DNA of 64,000 nt. It comes from Vulcanimicrobiota bacterium. GTDB taxonomy: Bacteria > Vulcanimicrobiota > Vulcanimicrobiia > Vulcanimicrobiales > Vulcanimicrobiaceae. The stretch covers positions 1 through 64,000 of the forward strand of contig JASHOG010000135.1 in assembly GCA_030041225.1 (NCBI GenBank), written 5' to 3'. A model generated the notes under the pieces. It saw nothing but the letters and a program-made list of their open reading frames with translations, did not search any database and had not been told where the DNA came from. A program made the position numbers and the translations under genes. Of this stretch, positions 1 through 64,000 are shown piece by piece (position 1 is the first letter of the stretch; each line of letters begins with the position of its first letter).

Positions 1-55
1 AAATATGGCGGGCCGTCGACGCTCTATCAGCGCACGTAACTAGTGCAGCTTGATG

Positions 56-139
56 TGGGGAAGGAGGGATTTGAACCCTCATGAGGGGTTACCTCGGCCG
101 CTTTTGAGGCGGCTGCGTCTACCGTTCCGCCACTTCCCC
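56..139 (-). tRNA. tRNA-Leu (CAA)
   Basis: A class II tRNA of 84 nt reads on the minus strand. The 7-bp acceptor stem (GGGGAAG with CTTCCCC), the anticodon stem GCCGC/GCGGC with loop CTCAAAA (anticodon CAA), a long variable arm and the T-loop GGTTCAAATCC are all visible. The discriminator base is A and CCA is not encoded. Its first 21 nt overlap the end of the upstream HTH gene, whose TAG stop lies in the D-arm. Confidence 0.95.
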
Positions 140-367
140 GCTCGTTGCACTGCCGTTAGGGGCATACTGAAAGACTTCCTGGAGTGGCGTCCCGAGCGCG
201 TCAGCAATAGCAAAAGCAGCCTCGAGTGTCGGTGAATACTTGCTGCCTTCGACCGCGTTGATCGTTTGGCGTGTGACACCGACGCGATCGGCAAGCTCCT
301 GTTGCGTCATGCCGCCCGCTCGGAAGCGAAGCTCACGGATGTGGTTATGTACGCGGCAGCTGCTCAA
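119..367 (-). CDS. XRE-family helix-turn-helix regulator
   Basis: This 82-residue protein is a small Cro/CI-type DNA-binding protein. Residues 19-60 carry the classic helix-turn-helix (MTQQELADRVGVTRQTINAVE) followed by SPTLEAAFAIADALGTPLQEVF, typical of the YozG-like XRE family. The start is taken as TTG, six bases after the stop of the upstream membrane protein, with GGGGAG about 9 nt ahead. The two genes form a bicistron, an arrangement common for a multi-pass membrane protein and its cytoplasmic regulator. The last codons (GEVAER-stop) are read from the 5' part of tRNA-Leu. It probably acts at the TGTCAA half-sites upstream of the pair; that is inference. Confidence 0.85.
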   Translation of the reverse strand: MSSCRVHNHIRELRFRAGGMTQQELADRVGVTRQTINAVEGSKYSPTLEAAFAIADALGTPLQEVFQYAPNGSATSGEVAER

Positions 368-370
368 GCC

Positions 371-814
371 CTAGACTCCCCTACGATAGTAGACGAGCTG
401 CGAGGCGCACCGGACGATCTCGGCGAGAACCGGCAAGAGCAGAATGGCTTGCACAGTCCAAAACGTGCCGAACGAGCGGAAGGCGACGGCAAGCGCGAAC
501 CAGACGCCCCATATGAAAACGAAGTACGCGTTCCGGGTTGACGAAAGCGAAATGCTCCGGTCCCGTTCGTCGGCGCATTCCGGGCGCGTTCGAAGTGCGA
601 TAAGGATGTGCCCGACGATCTGAATGGCGACGAGCAGAAAGACGACTTCGACGAAAAGAGCGGCAACCTGTACGGCGTGGGCGCTGCCGAGAGTAAAGGA
701 TCGCCAGAAATAGTACCCATAGACGAGGATCGTCGAGAGCAGGATGACCCAGAGGCTTTTTTCGCGGAACGTCAGGCCGGGTCGGGGGTCGGTGATGTCT
801 TGTATATTTGACAT
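371..814 (-). CDS. four-helix membrane protein partnered with XRE regulator
   Basis: This protein of 147 residues has about four hydrophobic segments (around residues 20-40, 50-70, 95-115 and 120-135) and a charged loop (RTRPECADERDR). No family is recognised with certainty; small membrane proteins of this layout usually precede YozG-like XRE regulators. The reading frame extends further upstream, but the ATG at 814 is preferred because a consensus promoter places +1 exactly on it, which would make the mRNA leaderless. Function is unknown; a sensor or transport role coupled to the regulator is inference. Confidence 0.7.
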   Translation of the reverse strand: MSNIQDITDPRPGLTFREKSLWVILLSTILVYGYYFWRSFTLGSAHAVQVAALFVEVVFLLVAIQIVGHILIALRTRPECADERDRSISLSSTRNAYFVFIWGVWFALAVAFRSFGTFWTVQAILLLPVLAEIVRCASQLVYYRRGV

Positions 815-861
815 ATTGTCAATATAACTCGACATGCCCAGCTTGTCAAGTTTTTTTGACA
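808..861. promoter_or_regulatory. array of TGTCAA/TTGACA half-sites (putative operator)
   Basis: Four copies of the hexamer occur in 54 bp: TTGACA 808-813 and TGTCAA 817-822 form a perfect inverted repeat with a 3-bp spacer over the start codon. TGTCAA 844-849 and TTGACA 856-861 form a second pair with a 6-bp spacer over the -35 box. This fits autoregulation by the XRE protein encoded in the operon. The binding itself is inference. Confidence 0.5.
821..849 (-). promoter_or_regulatory. consensus sigma-70 promoter, leaderless
   Basis: On the minus strand TTGACA (844-849) and TATATT (821-826) are separated by exactly 17 nt. The ATG of the membrane protein follows the -10 box after six bases, so transcription should begin at or within a base of the start codon. 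No Shine-Dalgarno sequence could fit. Confidence 0.75.
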
Positions 862-961
862 TCGCGCAGAGAGGCCCGATGGCGAGCCGTTTCTCGACGG
901 TTCGATAGAGCGCTGGGGTCGAGCCAAGAGCACAGCGGGAATATGGCATGCTCGATAGGCG

Positions 962-3900
962 CTAGGGGTTTTGGACGAGCGCGCGTGCCTGATCCTCGAA
1001 CGCTGCAGCCAGTACACCGAGGCGCATCTCGACGGCGTTGCGCTTGAAGTGGAGCGTAAGGATCGCGGCGGCGCGCGTTTTGCGCACGTCGTACGAGGAA
1101 AGGTCGCCGGCTCGCCAGCAGAGGCGTAACAGTTTTCCCGCCTTCGGATAGAAGATTCCGAAGCACGACGCGCCTTTCTCGAGCACTTCGCCCTCATAGA
1201 AGGCAAAGCCGGAAATGCTCTTGAGATGAGCGTTGCTCGCCGCATCGTGCGGGATCATCCGCTCGGAAACGGTGAGTTCCCGATCGTCATTCCCTATCGA
1301 GAGCGTACGCTCGAAACGCGCGCCTCCGCGTGGCAGATCGGGTGCATCATAGGAGCACGACACGACCGCTTTCGGTGGTCCGGCCTGGAGAATCGAACAG
1401 CGATAGGGACGATTGAACGTACCCGCGGGGATTGCGTGCGTCGCAGCCGCGATATAGTCGCGCGATGACGGCGTCGGCTCCGGGTCGACGCTGTCACGAA
1501 AGAGACCGATTGTCGCCGCCAGGTTGTACGCGGTGCTTGCTATGACGAAGTTGGGGGAATTGGTCGCGGAGTGTGGCTGGCTCTCGTTCAGCGCACCGAT
1601 GCGTGCTCCGGCACTCGGCGCGAGGACAACTTGCAGCGTGGGGTTGTTCATGATGATGGCACCGGTGCCATCCTCAAAGACGTCGGAACGGGTTGCGCTG
1701 GCAAACGTCGGGGCAACCGTGCCGGCCGAGAACTCGGTGTTCCCAAACGTGAAGATCTGCTGGTCGGAGATCAAATCGCAGAGTACGCCCATCGCGTGGG
1801 AGCTCGCGCTTGATGTAGACACAGCGCCAACTGGAATTACGCGCGTGCTTTCACCCCACGCATCGAACGTAACTCTCGGTACGTGCGCGGTTCCATGGCT
1901 GAGGCGTACGACGTAGGGGCCAAACGTCCGCGTTCGCCTGCTCCAGTTCGAAACCACGACGAACCCGAAAGCAGCGTCATCGGAGAGCAGCAAGGAGGCT
2001 TCGCCGTGATTTCCAGCGAGAACGGCAGCCGGCACATCGTCGAGCGTCGCAATCAGTCGGTGCTGCGATCGCAAGAACGCCAACGTCCCGCGCGTTTTAG
2101 GTACGAAGGCCGCAATTTCGCGCGGACTCAGCATGACAGGGAGAAGTACCGGTGAGGTCCCGGTGAGCGTGCCGTAGCGCAGGTCGAGTAAGCGGCAGAG
2201 CAAACCGCGGTCGTGGCACTCATGAAGAGCCGTAACCGTCGAGGCAGCCTCTCGCGCGATCGTTGCGTTGCTTTGTGCTCCTGCGCGAAAGAGGCTTGGC
2301 GGCCAGACGATCTCGGCGTCGTACGCCGGATGCGTCTTCGCGAGGAGCTCGCCGAAACGCGCGATGGTCACGCCAAAATCGATTGTCGGCAGAGCGCGTG
2401 GACCGATGTCCGGACCGCAGAGATTGCTGAAGAAGGCTGCGTCCCAATCATACGCCCAGTTTGCCCACGGAACTTCCCAGCCGGCCGGATAGATGGTGTC
2501 CTGAACCGGAAAGTTGACGATACCGTGTGCGCCGTCGGCGAGAAACTCCGCCAGCGCGAGCGCCGTGTTCGTCGCATCGGCCGGACGCGGCTCATTCTCG
2601 TCGGCGCCTTGCAGCCAGCCCGCCTGAAACTCGGAGACCATGATAGGCTTCGTGCTCTGCGTTCCCGCAAGGCCCGCCGTGAGATCGATCTGATCCCTAT
2701 CGTGCGCACCGATCCTGTACGCGTCGCTCTGGTACCAGTTCGTCCATGCCCAGACGGGTGAGTCAGCGGTAACCTTCATTTGCCACGTGTTCACGAACAC
2801 CGGGACGCGATCGCCCGTAACCGCGTGAACCGTCCACTTCAGCCAGTCGATGTACGCGTGCCAATGCGGCGCGGGCCACGTGTCGTTGTCTAAATACGCA
2901 CCTTGATCGTCATCGAGCGCGATCGCGATGACATCGTGCGAATACGGGGCGACGGCGGAGAGCACGTCGTGCAGCCACCGCGCGGCGTACCGTAAGTGCG
3001 TCTTATTGTGGAGCCACTCGCTCGCCGCGGCGTCGGCGTGTTTGTTTTGAAGCGTCGCCGTCGCGGGATAGCGCCCTTCGAGCACGTCGTGCAGAGGCAT
3101 GTCGTACTCCGGGCGCTCGAGGAGCCACGCGGGGTAGCCGCCGTTGCGCCACTCGTTGCGGATCACTGGTCCGGGGCGAAGCACGACCTTGAAGCCCAGC
3201 CGATGGACGATGCGCAAAAGCCCGATGAGATCACGACGGGAATTCGTTCTGCCGTTAAAGTCGAGGTGCCCCGCAGTTGGCTCCTCCCAGTTCCACGGCA
3301 CGTAGAGGTCGATCGTGTTGATGAGAAGGTCCGACTGATAGTGGCGCAACCACTCCTCCCACTGGTCGCGCGGAATGCGCTCGTAGAAGAACGCCGCGCC
3401 GTAGATAAAAAACGGCTTACCGTCGACCTCGAATACCGGATAACCGTGCATCTGCACGACGCGCGACGTCTGCCAGCTTCGCCACGCCCCTACGGGCGCA
3501 GCATAAGCGGTGCGGGGAAGGAGAAGGACGAGCAAGCAGAGCGCAGCGACCGCAAATGGCCAGAGCCTCTTGCCGTGGGCGAAGATGAGAAAGACGATAG
3601 CGCCGAGCGCGAGCCAGCCGACGCCGAGCTCAATTGCAAGCGTTCCGGTGTACGCGAAGGCGAGGCTCCAACCGGCAAAGGCGACGAGCGCCGGGAGCGG
3701 ATAGAGCGGCATCCGAAACGGTGCCGGCCCGCGGCGGCGCAAGAGTGCGAGCGCAATGATCTGAAGGATGCTTTGAATCAGGACGATGCCCGCGGTAAGA
3801 ATCGCGATCACTTCTTGCAGCGAGAAAAACGATGCGACGAGTGAGAGAACGCCAACGGCGAGCAGGGCGGTCTGAGGAATACCGTGACGCGCGTCGAGCC

Positions 3901-4882
3901 GAGCGAAGATGGGCAGAAATACTCCATCGCGCGCAGCCGCGAACGGTATCCGCGAGAAGCCCAGCAGGTTACCGTAGAGGGAGGCGAACGCGGTCACGAG
4001 CACGAGCAACGTGATCGCGCGCGCCGCCTGCGTTCCCCACGCATGCGCGACGACGAGAGCGCCGACGTACTGGGAAGCCGCCGTCGGCGTTCCATCGGCG
4101 CCGATGAGCGTATGCCACGGGACAACGCCGAGCACGCCGACCTGCAACGCGATGTACAGCGCCGCAACGAGCGCGATTGAGACGATGATCGAGCGCGGTA
4201 TGGTTCGTGTCGGCGCGCGGACCTCGTCGCCGAGGAGCGCGACGTCTGCATAGCCGACGTAATCGTACAACGTGATATAGAGCGCGCTCGCGAAGCCCGC
4301 GAGCAGTCCGGCGTCGAAGCGCACGGGACGCGGAATCTGCATCGCCGTATGCCAGTTCGCATGGGTCAAGGCGGCAATCGCGATGACGAGGAGCGTCAGG
4401 ACCGCGATCGCGCCGAGCAGCACACCGATTGACGCAACCTTTGACGTCCTGCGCGCAAGCACGGCGATCGTCACGACGCCGACGCAGAGGGCGCAGAGAT
4501 GGAGCAGCCACCACGAGGCGAGCGAAGGAGCAAAGTAGGCTGCATAATCGGCGAAGCCGATGTACCCGCTTGCGAGCAGGCATGGCGCATAGAGCAGGAA
4601 CTGCCAGTTGAAGAGGAACGCGAGGGCTCGACCAAGGCGATCGCGACCGAAGCTCTCGCGCAAGTACACGTAGGTACCACCAGAACCCGGAAGGCGGGAG
4701 GAGAGCTCCGCCCAGACAAGGCCGTCGCAAAGCGCCACGATCGCGCCGCCGATCCAGCCAATGAGCGCGAGCGCGCCGCCGAGTGCAGCGAGCACGAGAG
4801 GAATCGTGATGAGCGGGCCGATGCCGATCATCGTGATGACGTTGAGTGCGATAGCCCCATGCGTATCGATCGCGCGTTCCAT
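962..4882 (-). CDS. APC-type permease fused to GH35 glycosidase
   Basis: This is a single ORF of about 1306 residues. Residues 1-435 form a 12-helix amino acid/polyamine permease (APC) domain (ITMIGIGPLITIPL, SSRLPGSGGTYVYLRESFG, YDYVGYADVALLGDEV). A further hydrophobic segment (440-460, ending RTAYAAP, a signal-peptidase-like site) leads into a GH35 beta-galactosidase-like domain: YVPWNWEEPTAGHLDFNGR at 527-545, VVLRPGPVIRNEWRNGGYPAW at 566-586, and SEFQAGW with the expected nucleophile Glu751. The motif usually reading QxENEYG is ALDDDQG (655-661), so the acid/base Glu is replaced by Asp. No ATG, GTG or TTG lies at the junction, supporting a true fusion. Start: ATG at 4882; a GTG at 4906 is possible. 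It diverges from an esterase. Joint uptake and sugar release at the outer membrane face is inference. Confidence 0.85.
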   Translation of the reverse strand: MERAIDTHGAIALNVITMIGIGPLITIPLVLAALGGALALIGWIGGAIVALCDGLVWAELSSRLPGSGGTYVYLRESFGRDRLGRALAFLFNWQFLLYAPCLLASGYIGFADYAAYFAPSLASWWLLHLCALCVGVVTIAVLARRTSKVASIGVLLGAIAVLTLLVIAIAALTHANWHTAMQIPRPVRFDAGLLAGFASALYITLYDYVGYADVALLGDEVRAPTRTIPRSIIVSIALVAALYIALQVGVLGVVPWHTLIGADGTPTAASQYVGALVVAHAWGTQAARAITLLVLVTAFASLYGNLLGFSRIPFAAARDGVFLPIFARLDARHGIPQTALLAVGVLSLVASFFSLQEVIAILTAGIVLIQSILQIIALALLRRRGPAPFRMPLYPLPALVAFAGWSLAFAYTGTLAIELGVGWLALGAIVFLIFAHGKRLWPFAVAALCLLVLLLPRTAYAAPVGAWRSWQTSRVVQMHGYPVFEVDGKPFFIYGAAFFYERIPRDQWEEWLRHYQSDLLINTIDLYVPWNWEEPTAGHLDFNGRTNSRRDLIGLLRIVHRLGFKVVLRPGPVIRNEWRNGGYPAWLLERPEYDMPLHDVLEGRYPATATLQNKHADAAASEWLHNKTHLRYAARWLHDVLSAVAPYSHDVIAIALDDDQGAYLDNDTWPAPHWHAYIDWLKWTVHAVTGDRVPVFVNTWQMKVTADSPVWAWTNWYQSDAYRIGAHDRDQIDLTAGLAGTQSTKPIMVSEFQAGWLQGADENEPRPADATNTALALAEFLADGAHGIVNFPVQDTIYPAGWEVPWANWAYDWDAAFFSNLCGPDIGPRALPTIDFGVTIARFGELLAKTHPAYDAEIVWPPSLFRAGAQSNATIAREAASTVTALHECHDRGLLCRLLDLRYGTLTGTSPVLLPVMLSPREIAAFVPKTRGTLAFLRSQHRLIATLDDVPAAVLAGNHGEASLLLSDDAAFGFVVVSNWSRRTRTFGPYVVRLSHGTAHVPRVTFDAWGESTRVIPVGAVSTSSASSHAMGVLCDLISDQQIFTFGNTEFSAGTVAPTFASATRSDVFEDGTGAIIMNNPTLQVVLAPSAGARIGALNESQPHSATNSPNFVIASTAYNLAATIGLFRDSVDPEPTPSSRDYIAAATHAIPAGTFNRPYRCSILQAGPPKAVVSCSYDAPDLPRGGARFERTLSIGNDDRELTVSERMIPHDAASNAHLKSISGFAFYEGEVLEKGASCFGIFYPKAGKLLRLCWRAGDLSSYDVRKTRAAAILTLHFKRNAVEMRLGVLAAAFEDQARALVQNP

Positions 4883-4952
4883 CTCGCCGCGCTGCTTCAC
4901 GTACTTCACGTTCGGTGAGGTGTATCGCGGACCTCGTGCCGAAGAGAGCGCA

Positions 4953-5993
4953 ATGGAAGAACGCTCGCAGCTGGCACGGCTATTGGGTGTGCGTGGCGAT
5001 GTGCGTCTTGATACCGTCAAGAGCGAGGCCCTTCGGCACAATCCGCTTGGTGATCCCGCGGATCGCGTGCTCATCGCCTACCTTCCCCCGGGCTACGACG
5101 ACAACGGTTCGCAGCGTTACCCCGTGCTCTACTTCCTCCACGGCTACACGGGAAACGCGGCAGCGATGATCGGTACGAGGCCATGGGAGCGCAACATCGT
5201 GCAGTGGGCTGACGCGCTCATCGCTCAGCGGCGAATGGCGCCGGTCATTCTGGCGGTCGTCGATGGTTTTACGCGCCTCGGCGGTTCACAGTTCGTCGAC
5301 TCGATCCACAACGGGGACTACGCAACCTACGTCGTCCGCGACGTCATCGGCCACGTGGATCGCACGTATCGTACGATTGCAGCCGAAGGCGGGCGTGCGG
5401 TGCTGGGAAAATCCTCGGGTGGTTTCGGCGCGGTGCACGTGGCGATGGAGCACCCTGGGGCATTTTCGGCCTTCGCCTCGCACAGCGGCGACGCGTACTT
5501 CGAATATGTCTATCCGATTGCGTTTCCAGCCGCTCAACGAGCGTTGGAGCGCTTTGGCTTTGACGTAGCGGCGTTCGTTGCGGATTTCGAGGCCTCGCCG
5601 AAACGCACGCAGGAGGCCTATCAGGCAATCGAGATCCTCGGCTACGCCGCTGCGTACTCCCCGACAGAGCGTCGGGCTTTCGCGTTCGAGCTGCCATTCG
5701 ATCTGCACACGGGCGAGATCCGTGAAGATGTGTTCGCGCGCTGGCTCGCCTTCGACCCGGTTCGTCGGGTAGAGGGAAGCAGGACCGCGCTGGAGCGGTT
5801 GCGCTTGCGGTACCTGGATTGCGGGCGACGCGACGAATACGGCCTCGATATCGCTGCACGGGTCCTGGCCCGCACGATGCGCGAGGCCGGTTTGAGCGTA
5901 CGCCACGAGGAGTTCGAGGACGGGCACCGCAACGTAGGCTACCGGTACGAGGTTTCGCTGCCGGCCCTGGCCGGCGTCTTGGATAGAACATGA
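4953..5993 (+). CDS. alpha/beta-hydrolase esterase (enterochelin esterase/EstA family)
   Basis: This 346-residue protein is a serine hydrolase of the putative-esterase family. It has the N-terminal signature AYLPPGYDDNG...YPVLYFLHGYTG, the nucleophile elbow GKSSGG within VLGKSSGGFGAVHVAMEHP, and a late His in EDGHRNVGYRYE. No signal peptide is seen, so it is probably cytoplasmic. The ATG at 4953 is chosen over a longer frame because of a nearby GAAGAGAG and the homologous start region. It is divergent from the permease-GH35 fusion and overlaps the next gene by four bases (ATGA). Removal of acyl groups from the imported or released carbohydrate is a reasonable inference; the substrate is unknown. 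Confidence 0.85.
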   Translation: MEERSQLARLLGVRGDVRLDTVKSEALRHNPLGDPADRVLIAYLPPGYDDNGSQRYPVLYFLHGYTGNAAAMIGTRPWERNIVQWADALIAQRRMAPVILAVVDGFTRLGGSQFVDSIHNGDYATYVVRDVIGHVDRTYRTIAAEGGRAVLGKSSGGFGAVHVAMEHPGAFSAFASHSGDAYFEYVYPIAFPAAQRALERFGFDVAAFVADFEASPKRTQEAYQAIEILGYAAAYSPTERRAFAFELPFDLHTGEIREDVFARWLAFDPVRRVEGSRTALERLRLRYLDCGRRDEYGLDIAARVLARTMREAGLSVRHEEFEDGHRNVGYRYEVSLPALAGVLDRT

Positions 5994-6571
5994 AGAAGCG
6001 TCTTTTGGTATTTGGTGCACTTGCTTTGGTACTAACGATACCGCTGATGGTTGCGGCACAGGACGATACATCGACGCCCAATCCCGATCCGCTCGACTAC
6101 AACGATCCCGCGATGCACTACTCGGCACCACCGGAAGCAAAGCTCGTGGGAAACATGATGCAGGTGACGCTCGATCAGCTGAATGATGATCCGACGACGG
6201 TCGCTTCGTGGGTGATCCCAGGCAAGAGCCACACCGACGTCAAGGTGATCACGATCATGATGGAGTCGTATACAGGCGATCTCGACGGCTGGGATAGCAC
6301 CTATGAGAACGCGCTTCGAGAGCAAGACTCCTCTGCGGATATCAAAAACAAGGAGCACGTCGAACTGCAAAACGGCATGCCGGCGCTCTTCGTCGAAGCG
6401 ACGTTAGGCTCGGGGTTCAGTACGGAGAAGGTCTTCGCATATATCTGGATCGACTCGCAGCGCGGCGTCGTTCTCAGCGCGTCCGCGCCGCTCGGCGGCA
6501 TCGACGAGGATCAGGCAAAGCAGCTGCTCGCCGGCGCCACCGCGGTGAAATACCCCGCCGACCAACCGTAG
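5990..6571 (+). CDS. secreted protein of unknown function
   Basis: This 193-residue protein has a signal peptide (KKRLLVFGALALVLTIPLMVAA, cleavage after AQ-like residues near 24). The mature part is acidic, with alternating strands and no cysteines; the stretches KVITIMMESYTGDLDGW and ALFVEATLGSGFSTEKVFAYIWID suggest a compact beta-rich fold. It is translationally coupled to the esterase (four-base overlap) and converges on the transsulfuration genes with no gap. I do not recognise the family. Confidence 0.75.
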   Translation: MKKRLLVFGALALVLTIPLMVAAQDDTSTPNPDPLDYNDPAMHYSAPPEAKLVGNMMQVTLDQLNDDPTTVASWVIPGKSHTDVKVITIMMESYTGDLDGWDSTYENALREQDSSADIKNKEHVELQNGMPALFVEATLGSGFSTEKVFAYIWIDSQRGVVLSASAPLGGIDEDQAKQLLAGATAVKYPADQP

Positions 6572-7711
6572 CTACAGCGGAGAGAGCGCCCCCTCGAGGT
6601 CTTCCAAGAGATCTTCGATATCTTCGATGCCCACGGAAAGGCGCAGAAGTCCGTCGGTAACGCCGCGGCGATCGCGATCTTCCTTCGGCATCGATCCGTG
6701 CGTCATCCGCGCGGGGTGGCAGATGAGCGATTCGACGCCGCCCAGACTCTCGGCGAGACTGAAGTAGCGCAGGCTTGCGGCGAAGGCCATCGCACGTTCC
6801 TCCGAGACGCGCAGCGTGAACGATAGCATTCCGCCGAAGCCACGCATCTGGCGTTGTGCAAGTGCATGCTGAGGGTGTGCCGGCAGGCCCGGATAGTTGA
6901 CGTGCTCGACCTTCTGATGTTTCTCCAGATACTGAGCGATCGCGAGCGCGTTGCGCTCGTGCTGCTGCATTCGTAAGGCAAGCGTCTTCGCTCCGCGCAT
7001 CACGAGCCAGGCATCGAACGGTCCGGGGACGCCCCCGACCGAGTTCTGATGGAACTTGATCTGCTCGTGGATCGCAGCGTCATTCGTGATCGCGACGCCG
7101 CCGACGACATCACTATGACCGCCGATGTACTTCGTTGTCGAGTGGACGACGATGTCGGCACCGAGCGCGAGCGGCTGCTGAAAATAGGGCGTGGCGAATG
7201 TGTTATCGACGGCGATGAGCGCCGGTTTGGCGACGGCGGCCCGAGTGGCCGCAATATCGACGATCTTGAGCAGTGGGTTCGTGGGCGTCTCCACCCAGAC
7301 CAGACGCGTCTGCGGACGCAGCGCCGCGCGCAACGCCTCGAGATCGCTCAGGTCGACGTACGTGAAGTCGATCGCGTAGCGTGCAAAGACTCGGGAGAAG
7401 AGGCGGTAGGTGCCGCCGTACATGTCGTCGCTCGCGACCACGTGGTCACCGGCGGAGAGAAGGTTGAGCACGGCGGACGTTGCGGCCATCCCGCTGGCAA
7501 AAGCGCCGGCGTGAGCAGCGTTCTCCAACGCGGCGAGCTGCTTCTCGAGCGCAACGCGCGTCGGATTGATCGTACGGCTGTAGTCGAAACCCTTGTGTTT
7601 GCCGACAGCCTCTTGGGTGTACGTCGATGTCTGGAAGATCGGGACGATCGTCGCTCCCGTCGTCTGCTCCGCCTCTTGGCCGACGTGAATGGCACGCGTG
7701 GAGAAACGCAT
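6572..7711 (-). CDS. cystathionine gamma-lyase/synthase (PLP-dependent)
   Basis: This 379-residue protein is a Cys/Met-metabolism PLP enzyme. Visible motifs are STRAIHVGQEAEQTTGATIVPIFQTSTY, YSRTINPTR (phosphate-binding Tyr and Arg), ASGMAATSAVL, ETPTNP, DNTFATPY and the PLP lysine in STTKYIGGHSD. It starts one base after the stop of cystathionine beta-synthase, so the pair should be co-transcribed. With CBS upstream the likely role is the lyase step of reverse transsulfuration (cystathionine to cysteine), although cystathionine gamma-synthase activity cannot be excluded from sequence alone. Confidence 0.93.
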   Translation of the reverse strand: MRFSTRAIHVGQEAEQTTGATIVPIFQTSTYTQEAVGKHKGFDYSRTINPTRVALEKQLAALENAAHAGAFASGMAATSAVLNLLSAGDHVVASDDMYGGTYRLFSRVFARYAIDFTYVDLSDLEALRAALRPQTRLVWVETPTNPLLKIVDIAATRAAVAKPALIAVDNTFATPYFQQPLALGADIVVHSTTKYIGGHSDVVGGVAITNDAAIHEQIKFHQNSVGGVPGPFDAWLVMRGAKTLALRMQQHERNALAIAQYLEKHQKVEHVNYPGLPAHPQHALAQRQMRGFGGMLSFTLRVSEERAMAFAASLRYFSLAESLGGVESLICHPARMTHGSMPKEDRDRRGVTDGLLRLSVGIEDIEDLLEDLEGALSPL

Positions 7712-7712
7712 G

Positions 7713-9131
7713 TTAGTCCTGGTGAGGGGAATGAGGATGGGCGGAGGTATCGGCGAGAAACGTGATGACGTCTTGCCGCGTCACCACGCCGATCGGTTCG
7801 CGGTCATCGGTCACGACGATCGCGGGATTTGCCAGCGTCAAGAGCTTGTAGGCGCGGTCGATCTCCTCGCTCTGCTCGAGCGCAGGGAAGGGTCGGCCCA
7901 TCACCTCGCTCACCGGCTGGTGGATGATATCGGCGCGGTCGAAGACGGCCTGCATCACCGCCACGTCATTGATGCTGCCGATGACCTCATGGCCGCGCAT
8001 GACGGGGATCTGCGAGATCTCGTAGGTTCGGAGAAGCTCGAGCGCCGTGTTGACCGTGTCCTCTTGTTTGACGGTGATCATCGGCGGCAACGGCGTCTTT
8101 CCGCGCAGCACGTCACCGACCGTCGCGCGGCGTTTCCCTTCGCTCAAGAACCCGTTGGCGATCATCCAGTCGTCGCTGAAGATCTTCGACATGTAGCCGC
8201 GCCCCGAGTCAGGGAAGATCACAACGACGATCGCATCGCGCGGCAGCGTCTTTGCCAAGCGCACCGCGGCGACCGCAGCGGTGCCCGAGGAACCGCCGAC
8301 GAGCAGGCCCTCCTCCCGCGTAATGCGGCGCGCCATGAGAAAAGATTCGCGATCGGCGACGCGCACGATCTCGTCGATGACCTTGAGATCGACCGTCTCC
8401 GGAAGATAGTTCAAACCGATACCCTCGACGGCATAGGATCGCGGTGTGTCGCCTGAGTAGATGGAGCCCTCGGGATCGGCGCCGATCACATGCACTCGTG
8501 GATTCTGCTCCTTGAGGTAGCGCGCGCTGCCCGAAATGGTTCCTCCGGTTCCGATCCCCGCGACGAGATGCGTGATACGCCCTCGTGTCTGTTCCCAGAT
8601 CTCCGGCCCTGTTGTGTGGTAGTGCGCCTCGGGATTGTTGTGATTGTGGAACTGATTGGGTTGAAATGCTCCGGGAATTTCGGCGGCGAGACGATTGGCG
8701 ACGCTGTAGTACGATTCGGGAGAGTCATTCGGAACATTCGACGGTGTGACGACCACCTCGGCGCCGTAGGCGCGCAACAGGTCCACCTTTTCCTTCGACA
8801 TCTTGTCGGGCATGACGAGAATGCAACGGTAACCGCGGATCGCCGCGGCCATTGCAAGACCCGTTCCCGTGTTGCCGCTCGTCGGCTCGACAATCGTCCC
8901 GCCCGGCTTGAGGAAGCCCGCACGCTCCGCTACGTCGAGCATCGCCTTTGCGGGGCGATCCTTCACGCTTCCGCCCGGGTTCATATACTCGATCTTGGCG
9001 AGGACGAGTGGTGCAGCGCCATCGAGAATTTTGTTGAGCTTCACGAGCGGCGTTTTTCCGATCGCCTCGAGCGCGTTCTCGCAGTAGGCGAGTTCGGCGT
9101 GCTCCTGCGTGGTTTTCCCTGCTGCGGTCAT
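7713..9131 (-). CDS. cystathionine beta-synthase with C-terminal CBS pair
   Basis: This protein of about 472 residues condenses serine with homocysteine. The catalytic fold-II PLP core carries GKTPLVKLN, the PLP lysine in NPGGSVKDRPA, TSGNTGTGLA, GTGGTISG and GGSSGTAAVA. The last 120 residues form two CBS domains (MITVKQEDTVNTALELL...; VSEVMGRPFPALEQSEEIDRAYKLL...), which in the family bind adenosyl ligands. No haem-binding N-terminal extension is present. Start ATG 9131 fits the family; an upstream ATG at 9182 is open too and would leave only 10 bp to the divergent glycerate kinase. No SAM riboswitch can fit there. Confidence 0.93.
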   Translation of the reverse strand: MTAAGKTTQEHAELAYCENALEAIGKTPLVKLNKILDGAAPLVLAKIEYMNPGGSVKDRPAKAMLDVAERAGFLKPGGTIVEPTSGNTGTGLAMAAAIRGYRCILVMPDKMSKEKVDLLRAYGAEVVVTPSNVPNDSPESYYSVANRLAAEIPGAFQPNQFHNHNNPEAHYHTTGPEIWEQTRGRITHLVAGIGTGGTISGSARYLKEQNPRVHVIGADPEGSIYSGDTPRSYAVEGIGLNYLPETVDLKVIDEIVRVADRESFLMARRITREEGLLVGGSSGTAAVAAVRLAKTLPRDAIVVVIFPDSGRGYMSKIFSDDWMIANGFLSEGKRRATVGDVLRGKTPLPPMITVKQEDTVNTALELLRTYEISQIPVMRGHEVIGSINDVAVMQAVFDRADIIHQPVSEVMGRPFPALEQSEEIDRAYKLLTLANPAIVVTDDREPIGVVTRQDVITFLADTSAHPHSPHQD

Positions 9132-9192
9132 GGAGAGGGTGCCTTCGTCGCAAGGGGCGTTGGCTCCGGTCGAAAAGGGCATACTCTAGGAA

Positions 9193-10305
9193 ATGCGCGT
9201 CGTCATCGGACCCGACAAGTTCAAGGGCAGTCTCAGTGCTATGCAAGCCGCGGAGGCGATTGCTCGCGGTTTTCGCCGATCGCGACCGGAGTGGGAGTGT
9301 CAGCTCGTGCCGATGGCGGACGGCGGCGAGGGGACCGTCGACGCCTTTCTCGCAAGCGGTGCGCAGCGCTGCAGCGTGCGTGTCCGTGGGCCTCTCGGCG
9401 ATCCAGTGGAGGCGATCTATGCGCGGAACGGCGATCTTGCAGTGATCGAGATGTCCGCGGCATCCGGCCTCGCGCTTCTACCGAAAGAGCGTTACGATCC
9501 GTTGCACGCGACGACGTACGGAACCGGCGAGCTCCTTACGTCTGCTGCTGCCGCAGGCGCTCGCCGGTGCATCGTCGGAATCGGAGGAAGCGCGACGGTC
9601 GATGCGGGCACCGGTATGCTACGCGCGCTCGGGGTCCGCTTTCTCGATGCATCCGGGAGCGAGATCGACCACGGTATGCCCGACTACGAACGCCTCGCTA
9701 GCATCGACGTACGTGGGTTCAACAATCGCGTCACGGAGATGAAGATTGCCGTTGCATCCGACGTCGATAATCCGCTGACGGGCGAGCATGGTGCCGCTCG
9801 AGTCTTCGGTCCGCAGAAAGGCGCCTCGACGCGCGATGTCGAGATGCTCGATCGCGTCATCACGCATATTGCGGATGTCGCCGCCGCAACACTCGGCAAA
9901 GACCTGCGCGACATGCCTGGAGCCGGCGCGGCCGGAGGCTTGGGGTTCGCGCTCGCGGCGTTCTTGCACGCGCGCATCGAGCGAGGAGCGCTGCTCGTTG
10001 GAAAGGCGCGCGGCCTCGACGAGGCGTTACGTGGAGCCGGACTCTGCGCGACCGGAGAGGGAAGCATCGACGCGCAGACCCTCGAGGGCAAAACGGTCGA
10101 GGGTGTCGCGGAAATGGCAAAGGCAGCAGGCGTGAAGCTCGTTGCCTTCGGCGGGCGAGTCGAACCGGAAACGGCTAAGGCGCTCGCTGCGCGCGGTGTC
10201 GAGACTGTCGAGATCTCAACGGGGCTCGCGCTTGACGTCGCGTTGCGCCGCGCGGCTGAGCTGCTCGAGCAGCACGCAGCAACGTGGGCAAGCCTGCAGA
10301 GTTGA
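9193..10305 (+). CDS. glxK: glycerate 2-kinase, GlxK/GarK family
   Basis: This 370-residue protein matches the glycerate kinase type 1 family along its whole length: VVIGPDKFKGSLSAMQAAEAIARGF at the N-terminus, PMADGGEGTVDAF, GIGGSATVDAGTGMLRALG, GAAGGLGFAL and ATGEGSIDAQTLEGKT near the end. It phosphorylates glycerate to 2-phosphoglycerate, feeding photorespiratory-like or glyoxylate metabolism into glycolysis. It is a monocistron divergent from CBS and convergent with yvcK. The start has AGGAA directly ahead of ATG, with CATACT about seven bases upstream, suggesting a very short or absent leader. Confidence 0.95.
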   Translation: MRVVIGPDKFKGSLSAMQAAEAIARGFRRSRPEWECQLVPMADGGEGTVDAFLASGAQRCSVRVRGPLGDPVEAIYARNGDLAVIEMSAASGLALLPKERYDPLHATTYGTGELLTSAAAAGARRCIVGIGGSATVDAGTGMLRALGVRFLDASGSEIDHGMPDYERLASIDVRGFNNRVTEMKIAVASDVDNPLTGEHGAARVFGPQKGASTRDVEMLDRVITHIADVAAATLGKDLRDMPGAGAAGGLGFALAAFLHARIERGALLVGKARGLDEALRGAGLCATGEGSIDAQTLEGKTVEGVAEMAKAAGVKLVAFGGRVEPETAKALAARGVETVEISTGLALDVALRRAAELLEQHAATWASLQS

Positions 10306-10309
10306 GTGC

Positions 10310-11641
10310 CTAGGGCGCCGCTGCGCGGGCCTTCCTATAGGCGCTCGGGGGTTTCACGAACGTCGCGCGCTCCGCAACGTGACGATTGATGACGGAGAGC
10401 ACGACGCTCGCGAGCCGTTCTGGATCGTGACGGACGTTTTCCGTCTCACTGATCACGCCGGCGCAGATCGGCTTCAATCCCATTTCTTCGATGCGCTCGA
10501 CGTCCGGCGTCACCGGGCCTTGCCCCTCCTCGGCATATGCGGCGAGGAGGCGTTTCGGCGGCTCGTCGTTGACGATCACGTAGTCGCAGACACGCGCGCC
10601 GCTGTGGTCCAGCAGCGTGCGCACGTGATCGGAGGCTGTTAGGCCCGTCGTCTCTCCCGGCTGCGTCATGACGTTACAAACATAGATCTTTACGGCGTTC
10701 GAGCTCGCGATGTGTTGTGCGATTCCTTCGACGAGGAGGTTCGGAAGAATCGACGTGAAGAGCGATCCTGGACCGAGCACAACGGCGTCGGCATCGCGAA
10801 TCGCGGCGAGAGCCTGGTCGAACGGCTCGACGTTCGCGGGCTCGATGAAAACACGCGAGATCGGCAATCTCGACAGCGGAATCTGCGACTCCCCGCAGAC
10901 AACGCGCCCGTCCTCGAGCTCCGCGCAGAGCCGTGCGTGGCCCAGCGTTGACGGGAGCACGCGCCCGACGATGTTGAGCACGCGGCTCGACTCCTGAACT
11001 GCGCGATCGAAGTTCCCCGTGATGCCGGTCATGGCGGCGAGAAAGATGTTCCCGAAGGAGTGGCCCGAGAGGCCCTCTCCTTCGTTGAAGCGGTAACGGA
11101 AGAGATCCGTCACCAGCGCCTCGTCGTCGGCAAGTGCAACGAGGCAGTTGCGGATGTCACCCGGCGGCAAAACGCCGAGTTCCTTCGTGAGCCTTCCTGA
11201 CGAGCCGCCGTCGTCACTCACGGTGACAACCGCCGTGAGGTTGCTCGTGCGGCGTTTCAGACCGCGTAGCAGCGTCGAGAGGCCGGTGCCGCCGCCGATA
11301 GCGACGATCTTGTAGCCTTCTCGCAAGCGCGAGCTGGCGGGAGAATCGTGATAGCGCGCCGCGCGGTACATGGCGCGCAGCGTGAAGAACACGCCGGCGA
11401 GGAGAAGAAGCGCACCGAGCACGATGAGAACCCACGTGAGGTCACCAGGGGCGAAGTAGTCGGCAAAATAATCTGCGACGATGCCGTCGAGAAACTGGTT
11501 GAAATGCCACGATGCACCCTGCGCGACGATCCACCGGTCGCCGGCATCGGCGAGCATGACGACTCCAAGGAGCGCGACGAGGAGCCAGCGCTTCATGCCG
11601 GTGCCGGGCAAGAGCCAGCGCATAATCGTTTTCGCGCGCAT
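10310..11641 (-). CDS. yvcK: YvcK/GlmR-family UDP-sugar-binding regulator with membrane anchor
   Basis: This 443-residue protein has two N-terminal membrane helices (about 17-35 and 55-75) followed by the CofD/YvcK domain: IVAIGGGTGLSTLLRGLK, VTVSDDGGSSGRL, LPPGDIRNCLVALA, SFGNIFLAAMTGI, VLGPGSLFTSILPNLLV and VCNVMTQPGET. YvcK proteins bind UDP-GlcNAc and control carbon flow into cell wall precursors, in Bacillus through GlmS. Membrane-anchored YvcK versions are known. The ATG overlaps the stop of the RapZ-C gene by one base (TAATG), so the two are coupled. Confidence 0.93.
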   Translation of the reverse strand: MRAKTIMRWLLPGTGMKRWLLVALLGVVMLADAGDRWIVAQGASWHFNQFLDGIVADYFADYFAPGDLTWVLIVLGALLLLAGVFFTLRAMYRAARYHDSPASSRLREGYKIVAIGGGTGLSTLLRGLKRRTSNLTAVVTVSDDGGSSGRLTKELGVLPPGDIRNCLVALADDEALVTDLFRYRFNEGEGLSGHSFGNIFLAAMTGITGNFDRAVQESSRVLNIVGRVLPSTLGHARLCAELEDGRVVCGESQIPLSRLPISRVFIEPANVEPFDQALAAIRDADAVVLGPGSLFTSILPNLLVEGIAQHIASSNAVKIYVCNVMTQPGETTGLTASDHVRTLLDHSGARVCDYVIVNDEPPKRLLAAYAEEGQGPVTPDVERIEEMGLKPICAGVISETENVRHDPERLASVVLSVINRHVAERATFVKPPSAYRKARAAAP

Positions 11642-12015
11642 TACACCAGCTCCACGTCTCGTGCCGCGTACGTCACCGACCAGCGCGGATCGTCGCGGAG
11701 ATGCGTGACGAGGCGATGCGCGACGTACACGGAGCGATGGCGGCCACCCGTGCAGCCGAGGCCGATGGTAAGGTGCTCTCTGCCGCGTCGTGCGTACAGC
11801 GGCAAGAGGAAATCAACGAACGGAAAGAGATGGTTGAGGAAGGGCGCAAAGACGGGATCACGCTCGATGAAGGCGCCTACCTCAGGGTCGTTGCCGGTCA
11901 GTGGTTGGAGAGCAGGATCGTAGTTTGGGTTCTCTAGGAAGCGCACGTCGAAGAGCAAGTCCAGATCGAGCGGCTCGCCGTACTTGAAACCGAAGGAGAG
12001 AACGGACACGTTCAC
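11641..12015 (-). CDS. stand-alone RapZ C-terminal domain protein
   Basis: This protein of about 124 residues matches only the C-terminal half of RapZ/YvcJ: VLSFGFKYGEPLDLDLLFDVRFLENPNY, LTGNDPEVGAFIE, FLLPLYARRGREHLTIGLGCTGGRHRSVYVAHRL. The N-terminal P-loop kinase domain found in 280-290 residue RapZ proteins is absent, and the upstream reading frame shows no Walker A motif. In E. coli the C-terminal domain binds GlcN6P and the small RNA GlmZ. The start is taken as GTG 12015 (a second GTG lies at 12009). The coupling to yvcK mirrors the yvcJ-yvcK order in Firmicutes. Confidence 0.85.
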   Translation of the reverse strand: MNVSVLSFGFKYGEPLDLDLLFDVRFLENPNYDPALQPLTGNDPEVGAFIERDPVFAPFLNHLFPFVDFLLPLYARRGREHLTIGLGCTGGRHRSVYVAHRLVTHLRDDPRWSVTYAARDVELV

Positions 12016-12027
12016 GGAGCCACCAGC

Positions 12028-12429
12028 ATGAAGTGGTTCTCGCCGGAAAGGGCCAACGCCCTCATCCCGAAGCTGGCGCCGCTCGTGGACGAGTTGCTCG
12101 CACAGCGTCGAGAGCTCGCGATCAGGCTGCTGGAGAGTGACCCGGCGCTCCACGGAGCGCCCGCGACGTCGGCCCACTTGGCGCGGCCACGCTCCCCGCT
12201 CGTACCGACGAAGTTCGGTGAGCTCAAAGGCGAGATCGTCCGGCTGATCCATAAGATCGAATCCTTCGGGTGCATCGTCAAGGATATCGACCTTGGGCTC
12301 CTCGATTTTCCTTCCCGCCGGGAGAAAGACGAGGTGTACCTATGTTGGAAGGCCGGTGAACCGGAGGTCGCATTTTGGCACGCTCGCGACGAAGGCTTTC
12401 GCCAACGCCGCCCCATCGATTTTCTTTAG
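12028..12429 (+). CDS. DUF2203 family protein
   Basis: This 133-residue cytoplasmic protein matches the DUF2203 family: FSPERANALIPKLAPLVDELLAQRREL at the start, then EIVRLIHKIESFGCIVKDIDLGLLDFPSRR and the C-terminal EVYLCWKAGEPEVAFWHARDEGFRQRRPI. The family is widespread in Terrabacteria, has no known biochemical role and often neighbours envelope or redox genes. The ATG lies 13 bp from the divergent RapZ-C start, with GGAG about 8 nt upstream. It converges with the DUF1858 gene. Confidence 0.88.
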   Translation: MKWFSPERANALIPKLAPLVDELLAQRRELAIRLLESDPALHGAPATSAHLARPRSPLVPTKFGELKGEIVRLIHKIESFGCIVKDIDLGLLDFPSRREKDEVYLCWKAGEPEVAFWHARDEGFRQRRPIDFL

Positions 12430-12435
12430 CGAAAA

Positions 12436-12837
12436 CTACGAAGCCGGAGCGGCCTGTGTTTCGAGGATGAAATCCTCGCTCAGCCCTTGCAGCCGGACAT
12501 CGCCGAACTCAGCTGTGTAAGCCCCATTCTCCGAACCGGTGATGACACCGGTCTCCGGAACAGTTGCTAGCTGAGGAATCTTCGCGCGAATCTCCTGCGG
12601 GATGCGCACGCGGTCTCCGACCGAAAGCACACCCTGATCGAAGAGTGCGTTGAGGTTGTCGAGGAGCATCGGTAACGGGATGCCGTAATCCTCGCTGATC
12701 TGACCGATCGTATGAGTCTCGCTGATTGCGCAGTTCGAGCAACCACCCAGGTGAAAACGCGCGAAGACGCGCCGCGCTCCAGCGTGCACGCGGAAGGCCT
12801 CGTCAACCGTCATCTCCGGCGTAAACTGTTGTTCCAT
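12436..12837 (-). CDS. DUF1858 domain protein (possible redox regulator)
   Basis: This 133-residue protein has an N-terminal DUF1858 helical domain (residues 5-65: TVDEAFRVHAGARRVFARFHLGGCSNCAISETHTIGQISEDYGI) with the characteristic CxxC. The domain is found in hybrid-cluster-associated and iron-sulfur-related proteins. The second half (70-125) is strand-rich and may form a small barrel; no family is recognised. It is expressed away from rnpB. A role in sensing or iron-sulfur handling is suggested only by the CxxC motif. Confidence 0.8.
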   Translation of the reverse strand: MEQQFTPEMTVDEAFRVHAGARRVFARFHLGGCSNCAISETHTIGQISEDYGIPLPMLLDNLNALFDQGVLSVGDRVRIPQEIRAKIPQLATVPETGVITGSENGAYTAEFGDVRLQGLSEDFILETQAAPAS

Positions 12838-12897
12838 GTCTCTTATCTTTTCTCTCCGTCCCCGCCCGTATCCTCAACAGTGTCTTTCCCACGAGGG

Positions 12898-13029
12898 TTT
12901 TCGGGCACTCTCCTTTCGGAGGCTCTGAACGAGCCCCGGAGGCAGGACGCCGAGAGGGGCGAGGAAGGCAGCAGGAGCGAGCCACGGATGGCGAGCGACG
13001 AGCGTCTCCGAAAGGAGAGTGCCCGAAAA
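12898..13029. repeat. 24-bp perfect inverted repeat around an 84-bp loop
   Basis: Arms at 12898-12921 and 13006-13029 are exact reverse complements over 24 bases (TTTTCGGGCACTCTCC... and its complement). Each arm also contains a short hairpin (CTCC-TTTC-GGAG). The element ends about 7 bp before the 3' end of RNase P RNA, so a transcript running past rnpB would fold into a very stable long hairpin. It may be a MITE-like insertion or a processing/termination element. Confidence 0.75.
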
Positions 13030-13035
13030 GCCGAG

Positions 13036-13406
13036 TCCCCGCGGAGTGCGTTTGTAAGCCGGATTCTGTACGCTTGCTCTTGCGAGCGAAGGTGGCGACC
13101 ATCTCTCTGGGATGCGCGTTACCGTGCACCTCGTTGCGATGTGGCTCGTTCGGACGGGCCGTCCGCCCTGCAAGCAGGGAATCGAGCGATCTTGCTTCAG
13201 GTGGGGTTTACCCGAGCCCGCGTCACCGCGGCGCTCCGTGAGCTCTTACCTCACGATTTCACCCTTGCCGGATTAGCGGCGGTATGTTTCTGTGGCACTT
13301 TCCTTCGAGTTACCCCGACAGGACGTTATCCTGCACCCCGCCCGGTGAAGCCCGGACTTTCCTCCCCCGGCCTTTGCCGAGGGCGGTCGCCCCGCGCACT
13401 CCGCGC
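13036..13406 (-). ncRNA. rnpB: RNase P RNA
   Basis: This is a bacterial type A-like RNase P RNA of about 370 nt. The conserved 5' core GAGGAAAGTCCGGGC, the internal CAGGATAACG and GGGTAAACCCC elements, and the 3' core ACAGAATCCGGCTTAC are all readable on the minus strand. The ends pair as an 11-bp P1 helix (CGCGGAGTGCG with CGCACTCCGCG). The 5' end is set by the promoter seven bases upstream; ends are accurate to a few bases. Confidence 0.95.
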
Positions 13407-13411
13407 GGGAG

Positions 13412-13440
13412 AGTATATCATGAGAGCAGCGGGCCATCAA
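13412..13440 (-). promoter_or_regulatory. rnpB promoter
   Basis: TTGATG (13435-13440) and TATACT (13412-13417) are 17 nt apart on the minus strand. The predicted start at about 13405 coincides with the first base of the P1 helix of RNase P RNA. Confidence 0.7.
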
Positions 13441-13503
13441 ATGGAGGCAAGGAGGTCGGTTGGACGCTTAGCGAAGGAGCGTTACGAAAGGGGGATATCG
13501 TCA

Positions 13504-14070
13504 ATGCGGCGCTTCTCTTCGGTCGCGCTCTGTGTGCTAGGAGCGCTCGTTTCATTCGCGCTCCTAGCGCGCTCGGCGCCGGCGGATCCGGCTGGTGTGG
13601 TCGTCGGCATCGTCAACGACAGCCTCATCGTCACAGTGAACACCGCGGCGGCGAACGTTCATTTCACCTACAGCACGGGCTGCGCGAACAATAAGCCGTG
13701 TTACATGATAGACGTTGGGCAAGGAGCTAGCGGAGTCACCGCGTCGGCTCGGTCGTGCACCGTCGCGGGTAATCAGTACACGCCGACGGTGATCCAATGC
13801 CCGCCCAGCGGATTCCAGTCCATTCAGTTCAAGCTCCTCAACGGGGGCACGTGGAGCGCGTACGCGGGCGGCGGCGGGCAGCATATCGGCGGGCCGTGCT
13901 CGCCGGCAAGTGTCACGATCGTTACCGGTTCGGGCATGAACTCGGTCAATACGTGGGACGGATGCCGCGAAACCATCTACTGCGATACGGGTGCGTCGGG
14001 ATTTGCAGGCGTCGAAGTGGACGCGATGGACACCGTTCGAGGGCATTGCAACTCCGTCGTCAAGCACTAG
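13504..14070 (+). CDS. secreted cysteine-rich protein of unknown function
   Basis: This 188-residue protein begins with a signal peptide (RRFSSVALCVLGALVSFALLARSAPA, cleavage near residue 25). The mature part has seven to eight cysteines (STGCANNKPC, SARSCTV, IQCPPSG, GGPCSP, DGCRETIYCD, RGHC), suggesting disulfide bonds in an exported beta-rich domain. A GAAAGGGGG lies about 8-16 nt upstream of the ATG. No family is recognised. The larger open frame that continues upstream runs through rnpB and is not coding. Confidence 0.75.
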   Translation: MRRFSSVALCVLGALVSFALLARSAPADPAGVVVGIVNDSLIVTVNTAAANVHFTYSTGCANNKPCYMIDVGQGASGVTASARSCTVAGNQYTPTVIQCPPSGFQSIQFKLLNGGTWSAYAGGGGQHIGGPCSPASVTIVTGSGMNSVNTWDGCRETIYCDTGASGFAGVEVDAMDTVRGHCNSVVKH

Positions 14071-14097
14071 GGCGGCGAGAAGACAAGCGACCCATAC

Positions 14098-14170
14098 TGG
14101 AGGCAAGGAGACTCGAACTCCTGACCCTTACGCTGCCAGCGTAATGCTCTACCAACTGAGCTATGCCCCC
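14098..14170 (-). tRNA. tRNA-Ala (GGC)
   Basis: This 73-nt minus-strand tRNA has acceptor stem GGGGGCA/TGCCTCC, D-arm AGCTCAGTTGGTAGAGC, anticodon stem TTACG/CGTAA with loop CTGGCAG (anticodon GGC), and T-loop AGTTCGAGTCT. The discriminator is A and CCA is not encoded. Confidence 0.95.
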
Positions 14171-14189
14171 GCGCGCGGTGTGGGCGCTT

Positions 14190-15053
14190 TTACAGCCTCT
14201 GCGGCCAGTCCTCCAGACGTCCCCTGAGCTGCTGCATCGCATCAACTGCTCGATGCGCGCCAATTTCTCGCAACGGGGCGATCGTGTCATCAACGGACGT
14301 CGCGAGAAGCGAGCCAATGAGCCGATCGAGTGTGCTGCTTTCGCTGATGAGATCTGGACGCGACGGGGCGTACCCAAGATATTCGCGTAACAGAAGTAGC
14401 GCGACATTTTGCGTCGAGCCGTGCTCGAGATCGCGTTGGACGTCCATCGCATCGTCGACGTGAGCGCAGAGCCTGCCGAAGGAACGCGCTCCTTGGCTCA
14501 AGCGACGAGCGTACTCTTCGCTCGTGGTGCCGGAAACTGCATCCGCGGCGATCATCGCGAAGAAGGCGCCGATCCGATCCCCGCGTCGCCCTGCGTTGCA
14601 GGGGCCTTCGTACGAATCGAGGCACGATTCGAGGGCCTCGTGCAGGCGCGCCTGGGCCTGCACTCTCCGAGGCGATGAGAAGGCAGCTTCGCCGATGAGG
14701 ACGTAGAGCATCGCTAAGTGCTCGGAACCGTAGGTCTCATCTCCGTCGGCGACATCGTCGACGATTGAAGTCGAGAGGCTCACGCAAAGCGTGCCCGTGC
14801 AGCGCTCGATGATCGCTGCGGGATCCTGCTCGAGCGCCTGCTCCAGAAACCAGATCGCTGGATAGCCCATGCATTTCCCGCCGATGTACGCGGCGATCCG
14901 CTCGACTGCCGTCCGCAGATGCGGCGGCGTCGAAGCGACGATGCTGAGGACGTATGCGCGAACCGCGTCGCGAGCAGCGCGCGCGTCGAGAAGGCTCTCC
15001 AGAACGTCGGAAACATAACGTTGCCCGGCGAATGGAGGGCCGGGAGAGACCAT
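14190..15053 (-). CDS. divergent polyprenyl-synthase-fold protein
   Basis: This 287-residue all-helical protein looks like a class I isoprenoid synthase. The first aspartate motif is in STSIVDDVADGDETYG (DDVAD) and the second in LCAHVDDAMDVQRDLEHGS, both at the expected spacing. Other conserved blocks of long-chain synthases, such as GK near the N-terminus, are replaced (YIGGKCMGYPAIWF). ComQ-like prenyltransferases or specialised terpene synthases are alternatives. The ATG has AAGGA about 6 nt upstream. Its start codon touches that of the divergent squalene/phytoene synthase family gene, which suggests a shared isoprenoid pathway. Confidence 0.7.
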   Translation of the reverse strand: MVSPGPPFAGQRYVSDVLESLLDARAARDAVRAYVLSIVASTPPHLRTAVERIAAYIGGKCMGYPAIWFLEQALEQDPAAIIERCTGTLCVSLSTSIVDDVADGDETYGSEHLAMLYVLIGEAAFSSPRRVQAQARLHEALESCLDSYEGPCNAGRRGDRIGAFFAMIAADAVSGTTSEEYARRLSQGARSFGRLCAHVDDAMDVQRDLEHGSTQNVALLLLREYLGYAPSRPDLISESSTLDRLIGSLLATSVDDTIAPLREIGAHRAVDAMQQLRGRLEDWPQRL

Positions 15054-15865
15054 TGTCCGTCCTTCTATCCGCCGAGCAGAAGGCCCCCTCAGACGACGCC
15101 AGTCAAGACTGGTGCAGAGCCGTCTTGCGCCGCGAGGCGAAGAGCTTCTACTTGGCAACGCGCTTCCTCCCTCGGCGCAAACGCGAGGCTGTCGAGGCGA
15201 TCTACGGGGTCTTCCGCACGGCTGACGATATCGCCGACGAGCCCGGATTGACACTCGAGCAACGCAAGGAAGGCCTCCGTAGAGTCGCCGATGCGCTCGC
15301 CCACGTTCGCGATCGCACGTATAACGGCGATGCGCCGTGGTTTCCAGCCGTCCGCCGCGCGTTTATGCGCTTCCCCATCGATATCGAGGATGCGCTGCGG
15401 CTCATCGATGCTTGTCGTTCCGACGTCGAGGGCGTCTCGTGCGAGACTCTCGCGGATTTGGAGGCCTACTCGGCTGCAGTGGCAGGGACCGTCGGGCGCT
15501 GCTCGATAGCGATTCTCGGCGCGTCAGACGCCGACTCTCTCGCACGAGCGGAGCGTCTCGGCATTGCTTTGCAACTGACGAACGTCATTCGCGACGTGGA
15601 GAAGGATCGTCGCCTGGGGCGCAACTACATGCCGCACGCCTTTGCGGCATTACCCGACCGCGGGCGTTCGCTTATCGCTGCGCGCGCACGGCAATGTTAC
15701 GCGGAGGGCGACGTCCTTGCGCGCCGCTTGCCCAACGACGGTTCGCGGCTTGCGATGTTGATTGCGGCGGACATGTACGAGGGCGTGATCGACGGCCCGC
15801 TCTCGCTCAAGGAGAGGTTGCGGCGCGCAGCACGCTGTATCTGGACCGCATACGTGGGGATGTAG
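15053..15865 (+). CDS. squalene/phytoene synthase family protein
   Basis: This protein of about 270 residues matches head-to-head prenyl synthases: DWCRAVLRREAKSFYLATRFLPRRKREAVEAIYGVFRTADDIADE (first Asp motif DDIAD), later VAGTVG, and LQLTNVIRDVEKDRRLGRNYMP (second motif NVIRDVEKD). It could make phytoene, squalene or presqualene (HpnC/HpnD-like); sequence does not decide. A TTG at 15053 follows GGGAG by 6 nt and is preferred; an ATG at 15032 is possible but would overlap the divergent gene. The TAG stop is supplied by positions 8-10 of the following tRNA-Ala. Confidence 0.88.
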   Translation: MSVLLSAEQKAPSDDASQDWCRAVLRREAKSFYLATRFLPRRKREAVEAIYGVFRTADDIADEPGLTLEQRKEGLRRVADALAHVRDRTYNGDAPWFPAVRRAFMRFPIDIEDALRLIDACRSDVEGVSCETLADLEAYSAAVAGTVGRCSIAILGASDADSLARAERLGIALQLTNVIRDVEKDRRLGRNYMPHAFAALPDRGRSLIAARARQCYAEGDVLARRLPNDGSRLAMLIAADMYEGVIDGPLSLKERLRRAARCIWTAYVGM

Positions 15866-15928
15866 CTCAGCTGGTAGAGCACCTGCTTTGCAAGCAGGGG
15901 GTCACGGGTTCGAGTCCCGTCATCTCCA
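15856..15928 (+). tRNA. tRNA-Ala (TGC)
   Basis: This 73-nt tRNA has acceptor GGGGATG/CATCTCC, D-arm AGCTCAGCTGGTAGAGC, anticodon stem CCTGC/GCAGG with loop TTTGCAA (anticodon TGC) and T-loop GGTTCGAGTCC. CCA is not encoded. Its first ten bases encode the last codons and stop of the upstream prenyl synthase gene. Confidence 0.96.
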
Positions 15929-15948
15929 CGTTGAAAGGCACGCCGGCG

Positions 15949-16677
15949 ATGAGACCGCTTGCAATCGAATCTGAGGCGCTGACCAAACGCTACGGCCCGA
16001 ACGTTGCGGTCGATGGAATTTCGTTTACCGTCGAGCGCGGTTCGCTTTTCGGATTTCTCGGGCCCAACGGTAGCGGAAAATCGACGACGGTGAAGATGCT
16101 GTGCGGTCTGCTCGCGCCGAGCGCTGGAAAAGCGCGCGTCGACGGCCTTGACCCGATGGGATCGGCGAAACAGCTGCATCGCCGGATCGGGTACATGGCG
16201 CAGGGATTTGCGCTCTACCCGGATCTGTCGTGCGCGGAGAATCTCGAGTTCTGTGCACGAGCGCAAGGACTGAAGCTGCAGGATGCACGTGAGAGCAAAG
16301 AGCGCGTGGCTGAGCTCACCGGCGTTGCGCGCTACGATCGCATACGCGCAGGGCGCCTCTCAGGCGGCTGGCAACATCGGCTGGCGCTTGCAGCGGCGCT
16401 GATACACGACCCGGAGGTCCTGTTTCTCGACGAGCCGACGAGCGGCGTCGATCCCGTCGCACGCCGGGAGCTCTGGGACCTCTTTGCGGCGATGGCGCAC
16501 AAGGGCAAAACGTTCTTTATCACGACGCACGACTTGGACGAAGCCCAGCGCTGCTCGCGCATCGGCTATGTGCTCGACGGCTCGCTCTTGGCGTGCGGCT
16601 CCGTTGACGAGCTACGCGGCGGCGAGAGGACGCTCGAGGACGGACTCGTCGCGCTCGTCAGAAGAAGCCGGCGATGA
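15949..16677 (+). CDS. ABC transporter ATP-binding protein (ABC-2 exporter)
   Basis: This 242-residue ATPase has Walker A GPNGSGKST, Q-loop YMAQGFALY, signature LSGGWQHRLALAAAL, Walker B VLFLDEPTSGVD and the H-loop THD. The signature has W at the position usually occupied by Q or M. The C-terminal extension (DELRGGERTLEDGLVALVRR) is typical of drug or polysaccharide exporters of the DRA/CcmA group. AAAGG lies about 12 nt before the ATG. The gene sits 20 bp after tRNA-Ala and overlaps the permease gene by four bases. Confidence 0.93.
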   Translation: MRPLAIESEALTKRYGPNVAVDGISFTVERGSLFGFLGPNGSGKSTTVKMLCGLLAPSAGKARVDGLDPMGSAKQLHRRIGYMAQGFALYPDLSCAENLEFCARAQGLKLQDARESKERVAELTGVARYDRIRAGRLSGGWQHRLALAAALIHDPEVLFLDEPTSGVDPVARRELWDLFAAMAHKGKTFFITTHDLDEAQRCSRIGYVLDGSLLACGSVDELRGGERTLEDGLVALVRRSRR

Positions 16678-17792
16678 GCGGCGCCTTCGATGCGGGCGGT
16701 CTCGGCGCCGTCATATACAAGGAAGTGCGTCATATCGCGCGCGAGCCCACGACGCTCGCGCTCATCATCGCGATGCCGCTCTTGCAGTTGCTGATCTACG
16801 GTTACGCGATCAACCTGCACGTGCAACACGTACGCAGCCTCTACGTGGACGAGGACCGTAGCCGCGTCTCTACGGCACTGCTGCGCGCATTGCGCCGTTC
16901 GCAGGCGTTCGATATCGTAGGGAGCGTGAGCTCGCCGGCGGCGCTGCAACGCGCACTCGTGGCCGATCGAGCGCGTGTTGGTTTCGTCATTCCCAAAGGC
17001 TTCGCGAGCGACGTCACCGGCTCGACGCATGCAACTGTGACCATGCTCGTGGATGGTTCGGATGCGAACGTCGCGCAGGCCGCCTACGCGGGGGCTGCGG
17101 CGTTGACCCGAGCGATCGCGGCGCGGCTTGATCCACTCAGCGAAAGCCCGCCGGTGGAGATCCGGCCGCGGACCCTCTTCAACCCGTCGCTACGCACGCC
17201 GAACTTCTTGATTCCCGGGCTCATCGGCCTGGTGATGCAAAACATCACGATCGTGCTCACCGCGCTTTCGATCGTGAACGAGCGGCAGCGCGGAACGCTC
17301 GAGCAGATGCGCGCGATGCCGATCGGTGCAGGCGCAATCGTCCTCGGGAAATTGATTCCGTACGGTCTCATCGGTTTCTTCGACCTGCTCCTCGTGCTCT
17401 TCGCGATGCGGGCCGTCTTCGGCGTGCCGGTAGCCGGGAGCACGACGCTGCTCTTGTTGCTCAGCATCGCCTTCCTTATGACCGGGCTCGGGTTCGGGCT
17501 GCTCGTTTCGACCGTGGCGCGCTCACAGCTCCAAGCGATCCTCATCACTGTGTTCTTTCTGATGCCCTCGTTCTTGCTGTCCGGGATGTTCTTCGAGATC
17601 GATCAGATGCCGGCTCCGGCTCGAATCATCAGCTACGCGCTACCTATGACGTACTTCCTCGAGATTTTGCGCGGTATTATCATCCGCGGTGCCGGACTTT
17701 CGGATTTGTGGGTGCCTGCGGTCGTGACCGTCGCCTTCGGCGTCGGAACGCTAGCTTTGGCAAGCCTACGCTTCGCGGCCAAGCCGACGTAG
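16674..17792 (+). CDS. ABC-2 type permease
   Basis: This 372-residue membrane protein has one N-terminal helix (ALIIAMPLLQLLIYGYAI), a large extracytoplasmic domain of about 140 residues, then five helices in the ABC-2 layout (MQNITIVLTALSIVNERQRGTLEQMRAMP is the conserved coupling segment). It resembles YbhR/YbhS/YhhJ exporters. It is coupled to the preceding ATPase by an ATGA overlap. The exported substrate is unknown. Confidence 0.92.
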   Translation: MSGAFDAGGLGAVIYKEVRHIAREPTTLALIIAMPLLQLLIYGYAINLHVQHVRSLYVDEDRSRVSTALLRALRRSQAFDIVGSVSSPAALQRALVADRARVGFVIPKGFASDVTGSTHATVTMLVDGSDANVAQAAYAGAAALTRAIAARLDPLSESPPVEIRPRTLFNPSLRTPNFLIPGLIGLVMQNITIVLTALSIVNERQRGTLEQMRAMPIGAGAIVLGKLIPYGLIGFFDLLLVLFAMRAVFGVPVAGSTTLLLLLSIAFLMTGLGFGLLVSTVARSQLQAILITVFFLMPSFLLSGMFFEIDQMPAPARIISYALPMTYFLEILRGIIIRGAGLSDLWVPAVVTVAFGVGTLALASLRFAAKPT

Positions 17793-17844
17793 CCAAAGGC
17801 GTCGTGGAGGGGAGAGGCGACGCGGTGTTGCAGGTGCCGCGGAG

Positions 17845-19524
17845 ATGATTTTCGACCACGATGTGCTCGTCATCGGGGCGGGCCTCGCTGGAATGCGTTC
17901 CGCCTTGGAGGCTGCTCGCAACGGCGCCGACGTCGCGATCCTCTCGAAGGTTCATCCGGTGCGCAGCCATTCGAACGCGGCGCAGGGTGGAATCAATGCA
18001 GCGCTCGGCGAGGGAGACTCATGGGAGTCACACGCCTTCGACACGGTCAAGGGCAGTGATTATCTCGCCGATCAGGATGCAGTCGAGCTCATGTGCGAAG
18101 AAGCGCCCGCCGACGTGATCGAGTTCGAACACATGGGCGTCGTCTTCTACCGTGACGATGAAGGCAAGCTCGGGACGCGCGCGTTCGGTGGCGCATCGCA
18201 GGCGCGGACATACTTCGTCGGCGACATTACCGGCCAAGCGCTGCTCATGACGCTCTATGACCAGATTCTCAAAGCCGGCGTCAAGGTCTATGAGGAGTGG
18301 TTTGCGACGTCACTCTATACGGAAGACGGCGCATGCCGAGGCGCTGTCGGGCTCGAGTCGATCACGGGCGAGCTACATCTTTTACGCGCGAAGGCGGTAG
18401 TAGATGCAGCCGGCGGCTGCGGGCGTCTCTATGAACCGAGCACGAACGCACTCATCTGCACTGGTGACGGCTATGCGCTGGCGTATCGCGCAGGCGCTCC
18501 GCTCATGGACATGGAGATGGTACAGTACCATCCCACGACGCTTGCGGGCAGCGGATTTCTCATGACTGAAGCGGCCCGAGGCGAGGGCGCTTATCTGCTG
18601 AACGCAAACGGCGACCGATTCATGAAAGCCTATGCACCGAACAAGATGGAGCTTGCCTCTCGCGACGTCGTATCGCGCGCCGAAGCGACGGAGATCGCAC
18701 AGGGGCGCGGTGTCGACGGCAACGTGCTCCTCGACGTGCGGCATCTCGGGCGCGACGTGATCTTAAAGAAGCTGCCGCAAATTCACGAAGTGGCCCTCGA
18801 TTACATCGGTATCGACATGATCAAAGAGCCGGTGCCGGTGCGCCCCGGCATGCACTACATGATGGGCGGTGTAAAAACCGACGTGCAGGGGGCGACGAGT
18901 GTACCGGGGCTCTACGCTGCCGGTGAAGTCGCTTGCGTGAGCGTCCACGGCGGCAATCGTCTCGGGGCGAACTCGCTGCTCGACACGATCGTCTTTGGGC
19001 GGCGCAGCGGTAAGGCCGCCGCAGCCTACGTGAGGAGCATCGAACGCGCGCGGGGCGGCTCGGCGCTGCTGCGTTCGGAGCAGGAACGACTCGGCGCGCT
19101 GCTCGCGCGGCCGTATAAGGGCGAAACGCACGCGAAAGTGCGGCTCGACCTCGCGACGATGATGGACAAGTACGTCGGCGTCTACCGCGATGAAGCGGGC
19201 TTGCAAACGGCGCTCGACGAGCTCAAAACGCTTCGCCGGCGGTACGAGGAGGTCGCGGTCGGCGACAAAGGGCGCGTCTTCAATCAGGCGTTGCAGTTCG
19301 TTCTCGAGCTCGGGTATCTGCTCGATATCGGCGAGACGGTGATTCGTAGCGCGCTGCTACGCAAGGAGAGCCGCGGGGCTCAATCGCGGACCGATTATCC
19401 CGAACGCAACGATGCCGAGTGGCTCAAGCATATTCTCTTGACGCGTGATTCCTCAAGGGAGCCTCGCGTCTCGTATCTGCCCGTCACCATTACGCGTTGG
19501 AAGCCAGAGGTTCGAACGTACTGA
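17845..19524 (+). CDS. sdhA: succinate dehydrogenase/fumarate reductase flavoprotein subunit
   Basis: This 559-residue subunit shows the FAD Rossmann motif VLVIGAGLAGMRSALEAARNGADVAILSK, the covalent-FAD histidine motif RSHSNAAQGGINAAL, the active-site region YHPTTLAGSGFLMTEAARGEGAYL, HYMMGGVKTD and GEVACVSVHGGNRLGANSLLD. The His is present, so covalent flavinylation is expected. It starts a three-gene cluster sdhA-sdhB-sdhE with coupled starts. It oxidises succinate in the TCA cycle or reduces fumarate; direction cannot be told from sequence. Confidence 0.95.
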   Translation: MIFDHDVLVIGAGLAGMRSALEAARNGADVAILSKVHPVRSHSNAAQGGINAALGEGDSWESHAFDTVKGSDYLADQDAVELMCEEAPADVIEFEHMGVVFYRDDEGKLGTRAFGGASQARTYFVGDITGQALLMTLYDQILKAGVKVYEEWFATSLYTEDGACRGAVGLESITGELHLLRAKAVVDAAGGCGRLYEPSTNALICTGDGYALAYRAGAPLMDMEMVQYHPTTLAGSGFLMTEAARGEGAYLLNANGDRFMKAYAPNKMELASRDVVSRAEATEIAQGRGVDGNVLLDVRHLGRDVILKKLPQIHEVALDYIGIDMIKEPVPVRPGMHYMMGGVKTDVQGATSVPGLYAAGEVACVSVHGGNRLGANSLLDTIVFGRRSGKAAAAYVRSIERARGGSALLRSEQERLGALLARPYKGETHAKVRLDLATMMDKYVGVYRDEAGLQTALDELKTLRRRYEEVAVGDKGRVFNQALQFVLELGYLLDIGETVIRSALLRKESRGAQSRTDYPERNDAEWLKHILLTRDSSREPRVSYLPVTITRWKPEVRTY

Positions 19525-20537
19525 TGCAGTTCACGATCGAAGTCGGTCGCTACAACCCGGAAGGTACCTACGCGCCGTCGGCGTCGGCACCGCAAGAGTT
19601 CCCGGTTCCGTGGGACAAGGCGCCGCCACGACGCTATCAGACGTACACGGTCGATCTTCCCGAGCACGCGGTCGTTCTCGACGCGCTCATCGAGATCCGC
19701 GAGTACCAAGACGAGTCGCTCGCGGTACGCTGCGCCTGTCGCAGCGCAATCTGCGGCTCGTGCGCGATGTGGATCAATGGGCACGCGCACCTCGCCTGCA
19801 AGAGTAAGCTGCAGGCGTTCACAAAGGATGGCAAGACGCGCGTCGAGTCGCCGCCGTCGATGCCGGTCATCCGTGATCTCGTCTGGGGCATGGAGCCCTT
19901 CTGGAAAAAGCACCACGCAGTGACACCGTGGCTTGAGCCCAAGCAACCCGTTCCCGGGCCGCGCGAAGAGTATCGCGTCGCGAACGCAGCGATGGATAAT
20001 CTCGTTCAGGAGGTCAGTTGCATCAACTGCGGGTGCTGTCTCATGGACTGCGAGTCATTCGCGATCAATGACAACTTCCTCGGACCGCACGCGCTGGCGA
20101 AAGCCTACCGCTACGCGGCCGACCCTCGTGATGCAACCGAAAAGCAGCGCCTTGGCAGCTACAGCGGCAACGGCGGCATCTGGGATTGTACGCATTGCTA
20201 CGAATGCGTCCAGCAGTGCCCAAAGGGCGTCGCGCCGCTCGAGCAGATCCTCAAGCTGCGCAAGATGGCCGTCGATGCAGGCTTTACGAACAACGCCGGC
20301 ACGCGGCATGCCGACGCCTTCGCCGAGTCGGTGCGCGAGAGCGGACGGCTCAACGAGCTGACGCTCATGCCGAAATCGACGGGGTTCTTCAACATCGTCG
20401 GGCAGCTGCAGACGCTCCCCTCGGCGATCAACATGCTGCGCGCCGGAAAGCTACCGCCGATCGTCCATCACAAGATTCCAGGCGTCCAGCGCATCAAGAC
20501 GATTTTCCAGCGCATCGGAGGGCGCTTCAAAAAGTGA
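19524..20537 (+). CDS. sdhB: succinate dehydrogenase iron-sulfur subunit
   Basis: This 337-residue subunit has a [2Fe-2S] ferredoxin domain (CACRSAICGSCAM...LAC) and a C-terminal domain with two cysteine clusters (CINCGCCLMDCESF and CTHCYECVQQCPKG) for [4Fe-4S]/[3Fe-4S] centres. It is longer than the usual 240-260 residues, with an extra C-terminal tail of about 80 residues (ESVRESGRLNELTLMPKST...RIGGRFKK) resembling heterodisulfide-reductase C or type E SdhB proteins. The ATG overlaps the sdhA stop (TGATG). Confidence 0.94.
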   Translation: MQFTIEVGRYNPEGTYAPSASAPQEFPVPWDKAPPRRYQTYTVDLPEHAVVLDALIEIREYQDESLAVRCACRSAICGSCAMWINGHAHLACKSKLQAFTKDGKTRVESPPSMPVIRDLVWGMEPFWKKHHAVTPWLEPKQPVPGPREEYRVANAAMDNLVQEVSCINCGCCLMDCESFAINDNFLGPHALAKAYRYAADPRDATEKQRLGSYSGNGGIWDCTHCYECVQQCPKGVAPLEQILKLRKMAVDAGFTNNAGTRHADAFAESVRESGRLNELTLMPKSTGFFNIVGQLQTLPSAINMLRAGKLPPIVHHKIPGVQRIKTIFQRIGGRFKK

Positions 20538-21418
20538 AGGTTGCGTTCTATCCCGGTTGCGTCTCTAAGGGCGCCTGTCCGGAACTCTACGTCTCGGCGA
20601 AAGCGATCGCGGAGCCCTTAGGCCTCGAGCTCGAAGAGCTGACCGAGGCACCGTGCACCGGCGCGGGCGTGCTCTCCGAGCAAAACCCCGAGCTTGCAGA
20701 TGCTCTCAACGGCCTGACGCTTGCGATGGCGGAGAGCAAGGGTGCCGACCTCATGACGATCTGTAGCACCTGCCAAGGTGTGCTGTCGAACCACAACTAC
20801 CATCTCCAGCAGGATGCTGCGCGGCGAGAGAAGGTCAACGGGACGATCGGCGACCAAGGCTACCGCTACAGCGGGAAAGCGAAGGTGAAGCATCTGCTGT
20901 GGATGCTCTTCGAAGACATCGGCCTCGATCGCATACGCGGCGCGATCAAGCGCAAACTCACCGGCCTCAAGATCGCACCCTTCTACGGCTGCTACATCCT
21001 GCGTCCGGAGGAATATCTCGGTTTACGCGAGCGCCCTGAGCGCAAGACGTACCTCGAGCAGTTGATTGCGCTGGTGGGAGCCGAACCGGTTGAGTATCGC
21101 GGCGCGACGAAGTGCTGCGGCTTTCCGATGCTCACGTTCAATCGAGAGAAATCGCTGGCAATGGGCGGTTCACATATCATGGAGGCGAAGGAGAAGGGAG
21201 CAGATATGCTCGTCACGCCCTGCCCGCTGTGCCACCTGAATCTCGATGGGCAGCAACCCGACGCCGCAAAGGTTCTTCGCAAAGATATCGGCGTGCCGAT
21301 CTTCCATTTGCCACAGCTCTTAGGTTTAGCGTTCGGCTTTTCGCCGGATGAACTACGCTTGAATCACCACGTCGTGCCGACTGCTTCGGCTCTCGAGAAG
21401 GTCGAGCTCAAGGTGTAG
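20534..21418 (+). CDS. sdhE: SdhE-type (HdrB-like) CCG-domain subunit
   Basis: This 294-residue soluble protein replaces the usual SdhC/SdhD membrane anchors. It has two HdrB-like repeats: PGCVSKGAC, APCTGAG and CSTCQG in the first half, and YGCYILR, TKCCGFPM and TPCPLC in the second. The first repeat has CT where CC is expected, so only one full CCG motif exists. This non-classical subunit is known from archaeal and some bacterial succinate:quinone reductases, where it carries iron-sulfur or zinc sites. The GTG overlaps the sdhB stop (GTGA). Confidence 0.9.
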   Translation: MKVAFYPGCVSKGACPELYVSAKAIAEPLGLELEELTEAPCTGAGVLSEQNPELADALNGLTLAMAESKGADLMTICSTCQGVLSNHNYHLQQDAARREKVNGTIGDQGYRYSGKAKVKHLLWMLFEDIGLDRIRGAIKRKLTGLKIAPFYGCYILRPEEYLGLRERPERKTYLEQLIALVGAEPVEYRGATKCCGFPMLTFNREKSLAMGGSHIMEAKEKGADMLVTPCPLCHLNLDGQQPDAAKVLRKDIGVPIFHLPQLLGLAFGFSPDELRLNHHVVPTASALEKVELKV

Positions 21419-21421
21419 GTC

Positions 21422-22651
21422 GTGTCCCGTGCGCTTGGGGTAGCCGCGCTCCTCGCCGTGCTCGGTGCCGCACCGAGCTCGTGGCCGATGTACCAATACA
21501 ATCCGACGCACAACGCCGTCTTTGCGAGCGCTGAGCCCGCCTACAGCTGGCGCTTTGCCGCAGGCGCCCAGATCAACGGCGGTCTGGCCGTTGTCGGCGG
21601 CACACTGTACTTCGAGAGCTTTGCTCCTGAGATCGTCGCTCTCGACCGTACCTCTGGGCGGCTGATCTGGCGCGCGCATCTTCCAAACATCGCGATGACG
21701 ACGCCCATCGTTGCAGACGGTCTGGTCGTCGTGGGGACGGGCAAAGACAACGTGCTCCTCGACAGCGGGAGTCGTCTCGTCTGGGGCGTGCACGGAGGCG
21801 ATGAGCTTGCCGCCTTTGACGCGAGCAACGGGCGCACTCGTTGGACGTTCAAAACCGTCGGCGAGGACATGCCGAGCCCGGCGCTCGTTCATGCCGGCGA
21901 TCGCGACGCGATCGTCTTCGCAAACGGCGACGATCACGTCCGAGCAGTCGACCTTCACACGGGGCGCCTGCTCTGGAGCACGCCGGTGGACGGTGTCTCG
22001 ACGATGGCTTCAGCTGTGACAGAGGACGGCATCGTCTACGTGCTTGCCGGTCCTTCCGCGCGCATGCACAGGCCTGACCACGTCTACGCAATCCGCGCCT
22101 CCGACGGGCGAATGATGTGGATCGCTCCCTACGGGAATGCCGATGATTCACCCGTGATCGGCGATGGGCGTTTGTTCGTCGAGGACGCGCAGATTGTCGG
22201 CGGAGGTCCACGCGACGACGCCATCAATGACGTCTATGCACTCGATCTTGGCTCGGGACGCCTCCTCTGGGCGCATAACTCCGCGACCGGATACTTCACG
22301 ACCGTGGGAACGAACGAGGAGGCAATAGCGGGGCTTGTGGATCGCGGCGCGCTCCTCGAGTCGCTTCCGGCGGCGCGTCGTTTTGCCGCGTATGACGACG
22401 AGCAGGGGCGTATCTTGTGGGCGATTCCGACAGATGCCGCCGTGAAGATGAGTGCCGTTGCGCTCGACGGGCGTGTCTATGTTGGGGATACCGCAGGAGT
22501 TTTCTATACGCTCGACGAGGGTAACGGCCGCATGATCGCTCGACAGCGCTTCGCGCAACCGTTCACGTGCAGCTCGCCCGTGATCATCGGCTCGACACTC
22601 TACGTCGCAGACGACGAGAGCATCTACGCAATTCCGCTCCAGCAGCGATGA
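21422..22651 (+). CDS. PQQ-like beta-propeller protein, secreted
   Basis: This 409-residue protein has an N-terminal hydrophobic signal (RALGVAALLAVLGAAPSSW) and seven or eight beta-propeller blades with the motif ALDxxxGRLxW (VALDRTSGRLIWRAHLP, AFDASNGRTRWTF, AVDLHTGRLLWSTP, ALDLGSGRLLWAH). No quinoprotein catalytic residues are evident. The GTG start is 3 bp after sdhE, so it may be read from the sdh transcript. Its role is unknown; such propellers often act as scaffolds or sensors in the periplasm. Confidence 0.85.
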   Translation: MSRALGVAALLAVLGAAPSSWPMYQYNPTHNAVFASAEPAYSWRFAAGAQINGGLAVVGGTLYFESFAPEIVALDRTSGRLIWRAHLPNIAMTTPIVADGLVVVGTGKDNVLLDSGSRLVWGVHGGDELAAFDASNGRTRWTFKTVGEDMPSPALVHAGDRDAIVFANGDDHVRAVDLHTGRLLWSTPVDGVSTMASAVTEDGIVYVLAGPSARMHRPDHVYAIRASDGRMMWIAPYGNADDSPVIGDGRLFVEDAQIVGGGPRDDAINDVYALDLGSGRLLWAHNSATGYFTTVGTNEEAIAGLVDRGALLESLPAARRFAAYDDEQGRILWAIPTDAAVKMSAVALDGRVYVGDTAGVFYTLDEGNGRMIARQRFAQPFTCSSPVIIGSTLYVADDESIYAIPLQQR

Positions 22652-23373
22652 TCCCGTCAGCCGAGGCGATCTTTCTTCGTGCACAGCAGGCGTGGACTCA
22701 GCGCGCCGTACCACCATATGAATCCTTCCGCATTGCCTGCAGCCAAACGTTTCTCGCCGATCAGTGCTTTCCCGGCGACATCATCGAGTTCACGGTCCGT
22801 GCCTCCGACGGACGCACGTTCGCCGTAACGATACCCCAGGCGGGCGCTCCCGCGAAGGTCTTGCTCCACGGTGGCTACATCACCGGGCCGGATGGCACGC
22901 CACTGGGCTTCTATCGCGCGCTTCCTCATCAACCCGGCGGCGTTGCACCGCAGCTACCCCCGAACATGGCGCAGGATCCCTTCTTGCCGACGATCGCGAC
23001 GGTGAACGTGGTGAGCAAAGCCTACAATATCACGCTGGTGGGAACGGAACGCATCGGGGGATACGACTGCGATCACCTGGCACTGCGGCCGCTCTCGGAT
23101 CCACAACGATTCGCCCTACGCGATCTATGGGTCGACGAGGCGAGCGGTAACGTCGTTCAGCTCGTGTATGCACACGACTTCGGGAACGGCCGATGGGGAA
23201 CGGTAACGTATCGCTTTGCGCCGCAAGGTGTTCTTGCGATCTGGACGATCGTCCACATCGAGGCAAACGAACCGACCGGATCGGTGTTTGGGGCGCACGA
23301 GGAACACGTTGCCTCGGAACTGGATGATGTTACCTTTCCGAGCTCAATGCCGGACGCCGATTTCGAGCCCTAG
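22648..23373 (+). CDS. LolA-like fold protein of unknown function
   Basis: This 241-residue protein begins PSAEAIFLRAQQAWTQRAVPPYESFRI and continues as regular strands, with ERIGGYDCDHLALRPLSDPQRFALRDLWVDEASGNVVQLVYA. The repeated long strands and the ALRDLWVD...GNVVQLV block recall outer membrane lipoprotein-sorting (LolA-like) proteins, but the match is weak. No signal peptide is found at the chosen ATG, which overlaps the propeller gene stop (ATGA). Three cysteines are present. Confidence 0.7.
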   Translation: MIPSAEAIFLRAQQAWTQRAVPPYESFRIACSQTFLADQCFPGDIIEFTVRASDGRTFAVTIPQAGAPAKVLLHGGYITGPDGTPLGFYRALPHQPGGVAPQLPPNMAQDPFLPTIATVNVVSKAYNITLVGTERIGGYDCDHLALRPLSDPQRFALRDLWVDEASGNVVQLVYAHDFGNGRWGTVTYRFAPQGVLAIWTIVHIEANEPTGSVFGAHEEHVASELDDVTFPSSMPDADFEP

Positions 23374-23404
23374 TCTCTACTTCGCACGCGCACCGAGCTT
23401 CTCG

Positions 23405-24373
23405 TTATGGAATGCCGATCGAGGTCGGCGTTCCGTGATAGCAGCCCAGTGTGTACGGGAAATCGTACGTCGATACGTAGTGATACATAGCGACGAGCTT
23501 GCCGTCCCACATGACCGCGCTCGTCGTACCGTGGCACTCATCGAGGTCCGCGGTCTCGAGAACTTTGCCGTCGTACCATGGACCGTAGATGCCGTAGCCG
23601 TCGGCGGCGTAGCCCAAGAGCGAGGAGTTTTGTGTTGCCGATCCGGTGTCGGTAACGCAGACCTGGAGAAAGCCATGGTAGTGATAGACATCGCTTTGGT
23701 CCGGGTGGCCATGACACGGATCCTGAAGCTCACGCGCCACAGCGTCGTATCCGGCTGCGTCGAACGCATCATAGATCGCGACGCCATCAAGGGTCACGCC
23801 GATCGGTCCGCCCGAGAGACATGCGGGTGACGACGCCGCCACGGGGTCGGATGCCACCGTGAAGCTGTAGGGGTGCGCCTCGATAGAGTTGGGATTCTGA
23901 TCGTATTGGTACGCCGGGTCGCTCGGCGAGATCGGGAAGCTGCCGGTAGTCACGGGCATAATCGGTTCGTCGTCTCCGCTAATCGTGCGAGTCGTTCCGT
24001 TCGAGGTCTCCGAGAAGGAGCCGGCCCATGCATTGCTGCCCTCGACGGCGAGCTTCGTCAGCGCGTTCCACGTCGATGCGCTAAGCCAAGGCGCACTGCT
24101 TACGACCGGGGAGCCGGATTCCGTATGGCAGTCGTAGATATAGCCTACTTGCGGTGTGGTCGTGCTATATTTGCGATCTCCGAGCGGCAGCGCCGTGCAG
24201 TTGAGCGTGCCCGAGCTAGTCGGCGCGCCCTGCGGACAGGCTTGTGCGACGCTGTTGCCATGACCGCTGGAAGGAACGCCTTCTCCAGCGCTAACGCCCG
24301 CGCCGCCGCTACCTCCGAAAGCCGCGAGAACCAGGGCGAAGGAGAGCACATATTCAAATCCCGTCCGCTTCAC
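23405..24373 (-). CDS. secreted YHYH-domain protein
   Basis: This 322-residue exported protein has a signal peptide (GFEYVLSFALVLAAFGGSGGAGVSA). The body holds the YHYH signature (DQSDVYHYHGFLQVC) with GVTLDGVAIYDAFDAAGYDAV before it and LGYAADGYGIYGPWYDG, DECHGTTSAVMWDGKLVAMYHYVSTYDFPYTLGCYHG after it. YHYH proteins are secreted and of uncertain function, possibly metal-binding through the histidines. It lies 23 bp from the next minus-strand gene, so the two may be co-transcribed. Confidence 0.88.
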   Translation of the reverse strand: MKRTGFEYVLSFALVLAAFGGSGGAGVSAGEGVPSSGHGNSVAQACPQGAPTSSGTLNCTALPLGDRKYSTTTPQVGYIYDCHTESGSPVVSSAPWLSASTWNALTKLAVEGSNAWAGSFSETSNGTTRTISGDDEPIMPVTTGSFPISPSDPAYQYDQNPNSIEAHPYSFTVASDPVAASSPACLSGGPIGVTLDGVAIYDAFDAAGYDAVARELQDPCHGHPDQSDVYHYHGFLQVCVTDTGSATQNSSLLGYAADGYGIYGPWYDGKVLETADLDECHGTTSAVMWDGKLVAMYHYVSTYDFPYTLGCYHGTPTSIGIP

Positions 24374-24396
24374 GCAGCTATCTGTGAGTGAGGAGC

Positions 24397-24828
24397 TTAG
24401 TGCGGCGTGCCTCCGGGCGGTGCGATGAAGAGAACGTTCGTCGTTGGGAAATTACCGTGCCATCCGCCTTGGTGAGGCGTGTTGCCGTTTCCGCCACCGT
24501 TCGGGTTAGCACCGTGCGGCTGAAACTGCGCGTGAAACGCGCCTGTCGCCGTTACCGTCGACCCTTCGGTTACGTTGGCACCGCTGCGATCGAAGACGTG
24601 GATGCATTGCGTCGCGCAGAGGTCGTACCTCACAACGGTCCCCATCCGCCCCGTATGCGTCTGCACGTTCTTCGCCACGCCGGCAACGCTGATGCTCTGG
24701 CCATCGTACGTCGAGGCGTGGGCGACCACGGCGTCGGGTGAGAGCGGCGGCGACGCTGCGGCGATGCCGCCTGCCGCGAATGTGAGAAGGAGGGCCCCAA
24801 GAAGCAAGCGGTACGCGGTCTTCGTCAT
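24397..24828 (-). CDS. secreted OB-fold-like protein
   Basis: This 143-residue exported protein has a signal peptide (KTAYRLLLGALLLTFAAGGIAAAS) and a small domain, SPDAVVAHASTYDGQSISVAGVAKNVQTHTGRMGTVVRYDLCATQCIHVFDR...TVTATGAFHAQF, that resembles periplasmic OB-fold (tRNA_anti-like/BOF) proteins. The tail is glycine- and asparagine-rich. The ATG has no Shine-Dalgarno sequence; TATTCT lies six bases upstream, consistent with leaderless transcription. Confidence 0.72.
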   Translation of the reverse strand: MTKTAYRLLLGALLLTFAAGGIAAASPPLSPDAVVAHASTYDGQSISVAGVAKNVQTHTGRMGTVVRYDLCATQCIHVFDRSGANVTEGSTVTATGAFHAQFQPHGANPNGGGNGNTPHQGGWHGNFPTTNVLFIAPPGGTPH

Positions 24829-24834
24829 GAGCGG

Positions 24835-24840
24835 AGAATA
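24835..24840 (-). promoter_or_regulatory. possible -10 element, leaderless gene
   Basis: TATTCT sits six bases before the ATG of the OB-fold protein on the minus strand. No consensus -35 box is found at 16-18 nt, so this is a weak call. Confidence 0.3.
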
Positions 24841-24887
24841 CTCTCGCGCCACCGGGAAATCCCTGGGGAAAAGCAAAGCAACCGTGT

Positions 24888-25253
24888 GTGAAACGCCATG
24901 CGTCTGCATTCGGCTTTTGCTCGCTCCTCATCGCGGCTACCGTTGTGCCGGTCCTTGCGCAGCAGGGCTCATTCCTGACGCTCTCGTGGGGGCCGAGCGG
25001 CGTTCCCGGCCTGAAGTACCACGTCTCGTGCAGTGCCCTCGGCGGCCCTTCTTGGGACTATACGTTTGAGAACGTCACGAACAAGCCGATCACGTTCTCA
25101 TATTCGTTTGGCGCCGGAAACATGAGCCGCGAGCACCACGTGCACTGGTACACGATCCCGGCACACGGACACTGGACGCTACATCACGTGGCGCCGCAGT
25201 ACGGTTGCAACACGAACGGCCCACTGAAAATCGAGCCGCGAACAACGCCATAG
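24888..25253 (+). CDS. small secreted protein of unknown function
   Basis: This 121-residue protein starts with GTG and a signal peptide (RHASAFGFCSLLIAATVVPVLAQ). The mature part, GSFLTLSWGPSGVPGLKYHVSCSALGG...YTFENVTNKPITFSYSFGAGNMSREHHVHWYTIPAHGHW, reads as an immunoglobulin-like beta sandwich with several histidines. No family is recognised. It is 2 bp ahead of the next gene and divergent from the OB-fold gene. Confidence 0.7.
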   Translation: MKRHASAFGFCSLLIAATVVPVLAQQGSFLTLSWGPSGVPGLKYHVSCSALGGPSWDYTFENVTNKPITFSYSFGAGNMSREHHVHWYTIPAHGHWTLHHVAPQYGCNTNGPLKIEPRTTP

Positions 25254-25255
25254 CG

Positions 25256-26071
25256 ATGAAGGCCGCTTTATGCCTTTTCGGCGCGGCAGTCGCTGCGCTG
25301 CCGGCTCCAGTCCCAGGCTACGCCTCAGGAGCCGCGGCGAAGGTTCCTTGGACGTGTTCTGTTCCAATGCTGCCGGATTATCGCGCTACCGGGAAGATAA
25401 ACGACCAAGGTGAGGCTATCTCATATATCTACGTCGGATACAAGCACGCGCGCTCAAATGGGAGGCTCGTAGAGCGCGCTTTTCGCTCGAGCTATGGTGC
25501 CTGGGCATCGTTCCTGGCCCCGCTTGATGGCCGGCACGGATGGTATGACAGCGGTGTCAGTGTGCATTCGTTCAATGATAGATATGCGTTTGCGCAGATC
25601 GAGGTCAGCCGCTACGAACGCTTCGATTATCGGGCTCACGTTGCCGTCGTCTGGGAGTTACCGAACGGCAGCTCAGAAGGGTACAAGGACCTCGGCATGA
25701 TGCTCAGCGATGCGCCGCATCGCCTCGGGGCTTACGTCCGCGAGCAGACGCTGTATCTCTCCGTCGATGGCCGCCCGGTATGTTCGACCGCCGCAGTCAA
25801 CTTTGTCTCGCCATCTGAGGCAAAGTACTTCCAAGTACGCACGGAAACGAGCGTCGTCGGGTCGAACGGCGGCGCTACGACCTGGGACCTACGCGTGAAA
25901 CGCGACGACGATCTCGTACCGCGCGCGTACCAGACAGACTGCATCCTCCATCATCATGGCATCTCATGGCGGTATGTCGGAAGCGGTCGTTTCGTGGCGA
26001 GCGGCGCGTTCGACCCGAGCGCACCGCACATCTTTGCTGGACTCGACCCCACGAAGCCCTGCCGCACATAG
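25256..26071 (+). CDS. secreted protein of unknown function
   Basis: This 271-residue protein has a signal peptide (KAALCLFGAAVAALPAPVPGYASGAA). The mature part contains alternating strands with aromatic residues (SYIYVGYKHARSNGRLVERAFRSSYGAWASFLAP, YAFAQIEVSRYERFDYRAHVAVVWELP) and cysteines CSV, VCST, DCIL and PCRT. The pattern is that of a lectin-like or jelly-roll beta fold, but no family can be named. It ends directly against the next, convergent gene. Confidence 0.7.
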   Translation: MKAALCLFGAAVAALPAPVPGYASGAAAKVPWTCSVPMLPDYRATGKINDQGEAISYIYVGYKHARSNGRLVERAFRSSYGAWASFLAPLDGRHGWYDSGVSVHSFNDRYAFAQIEVSRYERFDYRAHVAVVWELPNGSSEGYKDLGMMLSDAPHRLGAYVREQTLYLSVDGRPVCSTAAVNFVSPSEAKYFQVRTETSVVGSNGGATTWDLRVKRDDDLVPRAYQTDCILHHHGISWRYVGSGRFVASGAFDPSAPHIFAGLDPTKPCRT

Positions 26072-26926
26072 TCACGACTTTCGGTCTGCGCCTGGTGCGA
26101 ATAACGCGTTCAGCTCCCGCTGCGGAATCTGATCTGCAGCGAACTGCAGCGTGCCGCTGTCACGCAGCTCTCGAGCCGCGCGACGGACGAATCCGAGTGT
26201 CGAGCGCGCTACGCTTCCACCCAGGCTCACCCTCGTTACCCCTGCATCGAGCAGTTGATGCGCATTGAGTGTCACTTCTCCCCACCCCAACACGATGTTC
26301 AGCGGGCCCGGTATCTCACGCAAGAGCCGCTTGATGGTCGCTTCATCAATGGTGGGCAGCAGGGGATAGATGCAATCCGCGCCTGCCTCGCGAAAAAGAT
26401 TGCCGCGCCGAATGCAAGCCGCGACCGGATTGCCGGACGACGTTACGAACGCGTCGATCTTCGCGGTCAGTACAAACGCAGTGCCTGCCGCCTCGATGGC
26501 CGCGCGCGCAGCTCTGATTCGCTCGACTGAGAGCTGTTCGTCGTATTGGCCGCCTGAGTGCGCGTCGTGATCTTCGATGTTGCCTCCGGCGAGGCCAATC
26601 TCGATAGCGAGACGCACGGTTTCTGCCACGTCTTCGGGCTCACGACCATAACCGCTTTCAAGATCTGCGTTGACGGGAGCATTCGTCGAATCCGTGATTT
26701 GTCGAATACGAGCGAACATCTCCTCACGGGTGACCCCAGCGTTCGGATCGGGTACGTCGAAGTCGGGTTTTCCGAGTGAGAAAGCGATGCCCGCACTGGT
26801 CGTGCCGATCGCTTCGAATCCTTCGTCGAGAAGAATGCGAGCGGATCCGGCATCCCACGCATTTGGCATGATGAAGCCGGCGCGGGGGTCGTGCATCGCT
26901 CGAAAAGCCTGCGCTCTATCGTTCAT
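26072..26926 (-). CDS. isocitrate lyase/PEP mutase family enzyme
   Basis: This 284-residue protein is a TIM-barrel C-C lyase of the PrpB/oxaloacetate decarboxylase group. Visible are PNAWDAGSARILLDEGFEAIGTTSAGIAFSLG, PVNADLESGYG, AGGNIEDHD, AKIDAF, GADCIYPLLP and RVSLGG. The KKCGH signature of true isocitrate lyases and of PrpB (a Cys loop) is not seen, so the reaction is open: oxaloacetate decarboxylation or a related step. The ATG is preceded by a 67-bp divergent region shared with a LysR-type gene, which probably regulates it. Confidence 0.85.
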   Translation of the reverse strand: MNDRAQAFRAMHDPRAGFIMPNAWDAGSARILLDEGFEAIGTTSAGIAFSLGKPDFDVPDPNAGVTREEMFARIRQITDSTNAPVNADLESGYGREPEDVAETVRLAIEIGLAGGNIEDHDAHSGGQYDEQLSVERIRAARAAIEAAGTAFVLTAKIDAFVTSSGNPVAACIRRGNLFREAGADCIYPLLPTIDEATIKRLLREIPGPLNIVLGWGEVTLNAHQLLDAGVTRVSLGGSVARSTLGFVRRAARELRDSGTLQFAADQIPQRELNALFAPGADRKS

Positions 26927-26993
26927 TGTGGAAGTGATTGTAGGCGGGCAAGGGCTATTTGTCCAATGAAGAGATTCTCTAGAACCCATAAAA

Positions 26994-27914
26994 ATGATGT
27001 ATACTGCGGTTGTGGACAGTGAGAGCCTGCGGACATTTCTATCGGTCTATCGCGAAGGTGGCTTCTCGGCGGCCGCGGAGGTCTTGCATGTAACGCAACC
27101 TGCTGTTACGCATCGCGTGCAGATGCTCGAGCGAGAGATCGGAGAAGCGCTATTCGAGCGGATGAGTCGCGGCGTCGTCTTGACCCAGGCCGGCCGCGCC
27201 CTCTTGCCGTTCGCGGAACGCGTTTTCGCCGCGATGAACGACGTTCAAAGCGCGCTGGACTCCTTCAGGGCCGGTGAACGGGGCCCAATAGCAATCGCCG
27301 TTGTTGGTACGCTCGCCGACCGTCGCTTGACGCGCGTGCTGCGAAGCTTCGCTCGAACCCACGCCGGCGTCGACGTCGCGCTCGAAACCGCGACGAGTGC
27401 TTCGGTGAGCGAACTGGTGCGTCGAGGGAGAGCCGACGTTGGCCTGCGCTATCATTTCGACCAATCGGCGGACTTGACGTGCGAAGAGCTCGCCCAGGAG
27501 CCGCTATTTGTAGTGTGTTCGCCTCAGCATCCCCTGGCCGGACAATCGATCGCGTCGCTGCGAAAACTCCGCGATGAACGATGGCTCGCCTTTCCCGAAA
27601 TTCCAGGCCAGCGCGAGATTTCAACTGCGCACGTGTTCGGGCTGTTTTTGACTGCTGGAGCGGGAGAAGTGCGGTGGACGCCCGTCGACAGTCTCACCGC
27701 GCAAAAGCGGTTGGTCGAATCAGGATATGGTCTGGCGCTTATGGCGCGCAGCCACGCCGACGAAGAGCTCGCCGACGGCAGCCTTGCGACGATTCACGTG
27801 CGAAACCTCCGAGCGGCACTGCCCGTCGTCGTCGTAACGCGTGCCAACGGATTTCTCAGCGTGGCGACAGCCGACATGCTAAAGTCGCTGCGCGAAGCCT
27901 ACGTGCGCCGCTAA
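26994..27914 (+). CDS. LysR-family transcriptional regulator
   Basis: This protein of about 305 residues has an N-terminal winged helix (LRTFLSVYREGGFSAAAEVLHVTQPAVTHRVQMLEREIGEALFER) and a periplasmic-binding-like effector domain (GPIAIAVVGTLADRRLTRVL...). Two ATGs are adjacent at 26994 and 26997; either works. The position divergent from a PEP mutase family gene is the standard LysR-target layout. The intergenic region has TTCTCTAGAA, a small palindrome, near 26972-26981. The effector is unknown. Confidence 0.92.
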   Translation: MMYTAVVDSESLRTFLSVYREGGFSAAAEVLHVTQPAVTHRVQMLEREIGEALFERMSRGVVLTQAGRALLPFAERVFAAMNDVQSALDSFRAGERGPIAIAVVGTLADRRLTRVLRSFARTHAGVDVALETATSASVSELVRRGRADVGLRYHFDQSADLTCEELAQEPLFVVCSPQHPLAGQSIASLRKLRDERWLAFPEIPGQREISTAHVFGLFLTAGAGEVRWTPVDSLTAQKRLVESGYGLALMARSHADEELADGSLATIHVRNLRAALPVVVVTRANGFLSVATADMLKSLREAYVRR

Positions 27915-28060
27915 TCAGAGCGCCAGCTAAGCTACGAGGTAGCAGAAGGAGCTTCGCCGAGTGATCGCGCCCGCCGAGCCACCTGATAGATGACCTTCGA
28001 CCCCGCAATCGACGTTCGGAACAGGGAGCTTCTGAGGCACACCTTACTAGCGTAGTGTCG
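27915..28060. other. intergenic stretch without recognised feature
   Basis: About 146 bp between the LysR gene and the tRNA-Ile terminator. I see no coding signal, repeat or structured element in it. Confidence 0.5.
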
Positions 28061-28082
28061 CAAAACACCTTGCATATCAAGG
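28061..28082 (-). terminator. possible intrinsic terminator of tRNA-Ile
   Basis: On the minus strand CCTTG-ATATG-CAAGG forms a 5-bp hairpin followed by TGTTTTG, a short T-rich run, 12 nt downstream of tRNA-Ile. Confidence 0.4.
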
Positions 28083-28093
28083 ATTTCCGTTCG

Positions 28094-28167
28094 TGGGCCG
28101 TCCTGGGATCGAACCAGGGACCTCATGCTTATCAAGCATGCGCTCTAACCAGCTGAGCTAACGGCCC
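28094..28167 (-). tRNA. tRNA-Ile (GAT)
   Basis: This 74-nt minus-strand tRNA has acceptor GGGCCGT/ACGGCCC, D-arm AGCTCAGCTGGTTAGAGC, anticodon stem CATGC/GCATG with loop TTGATAA (anticodon GAT) and T-loop GGTTCGATCC. Discriminator A; CCA not encoded. It stands alone, outside an rRNA operon. Confidence 0.96.
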
Positions 28168-28216
28168 GAGAGCGAGCAAAGGTTCGCGGAGCCCGGCTGA
28201 GCTCCTCGGAACTGAA

Positions 28217-28606
28217 TTAGTGTACCGCGATCACGGCTGCGATAATGGCTACTCCTACGCCGACGATGCTGCTGATCGACCAGCGCAAAGTTGCGTTCAG
28301 TGATGCTTGCAGCGACCCAAACTTGCCGTCGAACTTCGCATCAAGCGACCCGAGCTTGCGGTCGAACTCTGCGAATCTACCATCGATCCCTGCGAATCTA
28401 CGATCGATCTCTGCAAACCTACCATCGAACTTCGACTCCAGCCGGTCGAATTTTCGATCGACGCGATCGAACCTCCGCTCCATCTCGTCCCGAAGAGCGC
28501 TCAAGGAATGCTGAAAGAAATCCATGCGCTTGTCGATCTGCTCGTAGGCACCTTGCAGATACGATAGGCGGTCTTCCGGATACGATGCACTCACGGATGG
28601 CTCCAT
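28217..28606 (-). CDS. tail-anchored coiled-coil protein with heptad repeats
   Basis: This 129-residue protein is a long coiled coil followed by one C-terminal membrane helix (SSIVGVGVAIIAAVIAV). Between residues 45 and 90 it repeats a 7-residue unit of the type RF(A/D)xxDR/K (RRFDRVDRKFDRLESKFDGRFAEIDRRFAGIDGRFAEFDRKL), encoded by 21-bp DNA repeats. The pattern is like DUF1640-type or Bdr-like membrane coiled coils; the function is unknown. A shorter soluble relative is encoded near tRNA-Gln at 50528. Confidence 0.75.
   Translation of the reverse strand: MEPSVSASYPEDRLSYLQGAYEQIDKRMDFFQHSLSALRDEMERRFDRVDRKFDRLESKFDGRFAEIDRRFAGIDGRFAEFDRKLGSLDAKFDGKFGSLQASLNATLRWSISSIVGVGVAIIAAVIAVH
28340..28460. 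repeat. 21-bp tandem repeats encoding heptads
   Basis: Units such as CGAATCTACCATCGATC, CGAATCTACGATCGATC and CAAACCTACCATCGAAC recur at 21-bp spacing and encode the 7-residue coiled-coil units of the surrounding gene. Copy number is likely to vary between strains. Confidence 0.6.
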
Positions 28607-28658
28607 TATACGTTAAGCTCCCGTAGAGGGGCAAGAGAGGCGATACACTATGCACGCG

Positions 28659-28895
28659 TCATACCATGGCGATCCATTTTTTCATGATCTCATCTTCGTT
28701 CTTCAGCTGCTCGAGCATGAGGCTCTCGAGCGCGTCGAGCTCTCGTAGCAGCTCCGCGTGCTCCGCTTGCTGAGCGTCGAAGGCTGCATGTTGCGCCTCG
28801 ACGGCGTCTTGCGAGCTGGGAACGTTAGGGGAAGCCGGCTCTGCACCGCGAGCGGGAACGGTGCAGCGCCATTTCATCGGGAAAAGCGGCGTCAT
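28659..28895 (-). CDS. small coiled-coil protein after the transglycosylase
   Basis: This 78-residue protein has a proline-rich N-terminus and a helical, glutamate-rich C-terminal half (AVEAQHAAFDAQQAEHAELLRELDALESLMLEQLKNEDEIMKKWIAMV). The end (NEDEIMKKWI) resembles the end of the preceding protein (DDDITKKFIQ). Its start overlaps the transglycosylase stop by four bases. The family is unknown; co-assembly with its neighbour is inferred from coupling and shared tail. Confidence 0.6.
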   Translation of the reverse strand: MTPLFPMKWRCTVPARGAEPASPNVPSSQDAVEAQHAAFDAQQAEHAELLRELDALESLMLEQLKNEDEIMKKWIAMV

Positions 28896-29683
28896 TGCGT
28901 GAGCGTCTGGATGAACTTCTTGGTGATATCGTCGTCGGCTTTGCGCTCCTGCATGTCGACGTTACGCAGCTCGTTGACTTCGCGCATGTTCTCCGAACGC
29001 TCGTCCATCATCTGATCGAAGAGTGTCGATTCGAGCGAGAGTTGCTCCTGATTTGCGATCTGCGACCCGTAGAGACCCAGCTGAAAGGCCTCGTCCTGTG
29101 CGTTGATTGCGCCCATTGCCGCGTTCTCGGCGGCGCCGCTTGCACCGCGGGCGAGCCCGCCTAGGAGCGACGCTCCGGCGCCGGCTGCAAGGGGAAGTAA
29201 GAATGCCATAGTTCGCTCCTTGATTGTCATCTGAGGTGAGGTCGCCAACCCCGCGATGAGCGCCTCGTGGCGCAAAACGGAGTCGGCGTAGCCGAGGCGA
29301 GAACCGTCGCGCCATTCTGTGACGGTGCCGACCGCATCGGGAGCTCCGGCGTTGTACGCGCTGAGTGCCCGGCGAACGCTTCCGTAACGGCGGATGAGCT
29401 CGGCAAGCATAGCGGCGGCATACTCTGCGTTCGCGGCAGGGGCCATTGCAGCCGCGGTTCGTGCGAAGGCATGGTAGCGATCGTCGATTTGGAAGAGGCC
29501 GTGTCCGTGACCGCCATCGCCAACCACGTTGCGCCCAGCGTTGCTATTAGGACCGCCGGTCTCTTGCGCTGCGACCGCCGCCAGTAGAGCCGGGTCGAGC
29601 CCTTGAGCGGTTGCTGCGCTAAGAATCTCCGGCGCATAGGCGACGCCGCGAGCGGCAAGGGAGGCCGCGGAGATCGAGTCCAT
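28892..29683 (-). CDS. SLT-family lytic transglycosylase with helical C-terminal module
   Basis: Residues 15-130 of this 263-residue protein form a soluble-lytic-transglycosylase domain: ILSAATAQGLDPALLAAVAAQETGG (catalytic Glu in AAQETGG), GHGHGLFQIDD and YGSVRRALSAYNAG. Residues 159-263 are different: a glycine/alanine-rich hydrophobic stretch (AFLLPLAAGAGASLLGGLARG) and an amphipathic coil (EQLSLESTLFDQMMDERSENMREVNELRN...). An internal ATG at 29209 has AAGGAG six bases upstream, so the second module may also be made alone. No signal peptide is evident. Such fusions occur in phage or secretion-related loci, but none is nearby. Confidence 0.78.
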   Translation of the reverse strand: MDSISAASLAARGVAYAPEILSAATAQGLDPALLAAVAAQETGGPNSNAGRNVVGDGGHGHGLFQIDDRYHAFARTAAAMAPAANAEYAAAMLAELIRRYGSVRRALSAYNAGAPDAVGTVTEWRDGSRLGYADSVLRHEALIAGLATSPQMTIKERTMAFLLPLAAGAGASLLGGLARGASGAAENAAMGAINAQDEAFQLGLYGSQIANQEQLSLESTLFDQMMDERSENMREVNELRNVDMQERKADDDITKKFIQTLTQ

Positions 29684-29710
29684 GCCCTTCTTTCACGCAC
29701 CTCGCCGCGT

Positions 29711-29739
29711 TTGACAAGAGCCGAGGGGGGGCCTAAAAT
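29711..29739 (+). promoter_or_regulatory. consensus sigma-70 promoter of the yceD-rpmF-fab operon
   Basis: TTGACA (29711-29716), a 17-nt spacer and TAAAAT (29734-29739) match the sigma-70 consensus closely. The predicted start (29746-29748) coincides with the TTG start codon of yceD, so the mRNA would be leaderless or nearly so. Confidence 0.75.
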
Positions 29740-29747
29740 GGGCGGGT

Positions 29748-30158
29748 TTGGTTCGGGGGCACACGGTCGACTTCTCGGGACTGCTTGCCGGTGGCCGGCG
29801 CAGCATAGAGGTGGCGGACGAGACGCCCGTCGAGGGCTTCGAAGGGTTCCGCTTCGATCGACCCGCCGACGTGCGCCTGGAGTTACGCTACGCCGAGGGA
29901 TGGCTGGAGGCCCGGGGTACGGTCGTCGCCCACGCAGTCGCGGAGTGCGATGTCTGTCTCGATCCTGTCGCGTTCGATGTGGGCGTTGACGTTGACGAGC
30001 GCTTCGACCCGTGTGCGGGGCGAGAGGCAGACCCTTTCGGCGAAGGCAATGTCATCGTCGGCGGCCGAATCGACATCGCGGACCTTGCCCGGCAGGTGGT
30101 GCTCAGCGCACTGCCGATGGGAGTACGATGCGAGCAGCATTCAGGCGAGAAGGGATAG
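29748..30158 (+). CDS. yceD: YceD family (DUF177) 23S rRNA accumulation protein
   Basis: This 136-residue protein matches the DUF177/YceD family that precedes rpmF in most bacteria. It has the TVDFSGLLAGGRRSIEVADE N-terminus, GWLEARGTVVAHAVAECDVCLDPVAFDV with the family CxxC, and the terminal NVIVGGRIDIADLARQVVLSALPMGVRC. In E. coli and plants the family is needed for 23S rRNA accumulation. TTG at 29748 is chosen because it fits both the family N-terminus and the promoter position. Confidence 0.85.
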   Translation: MVRGHTVDFSGLLAGGRRSIEVADETPVEGFEGFRFDRPADVRLELRYAEGWLEARGTVVAHAVAECDVCLDPVAFDVGVDVDERFDPCAGREADPFGEGNVIVGGRIDIADLARQVVLSALPMGVRCEQHSGEKG

Positions 30159-30164
30159 AGCACA

Positions 30165-30359
30165 GTGGCAAATCTGAAGTGGAAGACACCGCGCAGTAAG
30201 ACGCGCAGCCGCCGCGCAGCGAACTGGAAGCTGCGTTCGGTGACGAGCGTCGTCTGCCCGCAGTGCAAAGAGCCGAAGCGCCCGCACTTCGCTTGCCCGA
30301 ACTGCGGCACGTACCGAGGGCGTCAGGTCGTCGAGGTCGGCGAAGAGCAAGCAGGCTAA
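30165..30359 (+). CDS. rpmF: ribosomal protein bL32
   Basis: This 64-residue protein has the bL32 pattern WKTPRSKTRSRRAANWKL followed by a zinc ribbon CPQCKEPKRPHFACPNCGTYRGRQVV with all four cysteines. It starts with GTG, 6 bp after yceD. Confidence 0.96.
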   Translation: MANLKWKTPRSKTRSRRAANWKLRSVTSVVCPQCKEPKRPHFACPNCGTYRGRQVVEVGEEQAG

Positions 30360-30371
30360 GGACCCGAGCGG

Positions 30372-31358
30372 TTGCAGCTTCGCGGAGTGAAGATAGCGGG
30401 CGTGGCGCGCCATGCGCCCGCGCGCGTCGTCACGAACGAAGATTTCGAGCGATGGCTCGACACGACGGACGAGTGGATCACCGTCCGCACCGGAATGAAG
30501 CGCCGCCATTGGGCCTCCGATGACGAAGCGACCAGCGATCTGGCGATCGCAGCGGCGCGAGGCGCGCTCGCCGACGCAAAGCTGGAGGCCGGCGACATCG
30601 ATTGCTTCATCGTCGCGACCGCGACCCCCGATTACATCTTTCCGGCAACAGCCTGCATCGTGGCAGCGAAACTCGGCGCCGTTGGAAAGGCAGCCTTCGA
30701 CCTCTCGATCGCGTGCAGCGGCTTCATTTATGGTTTGACGGTGGGAGCGGGTCTCGTTCGCTCGGGCGTCTATCGGCGCGTTCTGCTCGTCGGCGCGGAG
30801 ACGCTCTCAAAGATCGTGAACAAGAACGATCGCTCGACGGCAATTCTCTTCGGCGACGGCGCGGGTGCGGTCGTGCTCGAGGCTTCGGAACAGGATAGCT
30901 TTCTTGCGGCGGAGCTCGGTGCCGACGGTAGCAACCCGTCGACGCTCTTTCAGGAAGCCGGCGGTTCGCGTCACCCGGTCGACCGCGCGGCGGTTGACGC
31001 CGGCCTGCAGTACATTCACATGGAAGGACGGGAAGTCTTCAAGTTCGCGGTGACTTCGATGATCGAAGCGACTGACGTCGCGCTGGAACGCGCGCACCTG
31101 AATCGGCATGACATCGACTTCCTTATCCCCCACCAGGCAAATCGACGCATCATCGACGCGGCGGTGAAATACCTCGAGCTCCCGCGCGAGCGCGTGCTCG
31201 TGAACATTCAGGAGTACGGAAACACCTCGGCCGCATCAATTCCGATTGCGCTCGCCGAGGCCGTGGAGGAAGGGCGTATCTCGCCGGGAGACGTCGTTTT
31301 GTTCGTCGGTTTCGGTGCGGGGTTGTCATGGGGGGCGGTGGTCTGGCGATGGCAGTGA
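30372..31358 (+). CDS. fabH: beta-ketoacyl-ACP synthase III
   Basis: This 328-residue enzyme starts fatty acid synthesis by condensing acetyl-CoA with malonyl-ACP. The catalytic triad is present: Cys in DLSIACSGFIYGL, His in FLIPHQANRRI and Asn in EYGNTSAASIP. The N-terminus has the typical VKIAGVARHAPARVVTNEDFERWLDTTDEWITVRTGMKRRH. TTG at 30372 is the likely start, with AAGGA upstream. plsX, which usually sits between rpmF and fabH, is missing here. Confidence 0.95.
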   Translation: MQLRGVKIAGVARHAPARVVTNEDFERWLDTTDEWITVRTGMKRRHWASDDEATSDLAIAAARGALADAKLEAGDIDCFIVATATPDYIFPATACIVAAKLGAVGKAAFDLSIACSGFIYGLTVGAGLVRSGVYRRVLLVGAETLSKIVNKNDRSTAILFGDGAGAVVLEASEQDSFLAAELGADGSNPSTLFQEAGGSRHPVDRAAVDAGLQYIHMEGREVFKFAVTSMIEATDVALERAHLNRHDIDFLIPHQANRRIIDAAVKYLELPRERVLVNIQEYGNTSAASIPIALAEAVEEGRISPGDVVLFVGFGAGLSWGAVVWRWQ

Positions 31359-32281
31359 AGCGCATAGCGGCGGTCTTCCCTGGGCAGGGCTCGCAGAGCG
31401 TCGGAATGGGTACCGACGTGGTGGCGGGCTCGGCGAGCGCACGCGAGCTCTTTTCGCGCGCGGAACGCGTGCTCGGTTACGATCTCTTCGCGCTCGTGCG
31501 CGACGGCCCCGAGGAGCGGCTGCGCGAGACGCAATACAGTCAGCCTGCGATTTTCACGACCAACCTCGCCCTCTTCGCCGCATTCGGCGATACTCGCGGC
31601 GACGACGCGGAGGTGATCGTCAGCGCCGGCCACTCGTTCGCGGAGTTCTGTAGCCTCGTGATCGCCGACGCGATTGCGTTCGAGGAGGCTCTGCACGTCG
31701 TCGATGAGCGTGCGCGTGCGATGCACGAAGCGGCGGAGCGTGCCGCCGGCGGTATGTCGGCGATTCTCGGCCTAAATGCGGACCGCGTTCGCGAGGCGGT
31801 CGAAAGTCTTGTGAACGAGAGCAACAGCGTTCTGCAGCTCGCAAACTTTAACTCGCCGACGCAGATCGTGCTGAGCGGCGACCCGAGCGCTCTCCGTGCC
31901 GCCGGCGAACTTCTGCTCGAGGCCGGTGCAAAGCGCGTCGTACCCTTGAATGTTTCGGGCGCGTGGCACTCGGAGCTCATGCGCCCGGCGATACCGAGGT
32001 TCGCGGCCGCCGTGGAGGCGGTGCAATTCACCATGCCCCGCTTCGACGTTATCTCGAACGTCGACGGGCGGCCGTACCGGAGCGTTGCACAGATCAAAGC
32101 TGCGCTCGTACAATCCGTGACTGGCGAGGTGCGCTGGCACGAGACGGCGGAGGCGCTCCTGCGCTACGAGCCCGAGCTCGTCGTCGAGTTTGGTGCGAAC
32201 CCCGTGCTCACCGCGCTCATGCGCCGCATGCCGGACGCGCCGCCGACGTTAGCGGTGAGCGACGCGGAGGCATTCGTATGA
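31349..32281 (+). CDS. fabD: malonyl-CoA:ACP transacylase
   Basis: This protein of about 310 residues moves malonyl from CoA to ACP. FPGQGSQSVGMG opens the protein; the catalytic serine is in AGHSFAEFCSL, where most homologues have GHSLGEY. The catalytic His lies in LNVSGAWHSELM and the end has GANPVLTALM. The start overlaps fabH by 10 bp; a further ATG at 31328 is open but less likely. The GHSFAE variant keeps the nucleophile. Confidence 0.93.
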   Translation: MAVKRIAAVFPGQGSQSVGMGTDVVAGSASARELFSRAERVLGYDLFALVRDGPEERLRETQYSQPAIFTTNLALFAAFGDTRGDDAEVIVSAGHSFAEFCSLVIADAIAFEEALHVVDERARAMHEAAERAAGGMSAILGLNADRVREAVESLVNESNSVLQLANFNSPTQIVLSGDPSALRAAGELLLEAGAKRVVPLNVSGAWHSELMRPAIPRFAAAVEAVQFTMPRFDVISNVDGRPYRSVAQIKAALVQSVTGEVRWHETAEALLRYEPELVVEFGANPVLTALMRRMPDAPPTLAVSDAEAFV

Positions 32282-33024
32282 CGTTTTCCGGAGAGGCCGC
32301 CCTCATCACGGGAGCGAGCCGAGGGATTGGACGCGCGATCGCGGTCGAGTTCGCAAAGAACGGCGCGGATGTGGCAATCGTCGGGCGGGATCGCGCGGCG
32401 CTGGAGGAAACGGCGGGTTACTGTGCCGCAGCGCGCGCGGGAGCGCTCGCGCATCCGATCGTCGCGGATGTCACCGACCGCGCCGCCGTAGAGGCTGCGG
32501 TCGAGGAAACCATGGAGCGTTTTGGGCGCATTGACGCAGCCGTTGCGAACGCAGGCCAGTCGGAGGATGCGCTCTTGCTCCGCCTCAAAGAGGAGGTCCT
32601 CGACCGGCTCATCGCCGTCAACTTGAAGTCTGCCTTCGCGCTGGTGGCGTCGGTCGCGAAGCCGATGATGCGTCAGCGCGGCGGTACAATCGTGCTGGTG
32701 TCGTCCATTGTCGGCTTGAGCGGGAATGCCGGTCAAGCCGCCTATGCGGCGACGAAAGCCGGACTCATCGGCCTGTGCAAGTCGGCTGCAAAGGAGTTGG
32801 GTTCGAGGAATATAAGAGTCAACGCCGTCGCGCCGGGGCTCATCGAGACGGCGATGACCGAAAAAATGCCTGACGCCGGACGAGAGCTGCTCATCAAGCA
32901 AGCCGCCTTGGGTCGTCCCGGAACTCCGGAAGACGTCAGCGGCGTCGTGGTATTTCTCTGCTCGCGTGCTGCGGGCTACATAACCGGCCAGACCATCGTC
33001 GTCGACGGCGGGGTCGTGATCTGA
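32278..33024 (+). CDS. fabG: 3-oxoacyl-ACP reductase
   Basis: This 248-residue short-chain dehydrogenase has the NADP motif [21 protein letters not shown] ([14 protein letters not shown]), the Ser in [13 protein letters not shown] and the YxxxK pair in [21 protein letters not shown]. The C-terminus [32 protein letters not shown] is that of FabG. It is coupled to fabD by an ATGA overlap. It reduces beta-ketoacyl-ACP in elongation. Confidence 0.95.
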
Positions 33025-33034
33025 AGGGAGAGCA

Positions 33035-33277
33035 ATGGCTACAACGTTCGAAAAAGTGAAGAAGATCATCGTCGAGCAACTCGGCGTCGATGAGGCCGAG
33101 GTGACACCGGAGGCGTCGATTACGGATGATCTCGGAGCGGATTCGCTCGATCAAGTCGAGCTCGTGATGGCTTTCGAAACGGAGTTCAACATCGACATCC
33201 CCGATGAAGAGGCGGAGAAGATCAAGACCGTCGGCGACGCCGTGAAGCGCATCGACGAGAGCGCGGCGAGCGCCTAG
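33035..33277 (+). CDS. acpP: acyl carrier protein
   Basis: This 80-residue acidic protein has the phosphopantetheine site [15 protein letters not shown] and the usual four-helix ACP sequence ([30 protein letters not shown]). AGGGAGAG lies about 5 nt before the ATG. It closes the fab block; fabF is not next to it. Confidence 0.97.
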
Positions 33278-33294
33278 AGCCCAAGGAGCCGTCG

Positions 33295-34602
33295 GTGTTC
33301 GACCAGTTGAGCGACCGGCTCGGCGCGATCTTCTCGCGCTTGAGCGGACGAGGAAGGATCAGCGAAGCGCAGCTGAGCGAGGCGTTGCGCGAGGTTCGGG
33401 TTGCTCTGCTCGAGGCCGACGTTTCGCTCGAAGCGGCACGCGCCTTCGCGGCACGAGTGAAGGAGAAGGCGCTCGGCGCAGACGTTCTCACGTCGCTGAC
33501 GCCGCAACAGACGATCCTGCGAATCGTGCACGCCGAGCTTACGGCGCTCTTGGGGCCGACGGAACCGTCGGCGTCGCGCTTGCACTTCGGTGACAGCGCG
33601 CCTTCGGTGATCGCGCTCGTCGGTCTACAAGGATCTGGTAAGACGACGCAGGCCGCAAAGCTTGCGCTGCGCTTAAAGGAGCAAGGACGCCGCTCGCTGC
33701 TCGTTGCCGCTGACGTCTATCGTCCGGCTGCGATCGACCAACTGCGAACGCTGGGCAAACAGGTCGGTACCGCAGTCTTTGAGCGCAGCGAATCCACTCC
33801 GCCGTCCATCGTGCATGCGGCCATCGAGGAGGCCAAGAGGCTCGGGCTCTCCACGGTGATCGTGGACACCGCGGGGCGGCTGCAGATCGACGAGCAGATG
33901 ATGCTCGAGCTCGAACGGATCAAGGACGTTGCTCGGCCCACGGAGATGCTGTTGGTTGCGGACGCGATGATGGGCCAGGACGCGGTGAATATCGCGAAGG
34001 TGTTTCAAGAACGCCTCGGGCTAAGCGGCGTGATCTTGACGAAGCTCGACGGTGATACACGCGGAGGCGCAGCGCTCTCGATCTTTAGCGCAATCGGTGT
34101 GCCGATCAAGCTCGTCGGTGTCGGCGAGCGCGTGAGCGCATTGGAACCGTTCCACGCCGATCGCATGGCTTCACGGATCCTTGGGATGGGCGACGTCATG
34201 ACGCTCATCGAGAAGACCCAGAGTCTCTACTCGGCCGAAGAAGCCAAACGGGTCGAGCAGAAGTTCCTGCGCAGCGCCTTCACACTCGATGACTTTCTCG
34301 AGCAGCTTCGCAACGTGCGGAAAATGGGCTCTATCGGAGAGCTGCTGAAGATGGTTCCCGGCGTCGGGCGCAACCTCCCGAAAGATCTCAAGGTTCCCGA
34401 AGGAGAACTGCAGCGCGCGGAAGCGATCATCTGCTCGATGACGCAGCGCGAGCGCCGCGACCCGGCGGTGTTGAACGGCTCGCGCCGTAAGCGCATCGCG
34501 CTCGGCTCGGGAACGCAGGTCTCGGACGTCAACCGGCTCGTCCGGCAGTTCGACGAGACACGCAAGATGATGAAAATGATGAAGAACAAAGGACGATGGT
34601 AA
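33295..34602 (+). CDS. ffh: signal recognition particle protein
   Basis: This 435-residue GTPase has the N domain, G domain ([53 protein letters not shown]) and methionine-containing M domain ending [18 protein letters not shown]. It binds 4.5S RNA and directs signal sequences to FtsY at the membrane. GTG start 17 bp after acpP; its end overlaps rpsP by 7 bp. Confidence 0.96.
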
Positions 34603-34862
34603 AGATCAGGCTGCGCCGTATGGGCGCGAAAAAACAACCGACGTATCGGTTCGTCGTCGCCGACTCAAGGTCGCCGCGCGATGGCCGGTTCATCGAGATT
34701 CTCGGACACTACAATCCTCGCACGGAGCCGAAGACGGTTGTGTTCGACGAGGAAAAGGCGCGCGCGTGGCTCGCAAAAGGCGCGCAGCCGACACCAACGG
34801 TACGGCGATTGCTCGCCGAGCGTGGGCTCGTCGAACGTCTTCCGGTCCCGCAAAAGAAGTGA
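34596..34862 (+). CDS. rpsP: ribosomal protein bS16
   Basis: This 88-residue protein has the bS16 signature [41 protein letters not shown]. It lies between ffh and the KH-domain gene, the usual ffh-rpsP-khpA-rimM order. Confidence 0.97.
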
Positions 34863-35314
34863 GCTCGTTCGACGACGAGTTCGGCCTCTTCGGCGAGGAG
34901 GCGGAACCCGAGCGAGAGGCGGTTCTCCCAGGGCGACGCATTGCGGGAGCGGACGAGCGCCCGCGAAGCCGTGAGAAACCGCCGCGTCGCAGCGTTGGGC
35001 GCGTAGCGCGGCGGGAGAGGAAGAGCGAGGACCGCTGGGCACCGACCCGGCGCGCGAGCGAGCTACTCGCCTTCCTGGCAAAACGCCTCGTCACGAAACC
35101 GGATGAAGTGCGCGTCGAGCTTTTTATGGACGAAACGGGTGAGCCTGTTCTCGAGCTCGTTGTCGATCCGGAGGATCTGGGCAAGGTTATCGGCAAGAGC
35201 GGACGAGTCGCGCACGCGCTGCGCACGCTCGTACGCGCGACCGCCGAGAGCCGTGTTGCAGTGGACATCTTCGACACTCAAGAGGCGGCAACGCCGGTTG
35301 GCGGCGACGCCTGA
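34859..35314 (+). CDS. khpA: KH-domain RNA-binding protein KhpA with long N-terminal extension
   Basis: This 151-residue protein has a C-terminal type II KH domain of about 75 residues ([58 protein letters not shown], GxxG motif IGKSGR). The first 65 residues are a charged, disordered extension not present in the standard 75-80 residue KhpA. The GTG overlaps the rpsP stop. KhpA acts with KhpB on RNA in cell division control in Firmicutes. Confidence 0.88.
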
Positions 35315-35831
35315 GGAGCCCGCTAAGCCCATTGTAGCAGCCGGCAGGATCACCGGGTGCTTCGGCATCAAAGGTGAGGTGAAGTGTGAAACGACTCGAG
35401 CGGCGCGTTCGCTCTTCGTTCCCGGTGCCGAACTGCGATACCACGTTCGCTCTAAAAGTGGCTTGGTGCGGTTAGCCGGCGTGCGCGAGCACGAACGACA
35501 TATACTGCTTTCACTCGAAGGTGTCACCGACCGCAGCAGCGCCGAGGCTTTTATCGGTGCGACTCTATACGTTGCAAGAGAGGCGATCCCGCTTGCGCCG
35601 CAGGAATATTTCGATGACGACCTTGTCGGCTGCGTGGTCGTCGGTGTGCGCGGCGAAGCGTACGGCGTCGTAGAGCGAGTCGAGCACTACCCGAGCAGTG
35701 ACGTGCTCGAGGTCGGAGGTTCTCTGATTCCACTCGTCAGCCCAATCGTTCTGGAAGTCTCTCTCGCACAGAAGCGGATCGTTATCGACCCCCCGGAAGG
35801 TTTAATAACGCCCGCCAGACCAGGCCGATAG
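35298..35831 (+). CDS. rimM: 16S rRNA processing protein RimM
   Basis: This protein of about 177 residues assists 30S maturation through uS19. The N-terminal barrel has PIVAAGRITGCFGIKGEVKCETT and the PRC-barrel part has PQEYFDDDLVGCVVVG...YGVVERVEHYPSSDVLEV and LIPLVSPIVLEVSLAQKRIVIDPPEGLI. TTG 35298 inside the end of khpA is the likely start. trmD and rplS, which often follow, are absent; a REP-like palindrome closes the operon. Confidence 0.92.
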   Translation: MAATPEEPAKPIVAAGRITGCFGIKGEVKCETTRAARSLFVPGAELRYHVRSKSGLVRLAGVREHERHILLSLEGVTDRSSAEAFIGATLYVAREAIPLAPQEYFDDDLVGCVVVGVRGEAYGVVERVEHYPSSDVLEVGGSLIPLVSPIVLEVSLAQKRIVIDPPEGLITPARPGR

Positions 35832-35835
35832 GCGG

Positions 35836-35876
35836 TCCTTCGACTCCGCGCCTACGGCGCTCCGCTCAGGATGACA
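35836..35876. repeat. REP-like palindrome between convergent genes
   Basis: The sequence TCCTTCGACTCCGC...CTCAGGATGACA contains the perfect core palindrome GCGCC-TAC-GGCGC at 35848-35860 inside larger imperfect arms. Elements of this consensus are known as dispersed intergenic repeats in many environmental bacterial genomes. It fills the 50-bp gap between rimM and the convergent lipoprotein-like gene, where it could stop transcription from both sides. Confidence 0.6.
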
Positions 35877-35881
35877 AGCGG

Positions 35882-36898
35882 TTAGCTGTTGCTAGGGTGG
35901 GTTTGCACGTAATCGCTGACGGCGTTTAAGATTGCTTTCGCAACGTCGTCGTTCGATTCCGTGGTCTCGTAGAGCACGTCCCCGAAACAGGTCCATATCT
36001 GCAGCGTGAAGCGGCTGTACAGATGCGGCCTGAAGCCGCCGACGTGCTGCTGCGTCAGCGTGCCGCTGGCGATCGTGTTATCGCGGTCGGTCCCGCAGAT
36101 GGCATCGGCCGCTGATGCCAGGTTCGCCGGCGCTTCTCCGCCGTCACGCACGGTGAAGTGGGCTGCGAGGTCGCGCGTCAGCAACGTCGTCGCTCGGTTC
36201 AGGACAGAGCTCGGCAGAGAGGTTTGCCCGTGAATACCGACGAGAATCACCGCCCGCTCCGGTCTCACCGAAGCGACGGCCACTGGACGAGCCGTTGCTG
36301 CTGCGTGGTGCGCGAAGAGATGGCTGACGTTGAAGTTCGCGCCGTTCTTAGTGGGTGCAGCGGAAGGCGCGCCTGTGGGAGCCTCTGTCGTCGTAACGCT
36401 GACCTTGGTGCCCGAGATCTCGAGCAGGGCATCGTGACACTGCAGTGCAAGCGACGCAGCATCGTTCACGCCGTAGATCTCTTGCGTCTGCGAGTAGAGG
36501 ATGACGCCGCTCTCTACCCCAACGAGCTGCGTGACGACAGCCACGCTCTGCCCTATCGGCGTAACGTATCCGGCGATGTAGTAGTCGGCTTTCTCCGTGT
36601 GGGCGTTGACGAGGAAGTTTGCGCGCTCGATGTTCGTCGGAACCGGCAAGACGTTGAAGTTGCCGAGCGTCTTGAACTCGTCAGCGAAAATATGCGCGAT
36701 CTGCACGCCGACCTTCGGGCTCAGCTCGCCGGCTGTGTCGAAGGGGTAGATGAGCACCGTCGATTCGAACGACGGGAGATTCAGGTGAACGAAGGGCGTC
36801 GGCGAGGGCGTCGGGCGTGGGCCGGGTGTGTGCGGCGCAGCCGCGACAAGGCCGACGGCGAGGCAGCATAAAACGGAAAAGGTGATAAGACGGCGCAT
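35882..36898 (-). CDS. secreted CsgG/FlgO-like protein
   Basis: This 338-residue exported protein has a signal peptide (RRLITFSVLCCLAVGLVAAA) followed by a proline/threonine linker. The core FESTVLIYPFDTAGELSPKVGVQIAHIFADEFKTLGNFNVLPVP...ADYYIAGYVTPIGQSVAVVTQLVGVESGVILYSQTQEI is the strand-helix pattern of FlgO/CsgG/TolB-N-like domains. A second similar half follows from about residue 210. Function unknown; it is not near flagellar or curli genes. Confidence 0.68.
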   Translation of the reverse strand: MRRLITFSVLCCLAVGLVAAAPHTPGPRPTPSPTPFVHLNLPSFESTVLIYPFDTAGELSPKVGVQIAHIFADEFKTLGNFNVLPVPTNIERANFLVNAHTEKADYYIAGYVTPIGQSVAVVTQLVGVESGVILYSQTQEIYGVNDAASLALQCHDALLEISGTKVSVTTTEAPTGAPSAAPTKNGANFNVSHLFAHHAAATARPVAVASVRPERAVILVGIHGQTSLPSSVLNRATTLLTRDLAAHFTVRDGGEAPANLASAADAICGTDRDNTIASGTLTQQHVGGFRPHLYSRFTLQIWTCFGDVLYETTESNDDVAKAILNAVSDYVQTHPSNS

Positions 36899-36923
36899 TA
36901 GATTCCGGTGATCGCCTTCGGGC

Positions 36924-37721
36924 TCAGGGCTGCAAAGCCCTCGCGCGAGCGCTGCAAAGCTGCGCGCCGAAGAGAAATATCGCGGCGATGACGTAAAACC
37001 AAAGGAGGAGAGCGAGAGGCGCTGAGAGCGCGCCGTAAATTCGTGTGAAGTTCACATGGATCGTGTACTGCGTAAAGGCAATCTGCACAATCGGCCACGC
37101 CAGAGCTACGAATATCGCGCCCGGAAGGGCGAAGGGCAACGAGACTCGGCGGTTCGGAAGCACGGCGTAGAGGATAAGCGACACGGTAAAGACCAGCAGA
37201 AGCGAGAGCACGTACACGAGGATGTGCGTGAGGTTCGCGATGTCGCGGATATGGGCGAGCTTCATGAAGAGTACGAAGAGCACCGGCAATCCAACCGCAG
37301 CGACGAGGAGAATGCTCGAGAGCGGTAACATGATCAGCGAAAGCGCGAGATGGTTCATGAACGGACGCCCGATCGGAACGCCGAGCGAGCGGTCCAGCGA
37401 GATCGTCACGCCCATGAAAAGATTCTTGGCCGACCAGAGCAAGATGCACAGCGCGATGACGCTCGAGATGCCGCGCCCGTACACGTACGTACTGAGGTTC
37501 GGAACGATGAAGTCGTGCAGCGTCGGCGCGAGCGTTGCGAGAAAGAGCAGTGCTCGGCGGTCCGCGTCCGGCACGATGAGCGATATGATTGTAAGAACCA
37601 GCACTGCGAGCGGAAAGAGTGCGAAGATCGCATTGAATGCGAGCGCCTGCGCGAGAAAGCCGCAGTTGTCTCGCGAGAAGCCGCGCCAGGCCTCGCGGAG
37701 CAGCGAGAAGAGTCCCTCCAT
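36924..37721 (-). CDS. YihY/BrkB family membrane protein
   Basis: This 265-residue protein has six membrane helices and the YihY family features GFLAQALAFNAIFALFPLAVLVL near the start, NLFMGVTISLDRSLGV and the C-terminal PGAIFVALAWPIVQIAFTQYTIHV...YGALSAPLALLLWFYVIAAIFLFGAQL. The family was once called RNase BN; its transport role is not settled. The ATG lies 5 bp from the start of the divergent gene. Confidence 0.88.
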   Translation of the reverse strand: MEGLFSLLREAWRGFSRDNCGFLAQALAFNAIFALFPLAVLVLTIISLIVPDADRRALLFLATLAPTLHDFIVPNLSTYVYGRGISSVIALCILLWSAKNLFMGVTISLDRSLGVPIGRPFMNHLALSLIMLPLSSILLVAAVGLPVLFVLFMKLAHIRDIANLTHILVYVLSLLLVFTVSLILYAVLPNRRVSLPFALPGAIFVALAWPIVQIAFTQYTIHVNFTRIYGALSAPLALLLWFYVIAAIFLFGAQLCSARARALQP

Positions 37722-37726
37722 TCGCG

Positions 37727-38227
37727 ATGAAGTATCGCCGCGGGATGCTGATACTCCCACTTGCGGCGGCCGTGACCGTGCTGTTCGACGGCCGGCCGGT
37801 GCTCTCGTATGCCCACGCCTACATCGCGGCAGGACGAACGTACGCACCCTTGGCGCCGTACGTCACGCGGTTCGCCGACCGGATGGACTACGAAGGCAAG
37901 AGCCTCATCATCCGGCGTGGTGAACGTATGACCAGACTTGTCGTTGCGCGCGTCTCTCCCGACGCGCTGGATAGGGAATACGTGGCGATCGCCCCCGTGC
38001 TTCGGTCGCTGGGCGCAAGCGTCAGTTACGATGCGAAGCAACGGCTCGTCGAGGTCGTCTCACCTGGACCAGCGGCCGTCCAGACGCCGCGGCCCTTCGA
38101 CGCCAACGCGTTCGAGGTCGCACCGCACGTCGTTTTCACTCCGACGCCTATCCCGCAAGCGCCGTTCGTCTGGCGCGGCCCTGCCATCCCTCGCCGCACG
38201 CCCTTACCGTACCCCGAACCGACCTAA
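37727..38227 (+). CDS. secreted copper-amine-oxidase-N-like (stalk) domain protein
   Basis: This 166-residue exported protein starts with a signal segment (GMLILPLAAAVTVLF). The body VLFDGRPVLSYAHAYIAAGRTYAPLAPYVTRFADRMDYEGKSLIIRRGERMTRLVV...YVAIAPVLRSLGASVSYDAKQRLVEVVSPG repeats the amine-oxidase N-terminal-like module common in cell-surface proteins. The tail is proline-rich. No Shine-Dalgarno sequence precedes the ATG. Confidence 0.75.
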   Translation: MKYRRGMLILPLAAAVTVLFDGRPVLSYAHAYIAAGRTYAPLAPYVTRFADRMDYEGKSLIIRRGERMTRLVVARVSPDALDREYVAIAPVLRSLGASVSYDAKQRLVEVVSPGPAAVQTPRPFDANAFEVAPHVVFTPTPIPQAPFVWRGPAIPRRTPLPYPEPT

Positions 38228-38244
38228 GCACCGGAACACCCGAC

Positions 38245-38754
38245 CTACGAGCGGTGCGTCTGTGCCGCCGGTGCGCGACGTGCGAAGAGGTTCAGGATCG
38301 CGAGTATGATCGCCGCAACAAATGCCATCACGATCTGGCGCGGATCGGTGACGTAGTGTAGGCCGAACGCGCTATCGAGCGAGTACGCACCGTTGCCTGC
38401 GAAGGCGATCGCGAGTGCAGCCGCGATATTTCCCGTGTTCAGCTCCCAACCGCCGCTGGAGACGAATACTCCCTTCGTTATATGGACCGTGAAGATCGCG
38501 ACGAGCATAACCATCACGATCAGCGCCGGGCCAATTCCCCCGCCGAGCCCAAGCAGCGTCAAGAGGCCGCCGCCGAACTCCCCCAACCCGGCGGAGACGG
38601 CAAAGAATATACCCGGCTGAAAGCCAAGGCTTTCCATAAACCGGCCGGTGCCGACGGGGCCGCCACCGCCGAGCCAACCGAAGAGTTTCTGCGCGCCGTG
38701 CGCCGCAACGGCTCCGCCGAGCAGCAGACGCGCCACCAAAATTGCAACGCTCAT
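38245..38754 (-). CDS. DoxX family membrane protein
   Basis: This 169-residue protein has four membrane helices and the DoxX signature: ILVARLLLGGAVAAHGAQKLFGWLGGGGPVGTGRFMESLGF, FFAVSAGLGEFGGGLLTLLGL, MVMLVAIFTVHITKGVF. DoxX/DoxD proteins are linked to quinone-dependent oxidation and thiosulfate or envelope redox; the precise role here is unknown. The ATG is next to the stop of the upstream deacetylase-like gene. Confidence 0.9.
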   Translation of the reverse strand: MSVAILVARLLLGGAVAAHGAQKLFGWLGGGGPVGTGRFMESLGFQPGIFFAVSAGLGEFGGGLLTLLGLGGGIGPALIVMVMLVAIFTVHITKGVFVSSGGWELNTGNIAAALAIAFAGNGAYSLDSAFGLHYVTDPRQIVMAFVAAIILAILNLFARRAPAAQTHRS

Positions 38755-38755
38755 G

Positions 38756-39640
38756 CTATCCCGGACCCGAGTCCGTAAGGCCGGGTTGCGAGGCATCTTC
38801 CGTGAGCTCGCGCACAAGGACGAAGCGGACGCCTTCCGCCTCCAGCCTAGGGATCGCCGCTCGCAGCGCTGCCAGGGTCGTCGCGTGCGGATGGCCGATT
38901 GCGATCGCGCTGCCATGGCTTCGCGCGAGCGCGGCGGCCTGCCGGAGCTGCGACTCCGTGTAGGCGACATCGGCTCGATTATCGAGAAAGACGTCGCGGC
39001 TCGCCGTAGGCACGCCGGCAGCACGCGTCGTCTCGGCCGCCACTGATGCGCTCGTCGTCATGGAATCGACAAAGAACAAGTTACCGTGTCGTGCAATTGC
39101 TGCGGCAACATCGCGCATAACGCGCGGATCGGCAGTTGCCTTGCTCCCTTCGTGATTGTTCACGCCTTGTACGAATGGGATGTCGGCGAGGTCGGCGGAG
39201 ACCTGCGCTGCGATTTGCGCATCGGACATCGTGGTCGTGATCTTTCCCGGTCCAGGATTGAGATGAGAGCGCGGTTCCATAGGCAGATGGAGCATGACGC
39301 CTTTCCCCGCGGCCTGCGCCTCATCGGACACCAGACGCGTATAGCGCACGTCGGGAAGGACGGAGAGCGTGATCGGAATAGGAAGTGCGATGAAGCTCCG
39401 TTCCGTGCGCAATCGCTGCCCGCAATCGTCAATGATGATGGCAAGCTCGGCACCTGACGTCCGACGAAAATATGTCGGCGAACTGGTCGAAACCACGGCC
39501 GTGGGCGGAATGCGGAGCGGCAGTCGCGCAACGTGTGGGTGGTGGTGACGGTGCGCGTGGTGGGGCGCCCAGCAACCGGAGAGTGAGCCGGCGATGACGA
39601 GCACCCAGAGCCATCGTGGTCGAGCCGAGGGAGGGTTCAT
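38756..39640 (-). CDS. divergent polysaccharide deacetylase lipoprotein (YibQ-like)
   Basis: This protein of about 294 residues has a lipobox (VLVIAGSLSGCW) after a short signal sequence and then a divergent polysaccharide deacetylase domain (DUF610/YibQ): ELAIIIDDCGQ, LPIPITLSVLPDVRYTRLVSDEAQAAGKGVMLHLPMEP, GVNNHEGSKATAD, FFVDSMTTSASVA and GSAIAIGHPHATT. YibQ proteins are probable periplasmic or surface hydrolases. ATG 39640 is used; GTG 39649 is possible. The ATG shares a CATG with the divergent gene. Confidence 0.85.
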   Translation of the reverse strand: MNPPSARPRWLWVLVIAGSLSGCWAPHHAHRHHHPHVARLPLRIPPTAVVSTSSPTYFRRTSGAELAIIIDDCGQRLRTERSFIALPIPITLSVLPDVRYTRLVSDEAQAAGKGVMLHLPMEPRSHLNPGPGKITTTMSDAQIAAQVSADLADIPFVQGVNNHEGSKATADPRVMRDVAAAIARHGNLFFVDSMTTSASVAAETTRAAGVPTASRDVFLDNRADVAYTESQLRQAAALARSHGSAIAIGHPHATTLAALRAAIPRLEAEGVRFVLVRELTEDASQPGLTDSGPG

Positions 39641-40145
39641 GCCGTTCACTTCGGCATTAGCGGGAGTAATGGCCCGCTACATTACCCACCCGCAGGCACA
39701 TTCGCTCTGGGCAGGCGGCATCGTGGCAGGGATCATGGGCGGATTCCTGTTTCATGCCTTTCTCTTCGCCGTCGGCGCTGCGCACTATCCGTCCACGTAC
39801 CAGTGGATCGCCTCCGGTCTTCTCGGGAAGAGCGCATTCACGAGTGTCGACGGCGCGCTCATCGGCATTTTCCTTCACTTTGTGATCTCGATCGCCGCGG
39901 CGATTCTCTACGGCTACGCGGGTCAGCTCACGGGGCTTCTCGGCCGGCCCCTGGTCTCCGGCACGATCTTCGGCGTCGTGATGAATGCGGCGATGGACCT
40001 CATCGCCTTTGAGCGGGGTATCTCCGCTCTCCCGTCCGGCTGGCACGACATCGGCATCGGGCTCGCGGCACACGTGATCTTCTTCGGGATCCCAATCGCG
40101 CTCTTCCTCAGTCGGTACGAGCGCGTTACGGTTCCCTACGTGTAG
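39639..40145 (+). CDS. four-helix membrane protein of unknown function
   Basis: This 168-residue protein has about four membrane helices (AGGIVAGIMGGFLFHAFLFAVGA, IGIFLHFVISIAAAILYGYAG, VSGTIFGVVMNAAMDLIAF, IGLAAHVIFFGIPIALFL). GGGAGGG lies just before the ATG at 39639; another ATG at 39669 follows GGGAG closely. It is 5 bp ahead of aroC, so it may be the first gene of the aro transcript. The family is not recognised. Confidence 0.7.
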   Translation: MPFTSALAGVMARYITHPQAHSLWAGGIVAGIMGGFLFHAFLFAVGAAHYPSTYQWIASGLLGKSAFTSVDGALIGIFLHFVISIAAAILYGYAGQLTGLLGRPLVSGTIFGVVMNAAMDLIAFERGISALPSGWHDIGIGLAAHVIFFGIPIALFLSRYERVTVPYV

Positions 40146-40150
40146 CGGGA

Positions 40151-41311
40151 GTGTTTCGCTATTTGACTGCCGGTGAATCGCACGGGCCGGCGCTCGTCGG
40201 TATACTCGATGGTTTACCCGCACATCTACGTATCGACGTAGCTCGCGTCAATGAGACGCTCGCACGCCGACAGGGCGGATACGGCCGCGGCGGCCGCATG
40301 AAGATCGAGCAGGACGAAGTCGAGCTCCTCGCGGGCGTTCGGGGTTCGCAGACGCTCGGATCGCCGGTCGCCGTCATGATTCGAAATCGGGATTACGAGA
40401 ACAACAAGGCGCTCATGGACCCAATTGCCGGCGGAGGGCCACCGTTGACGAATCCACGTCCGGGGCACGCCGATTATGCCGGCGCACTCAAGTACCGTCA
40501 TCGGGACTTGCGCAACGTGCTCGAGCGCGCTTCAGCGCGCGAAACCGCAATGCGCGTCTGCCTCGGAGCACTCTGTGCCCAGTTCCTCGAGGCCCTCGGC
40601 ATCGAAACACGCAGTTATGTGAGCAGCATTGGGAGTATCCACGCGCCGGAGCTCGATGACTGGAGTCAAGACGACGTCGAGCGCAGCGAGGTGCGCTGTC
40701 CGGATCCGAAGAGCGCGCAGGCGATGATCGAGGCGATCGAGGCGGCGAAGAGGGCCGGTGATACGCTCGGCGGCAGTTTCATCCTGCGCGTTGACGGGCT
40801 TCCAGCGGGGATTGGAAGTAACCGCCAGCCGAATCAGCGCCTTGACGGCGTGCTCGCAGGGGCTCTCATGGGAATGCAGACGGTGAAGGCTGTCGAGGTG
40901 GGTATAGGCGCAAGCGCAGCCTCACTGCCCGGTTCACAGGCGCACGATCGCTTCACGCTCGGTGAAGGGGAAGACCTTGTCGTGCGGGCGAGCAATCGTG
41001 CCGGCGGTATCGAGGGCGGGATGTCAAACGGCCAGCCGCTCGTGCTCCGCATCTTCGTCAAGCCGATTGCAACGCTTATGAAGCCGGCGCCCTCGGTAAA
41101 CCTTCACGAACGTTCGACTGCACCGGCGATGGTCGTGCGCAGCGATGTCTGCGTCGTACCTGCTGCGGCAATAGTCGGCGAGGCAATGTTACGGCTCGCG
41201 CTCACGGGACCCGTGCTCGAGAAGTACGGCGGCGACTCTCTGGAGGAGACGCTCGATAACATGCGCCGCTCCACTGACGCGGCGGAGCAACTCTTCCAAC
41301 GTGGCGACTGA
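40151..41311 (+). CDS. aroC: chorismate synthase
   Basis: This 386-residue FMN-dependent enzyme converts EPSP to chorismate. Family motifs are FRYLTAGESHGPALVGILDGLPA at the start, RRQGGYGRGGRMKIEQDEVELLAGVR, RPGHADYAGALKYRHRDLRNVLERASARETA and GGIEGGMSNGQPLVLR. The GTG start is preceded by CGGGAG. It is followed by aroK with an 11-bp overlap, and aroB, giving three late shikimate-pathway steps in one operon. Confidence 0.97.
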   Translation: MFRYLTAGESHGPALVGILDGLPAHLRIDVARVNETLARRQGGYGRGGRMKIEQDEVELLAGVRGSQTLGSPVAVMIRNRDYENNKALMDPIAGGGPPLTNPRPGHADYAGALKYRHRDLRNVLERASARETAMRVCLGALCAQFLEALGIETRSYVSSIGSIHAPELDDWSQDDVERSEVRCPDPKSAQAMIEAIEAAKRAGDTLGGSFILRVDGLPAGIGSNRQPNQRLDGVLAGALMGMQTVKAVEVGIGASAASLPGSQAHDRFTLGEGEDLVVRASNRAGGIEGGMSNGQPLVLRIFVKPIATLMKPAPSVNLHERSTAPAMVVRSDVCVVPAAAIVGEAMLRLALTGPVLEKYGGDSLEETLDNMRRSTDAAEQLFQRGD

Positions 41312-41852
41312 CAAGCGACACATTGCGCTGATCGGCTTCATGGCATCGGGCAAATCGACCGTCGGCGTGCGCTTGGCACGCGTGCTGGGCCGTCGTTTCG
41401 TCGACATCGATGAGGAGATCGCATCTGCGCACGGTCCGATCGAGAAGATTTTCACTCGGCAGGGAGAGTCGGCGTTCCGCCGCCACGAAAGCCGAGCCAT
41501 TGCCGCGGCACTCGCGCGGAAGGAGCCCTCGGTCATCGCAACCGGTGGCGGCGCACCCACGGATGCTCGGACGCGTACGCTGCTTGCCGAACGGAGTTAT
41601 CGCATCTTTCTTTCCGTTTCGGTGGAGCGTATCGAACGGCGGCTTCGTCGCGCGAAGGCACCCCGGCCGATGCTCGGCGAGAACCCAACGCACAATCAAA
41701 TTCTGGAGCTCTACGAGCGCCGGCTTCCGTACTATCGAGAGGCGGAGTTCACGCTGGAGTGCAACGGCCTGAGGGAACGAGCCATCTGCGACGCGCTCGT
41801 CGCGCACGTAGCAGACCCGAACGAGGGAACGATCCGTGAGTGCGCGCAGTAG
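41301..41852 (+). CDS. aroK: shikimate kinase
   Basis: This 183-residue kinase has Walker A GFMASGKSTVG, the shikimate-binding VDIDEEI, ESAFRRHE and ATGGGAPT, and the lid RPMLGENP. The residue D in VDIDEEI is conserved. GTG start within aroC; 17-bp overlap with aroB. Confidence 0.96.
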   Translation: MATDKRHIALIGFMASGKSTVGVRLARVLGRRFVDIDEEIASAHGPIEKIFTRQGESAFRRHESRAIAAALARKEPSVIATGGGAPTDARTRTLLAERSYRIFLSVSVERIERRLRRAKAPRPMLGENPTHNQILELYERRLPYYREAEFTLECNGLRERAICDALVAHVADPNEGTIRECAQ

Positions 41853-42888
41853 GCGCCTGGGATATCCTGTCGTCATAGCGCGTGACGCACGCCCGGCTCT
41901 GCGGCGTGCCATTCGCGCCCACGCCGGTGCGTGCGTCGTGCTCTGTGACGCGCAGCCGGACGTGGCAGCTCTCGCGCGAACGATCGATCGGCGGCTTCCG
42001 CTACACGCGTTTGCGCTTCAGGAGCGGCGAAAGCGCCTCTTGTATGTGGAGCGCGTCCTTGACGTGCTGGCGGCATCCGGAGCGGATCGCATGACGCTGG
42101 TCGTGGGCGTCGGCGGCGGTGTCGCGAGCGACCTCTTCGGCGTCGCTGCGGGCCTCTATATGCGCGGCATCCCGTACATGCATCTTGCGACGTCACTCGT
42201 CGCCATGGCCGACGCGGCGATCGGAGGGAAGACGGGCGTTGATCTACGCGCGGGAAAGAACCTCGCCGGAATCTTCCGGAACCCCGTCGCCGTCTTCGCA
42301 CAGATCGGTGCGTTGCAGACGCTCCCACCTCGCTCGGTGCGCGAGGGGCTCGCAGAGATCGTCAAGGCCGCAATCATCGCAGATCCCGCCCTGTTTGCGA
42401 GGCTAGAGCGTCTCGCGGACGTGCCGTTCGCGCAGTGGCCGTGGGAACGCATCGTGAGACGAGCCGTTCAGATCAAGAGCGCGATCGTCGCGAGGGATCC
42501 AACGGAAACCGGCACGCGTGAGCTCTTGAATCTCGGCCATACCTTTGCACATGCCTACGAACGCGCGAGCGGCTACCGCATCAGGCACGGGGCGGCGGTC
42601 GCGCTCGGCTTACGAGCGGCTGGACTGCTTGCGCTGCGCCTCGGGCGCTTCTCGCGTCGGGAGCAGCTTCGGGTGGTCACGCTGCTTTCCGCGCTGCGGA
42701 TGCCGCTGTGCGCAGATGTCGACCCCAAGTCGGCATTTGAGACGATGCAGCACGACAAGAAGCGCCGCCACCGGCGCCTGCGCTTCGTCATACCGAACGC
42801 AATCGGCGACGTCTCGTACGGTGTGGAGGCGCCGAAACCCGACGTGCTTGCGGTGCTGCGTGAGATGAGCGGGCCGCCTCAGTTGTGA
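41836..42888 (+). CDS. aroB: 3-dehydroquinate synthase
   Basis: This 350-residue NAD-dependent enzyme makes 3-dehydroquinate from DAHP. Motifs: VVGVGGGVASDLFGVAAGLYMRGIPYMHLATSLVAMADAAIGGKTGVDLRAGKNLAGIFRNP, EGLAEIVKAAIIAD, and the zinc-binding ELLNLGHTFAHAYERASGYRIRHGAAVALGL. The N-terminal part is somewhat short and diverged. Its stop overlaps the priA start (GTGA). Confidence 0.96.
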   Translation: MSARSRRLGYPVVIARDARPALRRAIRAHAGACVVLCDAQPDVAALARTIDRRLPLHAFALQERRKRLLYVERVLDVLAASGADRMTLVVGVGGGVASDLFGVAAGLYMRGIPYMHLATSLVAMADAAIGGKTGVDLRAGKNLAGIFRNPVAVFAQIGALQTLPPRSVREGLAEIVKAAIIADPALFARLERLADVPFAQWPWERIVRRAVQIKSAIVARDPTETGTRELLNLGHTFAHAYERASGYRIRHGAAVALGLRAAGLLALRLGRFSRREQLRVVTLLSALRMPLCADVDPKSAFETMQHDKKRRHRRLRFVIPNAIGDVSYGVEAPKPDVLAVLREMSGPPQL

Positions 42889-45266
42889 GGTGCGTCGATG
42901 CACTTCCGGCGATACGCTCCTCGCGACTGGATCTGCCGTTCACGTACGATGCCGGCGGGCTCTCGCTCAGAGTCGGCGACGTCATTCGCGTACCCCTCGG
43001 ACGGCGTGAGATTTTGGCGTACGTCATTCGCGCGCCCTACGATCATGAAGAACAAGAGAATCTCAGAGGAGTCATCGGCCTCGCGGACGCCCCTCGCGCC
43101 TTTGATGAGACGGGGCTCGACCTCGCGCGCTTCGTTGCGGATCGCTATCTCTGCACGCTCGGCGAAGCGCTGAGCGCGGTCATCCGCGGCGAGTCACTGC
43201 CGCATTTCGAGGATCGGCTCGTGCGCGTTACGGCCGGGCCGGATTGGCAACGACACCCTGCGATCCCCCGACGACTGCTGACGCTCATCTGGGAGGACTT
43301 TGACGAGAGTTTCTCGCTCCAACGGCTGCTTCGCCATCCCGCCGCCAGGCGTATCGCCGATCGCCCCGCGCTTCTGCGCCACGTGCAACGCCTGGTACGT
43401 TCGGGTGACCTACGGCGCGAGCGCCTCTTGCGCAAGCCGCGGAGCCACGAGCATCGCGTCCGCGTGCTCTATCCGGGGAACGCTCCGGCAAAGGGAGCGC
43501 GTAGCGAGGCGTTGCGAAAGCTCGTCGAAGCCCACCCCGGCATCGCACGCGCGGATGTGCTCCTTGCCGGTTTCTCGAGCGCTCTCATCCTGCGAGCTCA
43601 GCAGGCAGGCGTGGTCAGTGAGGCGATCGAGCGGCCCGAACGAGCTGGTGAAGCTGCCGCTGCGAAGTTGCCGGAGCCCAACGACGAGCAACGCCTCGCG
43701 CTAGAGCAAATCGCTTGCGCCCTGGACACTCGGCGTTTTACGCAGATTCTTCTCCACGGCGTCACGGCGAGCGGAAAAACGCTCGTCTATCTACGAGCGA
43801 TCGAGCGAGTCGTTCGTGAGGGAGGTAGGGCGATCGTCCTGGTCCCCGAGATATCTTTGACGCCACAGACCGCGATACAGTTCGAGGCGCTCTTCGGTGG
43901 ACGCGTTGCGATGCTGCATTCCGCACTCTCCGAGCCGGAGCGAATCAGCGCGTGGGAGGCGTGTGCTCGCGGCGAGATCGATGTGGTGATCGGTGCGCGT
44001 AGTGCCGTCTTCGCACCAGTACGTGACGTGCGACTCATCGTCGTTGACGAGGCGCATGAATCGACGTACAAACAGGAGATAGTTCCACGCTACCACGCGG
44101 TCGCAGTGGCCGCCGAGCGCATGCGCCTCAAAGGCGGCGTGGTGATCCTCGGAAGCGCAACGCCGTCGCTCGAGTCCTACGCAGCCGCGCGCACGGGACG
44201 TATCGATCTCATCGAGCTTCATGACAGAGCTTCCGGCCACGCGATGCCCCGTGTCGAGATCGTCGACCTGACGCACGAGCTCGCTGGAGGCAAACGCGCG
44301 ATTTTCTCGACCGCACTCGCACAAGCGCTCGCGGAGCGCCTGGCCGGCGGTGAGAAAAGCGTGCTCTTCGTCAATCGCCGAGGCAGCGCGCGTTTTTTGC
44401 TCTGCCGCGACTGTGGGTCAGTTCCGGAGTGCCCTCGCTGCAGCATCTCGCTCGCAGTGCACCGCGAAGAGGAGCTCTTGCGCTGTCATTACTGTGACCA
44501 TCACCGGCGCATCCCTGCGCGCTGCCCGAAGTGTGGCGGCGAGCGGCTTAGTGAGCTCGGGGTCGGAACTGAGCGCGTCGCCGCCGAGGTGGCGCGCCTC
44601 TTCCCTGATGCAAAGGTTCTCCGTATGGACTCGGATACCACGACGCGCGTCGGGGATCACGCACGCATTCTCCGGACGTTCGAAGAAGAAGGCGATGTTC
44701 TGGTCGGCACGCAGATGGTTGCCAAGGGTCTTGACTTCCCCGCGGTAACGCTCACCGGCGTCGTCTGCGCCGACATCGGTCTCCACCTACCGGACTTTCG
44801 CGCAGCCGAGCGCACATTCGCGCTAGTCATGCAGGCCTGCGGGCGCAGTGGCCGGGCGCGTCCCGGCCTGGCGATCGTGCAGACCTATGCGCCGGAACAT
44901 CCGGCTATTCGATATGCGGCAGCGCACGATTACGCTTCTTTTGCAGAAGAAGAGCTCGCCGAGCGCCGCGTGCTCGGCTATCCGCCGTCGGCACGTTTGG
45001 TGTACTTGGGCGTAATCGGCCGCAGCCGCGAGCAGACTGCAACGGTCGCAGCGCGGTATGCCGAAGCGCTACGAGCATACGAGATTGCCGAAGTCCTTGG
45101 GCCCGCGCCTTACCCAATCGCTCGGTTGAACAACGAGTGGCGTTTCCGCATAGCGTTACGGACGCGGCACGCCTCGGCCCTACGACGCGCGATCAGGGAA
45201 CGCATCGTACCGCTCGCGGCATCCGACCACGCGACGCGCCTCGCTATCATCGTAGACCCGATGTAG
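42885..45266 (+). CDS. priA: primosomal protein N' (PriA helicase)
   Basis: This 793-residue superfamily 2 helicase restarts stalled replication forks. It has the N-terminal 3'-end binding domain, Walker A GVTASGKT (usually GVTGSGKT), VVDEAHE, GSATPSLES, the zinc-binding region CRDCGSVPECPRCSISL...CHYCDH...CPKCGG, and helicase motifs VGTQMVAKGLDFP and QACGRSGRA. The expected eight zinc cysteines are present. It is translationally coupled to aroB, an unusual pairing but plausible as operon tail. Confidence 0.96.
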   Translation: MRCVDALPAIRSSRLDLPFTYDAGGLSLRVGDVIRVPLGRREILAYVIRAPYDHEEQENLRGVIGLADAPRAFDETGLDLARFVADRYLCTLGEALSAVIRGESLPHFEDRLVRVTAGPDWQRHPAIPRRLLTLIWEDFDESFSLQRLLRHPAARRIADRPALLRHVQRLVRSGDLRRERLLRKPRSHEHRVRVLYPGNAPAKGARSEALRKLVEAHPGIARADVLLAGFSSALILRAQQAGVVSEAIERPERAGEAAAAKLPEPNDEQRLALEQIACALDTRRFTQILLHGVTASGKTLVYLRAIERVVREGGRAIVLVPEISLTPQTAIQFEALFGGRVAMLHSALSEPERISAWEACARGEIDVVIGARSAVFAPVRDVRLIVVDEAHESTYKQEIVPRYHAVAVAAERMRLKGGVVILGSATPSLESYAAARTGRIDLIELHDRASGHAMPRVEIVDLTHELAGGKRAIFSTALAQALAERLAGGEKSVLFVNRRGSARFLLCRDCGSVPECPRCSISLAVHREEELLRCHYCDHHRRIPARCPKCGGERLSELGVGTERVAAEVARLFPDAKVLRMDSDTTTRVGDHARILRTFEEEGDVLVGTQMVAKGLDFPAVTLTGVVCADIGLHLPDFRAAERTFALVMQACGRSGRARPGLAIVQTYAPEHPAIRYAAAHDYASFAEEELAERRVLGYPPSARLVYLGVIGRSREQTATVAARYAEALRAYEIAEVLGPAPYPIARLNNEWRFRIALRTRHASALRRAIRERIVPLAASDHATRLAIIVDPM

Positions 45267-45291
45267 CCGGTTCATGCGCGAGAGCGGAGCG

Positions 45292-45579
45292 CTACGACCT
45301 CTTCTTGCTGGGCGCCTTACGGCTTTTCTGCGCTTTGGGCGGAGACGCGCTCTTGTGCAGTCTTCTCGCCAGCCTCGACTTCTTGCGCGCCGCCTTGTTC
45401 GGGTGAATGCGCTTCCTACGTGCTGCCTTGTCGAAGGCGCTCTCGACCTCAGGAGCATCGACCTCGCCGCCTGCGGCGCTCTTGAAGAGCGTCTTCAAGC
45501 GACTCGTTACCTCTTTATTCTGCGCTGCGCGCTTGTTGCTCTGGCGCACCCATTTCTCGGCGGCCTTGATGTTGGGCAT
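45292..45579 (-). CDS. rpsT: ribosomal protein bS20
   Basis: This 95-residue basic protein has the bS20 pattern PNIKAAEKWVRQSNKRAAQNKEVTSRLKTLFKSA and GVIHPNKAARKKSRLARRLHK-like C-terminus (KRIHPNKAARKKSRLARRL). A lysine-rich tail of about 15 residues extends it. The start overlaps the rsgA stop by one base (TAATG). Confidence 0.95.
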   Translation of the reverse strand: MPNIKAAEKWVRQSNKRAAQNKEVTSRLKTLFKSAAGGEVDAPEVESAFDKAARRKRIHPNKAARKKSRLARRLHKSASPPKAQKSRKAPSKKRS

Positions 45580-46478
45580 TACTGGACCATAGCATGGGCA
45601 GGCCCCGCACGCAAGATTTGCCGGTAGCTCGCGTAGCGCCCGGCATCAATCGCTCCGTCGCTGACGGCTTCTCGAATTGCGCAGCCCGGTTCTTGGAGAT
45701 GCGTGCAATCCGAAAAGCGGCAGCGTTGCACGAACCGTTCCATCTCGACGAAGGCCGATGCGAGCTCCTGCGGCGCGATGGGGCCGAGACCGAACTCCGC
45801 AACCCCCGGACTATCTATAAGGAAGCCGCCCGCGAGACGATAGAGCCGTGCGGTCGTCGTCGTTTGGCGTCCCAGACCGTGGCGTGAGAGCTCTCCGACG
45901 GCTGCTTGACCACCGAGCGCACGAAAGATCGTGCTCTTCCCGACGCCGGAGACCCCGCAAAGGAGCGAGCTACGCTCTCGCAGCATCGCTCGCAACTCTT
46001 CGACATGCTCGCCGTGCTTCGGGTCCACCACGAGCGTCGCGTAGCCGAGGCGCGCGTACAAGCCCTCCCAGCTCTGCACGGCGCCAGGCGGCGCGAGATC
46101 CGGCTTTGTGAGGACGACAAAAGCCGTGATTCCTTCGATCTCGGCGAAGGCCAAGAGCCGATCCAAAATCGTCGCACGCGGGGCTGGGAGCGCGAGCGCC
46201 GTCACGGTGACGAGCGTGTCGACGTTCGCGGCAATGGTCTTTTCCCGTCCATCCGGTGCGCGCCGCACGAGTGTCGAACGCCGCGCATCGAGATGCTCTA
46301 TCAGGACCTGTTCGTCGTCGAGAAGCCGAACGTAGGCGACATCGCCCGGGACCGGCATGGAGCGTCGTCCTCGCACGCGCCGCAAGGCGGCAAGGCGCGG
46401 CAGTGAGTCGTTCTCCAGTGCTACCCAAGCGGAGTTTCGTCCGGTCGAGATCACGAGGCTGCGGTAAAGCTCGCTCAC
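45579..46478 (-). CDS. rsgA: ribosome small subunit-dependent GTPase A
   Basis: This protein of about 299 residues is the circularly permuted GTPase that acts in late 30S assembly. Motif order is G4 (VLTKPDLA), G5, G1 (CGVSGVGKSTIF), G3 (LIDSPGVAEF), after an OB domain, and the zinc site CRFSDCTHLQEPGC at the end. Starts GTG 46478 or TTG 46484 are both possible. It is followed in the same transcript by rpsT, fitting its role in small-subunit biogenesis. Confidence 0.95.
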   Translation of the reverse strand: MSELYRSLVISTGRNSAWVALENDSLPRLAALRRVRGRRSMPVPGDVAYVRLLDDEQVLIEHLDARRSTLVRRAPDGREKTIAANVDTLVTVTALALPAPRATILDRLLAFAEIEGITAFVVLTKPDLAPPGAVQSWEGLYARLGYATLVVDPKHGEHVEELRAMLRERSSLLCGVSGVGKSTIFRALGGQAAVGELSRHGLGRQTTTTARLYRLAGGFLIDSPGVAEFGLGPIAPQELASAFVEMERFVQRCRFSDCTHLQEPGCAIREAVSDGAIDAGRYASYRQILRAGPAHAMVQ

Positions 46479-46525
46479 GCGCAAGAGCGACGGCTGCGGA
46501 CGCCTAACAGAGCAGTGGTACCGGA

Positions 46526-46870
46526 ATGAGCGAGCCCATCATCGTTGCAGTTTTCCCCTCACTGCCGCAAGCCTTGCCTGCTCTCGAACGCGCCCTCGCG
46601 GGGCCTGGGGCGCCGGATGGGATTCGCTCTGTACGCCGCTCCGAGGACTCGATCGTGGTCGAATGGGACCCCGCTCGGAGTGCCGTCCGCCTCGTGATGG
46701 GGGCCATCGATGCCGAGCTGCGACGATACAATGCCTCGCGGCGCACCGAGCTGCTCGTTCCGCTCTCTGAGGAACGGCTCGCCGAGATTGCTGCAGCCGA
46801 GCTTCACGCGCCGGAGATCTCTCCCGACCGCATCCTCGAACGGCTGCTGGCGAAGGCCGGTCTGTGCTGA
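46526..46870 (+). CDS. small conserved-looking protein in the cdaA operon
   Basis: This 114-residue soluble protein (IIVAVFPSLPQALPALERAL...VVEWDPARSAVRLVMGAIDAELRRYNASRRTELLVPLSEERLAEIAAAELHAPEISPDRILERLLAKAGL) is predicted as an alpha/beta fold with a long acidic helix near the end. It overlaps the start of cdaA by 7 bp, so it is translationally linked to diadenylate cyclase. I do not recognise its family. Confidence 0.7.
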   Translation: MSEPIIVAVFPSLPQALPALERALAGPGAPDGIRSVRRSEDSIVVEWDPARSAVRLVMGAIDAELRRYNASRRTELLVPLSEERLAEIAAAELHAPEISPDRILERLLAKAGLC

Positions 46871-47745
46871 GCTCGATTTTCAACTACGTCGGCATCACCG
46901 ACGTCATCGATGTCCTGGCCACATCGGTGCTCATCTACTATTTTCTCCTGCTCATTCGCGGGACGCGCGCCGTACAGATTCTCATAGGTGTGCTCGTGTT
47001 ACTTGCGATTATGGGCATGGCAAATCTCTTCCATCTCTACCTGATGGCGACGATCCTCGACCTGCTCGCGGCCGTCGGACTCGTCTCTCTCCCAATCATC
47101 TTTCAGCCGGAGCTTCGGCGCGCACTCGAACAGCTTGGGCGAGGCGGTTTCTTTCGTATGGGCATGGAGTCGATAGAGTCGAAGCGCACGCAGGACCCCG
47201 CAATTGCGGTCCTTGCCGAAGCAGCGTTGTTGCTATCGCGCAGCCGCGTCGGCGCCCTCATCGTCATCGAGCAGCAGAGCGGGCTCAAGGACTTCGTGGA
47301 GAGCGGCACCGCATTGGACGCGCGCCTCTCCATCGAGCTGCTGCTCGCGATCTTCAATACGCGCTCTCCGCTTCACGACGGGGCCGTTCTCGTGCGCGGT
47401 GCGACGGTGGAAGCAGCGGGCTGCTTCTTGCCGCTCGCGGAGCCGCGCATCGACGAGCGGCGCGTGGGGACGCGCCATCGTGCCGCGCTTGGGCTGACCG
47501 AGCAGACCGACGCGGTCGTGATCGTCGTCTCCGAAGAGAGCGGTACGATCACGATTGCCCGTAACGGGAAACTCACGCGCCCGGTCGAGGAGGAGCAACG
47601 GCTGCTCCGCATGTTGCTCGCGATGACTCGCGGACCACGCGAGCGGCGCGCCCCCACCGACTTCGTGACGCAACTGCGCAGCCGGATCTTCCCGCCGAAC
47701 CGCCAAGAATCACGTGCAGATCATCCGCAAGAACTTCACACTTAA
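46864..47745 (+). CDS. cdaA: diadenylate cyclase CdaA
   Basis: This 293-residue membrane enzyme makes c-di-AMP from two ATP. Three N-terminal helices (LATSVLIYYFLLLIRGTRAVQILIGVLVLLAIMGM, LYLMATILDLLAAVGLVSLP) precede the DAC domain with DGA in SPLHDGAVLVRGA and RHR in GTRHRAALGL. Q in FQPELRRALEQLG is the usual family element. GTG start. It heads cdaA-cdaR-glmM, the classic c-di-AMP operon. Confidence 0.96.
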   Translation: MLSSIFNYVGITDVIDVLATSVLIYYFLLLIRGTRAVQILIGVLVLLAIMGMANLFHLYLMATILDLLAAVGLVSLPIIFQPELRRALEQLGRGGFFRMGMESIESKRTQDPAIAVLAEAALLLSRSRVGALIVIEQQSGLKDFVESGTALDARLSIELLLAIFNTRSPLHDGAVLVRGATVEAAGCFLPLAEPRIDERRVGTRHRAALGLTEQTDAVVIVVSEESGTITIARNGKLTRPVEEEQRLLRMLLAMTRGPRERRAPTDFVTQLRSRIFPPNRQESRADHPQELHT

Positions 47746-48379
47746 GCTTCTCTCGCTGACGCTTGCCATCGTCGGTTGGGCGTACATTCGCTTTGCGAAC
47801 AACCCTGTGATTGCCGCGCATTTCAATCAGGAGCTCACCGTGCCCATCACTGCGGTGAACGTGCCGATCGGTTACGCCGCCCGCTACACGGAGTCGACGG
47901 CGACGATCACGATCGCATGGAAGCGCGGTGCGCCACCCGTCAGCGCGCAGAACGTGAAGGCCGTGCTCGATCTCGCTGGACGCGGCGCAGGAGTGTACAA
48001 CGTTCCCGTCGAGCTCGTCGCGCCCGACGTCGCCATTCAGAGCCTCAGTCCCGCTTCCGTGACGCTCACGCTGGAGAGGATCGGCCAGCGCATCATCCCG
48101 GTGGTCGTCAACTACATCGGGGACCGACAACCAGGGATCGTGGTAAGCCACGATCTTCTGACGCCGGAAACGGTGAGCGTGAACGGCACGAGCGGTCCGC
48201 TCTCACAGGTTGTCGAGGTCAGGGCCGATGTCCCAATGCCCGCTTCTCCGAAAACCTTCGACGAGATGGTCCGACCTATTCCCGTGGACGCATCCGGACA
48301 CGAGGTCGAAGGATTGCAGATTGCTCCGGACCTCGTTCGCGTGCACATCGACTTTGTGGCCGCGCAATCGGCGACGTGA
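47714..48379 (+). CDS. cdaR: CdaR, YbbR-domain regulator of CdaA
   Basis: This 221-residue protein has one N-terminal membrane helix (FTLKLLSLTLAIVGWAYIRF) and two extracytoplasmic YbbR repeats (VPITAVNVPIGYAARYTESTATITIAWKRG...LSPASVTLTLERIGQRIIPVVVNYIG). CdaR binds CdaA and tunes its activity. It overlaps cdaA by 32 bp and has only two repeats, fewer than the four in Bacillus. Confidence 0.92.
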   Translation: MQIIRKNFTLKLLSLTLAIVGWAYIRFANNPVIAAHFNQELTVPITAVNVPIGYAARYTESTATITIAWKRGAPPVSAQNVKAVLDLAGRGAGVYNVPVELVAPDVAIQSLSPASVTLTLERIGQRIIPVVVNYIGDRQPGIVVSHDLLTPETVSVNGTSGPLSQVVEVRADVPMPASPKTFDEMVRPIPVDASGHEVEGLQIAPDLVRVHIDFVAAQSAT

Positions 48380-49725
48380 GGCTCTTCGGTACCGACGGCG
48401 TCCGCGGCGTAGCGAACGCCGATCTCACGCCCGAACTTGCCTTTCGTGTCGGCCGGGCCGGCGCCAGCGTCTTGGCGCCCAGGAGCGATGGCCGAAAACC
48501 GATAATCGTCGGCCGCGACACACGCCTTTCGGGAACGATGCTCGAGGCCGCGATCGTCGCTGGGATCACGTCGGTCGGCCGTGACGTGCTTGCCATCGGC
48601 GTCGTGCCCACGCCGGGAGTTGCGTGCGTCACCGTTCGAGAGGGTGCGGTCGCCGGAGTGATGATCAGCGCCTCACACAATCCGATCGCTGATAACGGGA
48701 TCAAGTTCTTCGGTAGCGACGGCTTCAAGCTTCCCGACGCGCTCGAGGATGAGGTCGAGGCGCTTATCGATGCACCGGATCTTCCGCGGCCGACGGGTCC
48801 CGATGTCGGCATCGCGCGTGTGGCGCAGAACCTGGTTCGCCACTATTACCGGCAGTTGCAAGAGAGCGGTGCGAACCTCACAGGGCTTCACGTTGTCGTC
48901 GACGCGGCCTTCGGCGCAGCGTACGCGATAGCGCCGTACGTCCTGCGAAAGCTTGGCGCCACCGTGACGGAGCTTCACTGCGAGGACGACGGAGCGCGCA
49001 TCAACGTCGAATGCGGCGCAACCGACCTGCGAGCGCTTCGAGCGAAGATGAAGGAGACCGACGGTAAGCGCACGATCGGCGTCGCCTTTGACGGAGACGC
49101 GGATCGTGCGCTCTTCGTCGACGAGGTAGGCGAGGTCGTCACGGGTGACCACGTGCTTTTTGCCCTTGCTTGCCGCCTGCAGGCGGAGGGTGAGCTCCTT
49201 GGTCAGAGCGTCGTCGGTACCGTGATGACGAACATCGGCGCCCAGCGCGCGCTCGAGCGCCACGGCATCCGCCTGCTGCGCGCACCGGTCGGAGACCGGT
49301 ACGTGCTCGAGATGATGCGCTCGGGTGGGCACGTCCTCGGGGGCGAGCAGTCCGGACACGTGATCGACCTGCGCCGCAACACGACCGGGGATGGCCCGAT
49401 GACGGCCGTAGTGCTTTTGAGCCTCGTAGCCGAGAGCGGTTCGACGCTTCACGAGCTCGTACGGGAGGTCGTCGTCGCACCGCAGGTTCTCCTGAACGTG
49501 GCTACCAGGCGCCGCGAGGCACTGGCGACGGCTGCCGTTGCCGAGGCTATCGCTAGCGGGGAAGCCTCTCTCGGAGGCTCGGGACGGCTCCTCATCCGTC
49601 CCTCGGGAACTGAGCCGCTGATCCGCATCATGGCTGAGGGAGAGGACCTTCACCAAATCCAAACAGTCGCCGCCGAGGTAGCCAGGGTCCTGAGGGAGGA
49701 GATCGAGCGCCTTGGGGAAACCTAG
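48376..49725 (+). CDS. glmM: phosphoglucosamine mutase
   Basis: This 449-residue enzyme converts GlcN6P to GlcN1P. Motifs: RLFGTDGVRGVANADLTPE at the start, phosphoserine loop VMISASHNPIADNGIKFFG, metal site AFDGDADRALFVDE, sugar loop GGEQSGHVI and phosphate loop RPSGTEPLIRIMAEG. GTG overlaps the cdaR stop. GlmM is known to bind and inhibit CdaA in Firmicutes. The riboswitch starts only about six bases after its stop. Confidence 0.97.
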   Translation: MRLFGTDGVRGVANADLTPELAFRVGRAGASVLAPRSDGRKPIIVGRDTRLSGTMLEAAIVAGITSVGRDVLAIGVVPTPGVACVTVREGAVAGVMISASHNPIADNGIKFFGSDGFKLPDALEDEVEALIDAPDLPRPTGPDVGIARVAQNLVRHYYRQLQESGANLTGLHVVVDAAFGAAYAIAPYVLRKLGATVTELHCEDDGARINVECGATDLRALRAKMKETDGKRTIGVAFDGDADRALFVDEVGEVVTGDHVLFALACRLQAEGELLGQSVVGTVMTNIGAQRALERHGIRLLRAPVGDRYVLEMMRSGGHVLGGEQSGHVIDLRRNTTGDGPMTAVVLLSLVAESGSTLHELVREVVVAPQVLLNVATRRREALATAAVAEAIASGEASLGGSGRLLIRPSGTEPLIRIMAEGEDLHQIQTVAAEVARVLREEIERLGET

Positions 49726-49730
49726 GCGCC

Positions 49731-49861
49731 CAACAACTGAAGATCACTGAATCCGAAGCAGCGCTTCGGAACGGGGGATTCCCTATTGGGGTGAATGGAC
49801 CAGATCTGGTCCTAGGGCGGTCTTTCTCGCCCGAACCCGTCAACTAACCTCGTAAGTGTTG
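49731..49861 (+). promoter_or_regulatory. c-di-AMP riboswitch (ydaO/yuaA)
   Basis: The conserved ydaO core is readable: CGGAACGGGGGATTCC, TTGGGGTGAATGG, then CTAGGGCGG, CCGAACCCGTCAACTAACCT and CGTAAGTG. The ends pair as P1 (CAACAACT with AGTGTTG, one bulge). It lies between glmM and an NlpC/P60 hydrolase, a standard target of this class. Only 11-17 nt separate it from the start codon, with GAGG right after P1, so control is more likely at translation than through a terminator. Confidence 0.88.
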
Positions 49862-49878
49862 AGAAAGAGGGGTTGCCG

Positions 49879-50469
49879 TTGCGTTTTTCGTTCGCCATCT
49901 GGACTTTCGTGCTTTTGGCCGGCTCGCTCGGCATGAGCCAGGGCGCCGAAGTCCACAGCCGCCAGGGCGTCGCCTTCGCGCAGCTTAGCGCAGACCGAAC
50001 GAGCCCCGACATCGGACAGTGGCTCTCGGAGAAGGTCGTTGTCAGGCACGTCCACCATGCAGCGGTCATCGGTCGCTTTGCGAGTGCCGTGATCGCGCGT
50101 ACATCGTTGCTTGCCCAGCGCCTGACGAAGAGCGCTCTGCGCTTCCTCGGCGTCCCGTACGTCTTCGGGGGAACGACGTCCGCAGGGTTCGACTGCTCGG
50201 GCTACGTGCAGCACGTCTTCGCGATGCATGGAATCCGTGTCCCGCGCACCGCAGATGCTCAGTTCTATGCCGGACAACACGTCAAGCAGTTGCGGCCGGG
50301 CGACCTCGTATTCTTCCAAACATATGAAGAAGGCCCGTCGCACGTCGGTATCTACCTTGGACATGGCCGCTTCGTCCACGCTAGCTCGAGCCGCGGCGTG
50401 ATGATCAGCACCCTCTCCGACGCGTACTGGGCAAACCGTTATCTCGGTGCCAAGAACCTGATCCACTAA
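49879..50469 (+). CDS. NlpC/P60 cell wall endopeptidase, secreted
   Basis: This protein of about 196 residues has an N-terminal signal (RFSFAIWTFVLLAGSLGMSQGA) and an NlpC/P60 domain: LRFLGVPYVFGGTTSAGFDCSGYVQHVFAMHG with catalytic Cys, LRPGDLVFF, and SHVGIYLGHGRFVHASS with catalytic His. It cleaves peptidoglycan stem peptides. TTG 49879 has GAGG about 7 nt upstream; TTG 49873 is the alternative. It sits directly under the c-di-AMP riboswitch. Confidence 0.9.
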   Translation: MRFSFAIWTFVLLAGSLGMSQGAEVHSRQGVAFAQLSADRTSPDIGQWLSEKVVVRHVHHAAVIGRFASAVIARTSLLAQRLTKSALRFLGVPYVFGGTTSAGFDCSGYVQHVFAMHGIRVPRTADAQFYAGQHVKQLRPGDLVFFQTYEEGPSHVGIYLGHGRFVHASSSRGVMISTLSDAYWANRYLGAKNLIH

Positions 50470-50527
50470 GACGCCTTTTCCACTCCAAGGAAATGCCGCG
50501 GAAATATCCGTATGGTAGGTTTCCCCT

Positions 50528-50836
50528 GTGGAAGTGATCCAAGCGAGGATGGAAAGACTCGAAGCGTCCAGCGAACGGCTTGAAAGCCGGTTCGACGTGC
50601 TTCATGCCTCCTTGCGAGATCTTACCGATATCGTCATTGCGGGCTTTGACCGATTCGAGAATCGCTTTGAACGGATAGATGCGCGGCTCGGTGCCATTGA
50701 CGCCCGCTTCGCGGAGATGGACCATCGGCTGAACGGCCGAATCGACGACCTTCGTGAGGAGATGCACCAAGGATTCACCGGAGTCGACGCCCGGCTGCGA
50801 AGGCTCGAGCGGCCGAGTCCGAAACGCCGTCGATAA
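50528..50836 (+). CDS. small coiled-coil protein
   Basis: This 102-residue protein is heptad-rich (ERLEASSERLESRFDVLHASLRDL...DRFENRFERIDARLGAIDARFAEMDHRLNGRIDDLREEMHQGF). It resembles the coiled-coil part of the tail-anchored protein at 28217 but lacks the membrane helix. GTG start. It stands 44 bp before tRNA-Gln; the function is unknown. Confidence 0.68.
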   Translation: MEVIQARMERLEASSERLESRFDVLHASLRDLTDIVIAGFDRFENRFERIDARLGAIDARFAEMDHRLNGRIDDLREEMHQGFTGVDARLRRLERPSPKRRR

Positions 50837-50880
50837 CAAGGGCCTATGCCGCCACCTGCATAAGCGCTAGCGCGTCGTGT

Positions 50881-50952
50881 TGGGGTGTAGCCAAGCGGTA
50901 AGGCAGCGGACTTTGACTCCGCCATGCGTTGGTTCGAATCCAGCCACCCCAG
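50881..50952 (+). tRNA. tRNA-Gln (TTG)
   Basis: This 72-nt tRNA has acceptor TGGGGTG/CACCCCA with the Gln-type weak U1-A72 pair, D-arm GCCAAGCGGTAAGGC, anticodon stem GCGGA/TCCGC with loop CTTTGAC (anticodon TTG), and T-loop GGTTCGAATCC. Discriminator G; CCA not encoded. Confidence 0.95.
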
Positions 50953-51093
50953 GAGTGCTAGAGCCATGTATCTTGCCGCTGCCTTACCGCAGCGTAGGCG
51001 CGCAGCGCCGGAGCGGAATCTTCAAGCGTCGGGGTCCCCGGTGCGCGAAGCCCTCGTAACGGCGATTTCAGTTTCATAGAAGGAGATACAGCA

Positions 51094-51705
51094 ATGCCCT
51101 TTCTGGACGGGACGGAATACAGGTTGTTGAACAAACGCACGTCTGCCGGTGGGCCGATCTTTTGGGTGGCTGACGAGGCAAGGACGACTGACGACGGCTT
51201 CATATACGGGATCTTGCACGCGGAGATGAAGCATCTGTCGGAACCTTTCAAGCTAGGTGTCATGAGCGTAGGCGACACTGCGCGGTTCCGTACAGAGCGG
51301 GTTTCACTACCGAGTGGCGCTTGCGAAGTCCAGATCGATATCATGCCGACGGCTCACCTCGCGGCCGCACAAAAGGCCGAATATCGCCTCCTCGGTGAAC
51401 GCACGCCGGCTGGGGGATTGATCTTCTGGGTAGCCGAGGAGGCAAAAGCTCGAGACAACGCCTTCGTGAACAAGATGCTAGAAGCAGAGTCCGAGAGCAT
51501 GCCGGAGTATTGGCACGTGGCGGTCGCTTGTTCAAACGGAGAGCTAAAGGTCAAAAGGATTCCGTCGGCCGCCGGTGGCTGGGAAGTGCACGTTGATCAC
51601 TGTAACGCCGATGTGAGGGTAGGTGACGATGGGAAGGTAAGGATCAGCGGGGCCACCCTCCAGTGGATGAAGGGAGTTGCGCAAAAGGTTCTAGACGAGC
51701 GCTAA
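51094..51705 (+). CDS. tandem-duplicated protein of unknown function
   Basis: This 203-residue protein is two copies of a domain of about 95 residues: TEYRLLNKRTSAGGPIFWVADEARTTDDGFIYGILHAE (8-45) and AEYRLLGERTPAGGLIFWVAEEAKARDNAFVNKMLEAE (95-132). The second copy carries more conserved hydrophobics. The ATG has a strong AGAAGGAG 8 nt upstream, unlike most genes in the window. It follows tRNA-Gln by 141 bp, a position open to insertions. No signal peptide, cysteines few; function unknown. Confidence 0.75.
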   Translation: MPFLDGTEYRLLNKRTSAGGPIFWVADEARTTDDGFIYGILHAEMKHLSEPFKLGVMSVGDTARFRTERVSLPSGACEVQIDIMPTAHLAAAQKAEYRLLGERTPAGGLIFWVAEEAKARDNAFVNKMLEAESESMPEYWHVAVACSNGELKVKRIPSAAGGWEVHVDHCNADVRVGDDGKVRISGATLQWMKGVAQKVLDER

Positions 51706-51727
51706 CGCTCGTTTCGCAGCCCGTGAC

Positions 51728-51979
51728 TTAGCGCCAGAAATCTGCTGGGGTCGCTACTGCCGTCACCTCGAAGTCGATCAGGTCCGACCAGAGCTCGATC
51801 CACGGTGTGAGCGCCCTCGCGTCGAGCGCTTCCATGAGTTGGAAGCACCGCGTTCCTGCCAAATCGACCCAGCTGGCATGGTAGGTCACCCCATCCGGCA
51901 GCATGCGCCCGTGGGCGCCGTATCGCTGCGCGATCTGCGCTGTGTCCACTTTAAAGTGCTCGGTAACTATAAAGAGCAT
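51728..51979 (-). CDS. DUF3303 family protein
   Basis: This 83-residue protein matches the DUF3303 family: LFIVTEHFKVDTAQIAQRYGAHGRMLPDGVTYHASWVDLAGTRCFQLMEALDARALTPWIELWSDLIDFEVTAV. It is a small ferredoxin-like alpha/beta protein whose function is unknown. It converges with the tandem-domain gene. Confidence 0.85.
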   Translation of the reverse strand: MLFIVTEHFKVDTAQIAQRYGAHGRMLPDGVTYHASWVDLAGTRCFQLMEALDARALTPWIELWSDLIDFEVTAVATPADFWR

Positions 51980-52067
51980 AGTGCTTGGTTACGCTCGAGC
52001 ATGAGCATCCATCCTTTCTCGTTGGCGCACGGGACCTCGGCGACGGCGCAGCCAAGGTCGGAGCACG

Positions 52068-52430
52068 ATGATGAAGCAGCCTACTCCTGAGCATCCGATC
52101 GCCATAGAACGCAATCTAAGAAGCGTTACCGTGAGCTTTAGCGGGGCCACACTGGCGCAGTCGCAGCGAGCTATGACGCTGCGAGAGGCGAGCTATCCGC
52201 CCGTCGTGTACGTGCCGCGTGAGGATGTCGATATGACGCTGTTCCAACGCACATCGCATTCGACGCACTGTCCGTACAAGGGCGACGCTTCCTACTACAC
52301 GGTTGAGGCGAACGGTCAGCGCGCGGAGAACGTCGCGTGGTCCTACGAGAGTCCGTATCCGACGGCAATGCCGGTCAAAGGATATCTCGCCTTTTATACG
52401 GATCGCGTTCGCGTCGAGGAAGAGGCATGA
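52068..52430 (+). CDS. DUF427 family protein
   Basis: This 120-residue protein matches DUF427: VTVSFSGATLAQSQRAMTLREASYPPVVYVPREDVDMTLFQRTSHSTHCPYKGDASYYTVEANGQRAENVAWSYESPYP...VKGYLAFYTDRVRVE. The conserved HCPYKG motif is intact. The family is a small beta-tent fold of unknown role. The ATG at 52068 or the next at 52071 starts it; it overlaps the secreted phosphoesterase gene by four bases. Confidence 0.9.
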   Translation: MMKQPTPEHPIAIERNLRSVTVSFSGATLAQSQRAMTLREASYPPVVYVPREDVDMTLFQRTSHSTHCPYKGDASYYTVEANGQRAENVAWSYESPYPTAMPVKGYLAFYTDRVRVEEEA

Positions 52431-53497
52431 GGCGCGCGCTGACTCTGTGTGGGCTCGCGTTGTCGCTCGGCGCGCTGCCGACCTCCGGGTGGGCGACCAC
52501 GGCGAGGGATCTTGAGATGCCTCGGTACGCGCACATCTTCGTGATCGTCGAGGAGAACAAGGACTACGGCCAGATCATCGGGAGTGCGGACGCTCCAACC
52601 ATCACCCGCTTCGCGCACGAGTACGGGAACGCAACGGACTTCTATGCGGAAACGCATCCGAGCGAGCCGAACTACGTCGCGCTCGTCGGTGGTTACACAT
52701 ACGGTATCCGCGATGATGACGCGTACTTTTGCCGGCCACATCTGCGTGACCCGAGCTGCCCGGGCAGCGACAGCACCGGCTACGTCAATCACACGATCGA
52801 CGCCCCCAACCTTGCGACGCAGCTGGAAGCAGCCGGCTTCACATGGAAGAACTACCTCGAGTCGCTGCCGGCGCCGGGCTCCCTCGTTGCCTCGGCGGGC
52901 CTCTATGCGTCAAAACATTCCGGATTCATCAACTTTCGCTCCGTCCAGCGCGACCCGAATCGCGATCAACATCTCGTTGACTTCAAGCAGTTCTACCACG
53001 ATTTGTCGTCGGGCATGGTTCCGAGCTTTTCTCTCGTGATTCCGAATGTCTGCAACGAGATGCACGGCGCGCTTGGACCAGGCACGCCGGAGGGCTGTGA
53101 ATACAATCCGATAGGAAAGCTGATTTGGCGCGGTGACGCAAACATCGCGGCTATCGCGGGGCGCATCATGGCGTCGCCGGTTTGGCGCTCTCGGGAGAAC
53201 GCTGCGATCGTCATCACCTTCGATGAGAACGACGACCAAACATTCGTCGGCTGTTGTGGGAACGATCCGCATGACGCGGCCAATCGAGGAGGCGGGCACA
53301 TTCCTACGATCGTCATGACGAATCACGGCCCGCGCCATATAGATGATCCAACACCATACAATCACTACTCTCTCCTGCGCACCATAGAAGACGCCTTCGG
53401 CATCTACACTCACCTCAAAAAGGCGGCAGCGCCCGGCGTTGTGCCGATGCTACCGCTCTTCCGACAAGAAGCTCGAACTCGCTCGGCAGGAGCGTAG
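52427..53497 (+). CDS. secreted phosphoesterase (PLC/acid phosphatase family)
   Basis: This 356-residue exported enzyme has a signal peptide (RRALTLCGLALSLGALPTSGWA) and the phosphoesterase family core: YAHIFVIVEENKDYGQIIGSADAPTI, ETHPSEPNYVALVGG, PNVCNEMHG, AIVITFDENDD and GGGHIPTIVMTNHGPRH. These are the metal-ligand and nucleophile regions of the alkaline-phosphatase-like superfamily. Acid phosphatase or phospholipase C activity is likely; the substrate is unknown. Confidence 0.9.
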   Translation: MRRALTLCGLALSLGALPTSGWATTARDLEMPRYAHIFVIVEENKDYGQIIGSADAPTITRFAHEYGNATDFYAETHPSEPNYVALVGGYTYGIRDDDAYFCRPHLRDPSCPGSDSTGYVNHTIDAPNLATQLEAAGFTWKNYLESLPAPGSLVASAGLYASKHSGFINFRSVQRDPNRDQHLVDFKQFYHDLSSGMVPSFSLVIPNVCNEMHGALGPGTPEGCEYNPIGKLIWRGDANIAAIAGRIMASPVWRSRENAAIVITFDENDDQTFVGCCGNDPHDAANRGGGHIPTIVMTNHGPRHIDDPTPYNHYSLLRTIEDAFGIYTHLKKAAAPGVVPMLPLFRQEARTRSAGA

Positions 53498-53521
53498 CGG
53501 CGTACTCTGTAAGGCGCTCGT

Positions 53522-53884
53522 GTGGCGGACGACCTGACGATCGAGCGCCTTTCCGAAAACGAGGGCAAGGCGCTTATCTTGCGTCTTTCAGGCAGCCTCG
53601 ACGTCGCCACGACGCGCCAGATGAAGCAGAGTCTCGCTGAGGTGAGTTCCGCTAGTTATCGCGATCTGCTCATCGATCTCACTGCACTCGAGTTTCTCGA
53701 CTCTACCGGGTTGGGCGCCTTGATCGGAGCGCACCGCCGCGCCGCTGAGGCCGGCGAGCGACTCGAGCTCATTGTGAGTGACGGCCCCATCGCCCGTCTG
53801 TTGAACATCACCGGGCTCTCTCGCGTCTTTACGATTTTTGGATCACTCGGCGAGGCGCTCGAACGGATAGGCGCGGTCGAGTAG
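53522..53884 (+). CDS. STAS-domain anti-sigma factor antagonist
   Basis: This 120-residue protein has the SpoIIAA-like fold: LRLSGSLDVATTRQMKQSL, DLLIDLTALEFLDSTGLGALIGAHRRA with the phosphorylatable Ser in DSTGLG, and LIVSDGPIARLLNITGLSRVFTIF. No anti-sigma kinase or sigma factor is encoded nearby. GTG start. Its 3' end overlaps the convergent glcF gene by 42 bp. Confidence 0.92.
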   Translation: MADDLTIERLSENEGKALILRLSGSLDVATTRQMKQSLAEVSSASYRDLLIDLTALEFLDSTGLGALIGAHRRAAEAGERLELIVSDGPIARLLNITGLSRVFTIFGSLGEALERIGAVE

Positions 53885-55126
53885 CTCGACGACATGCCGT
53901 ACCTGCACCGAGCTGCGTGCAACTCGTAATCCAGCCTCGAGTTGCATCGCACATCCCGGATTCGCCGTCGCGACGATGCTTGCACCGGTTTCGAGCAGGG
54001 CATCGACTTTCCGGCGCTGGAGCCGAGCCGCCATCTCGCGTTGCGTGAGATTATAGATGCCCGCGCTCCCGCAACAGATCGCGCTCTCGCGCATCTCGAC
54101 CAGACGCGCTCCGGGGAGCTTCGCGAGCAGGCGGCGCGGTGCGGCCGTCACCCGCTGAGCGTTTGCGAGGTGACATGGTTCTTGATACGTGAGCGTTGCA
54201 TCGACACGAATCTGCGGTGCCGGAAGCTCGACCGCATCGAGGACTTCGAGAATGTCGCGGACGCGCTGTGCAAAACGCTGCGCACGCGCTCGCCATGGAT
54301 CCTCGAATGCGAAGAGCTCGGCGCACTCCTTTAACGCAGAACCACACCCGGCTGCATTGACGACGTACACGTCGGCCCCGGAACGCTCGAAAGCCTCGAT
54401 GTTCCTGCAGGCCATCTCTCGTCCAAGCTCGCTTTCGCCCGCATGCACGGCGATGGCACCGCAACAGCCTTGGTCCGACGGAACGATCACGCCGAGCCCG
54501 GCGCGCCGAAGCATTCGGATCGTCGCCTCGTGCACAGCCGGGAATGCGACCAGCATGACGCAGCCGGTGTGCAGAAACGCAAGCCCCTGTGCGCGCTCCA
54601 CGTCGTAGCGTTGCCCTCGAGCGACGAACGGCCGCGCGGGAATTCGGGGCGCGAGCTCGGAGAGGTCGCGCATACCCAAGAGCGGTGCGAGCTTCTCCAA
54701 GCCCGTGATCTGGGCCAGCCGCAGGAGGCGCGCTACGGCGCGCATTGCTCCGAGCCTTGTAAAGAGAAAGCGCAACAGGAACGCGCGCGCAAAACGGGAG
54801 AACGCCGGTTCTCGTTCGGCTTGAGCGCGCCGGATCTGCGCGCGAGCCGGCTCGATGAGGCGCCCGTAGCGCACTCCGGACGGACAGACCGCTTCGCAAC
54901 CCCGACAGTCCAGGCACTCGCTCATCTGCGCAACGAATCCCGGGCTCAGCAGATCGAGATGTCCCTCGGCGACGGCTCGGATCAAGCTGATGCGACCACG
55001 TGGTCCGGAGGTCTCAACGGAGGTTTCGAGGTAGGTGGGACAACTCTGAAGGCAGAGCCCGCAGCGTATGCACGTGTCGTAGATGGAGGCCTGGGGAGCG
55101 TCGCTCCCGCTGAAACCCCGCAGCAT
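53843..55126 (-). CDS. glcF: glycolate oxidase iron-sulfur subunit
   Basis: This 427-residue protein has two ferredoxin clusters (CIRCGLCLQSCPTY, CLDCRGCEAVCPSG) and two CCG domains (HTGCVMLV...SDQGCCGAIAVHAGE; TYQEPCHL...ESAICCGSAGIYNL). It matches GlcF, the electron-transfer subunit of glycolate dehydrogenase, or lactate utilisation LldF/LutA relatives. The flavin subunits GlcD/GlcE are not in this window. The ATG at 55126 gives the usual family start. Confidence 0.88.
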   Translation of the reverse strand: MLRGFSGSDAPQASIYDTCIRCGLCLQSCPTYLETSVETSGPRGRISLIRAVAEGHLDLLSPGFVAQMSECLDCRGCEAVCPSGVRYGRLIEPARAQIRRAQAEREPAFSRFARAFLLRFLFTRLGAMRAVARLLRLAQITGLEKLAPLLGMRDLSELAPRIPARPFVARGQRYDVERAQGLAFLHTGCVMLVAFPAVHEATIRMLRRAGLGVIVPSDQGCCGAIAVHAGESELGREMACRNIEAFERSGADVYVVNAAGCGSALKECAELFAFEDPWRARAQRFAQRVRDILEVLDAVELPAPQIRVDATLTYQEPCHLANAQRVTAAPRRLLAKLPGARLVEMRESAICCGSAGIYNLTQREMAARLQRRKVDALLETGASIVATANPGCAMQLEAGLRVARSSVQVRHVVELLDRAYPFERLAE

Positions 55127-55211
55127 TTCAACCACCGACTGCCGTCGCGCGCTCCTGCACCATGATTCAGGGCTTCGTCGCCGAAGTAAGCGATCATTCG
55201 GGAGATAGCAG

Positions 55212-55880
55212 ATGAGATCAGTCGGAATGCTCCTCGCGCTCATTCTGGGATTGACGGCGCAAGCCTCATCGACGACGACCACACTCGTCCGGCACCTGGA
55301 GTACAAGTTCGCGTACGACACGACGCTCTCCCGAGGCGGCCCAAGCACGGGGACGCTCTCGGTGGATATTCTCGGCCTTGCCACGGACGGCGGCATGCTC
55401 GTCAACGCGAGGGATTGGTGGTGGAATGCGTCGCTGCCCAGGCAGGGTGCGCAGTGCGAAGTCTATCCGAACGGCGGTGTCTCGTGCATGCAAGCGCCCT
55501 ATCTGCTCCCACCGATGCAGCTCGTGCTCTTTCCGCTTCTAGCGCGGGATTTTTTCAACGGGGTGTCGGCAACGGTCACGTCACCCTGGCGGCAGAGCTA
55601 TAACGTCGTCCAGAGCGTCTACACGTGGGCCTCGGTCTTCGATTTACAGCTCGATGAGATCGTCGATAATCACTTCGCGCTCGTCACGTACCACGGCACC
55701 TCGCTCCAGCAGGGGGGCCGTTACCGTAAGAGCGTCGTTGACGGATACGTCGAGTATGACGAGCAAGCAAAGGTTCCGGTGGTTGTGCGCGACGTGCGCA
55801 CGTACTATCCTACCGGAAGCGCGTTCTCCCAAGATAGCGTCGAGCTCCAACTGACGAAGGATTCGCTCGCGAAGAGCTGA
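55212..55880 (+). CDS. secreted protein of unknown function
   Basis: This 222-residue protein has a signal peptide (RSVGMLLALILGLTAQAS) and an all-beta body (YKFAYDTTLSRGGPSTGTLSVDILGLATDGGMLVNARDWWW...LQLDEIVDNHFALVTYHGTSLQQGGRYRKSVVDGYVEYDEQAKVPVVV). One CEV/CMQ cysteine pair is seen. GGGAGAT lies about 6 nt before the ATG. The pattern is like the LolA-like protein at 22648 but more weakly; no family is named. Confidence 0.72.
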   Translation: MRSVGMLLALILGLTAQASSTTTTLVRHLEYKFAYDTTLSRGGPSTGTLSVDILGLATDGGMLVNARDWWWNASLPRQGAQCEVYPNGGVSCMQAPYLLPPMQLVLFPLLARDFFNGVSATVTSPWRQSYNVVQSVYTWASVFDLQLDEIVDNHFALVTYHGTSLQQGGRYRKSVVDGYVEYDEQAKVPVVVRDVRTYYPTGSAFSQDSVELQLTKDSLAKS

Positions 55881-55897
55881 TGCTGCTTGAGCAAAAC

Positions 55898-57061
55898 CTA
55901 GAGCTTTATGTCATCCTTGCGCTCTGAGAGCGGCGTATACGTCACGCCGCGCGCACCGACGTAGTTTGCGCGCGGACGCATGAGTTTGTTGTCTGCGTAC
56001 TGCTCCATCACGTGAGCAGTCCAGCCCGCGACACGGCTAATGGCGAAGACCGGGGTAAAGTACGGTGTGGGAATGCCTAGCGTGTAGTAGACGGAGGCGG
56101 AGTAGAGATCGACGTTCGGGTAGAGCTGCTTTGCGTTCCACACAGCCTGCTCCATCCGCTCGGTCATCGCCACCCACTTCGTCGTACCCGCGGCCGCACC
56201 GACCTCTTTTGCGATGCGCTTGAGCTCAGTGGCGCGCGGATCGTACGCTTTGTACACTGCATGACCGAAGCCCATGATCTTCTCGTGGGCCGCGAGCTTG
56301 CGGGTGACCCACCCGTCGACGTTCTCCATCTCGCCGATGTCGAGCAGATTGTGGATCACACCTTCGTTGGCGCCGCCGTGAAGTGGGCCTTTGAGCGCGC
56401 CGATCGCCGATGTGATCGCCGAGTACATGTCGGAGAGCGTCGAGGCCGTGACGAGCGCGGCGAACGTCGAAGCGTTCATCCCGTGGTCGGCGTGAAGGAT
56501 CAGTGCGACGTCCAGAACACGAGCGGCCCTGTCATCGGGTTTCTTGCCGCTGAACATGTGCAGGAAGTTCGCGGCGGTATCGAGCGAAGGATCGGGCGCG
56601 ACCGGCTCGAGGCCCTGCGAGATCCGGTAGTAGGCAGCCAGGATCGTGGGAAAAATCGCGGTGAGCGTCAGCGCTTTCTCGACCTGCGCCTCGAGTGACA
56701 TGTCCATCACCTTGGGGTCGAACAGTCCCAGAGCCGAGACCGCTGTCCGCAGCGCGTCCATCGGCGTGCCGTCGTGCGGAAGGTCCCGCAAAACCGCGGC
56801 GAGCTTCGCTGGAAGCGAGCGTCGCTTGTTGAGGTTCGCGCGAAACGTGTCGAGGCTTGCTCTCGAGGGCAACGCGTCGAACCATAAGAGGTACGCGACC
56901 TCTTCGAACGTCGAGGAGCGTGCAAGGTCGTGAATGTCGATGCCGCGATAGATCAGCTCGCCCTTCTCCCCGTTGATCGAGGAGAGCCGCGTATCGCCGA
57001 CGACGGCATCGCGAAGGCCGGTCTGGCCCATCGGTTGTGGAGCGCTCAATACTTGGTTCAT
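55898..57061 (-). CDS. gltA: citrate synthase
   Basis: This 387-residue enzyme is a short, type I-like citrate or methylcitrate synthase. The catalytic residues are in [15 protein letters not shown] (His), [15 protein letters not shown] (His) and the Asp in [15 protein letters not shown] region, with [21 protein letters not shown] precedes the ATG by 6 nt. Divergence from malate dehydrogenase suggests coordinated TCA expression. 2-methylcitrate synthase activity cannot be excluded. Confidence 0.94.
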
Positions 57062-57190
57062 ACTTCGTCCCCTAGCCTGCCTCCCATTGCCCGCTCGCGC
57101 CATGACTTTTGCGCCCTACGGCCGGGTTCCCGGCTCTCGCCCGTCTCGCGGAGGTGCCGTAAAGCGCGGCGCAGTATTGCCGCGCTCGGC

Positions 57191-58114
57191 ATGAGGAAGA
57201 AGGTTACCATCGTGGGCGCCGGTAACGTCGGCGCCACCACGGCACACTGGGTTGCGGCTAAGGAGCTGGCCGACGTCGTGCTCGTCGACGTGATCGAGGG
57301 AGTTCCCCAGGGCAAGGCGCTGGATCTGATGGAGGCGCTACCGGTCGAGGGCCGCGACGTTTCGGTCGTGGGGAGCAACGACTATGCCCCGACGAAGAGC
57401 TCCGACATCGTCGTGATTACCGCGGGGTTTCCGCGAAAACCGGGGATGAGCCGCGATGACCTCGTTCGCGCGAACGCCGAGATCGTCGGCGCGGCGACCA
57501 AAGAAGCCGTCCGGTACTCGCCCGACGCTATTCTCATCGTCGTCACGAACCCGCTCGACGCGATGTGTGAGGTGGCGCGGCGAATAAGCGGCTGGCCGAG
57601 AGAGCGCGTTTTGGGAATGGCGGGTGTGCTCGACTCGGCGCGCTTCCGTACCTTCGTCGCTCTGGAGCTCGGCGTGAGCGTCGAGAACGTGCAGGCCTTC
57701 GTACTCGGGGGCCACGGAGACCAGATGGTGCCGCTTCCGCGCTACACGACGGTTGCCGGCATTCCGATCACGGAGTTGTTGGACGAAGCGACGATCGCGC
57801 GGCTTGTCGACCGAACTGCGAAGGGTGGCGGTGAAATCGTCGATCTTCTCAAGGCAGGAAGCGCCTACTATGCACCGGGACGATCGATCACGGAGATGGT
57901 TGACGCAATTCTGAAAGACAAGCACAAGATTCTCCCGTGCGCAGCCTTCCTGCAAGGTGAGTACGGCATCCGCGACCTTTTCGTCGGCGTCCCCTGCCGT
58001 CTGGGCGCGGGCGGCCTCGAGAAGATCCTTGAGATTCGCCTGACGCCGCAAGAGCAAGCGGCTCTTCAGAAGAGCGCCGAGGCCGTCCAGGCGCTCGTGA
58101 AGGCACTACCTTAA
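57191..58114 (+). CDS. mdh: malate dehydrogenase (LDH-like)
   Basis: This 307-residue NAD enzyme has [63 protein letters not shown] (Arg pair of malate dehydrogenases), [22 protein letters not shown] and the catalytic His in [12 protein letters not shown]. The fold is the tetrameric LDH-like MDH type. The start ATG agrees with the family. It is divergent from citrate synthase by 129 bp. Confidence 0.95.
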
Positions 58115-58137
58115 GAGCTGCGAAAGAACACGGCGGT

Positions 58138-58599
58138 ATGAACATGGTGCCCGGCGGAGAGTCGTGGCCGATGATCCATGTGAACGTTTCCTCGTCGGCG
58201 GGCGGATGTACGCTCGGCACGTCGGCATTTTTCCGTTACATGGTCAGGCTTGCCGATCACGACGTCAAGCTTTCCAATGTTGATAAGGAAGAGCTGCAGG
58301 TGCTGGCCGCGATTCCTCACGCGCTCGAGCCCGAGGAGGATATTCTCGGAGCGTTCGGGCGCGGCTGGCGCATCGTGCCGCCCCGCGACAGCCTCGACTG
58401 GACCGTGCTGGAAGCGTCGCCACGCCGCCTGCGTTGCGCGCTCGAGTACGCAAGAAATCTTCTTTGGACGCGTGCCTCCGAGTTACGCATCAGCGCGAAA
58501 GAGATCGCCTCCATAGAAGAAGAGTTCGACGCTCTAGACGGCGTCGTGCGTCGCGCCGAAGCCGCCGGCGTCCCCGTCAACCTCTCCTACGTAACCTAA
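58138..58599 (+). CDS. protein of unknown function after mdh
   Basis: This 153-residue protein has a mixed pattern (IHVNVSSSAGGCTLGTSAFFRYMVRLADHDVKLSNVDKEELQVLAAI...WTVLEASPRRLRCALEYARNLLWTRASELRISAKEIASIEEEFDALDGVVRRAEAAGVPVNLSYVT), with long helices in the second half. Start may be ATG 58138 or 58171. It may be co-transcribed with mdh, 23 bp upstream. The family is not recognised. Confidence 0.65.
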   Translation: MNMVPGGESWPMIHVNVSSSAGGCTLGTSAFFRYMVRLADHDVKLSNVDKEELQVLAAIPHALEPEEDILGAFGRGWRIVPPRDSLDWTVLEASPRRLRCALEYARNLLWTRASELRISAKEIASIEEEFDALDGVVRRAEAAGVPVNLSYVT

Positions 58600-58723
58600 G
58601 CGATATTTCGGACAGCCCCCATTTCGCCTATTAGGTCCTAGGGGCCGAGGACCGTATGCCGTGGGCCGTTATGCCCGCGGTCATAGTGCGCTTCGCTTCC
58701 AGACGCGCTTTTTACACAAAGCC

Positions 58724-58729
58724 TACAAT
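58724..58729 (+). promoter_or_regulatory. possible -10 of glycan operon, leaderless
   Basis: TACAAT ends six bases before the GTG start of the glycosyltransferase, so +1 would fall on the start codon. The -35 region is not consensus. A hairpin GGTCCT/AGGACC lies upstream at about 58635-58654. Confidence 0.35.
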
Positions 58730-58735
58730 CGGCTC

Positions 58736-59701
58736 GTGGCTACTTCCGTGCGAGGGATCACATCTCTCACCGTCGTCGTTCCTTCGTATAACGAAGCTGC
58801 GACGCTTCGCACGAACGTCAACGCGATCCGGGCGTTCCTCGCCAAGAGAACCCTGCTCGATCTACCCTGGTCGATACTCATTGTCGACGACTCGAGCAGT
58901 GACCAGACGCCGGAGATCGCGGCGGAGCTTGCGCGGGAGGACGGGCGCATCCGGCTGATACGCCGCTCGTCCAACGGAGGAGTCGACGCTGCGATTCGCA
59001 GCGGAGTCGAGGCGGTCGAGAGCGACGCAGTCGTCGTTCTCGACGCCGACCTCAGCTATCCCGTAACGATCATCGAATCCCTCGTCGAAACCCTCGTGCG
59101 AGAAGAGGCGGACGTCGTCGTCGCTTCCGCGTACGCACCTGGGGGCGGCGTGCGAAACGTGCCCCGCGCGCGCGCCTTGCTCTCGCGCTGGGCAAACAGG
59201 TTTCTCGCATACGCGATCCACGAGCGCGTGCGCACGCTTACGTGCATCGTCCGTGGCTATCGCGCGCAGGCGCTTGCGCGCCTGGTCGCCTATCGGCCCG
59301 ACGGCGACGCCACCCATCAGTTGCTGCTCGACGCGCTCCGCCTAGGCTTGCGGGTACGCGAGATCCCGGCGACTCTCGAGTGGACGCACGAGCGGCGCTC
59401 ACGCATGAGCATGGCCGCCATCGCGCGGCGTACGCGCAGCGTACTCGGCGCGGCGCTGCGCGAGCGACCCTCACTCGCGCTGGCGATTCCAGCCCTCATT
59501 CCAGGCGTCTTACCGCTGACGATCGCGCTCGCGGTGCTCGCCCACGGTACGGCGCTCCAGGTCGGCATCGTGGCCTCGACCACGTTCGTGGTTCAAACCG
59601 CGAGCACAATCGTGCTCTGCTACCACTCTACCAACTTCGCACTCCGCCCGCTGATGATGCGCCGCACCACAGCGCACGGTCCCATGAGGAACAGTACGTG
59701 A
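58736..59701 (+). CDS. family 2 glycosyltransferase (dolichyl-phosphate-mannose-synthase-like)
   Basis: This protein of about 321 residues has the GT-A fold start TVVVPSYNEAATLRTNVNAIRAFL, IVDDSSSDQTPEIA, the DxD-like motif VVLDADLSYPV, and two C-terminal helices (LALAIPALIPGVLPLTIALAVLAHG, GIVASTTFVVQTASTIVLCY). It likely moves a sugar to a lipid carrier at the membrane. GTG 58736 fits the family start; a longer frame is open upstream. It begins a coupled glycan operon. Confidence 0.88.
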   Translation: MATSVRGITSLTVVVPSYNEAATLRTNVNAIRAFLAKRTLLDLPWSILIVDDSSSDQTPEIAAELAREDGRIRLIRRSSNGGVDAAIRSGVEAVESDAVVVLDADLSYPVTIIESLVETLVREEADVVVASAYAPGGGVRNVPRARALLSRWANRFLAYAIHERVRTLTCIVRGYRAQALARLVAYRPDGDATHQLLLDALRLGLRVREIPATLEWTHERRSRMSMAAIARRTRSVLGAALRERPSLALAIPALIPGVLPLTIALAVLAHGTALQVGIVASTTFVVQTASTIVLCYHSTNFALRPLMMRRTTAHGPMRNST

Positions 59702-60930
59702 ACATCGATACCCTCCTACCGCAACGACCGCTCCCCAACGATCAAGACGCCACGGGGCGCAACTTCGGAGAACGCGAGATCGCGTACCTCTCCGAGGCAC
59801 TCAAAAGCGGGACACTGACGAGCACAAAGGGGCGCTTCGTCCATGCGCTCGAGCGCACGTTTGCGGAAATGCTCGGCGTGAAGTACGCCTATGCTTGCAG
59901 CTCGGGCTCCGCCGCTGTGCACTGCGCGATCGCGGCGCTCGACCTCGAGCCCGGAGATGAGATCGTGACCTCACCCATCACCGACATGGGGGCCATCGCG
60001 CCGATCCTTTATCAGGGAGCGATCCCGGTCTTCGCCGACGTCGATCCAAAGACGCTCAACGTCACGGCAGAGACGATTGAGGCAGCTTTGAGCGAGCGAA
60101 CGCGAGCGATCATCGTCACGCACCTCTTCGGAGTGCCGTGCGAGATGCACGCCATCGAGCATCTGGCGAAGGAGAAAAACTTGCCGATCATCGAGGATTG
60201 CGCGCAAGCGTTTCTCGCGACGCACCGCGATCGTTATGTCGGGACGATCGGCTCGATCGGAGCGTTCAGCCTTCAGCAGGGCAAGCACATCACGACCGGC
60301 GAGGGCGGCATCGTCGTCACAAACGACGAAGCGCTCGCGCGGCGCATCTTTCTCTTCATCAACAAAGCCTGGGGCTACGGCGATGCGCAACCCGATCATT
60401 ACTTCCTCGCGCCGAACTATCGGATGAGCGAGCTGCAGGGCGCCGTCGGGTTGGCGCAGCTCGAGAAGCTCGAGCGCGCGGTCGAGCGCCGCGTCTTGCT
60501 CGCCTCGATCCTGACGAAGTGGCTCGAGGGAGTTCCGGGTATCGCCGTTCCTCCTCAACCGCTCGATTCACGACCGGTCTACTGGCGTTACGCTATCAGG
60601 CTCGATCCATCGCTCATTCCCGACGGCCCGCACGGCTTCGCTGCAAAGCTGAAGGATCGATCGATCCTCACCGCACCGCGCTACATCCAAAAGCCTGCCT
60701 TCGAGTGCGAAGTCATTCGCGAGCAGCGCACCTTCGGTAAGAGCCGTTGGCCCTTCACGCTCGCGCGGCCTGAGGCACTGCGTTACGATCGCGAGCGATA
60801 TCGTGGGGTCTACCTCGGCCTCGACGGCGTGCTCGTGATCCCGTGGAACGATCGCCTCTCCATCGGCGACGTCGAGTACATCGCGCGCTCGATCATCGCG
60901 ACCGCTCGGGATCTACGGAGAATTGCATGA
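59698..60930 (+). CDS. DegT/DnrJ/EryC1 sugar aminotransferase
   Basis: This 410-residue PLP enzyme has YAYACSSGSAAVHCAIAALDLEPGDEIVTSPIT, VFADVDPKTLNV, THLFGVPCEMHAIEHLAKEKNLPIIEDCAQAF and the PLP lysine in FSLQQGKHITTGEGG, then NYRMSELQGAVGLAQL. It transfers an amino group to a keto-sugar nucleotide. With the dehydrogenase and acetyltransferase that follow it fits an amino-sugar pathway of the WlbC/WbpE type. GTG overlaps the preceding stop. Confidence 0.92.
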   Translation: MNIDTLLPQRPLPNDQDATGRNFGEREIAYLSEALKSGTLTSTKGRFVHALERTFAEMLGVKYAYACSSGSAAVHCAIAALDLEPGDEIVTSPITDMGAIAPILYQGAIPVFADVDPKTLNVTAETIEAALSERTRAIIVTHLFGVPCEMHAIEHLAKEKNLPIIEDCAQAFLATHRDRYVGTIGSIGAFSLQQGKHITTGEGGIVVTNDEALARRIFLFINKAWGYGDAQPDHYFLAPNYRMSELQGAVGLAQLEKLERAVERRVLLASILTKWLEGVPGIAVPPQPLDSRPVYWRYAIRLDPSLIPDGPHGFAAKLKDRSILTAPRYIQKPAFECEVIREQRTFGKSRWPFTLARPEALRYDRERYRGVYLGLDGVLVIPWNDRLSIGDVEYIARSIIATARDLRRIA

Positions 60931-61928
60931 CGCCCTACAGCCTCGGAATCGTCGGCGCAGGCGCGATCGGCTCGGTCCACGTCACCGCCGCATCCTCACT
61001 CGACAACGTGAAGCTCACCGCCATATGCGACGAGCGCAGCGAGGCTGCGCAGGAGCTCGCCCGACGCTTCGGAGCGCGCGCGTATTCGCAGTATCAGCAG
61101 CTTGCGCTCGAGGAGCGGCTCGACGGTGTCATCCTCTGCACGCCGCCGGACACTCACCCGGAGCTAGCGGAGTTCTACCTCCAACGCGGAGTCGACGTGC
61201 TCTGCGAGAAGCCCCTAGCGATCAGCGGCGTCGCCGCACGCGACATGCTTGCCTGCGCACAGCGGAACGGGCGGTTGCTCATGCTCGCTTCGAAGTTCCG
61301 CTACGTACCCGACCTCGCCGGCGCGCGACAGCTAGTTCGCGAAGGCACGCTCGGAGCGATTCGCCATGCCGAGATCATCTTCGTCTCGAACGTCGACATG
61401 CGCGGGCGCTGGAATGCCGATCCCGCGCGCAGCGGAGGCGGCGTCGTCATCGATAACGGAAGCCACGCGGTCGATATCTGCCGCTATCTGTTCGGGCCGG
61501 TCATCTCCGTCGCAGCCGTCGGATACAAACGATGCGAGGAGCTGTCCGTCGAGGATAGTGCGTACCTCTACCTTGGTACGCAGAGCGGCACGGGCGTGAC
61601 GGTCGATCTGAGTTGGTCGCTCGACCGCTCGTTTCCGTACTATGTCCGCATCTTCGGCGAGCGCGGCCGCCTCTGTGTGGGTTGGAAGGAAACGACGCTC
61701 ACGCGCGGGGCCGGCGGACAGCCGAGCGTCATCGGCACAGGGTACTCGAAGGCCGACGCGTTCGCTTTGGTGGGGGCAGACTTCATAGCGGCATCGCGCG
61801 GACATACCCGCGCGAGAATCGACGCCGGCGATGCGCTCGCTTCAGTGGACGTCGTCGATGCTGCATACGCCTCCATTCGCGAGGGCGGCCGCACCGCGGT
61901 CGAGGCAGTCGAGGGCATTGCGGTATGA
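60927..61928 (+). CDS. Gfo/Idh/MocA-family sugar dehydrogenase
   Basis: This 333-residue NAD(P) enzyme has LGIVGAGAIGSVHVTAASSLDNVKLTAICDERSE, VILCTPPDTHPELAEFYLQRGVDVLCEKPLAIS with the catalytic EKP, and GSHAVDICRYLFGPV with the D/H pair. It oxidises a hydroxyl of a nucleotide sugar, probably giving the keto-sugar for the upstream aminotransferase. Coupled on both sides by ATGA overlaps. Confidence 0.92.
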   Translation: MTPYSLGIVGAGAIGSVHVTAASSLDNVKLTAICDERSEAAQELARRFGARAYSQYQQLALEERLDGVILCTPPDTHPELAEFYLQRGVDVLCEKPLAISGVAARDMLACAQRNGRLLMLASKFRYVPDLAGARQLVREGTLGAIRHAEIIFVSNVDMRGRWNADPARSGGGVVIDNGSHAVDICRYLFGPVISVAAVGYKRCEELSVEDSAYLYLGTQSGTGVTVDLSWSLDRSFPYYVRIFGERGRLCVGWKETTLTRGAGGQPSVIGTGYSKADAFALVGADFIAASRGHTRARIDAGDALASVDVVDAAYASIREGGRTAVEAVEGIAV

Positions 61929-62557
61929 CCGAGGCATTGCTCCGCTCTGCCTTCATTCACCCGACGGCCATCGTCGAGGAAGGCGTGACGCTCGGCGAGG
62001 GCACACGCGTCTGGGACAACGTTCACATCCGCGGCACGACGAGCATCGGGCGTGAGTGCATCATCGGCGAGAAGAGTTACGTCGCCTACGGCGTGACGAT
62101 CGGCGATCTCGTCAAGATCAACGCCTTCGTCTACATTTGCACCGCCGTCACCATCGAGCGCGGCGTCATGATCAGTGCCGGAACCGTCTTCACAAACGAC
62201 CGGTTTCCGCGGGCGACGACGCCGGATCTCGCGCGGCTACGCTCGTCCGAGCCCGATGAGGAAACGCTGCCGACGTTCGTCCGTGAAGGCGCAACGATCG
62301 GGGCGCAGTGCACGATCGGCTGCGGTCTGGAGATCGGTCGTTTTGCGATGGTCGGCATGGGATCGGTCGTGACAAAGCCGGTTCCCGACTTTCACCTCGT
62401 CGTCGGTTCCCCGGCGCGCTCGATCGGCGTCGTCTGCCGTTGTGGTAAGCCGATGCTCCGCTTCGACGACGAGCCCAGTGCCGTCACGGGTGACGTTCAG
62501 TGCGCACCGTGCGGTCGCTCGTACACGATACGCTCCGGAGTCGTAAGCGAGTCGTGA
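61925..62557 (+). CDS. left-handed beta-helix acyltransferase with C-terminal zinc ribbon
   Basis: Residues 10-175 of this 210-residue protein are hexapeptide repeats (FIHPTAIVEEGVTLGEGTRVWDNVHIRGTTSIGRECIIGEKSYVAYGVTIGDLVKI, VREGATIGAQCTIGCGLEIGRFAMVGMGSVVTKPVPD), as in WbpD/WlbB N-acetyltransferases. The end has a CRCGKPML...CAPCGRSY ribbon with four cysteines. It probably acetylates the amino group installed by the DegT enzyme. The ribbon is seen in some homologues and its role is unclear. Confidence 0.88.
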   Translation: MTEALLRSAFIHPTAIVEEGVTLGEGTRVWDNVHIRGTTSIGRECIIGEKSYVAYGVTIGDLVKINAFVYICTAVTIERGVMISAGTVFTNDRFPRATTPDLARLRSSEPDEETLPTFVREGATIGAQCTIGCGLEIGRFAMVGMGSVVTKPVPDFHLVVGSPARSIGVVCRCGKPMLRFDDEPSAVTGDVQCAPCGRSYTIRSGVVSES

Positions 62558-63900
62558 CGAAGACGCTCGTTGTCGGCGCCGGCATCGCCGGTCTGGTTAC
62601 CGCCATGCGCCTCGCGAAGCGAGGTGAGAGCGTCGTCTTGGTCGACGGTGAGAGCAGCATCGGCGGGCTCACCAGGCCATGGGAGCTCGGCGGCATTACG
62701 TGGGATCGGTTCTATCACGTGGTCCTCGGAGGCGACCTCGAGACACAAGCGCTGCTTCAAGAGGTCGGCCTTGCTTCCGAACTCCGCTTCAAGCCCGTGA
62801 AGACGAGCCTGTTCATCGAGGGTGAGCTCTATCCGTTCTCGTCAATGCTCGATTTCCTGGCGTTTCCCGAGCTCGGCATCCTCGACAAGCTGCGCCTCGC
62901 GGCGACGATCACGCACGCACGTTACGGCGGCAATGAGGAACGCTACGAGTGGGAGGGTGTGCTCGAGTACCTCACACGTTGGTCCGGGGCAAGGACGGTC
63001 GAGCGAATCTGGCGCCCGTTACTGCGCGCGAAGCTCGGAGATCACCATGCGAACGCGTCGGCGGCATTCATTCGTGCGACGATCAAGCGTCTTCAGGGCG
63101 CGCGGCGTGGAGCCGTCGGCGGTGAACGCTACGGCTATGTGCGAGGAGGTTATGCAAGGGTCCTCGCCGCGCTGGAGCAACGTCTGCTGGATCTCGGCGT
63201 CGAGCTCGTTCTCGGACGCCGTGTCCGGGAGGTGACCCTCCACGACCGCTACGTGCGCGTGACACTCGAGCGCGGGGAGCTCACCGCAGACCGCGCAGTT
63301 CTCACCCTCCCCTCGAACGTCTGCGCTGCAATTTGCCCGCAGTTGAGTCGCCTCGAGCGCCGCACGCTCGGGCAGGACCGCTACGTCGGCGTCGTGTGTG
63401 TCTCACTGCTCGTCAACAGGCACCTCGGCAACGCCTACGTGACGAACGTCGCGGACGCGGGATTCCCCTTCACGGGAATCATCAACATGAGTGCTCTGGT
63501 CGATCGCCGCGAGTTCGGCGGCTGCGACCTCATCTATCTGCCCAAGTACTGCGCCGCGGATGAGCGCTCGTTCACTCAATCCGACGACGTGCTCATCGCA
63601 CAAGCGTATCGCGCCCTCGGACGCATCTTCCGGAACTTTGGCCCCGGCGACGTGGTCGCCGGACGCGTCGCCCGCGCACCGCATGTCTTCCCGTTTCCGC
63701 GTGTCGGTAGAGCGCAGTCGCTTCCGCCTGTCCGAACCTCGTTGCAGCGCGTTGCAATCGTCAACAGCGGCAGGCTTCGCTACGCCACGCTGAACGTGAG
63801 CGATACGATCCGGGTGGTCGATGAGGCACTCGATGACCTCGCAGACGATCCCACATGGAGGTTGGTGCGTGAAAGCCGCGCTCTCGTTGGATCTCGATAA
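62554..63900 (+). CDS. FAD-dependent amine-oxidase-like protein (UDP-galactopyranose mutase-like)
   Basis: This 448-residue flavoprotein begins TLVVGAGIAGLVTAMRLAKRGESVVLVDGESSIGGLTRPWELGGITWDRFYHVV (dinucleotide motif and GG motif) and contains EGVLEYLTRWSGARTVERIWRPLLRAKLGDHHANASAAFIRATI and VRGGYARVLAALEQRLLDLGVELVLGRRVREV. It matches the FAD/NAD(P) protoporphyrinogen-oxidase-like proteins common in surface glycan clusters. The reaction is not known. GTG overlaps the preceding stop. Confidence 0.85.
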   Translation: MTKTLVVGAGIAGLVTAMRLAKRGESVVLVDGESSIGGLTRPWELGGITWDRFYHVVLGGDLETQALLQEVGLASELRFKPVKTSLFIEGELYPFSSMLDFLAFPELGILDKLRLAATITHARYGGNEERYEWEGVLEYLTRWSGARTVERIWRPLLRAKLGDHHANASAAFIRATIKRLQGARRGAVGGERYGYVRGGYARVLAALEQRLLDLGVELVLGRRVREVTLHDRYVRVTLERGELTADRAVLTLPSNVCAAICPQLSRLERRTLGQDRYVGVVCVSLLVNRHLGNAYVTNVADAGFPFTGIINMSALVDRREFGGCDLIYLPKYCAADERSFTQSDDVLIAQAYRALGRIFRNFGPGDVVAGRVARAPHVFPFPRVGRAQSLPPVRTSLQRVAIVNSGRLRYATLNVSDTIRVVDEALDDLADDPTWRLVRESRALVGSR

Positions 63901-64000
63901 CCTCTGGTCGTACTTAAAGATCCGCGGTGACGAGCGTTGGAGATCGTATCCGACGTACCTTCCGCGCCTCGTTCCGCTCGTGCTCCAACAGCTCTCGCGG
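63869..64000 (+). CDS. polysaccharide deacetylase family protein (5' part)
   Basis: The first 44 codons are in the window (KAALSLDLDNLWSYLKIRGDERW...TYLPRLVPLVLQQLSR). LSLDLDN is the metal-binding opening of the NodB-type deacetylase found in glycan operons. GGAGGT about 6 nt upstream supports GTG 63869, which overlaps the FAD gene by 32 bp. The gene continues past the right end. Confidence 0.75.
   Translation, partial: MKAALSLDLDNLWSYLKIRGDERWRSYPTYLPRLVPLVLQQLSR

Follow-up and report, generated by a model that had tools for sequence, protein, structure and literature searches.

A LAT-type permease fused to a GH35-related glycosidase in a family of the Eremiobacterota

The locus and its genes

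The window, that is, the whole stretch of 64,000 nucleotides of DNA that was analysed, carries a single open reading frame in which an APC permease runs into a GH35-related domain, as an earlier note on this DNA had described. The 1306-residue product is laid out as a permease (residues 1-440), a signal-like 13th helix (about 443-461) and a glycosidase (about 470-1306). The gene, its parts and its conserved neighbours are as follows:

962..4882 (-): fused permease-glycosidase gene, 1306 aa plus stop
3563..4882 (-): residues 1-440, complete 12-helix LAT-type APC permease (PF13520, BasC match, Foldseek)
4814..4825 (-): residues 20-23, GIGP, motif of the unwound TM1 segment (alignment of fused and standalone permeases)
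4250..4267 (-): residues 206-211, YDYVGY, TM6 motif (Asp207 aligned to BasC Ala200)
3500..3562 (-): residues 441-461, where the permease ends in its WPF tail, followed by the 13th hydrophobic segment and a leader-peptidase-like AYA motif
965..3499 (-): residues 462-1306, GH35-related glycosidase, putatively extracytoplasmic, with a TIM barrel and beta domains at the C-terminus (PF01301, NF041127, AlphaFold, Foldseek)
2906..2914 (-): residues 657-659, DDD, with Asp658 at the position of GlmA Asp178 and Asp659 at the acid/base position
2630..2632 (-): Glu751, presumed nucleophile, in SEFQAGW, invariant in the alignment
4953..5993 (+): putative esterase (PF00756), divergent from the fused gene, conserved beside the glycosidase locus
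5990..6571 (+): small putative secreted protein without Pfam match, conserved neighbour
6572..7711 (-): Cys/Met-metabolism PLP enzyme (PF01053), conserved neighbour
7713..9182 (-): cystathionine beta-synthase-like protein (PF00291 and CBS domains), conserved neighbour

In profile searches both domains exceed their cut-offs of 27 bits, PF13520 over residues 10-412 (E 1.9e-36, 126.4 bits) and PF01301 over residues 485-593 (E 4.5e-30, 105.8 bits), the latter aligning at profile positions 3-106 only. The AlphaFold model of the fused protein has the 12 permease helices first, a 13th at residues 441-454 and then the barrel. The diverging esterase that the earlier note had pointed out is indeed present; it has no visible leader and is hence probably cytoplasmic. 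It adjoins the glycosidase whether the permease is fused or not, which ties it to the locus of the enzyme and not to a trio of permease, glycosidase and esterase.

The permease half

The nearest solved relative of the permease is BasC (6f2g/9h76, E about 6e-24), and identity to BasC and the SLC7 LAT light chains amounts to 21-25%. Foldseek returns y+LAT1, BasC and LAT1-CD98hc with TM-scores of about 0.8 (by target), and the 12-helix APC (LeuT-like) fold is matched in 6f2g, 8xxi and 5j4n at 0.81-0.85 by target length. The substrate-binding motif in TM1 of LAT-type transporters is G(S/T/A/V)G (PMC8399266). In the GIGP motif both glycines of this pattern are conserved, the middle residue is mostly Ile, and a Pro that BasC and the LATs do not share follows; of the 52 fused rows, 51 have Gly20, Gly22 and Pro23, the remaining one having a gap there, and among the 26 standalone rows the number is 25-26. 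In TM7 the permease retains Tyr243, which corresponds to BasC Tyr236, the carboxylate-binding Tyr of LATs. The permease differs from them in that TM6 reads YDY instead of FAY, with Asp207 (52/52 fused, 24/26 standalone) as an acidic residue invariant among the fusions and lying in the TM6 binding region. It differs also in TM5, where the Na2 ion surrogate Lys154 of BasC is replaced by Ala160 (Ala in 51/52 fusions), so that this mark of the BasC-like LAT subfamily is absent, and in the addition of a 13th helix and an ectodomain.

The glycosidase half

The glycosidase is modelled by AlphaFold with a pLDDT of 87.9 and a pTM of 0.90. Both by profile and by fold, its nearest characterised enzyme is the archaeal exo-β-glucosaminidase GlmA (best Foldseek matches 6jow, 8oug, 5gsm and 5gsl), and in the fold alignment about 13% of the residues are identical; the exo-beta-glucosaminidase profile NF041127 is hit with an E-value of 4.8e-33 and 114.2 bits, below its curated equivalog cut-off of 1500 bits. 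The two enzymes share an Asp directly before the acid/base position and a conserved pocket Glu and Tyr, and in GlmA this Asp178 recognises and binds the C2 amine (PMC6566704). They differ in the acid/base residue (Asp here, Glu in GlmA), in the pocket (RNEW for CGEW) and in that the enzyme described here is predicted to be exported and is fused to a permease. With the GH35 beta-galactosidases, such as human GLB1 and its bacterial homologues, the domain has in common PF01301, the SEF-x-x-GW nucleophile motif and the TIM barrel, with about 22% of residues identical across 388 aligned columns, whereas the N187-E188 site has changed from NE to DD, the C-terminal domains are different ones and the enzyme is membrane-linked.

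Asp658 and Asp659 are invariant in 51 aligned sequences, one Acidobacteria relative among them, and Asp659 stands in for the acid/base Glu of GH35 in all relatives examined. Hence, we call the domain GH35-related and non-canonical: its initial description as a full GH35 domain holds for the PF01301 match and the nucleophile, but not for the catalytic pair. Apart from this residue, the active site does not vary in any of the sequences, those of free enzymes included.

Fused and separate states in the family

The fused architecture occurs in 48 non-redundant sequences from 20 genera of one Eremiobacterota family, at identities as low as about 45% and in no case with a stop codon, and in 13 comparisons of related genomes the 71-77 codons of the joint contain no indel, with comparable numbers of synonymous and amino-acid-changing codon differences. 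One relative (G023) has its frame broken at the joint. The open frames and the maintenance of the frame across the joint point to more than chance or assembly error, and the permease-glycosidase fusion is real. The carriers of the fusion are soil bacteria of an uncultured lineage. In a limited literature search on transporter-glycosidase fusions, no earlier description of this architecture was found.

The earlier note had thus been right to claim a true fusion and to propose looking for it in related genomes, and it had named constant separation of the halves in relatives as grounds for giving the claim up. The 20 genera contradict such constant separation, yet in other genomes of the same family the halves are indeed separate genes, the glycosidase keeping the same syntenic place with a leader of its own and the permease lying elsewhere in the genome. 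The apparent split pairs of G004, G005 and G020 are cut off within the gene by the edge of a contig, and these three were left out of the separate-gene count. All matching genomes but two have one close permease match, fused or free, and a free enzyme is found in four genomes that have no close permease match (G030, G038, G043 and G058). Trees of the enzyme (AU p 2e-62) and of the permease (p 0.0012) both rejected a single clade of fused sequences; these were quick trees in which all rows labelled fused were grouped, including contig-broken ones. The fused state has been gained or lost within the family.

The joint

Two entire proteins meet at the joint, namely a whole permease, through its own WPFA tail, and a whole glycosidase with its leader; many standalone permeases stop just past the same tail. 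A hydrophobic core followed by A-x-A, the pattern of type I signal peptides, is present in 45 of 48 fusions, whereas 1000 shuffles gave 35.1 on average and 43 at most, which bears out the signal-like helix first noticed at this place. The earlier statement that no ATG, GTG or TTG lies in frame at the joint was mistaken, as the window has a TTG at codon 450, a GTG at 476 and an ATG at 478. The conclusion that it supported, a single gene, still stands: these codons sit within or past the hydrophobic segment, and the fused sequences have no conserved start codon ahead of it. Since 12 helices leave the C-terminus of the permease inside, the 13th would carry the enzyme outside, and the conserved A-x-A suggests that leader peptidase may release it. 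In the AlphaFold model residues 454-467 form a linker with pLDDT below 50, and no confident packing of the enzyme on the permease is seen (pTM 0.61).

Genomic context of the free permeases

In 8 genomes the free permease adjoins a SIS gene resembling GlmS and GlcN6P deaminase (those of L038, L042 and L085 were found by tblastn); in 4 it lies directly behind a phosphomannose isomerase gene and in 2 near a GH20 gene. The SIS and GH20 neighbours, together with the similarity to GlmA, lend independent though indirect support to the amino-sugar substrate that had been put forward as a possibility. The genome that the window comes from has its SIS gene elsewhere, the links to SIS being confined to free permeases, and the surroundings of the Acidobacteria relatives gave no functional hint.

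Discussion

We propose, at an even balance of belief and doubt, that the fused gene encodes a membrane protein with two functions, cleaving a glycoside on the far side of the inner membrane and taking the product into the cell. We infer its topology and secretion, its catalysis and substrate, and its transport and cleavage as follows. The permease half, of LAT fold, would have both ends in the cytoplasm, and the 13th helix, once the export leader of the glycosidase and still resembling one, would thread the enzyme to the periplasmic side. There, the enzyme would cleave off a terminal sugar. Most probably this would be an amino sugar, for instance glucosamine, and its source a glycan of the chitosan type or another aminosugar glycan; the permease half would take this sugar up, and in the cytoplasm it would be phosphorylated and then processed by a SIS-type deaminase/isomerase. 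Leader peptidase may also free the enzyme, in which case one gene would yield transporter and periplasmic enzyme in equal amounts.

This cut-and-import reading draws on the kinship with GlmA and the place of Asp658, on the invariant Asp207, on the SIS, phosphomannose isomerase and GH20 genes beside free permeases, on the number of fusions and the wholeness of the parts joined in them, on the 13th helix with its A-x-A, and on the single close permease of nearly every genome. Against it count the acid/base Asp of every relative, which leaves activity of the normal type not assured, the retained Tyr243, with which an amino-acid substrate would fit too, the location of the SIS gene in the window's genome and the lack of confident packing. 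No kinase for the imported sugar was identified, which counts against it as well. A more specific form is possible, but we lean towards doubting it: a single chain would hydrolyse an amino-sugar glycoside outside by means of an unusual Asp acid/base and pass the product on to the LAT-fold permease that it contains, switched from amino acids to amino sugars, in a layout reached independently of metazoan LAT/CD98hc. A literature search found no description of APC-type aminosugar permeases.

A polyprotein, in which the fusion would serve co-expression only, leader peptidase would always cut after residue 461 and the free periplasmic enzyme would have no physical coupling to transport, is a less probable alternative that deserves consideration. 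The excess of A-x-A over shuffles and the disordered linker agree with it, as do the occurrence of this enzyme in free, secreted form in many relatives and the frequent loss or gain of the fused state, to be expected if coupling is inessential. Nonetheless, an operon would suffice for mere co-expression, the fused state has been long-lived through much of the family, and the predicted cleavage would have to do without an A-x-A in 3 of 48 fusions.

Less probable still, and in our view improbable, is a single-chain counterpart of the heteromeric amino-acid transporters, in which the glycosidase would be mainly a tethered ectodomain (for stability, trafficking, or wall or ligand binding) of an ordinary amino-acid transporter, with little or no catalysis, as CD98hc and rBAT are for SLC7 light chains. 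LAT1-CD98hc and b0,+AT-rBAT likewise combine a LAT fold with a glycosidase-fold ectodomain anchored by one helix on the outer face, and the order of the parts is identical; the closeness of the permease to BasC, y+LAT1 and LAT1 in sequence and fold, the loss of the acid/base Glu and the retention of the TM7 Tyr argue in the same direction. The ectodomains of CD98hc and rBAT, however, are GH13-like, and the subunits are separate there, while in the 48 sequences described here permease and ectodomain share a single open frame, and the ectodomain is bacterial and GH35-related, with largely conserved active-site residues. The heavy subunits of the SLC3 family make their first appearance in metazoans (PMC6472337). 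The ectodomain role is also opposed by the otherwise invariant active site, free enzymes included, by free enzymes in genomes without a close permease, by permeases that occur free of any glycosidase domain and adjoin sugar-phosphate genes, and by the retained A-x-A. Finally, it is highly improbable that two genes only seem fused because of a frameshift or an error in sequencing, or that translation starts internally at the joint and yields a separate enzyme, and both readings were rejected: the in-frame TTG, GTG and ATG and the broken frame of G023 would fit them, but the 48 open frames, the start-codon pattern and the in-frame, indel-free evolution of the joint codons do not.

The protein would bring together in one polypeptide the cutting and the uptake of glycans, which are normally separate, in uncultured soil bacteria whose transport physiology is almost unknown. 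The metazoan parallel opens the role of the ectodomain to comparison with a bacterial version whose active site is largely conserved. To our knowledge, amino sugars are not among the substrates of LAT-type transporters, and they would constitute a new substrate class if the permease carries them. The fused, unfused and single-half states found within the family provide a natural experiment on the benefit of joining a transporter to an enzyme.

The fused gene and its relatives

The permease-glycosidase gene occupies a single open frame close to the start of the window, in the following setting:

55-139 (-): tRNA-Leu(CAA) gene, beside the fused-gene locus
119-367: small helix-turn-helix-like ORF, adjoining the tRNA-Leu(CAA) gene
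371-949: putative membrane protein with no Pfam match
962-4882 (-): fused permease-glycosidase gene, 1306 aa, start ATG 4882

The start was placed at this ATG, and not further upstream, because the N-terminus of the permease is conserved. In the window protein, the Pfam families AA_permease_2 (residues 10-412) and Glyco_hydro_35 (residues 485-593) both match far above cut-off. The source genome is a 2.4-Mb draft, and full-length, stop-free fused relatives of about 45-68% identity occur in 20 genera of the same family (98 related genomes searched). Further fused relatives came from scanning a genome collection in which each species is represented once; by record title nearly all are Eremiobacterota or unplaced MAGs, and two titled Rhodospirillales are taken to be mislabelled. 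Once duplicates were removed, 48 fused sequences remained. The stretch of 71-77 codons joining the two halves has no indels in 13 comparisons between related genomes. Synonymous and replacement differences occur there at similar frequencies, although in the absence of constraint only about one difference in four should be synonymous. An artefactual fusion is thus ruled out by the 48 stop-free sequences and the indel-free, constrained joint. Some apparent splits are merely contig ends; the copy in genome G023 is truly broken.

The joint and topology

In many permeases of the family that are encoded separately (hereafter free), the C-terminus is a cytoplasmic tail of the type KREWPFADAAGTQT or ERWWPFAQSATP. 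The fusions carry the same WPF box, directly followed by a hydrophobic segment, and a leader of similar kind opens most free enzymes. Since the permease tail is kept and a leader-like segment stands at the joint, the fusion unites a whole permease with a whole pre-enzyme. An A-x-A motif follows the hydrophobic segment in 45 of the 48 fusions, as opposed to a mean of 35 and a maximum of 43 in 1000 trials with shuffled stretches; the window joint reads WPFAVAALCLLVLLLPRTAYAAP and contains A459-Y-A461. By topology, the permease C-terminus would lie inside after 12 helices, and one extra helix would place the enzyme outside. AlphaFold reproduces this order of 12 + 1 helices and then the enzyme, with pLDDT below 50 in the linker (454-467). 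The earlier note was inexact in stating that start codons are absent from the joint, as TTG 450, GTG 476 and ATG 478 are in frame; no conserved start precedes the hydrophobic segment among the fusions examined.

The enzyme half

The best NCBIfam match of the enzyme is exo-beta-D-glucosaminidase, with 114 bits over residues 483-659, well under the 1500-bit equivalog cut-off. Residues 461-1306 were modelled well (pLDDT 87.9, pTM 0.90), and the best PDB matches are four structures of GlmA, the archaeal exo-β-glucosaminidase, followed by a beta-1,2-glucosyltransferase and GH35 beta-galactosidases. Because the domains are arranged differently, TM-scores over the whole chain are low, at about 0.3-0.46 by query, and in the model the structural match rests on the barrel. 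Two motifs, EFQAGW (with the nucleophile) and DDDQ, show little or no variation across the family alignment; DDD and the nucleophile Glu are also present in an aligned Acidobacteria relative (L159). The C2 amine is bound in GlmA by Asp178, with Glu179 serving as the acid/base, and the mutants D178N and E179Q are inactive (PMC6566704). Asp658 aligns with position 178 and Asp659 with position 179; amine recognition is therefore plausible from the alignment, and proton transfer would need Asp or another residue. Asp at the acid/base position is the weakest point of a catalytic reading, and it is the reason why we label the enzyme GH35-related.

The permease half and the neighbours of free permeases

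The nearest solved relatives of the permease are BasC, xCT, AdiC, y+LAT1 and LAT1. Its TM6 signature is YDY instead of the FAY of BasC, which puts an invariant acidic residue, Asp207, in the substrate region. Lys154 in TM5 of BasC, which stands in for the Na2 ion (PMC8399266), is replaced by Ala160, and the carboxylate-contacting TM7 Tyr is retained as Tyr243. Short of proof, the differences from BasC suggest a changed substrate and possibly changed ion coupling.

More telling on substrate are the neighbours of free permeases. An SIS gene sits immediately upstream, in the same orientation, in G021, G035, G039, G055, G070, G122 and G049, and adjoins the permease convergently in G016; among the upstream SIS proteins, those tested are similar to GlcN6P deaminases and to the isomerase domain of GlmS. 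A type-I phosphomannose isomerase is directly upstream in G015, G059, G132 and G135. G016 and G049 also have a GH20 hexosaminidase in the vicinity, and four genomes encode, near the free permease, a large receptor-like protein that contains a carboxypeptidase-regulatory domain. These 12 neighbour cases span three permease lineages and represent fewer than 12 independent events, because the genomes are partly related. Genome G058, which lacks a close permease match, has a compact group (locus L183, 5513-13373) in which a GH20 hexosaminidase, an SIS protein and a large receptor-like protein are joined by a different APC permease. It is probably a locus for aminosugar uptake whose permease position is filled by this other transporter. 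Separately, the SIS paralogue of the window genome (L178, contig C47, 9152-15169) has an S13 D-Ala-D-Ala carboxypeptidase (PF02113) in its vicinity; with similar-looking neighbours in G026, G031 and G048, this suggests a connection with the recycling of peptidoglycan.

Distribution and history

With two exceptions, every genome having a close permease match has exactly one, fused or free. The enzyme locus is constant in most genomes regardless of fusion, adjoining a cystathionine beta-synthase, a Cys/Met PLP enzyme, a small secreted protein and a divergent esterase, and the free permease is located away from it. In G012 and G046 the permease occupies this locus without the enzyme, and four genomes (G030, G038, G043, G058) have the enzyme without a close permease match. 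Three Acidobacteria MAGs (L158, L159, L163) hold only free enzyme relatives, each with its own leader.

The fused label needs 13 changes on the enzyme tree (at least 10 forced by well-supported branches) and nine on the tree of two linked metabolic genes (at least six forced); tree tests reject a single origin without later changes. Most free permeases form one clade, which also includes sequences from a different family of the class. The state of G016 looks like fission, because its two free halves are nested among fused ones. In genus g9, G048 and G134 (L071, L161) have nearly identical permease halves and enzyme halves from different clades, the G134 copy being partial, suggesting recombination inside the fused gene.

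Proposed function

Each half belongs or is related to known families, and no description of a permease-glycosidase pair was found in open-licence papers searched with a few phrasings. In layout the protein is reminiscent of the LAT/CD98hc and b0,+AT/rBAT transporters; their heavy subunits reportedly first arose in metazoans (PMC6472337). The fused protein, in contrast, is a single chain with a domain from a different glycosidase family. It is therefore not a member of the heteromeric transporters and at most works like the LAT/CD98hc layout.

We regard cut-and-import as the likeliest working, with about an even chance of being right: the enzyme half would release a terminal amino sugar on the periplasmic side, the permease half would take it up, and cytoplasmic enzymes would use it. 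A polyprotein in which the enzyme is not coupled to transport is distinctly less probable. Less probable still is a non-catalytic ectodomain. Under cut-and-import, the enzyme may remain tethered and supply the permease locally, or leader peptidase may free it, the fusion then only coupling expression; the retention of A-x-A favours release at least some of the time.
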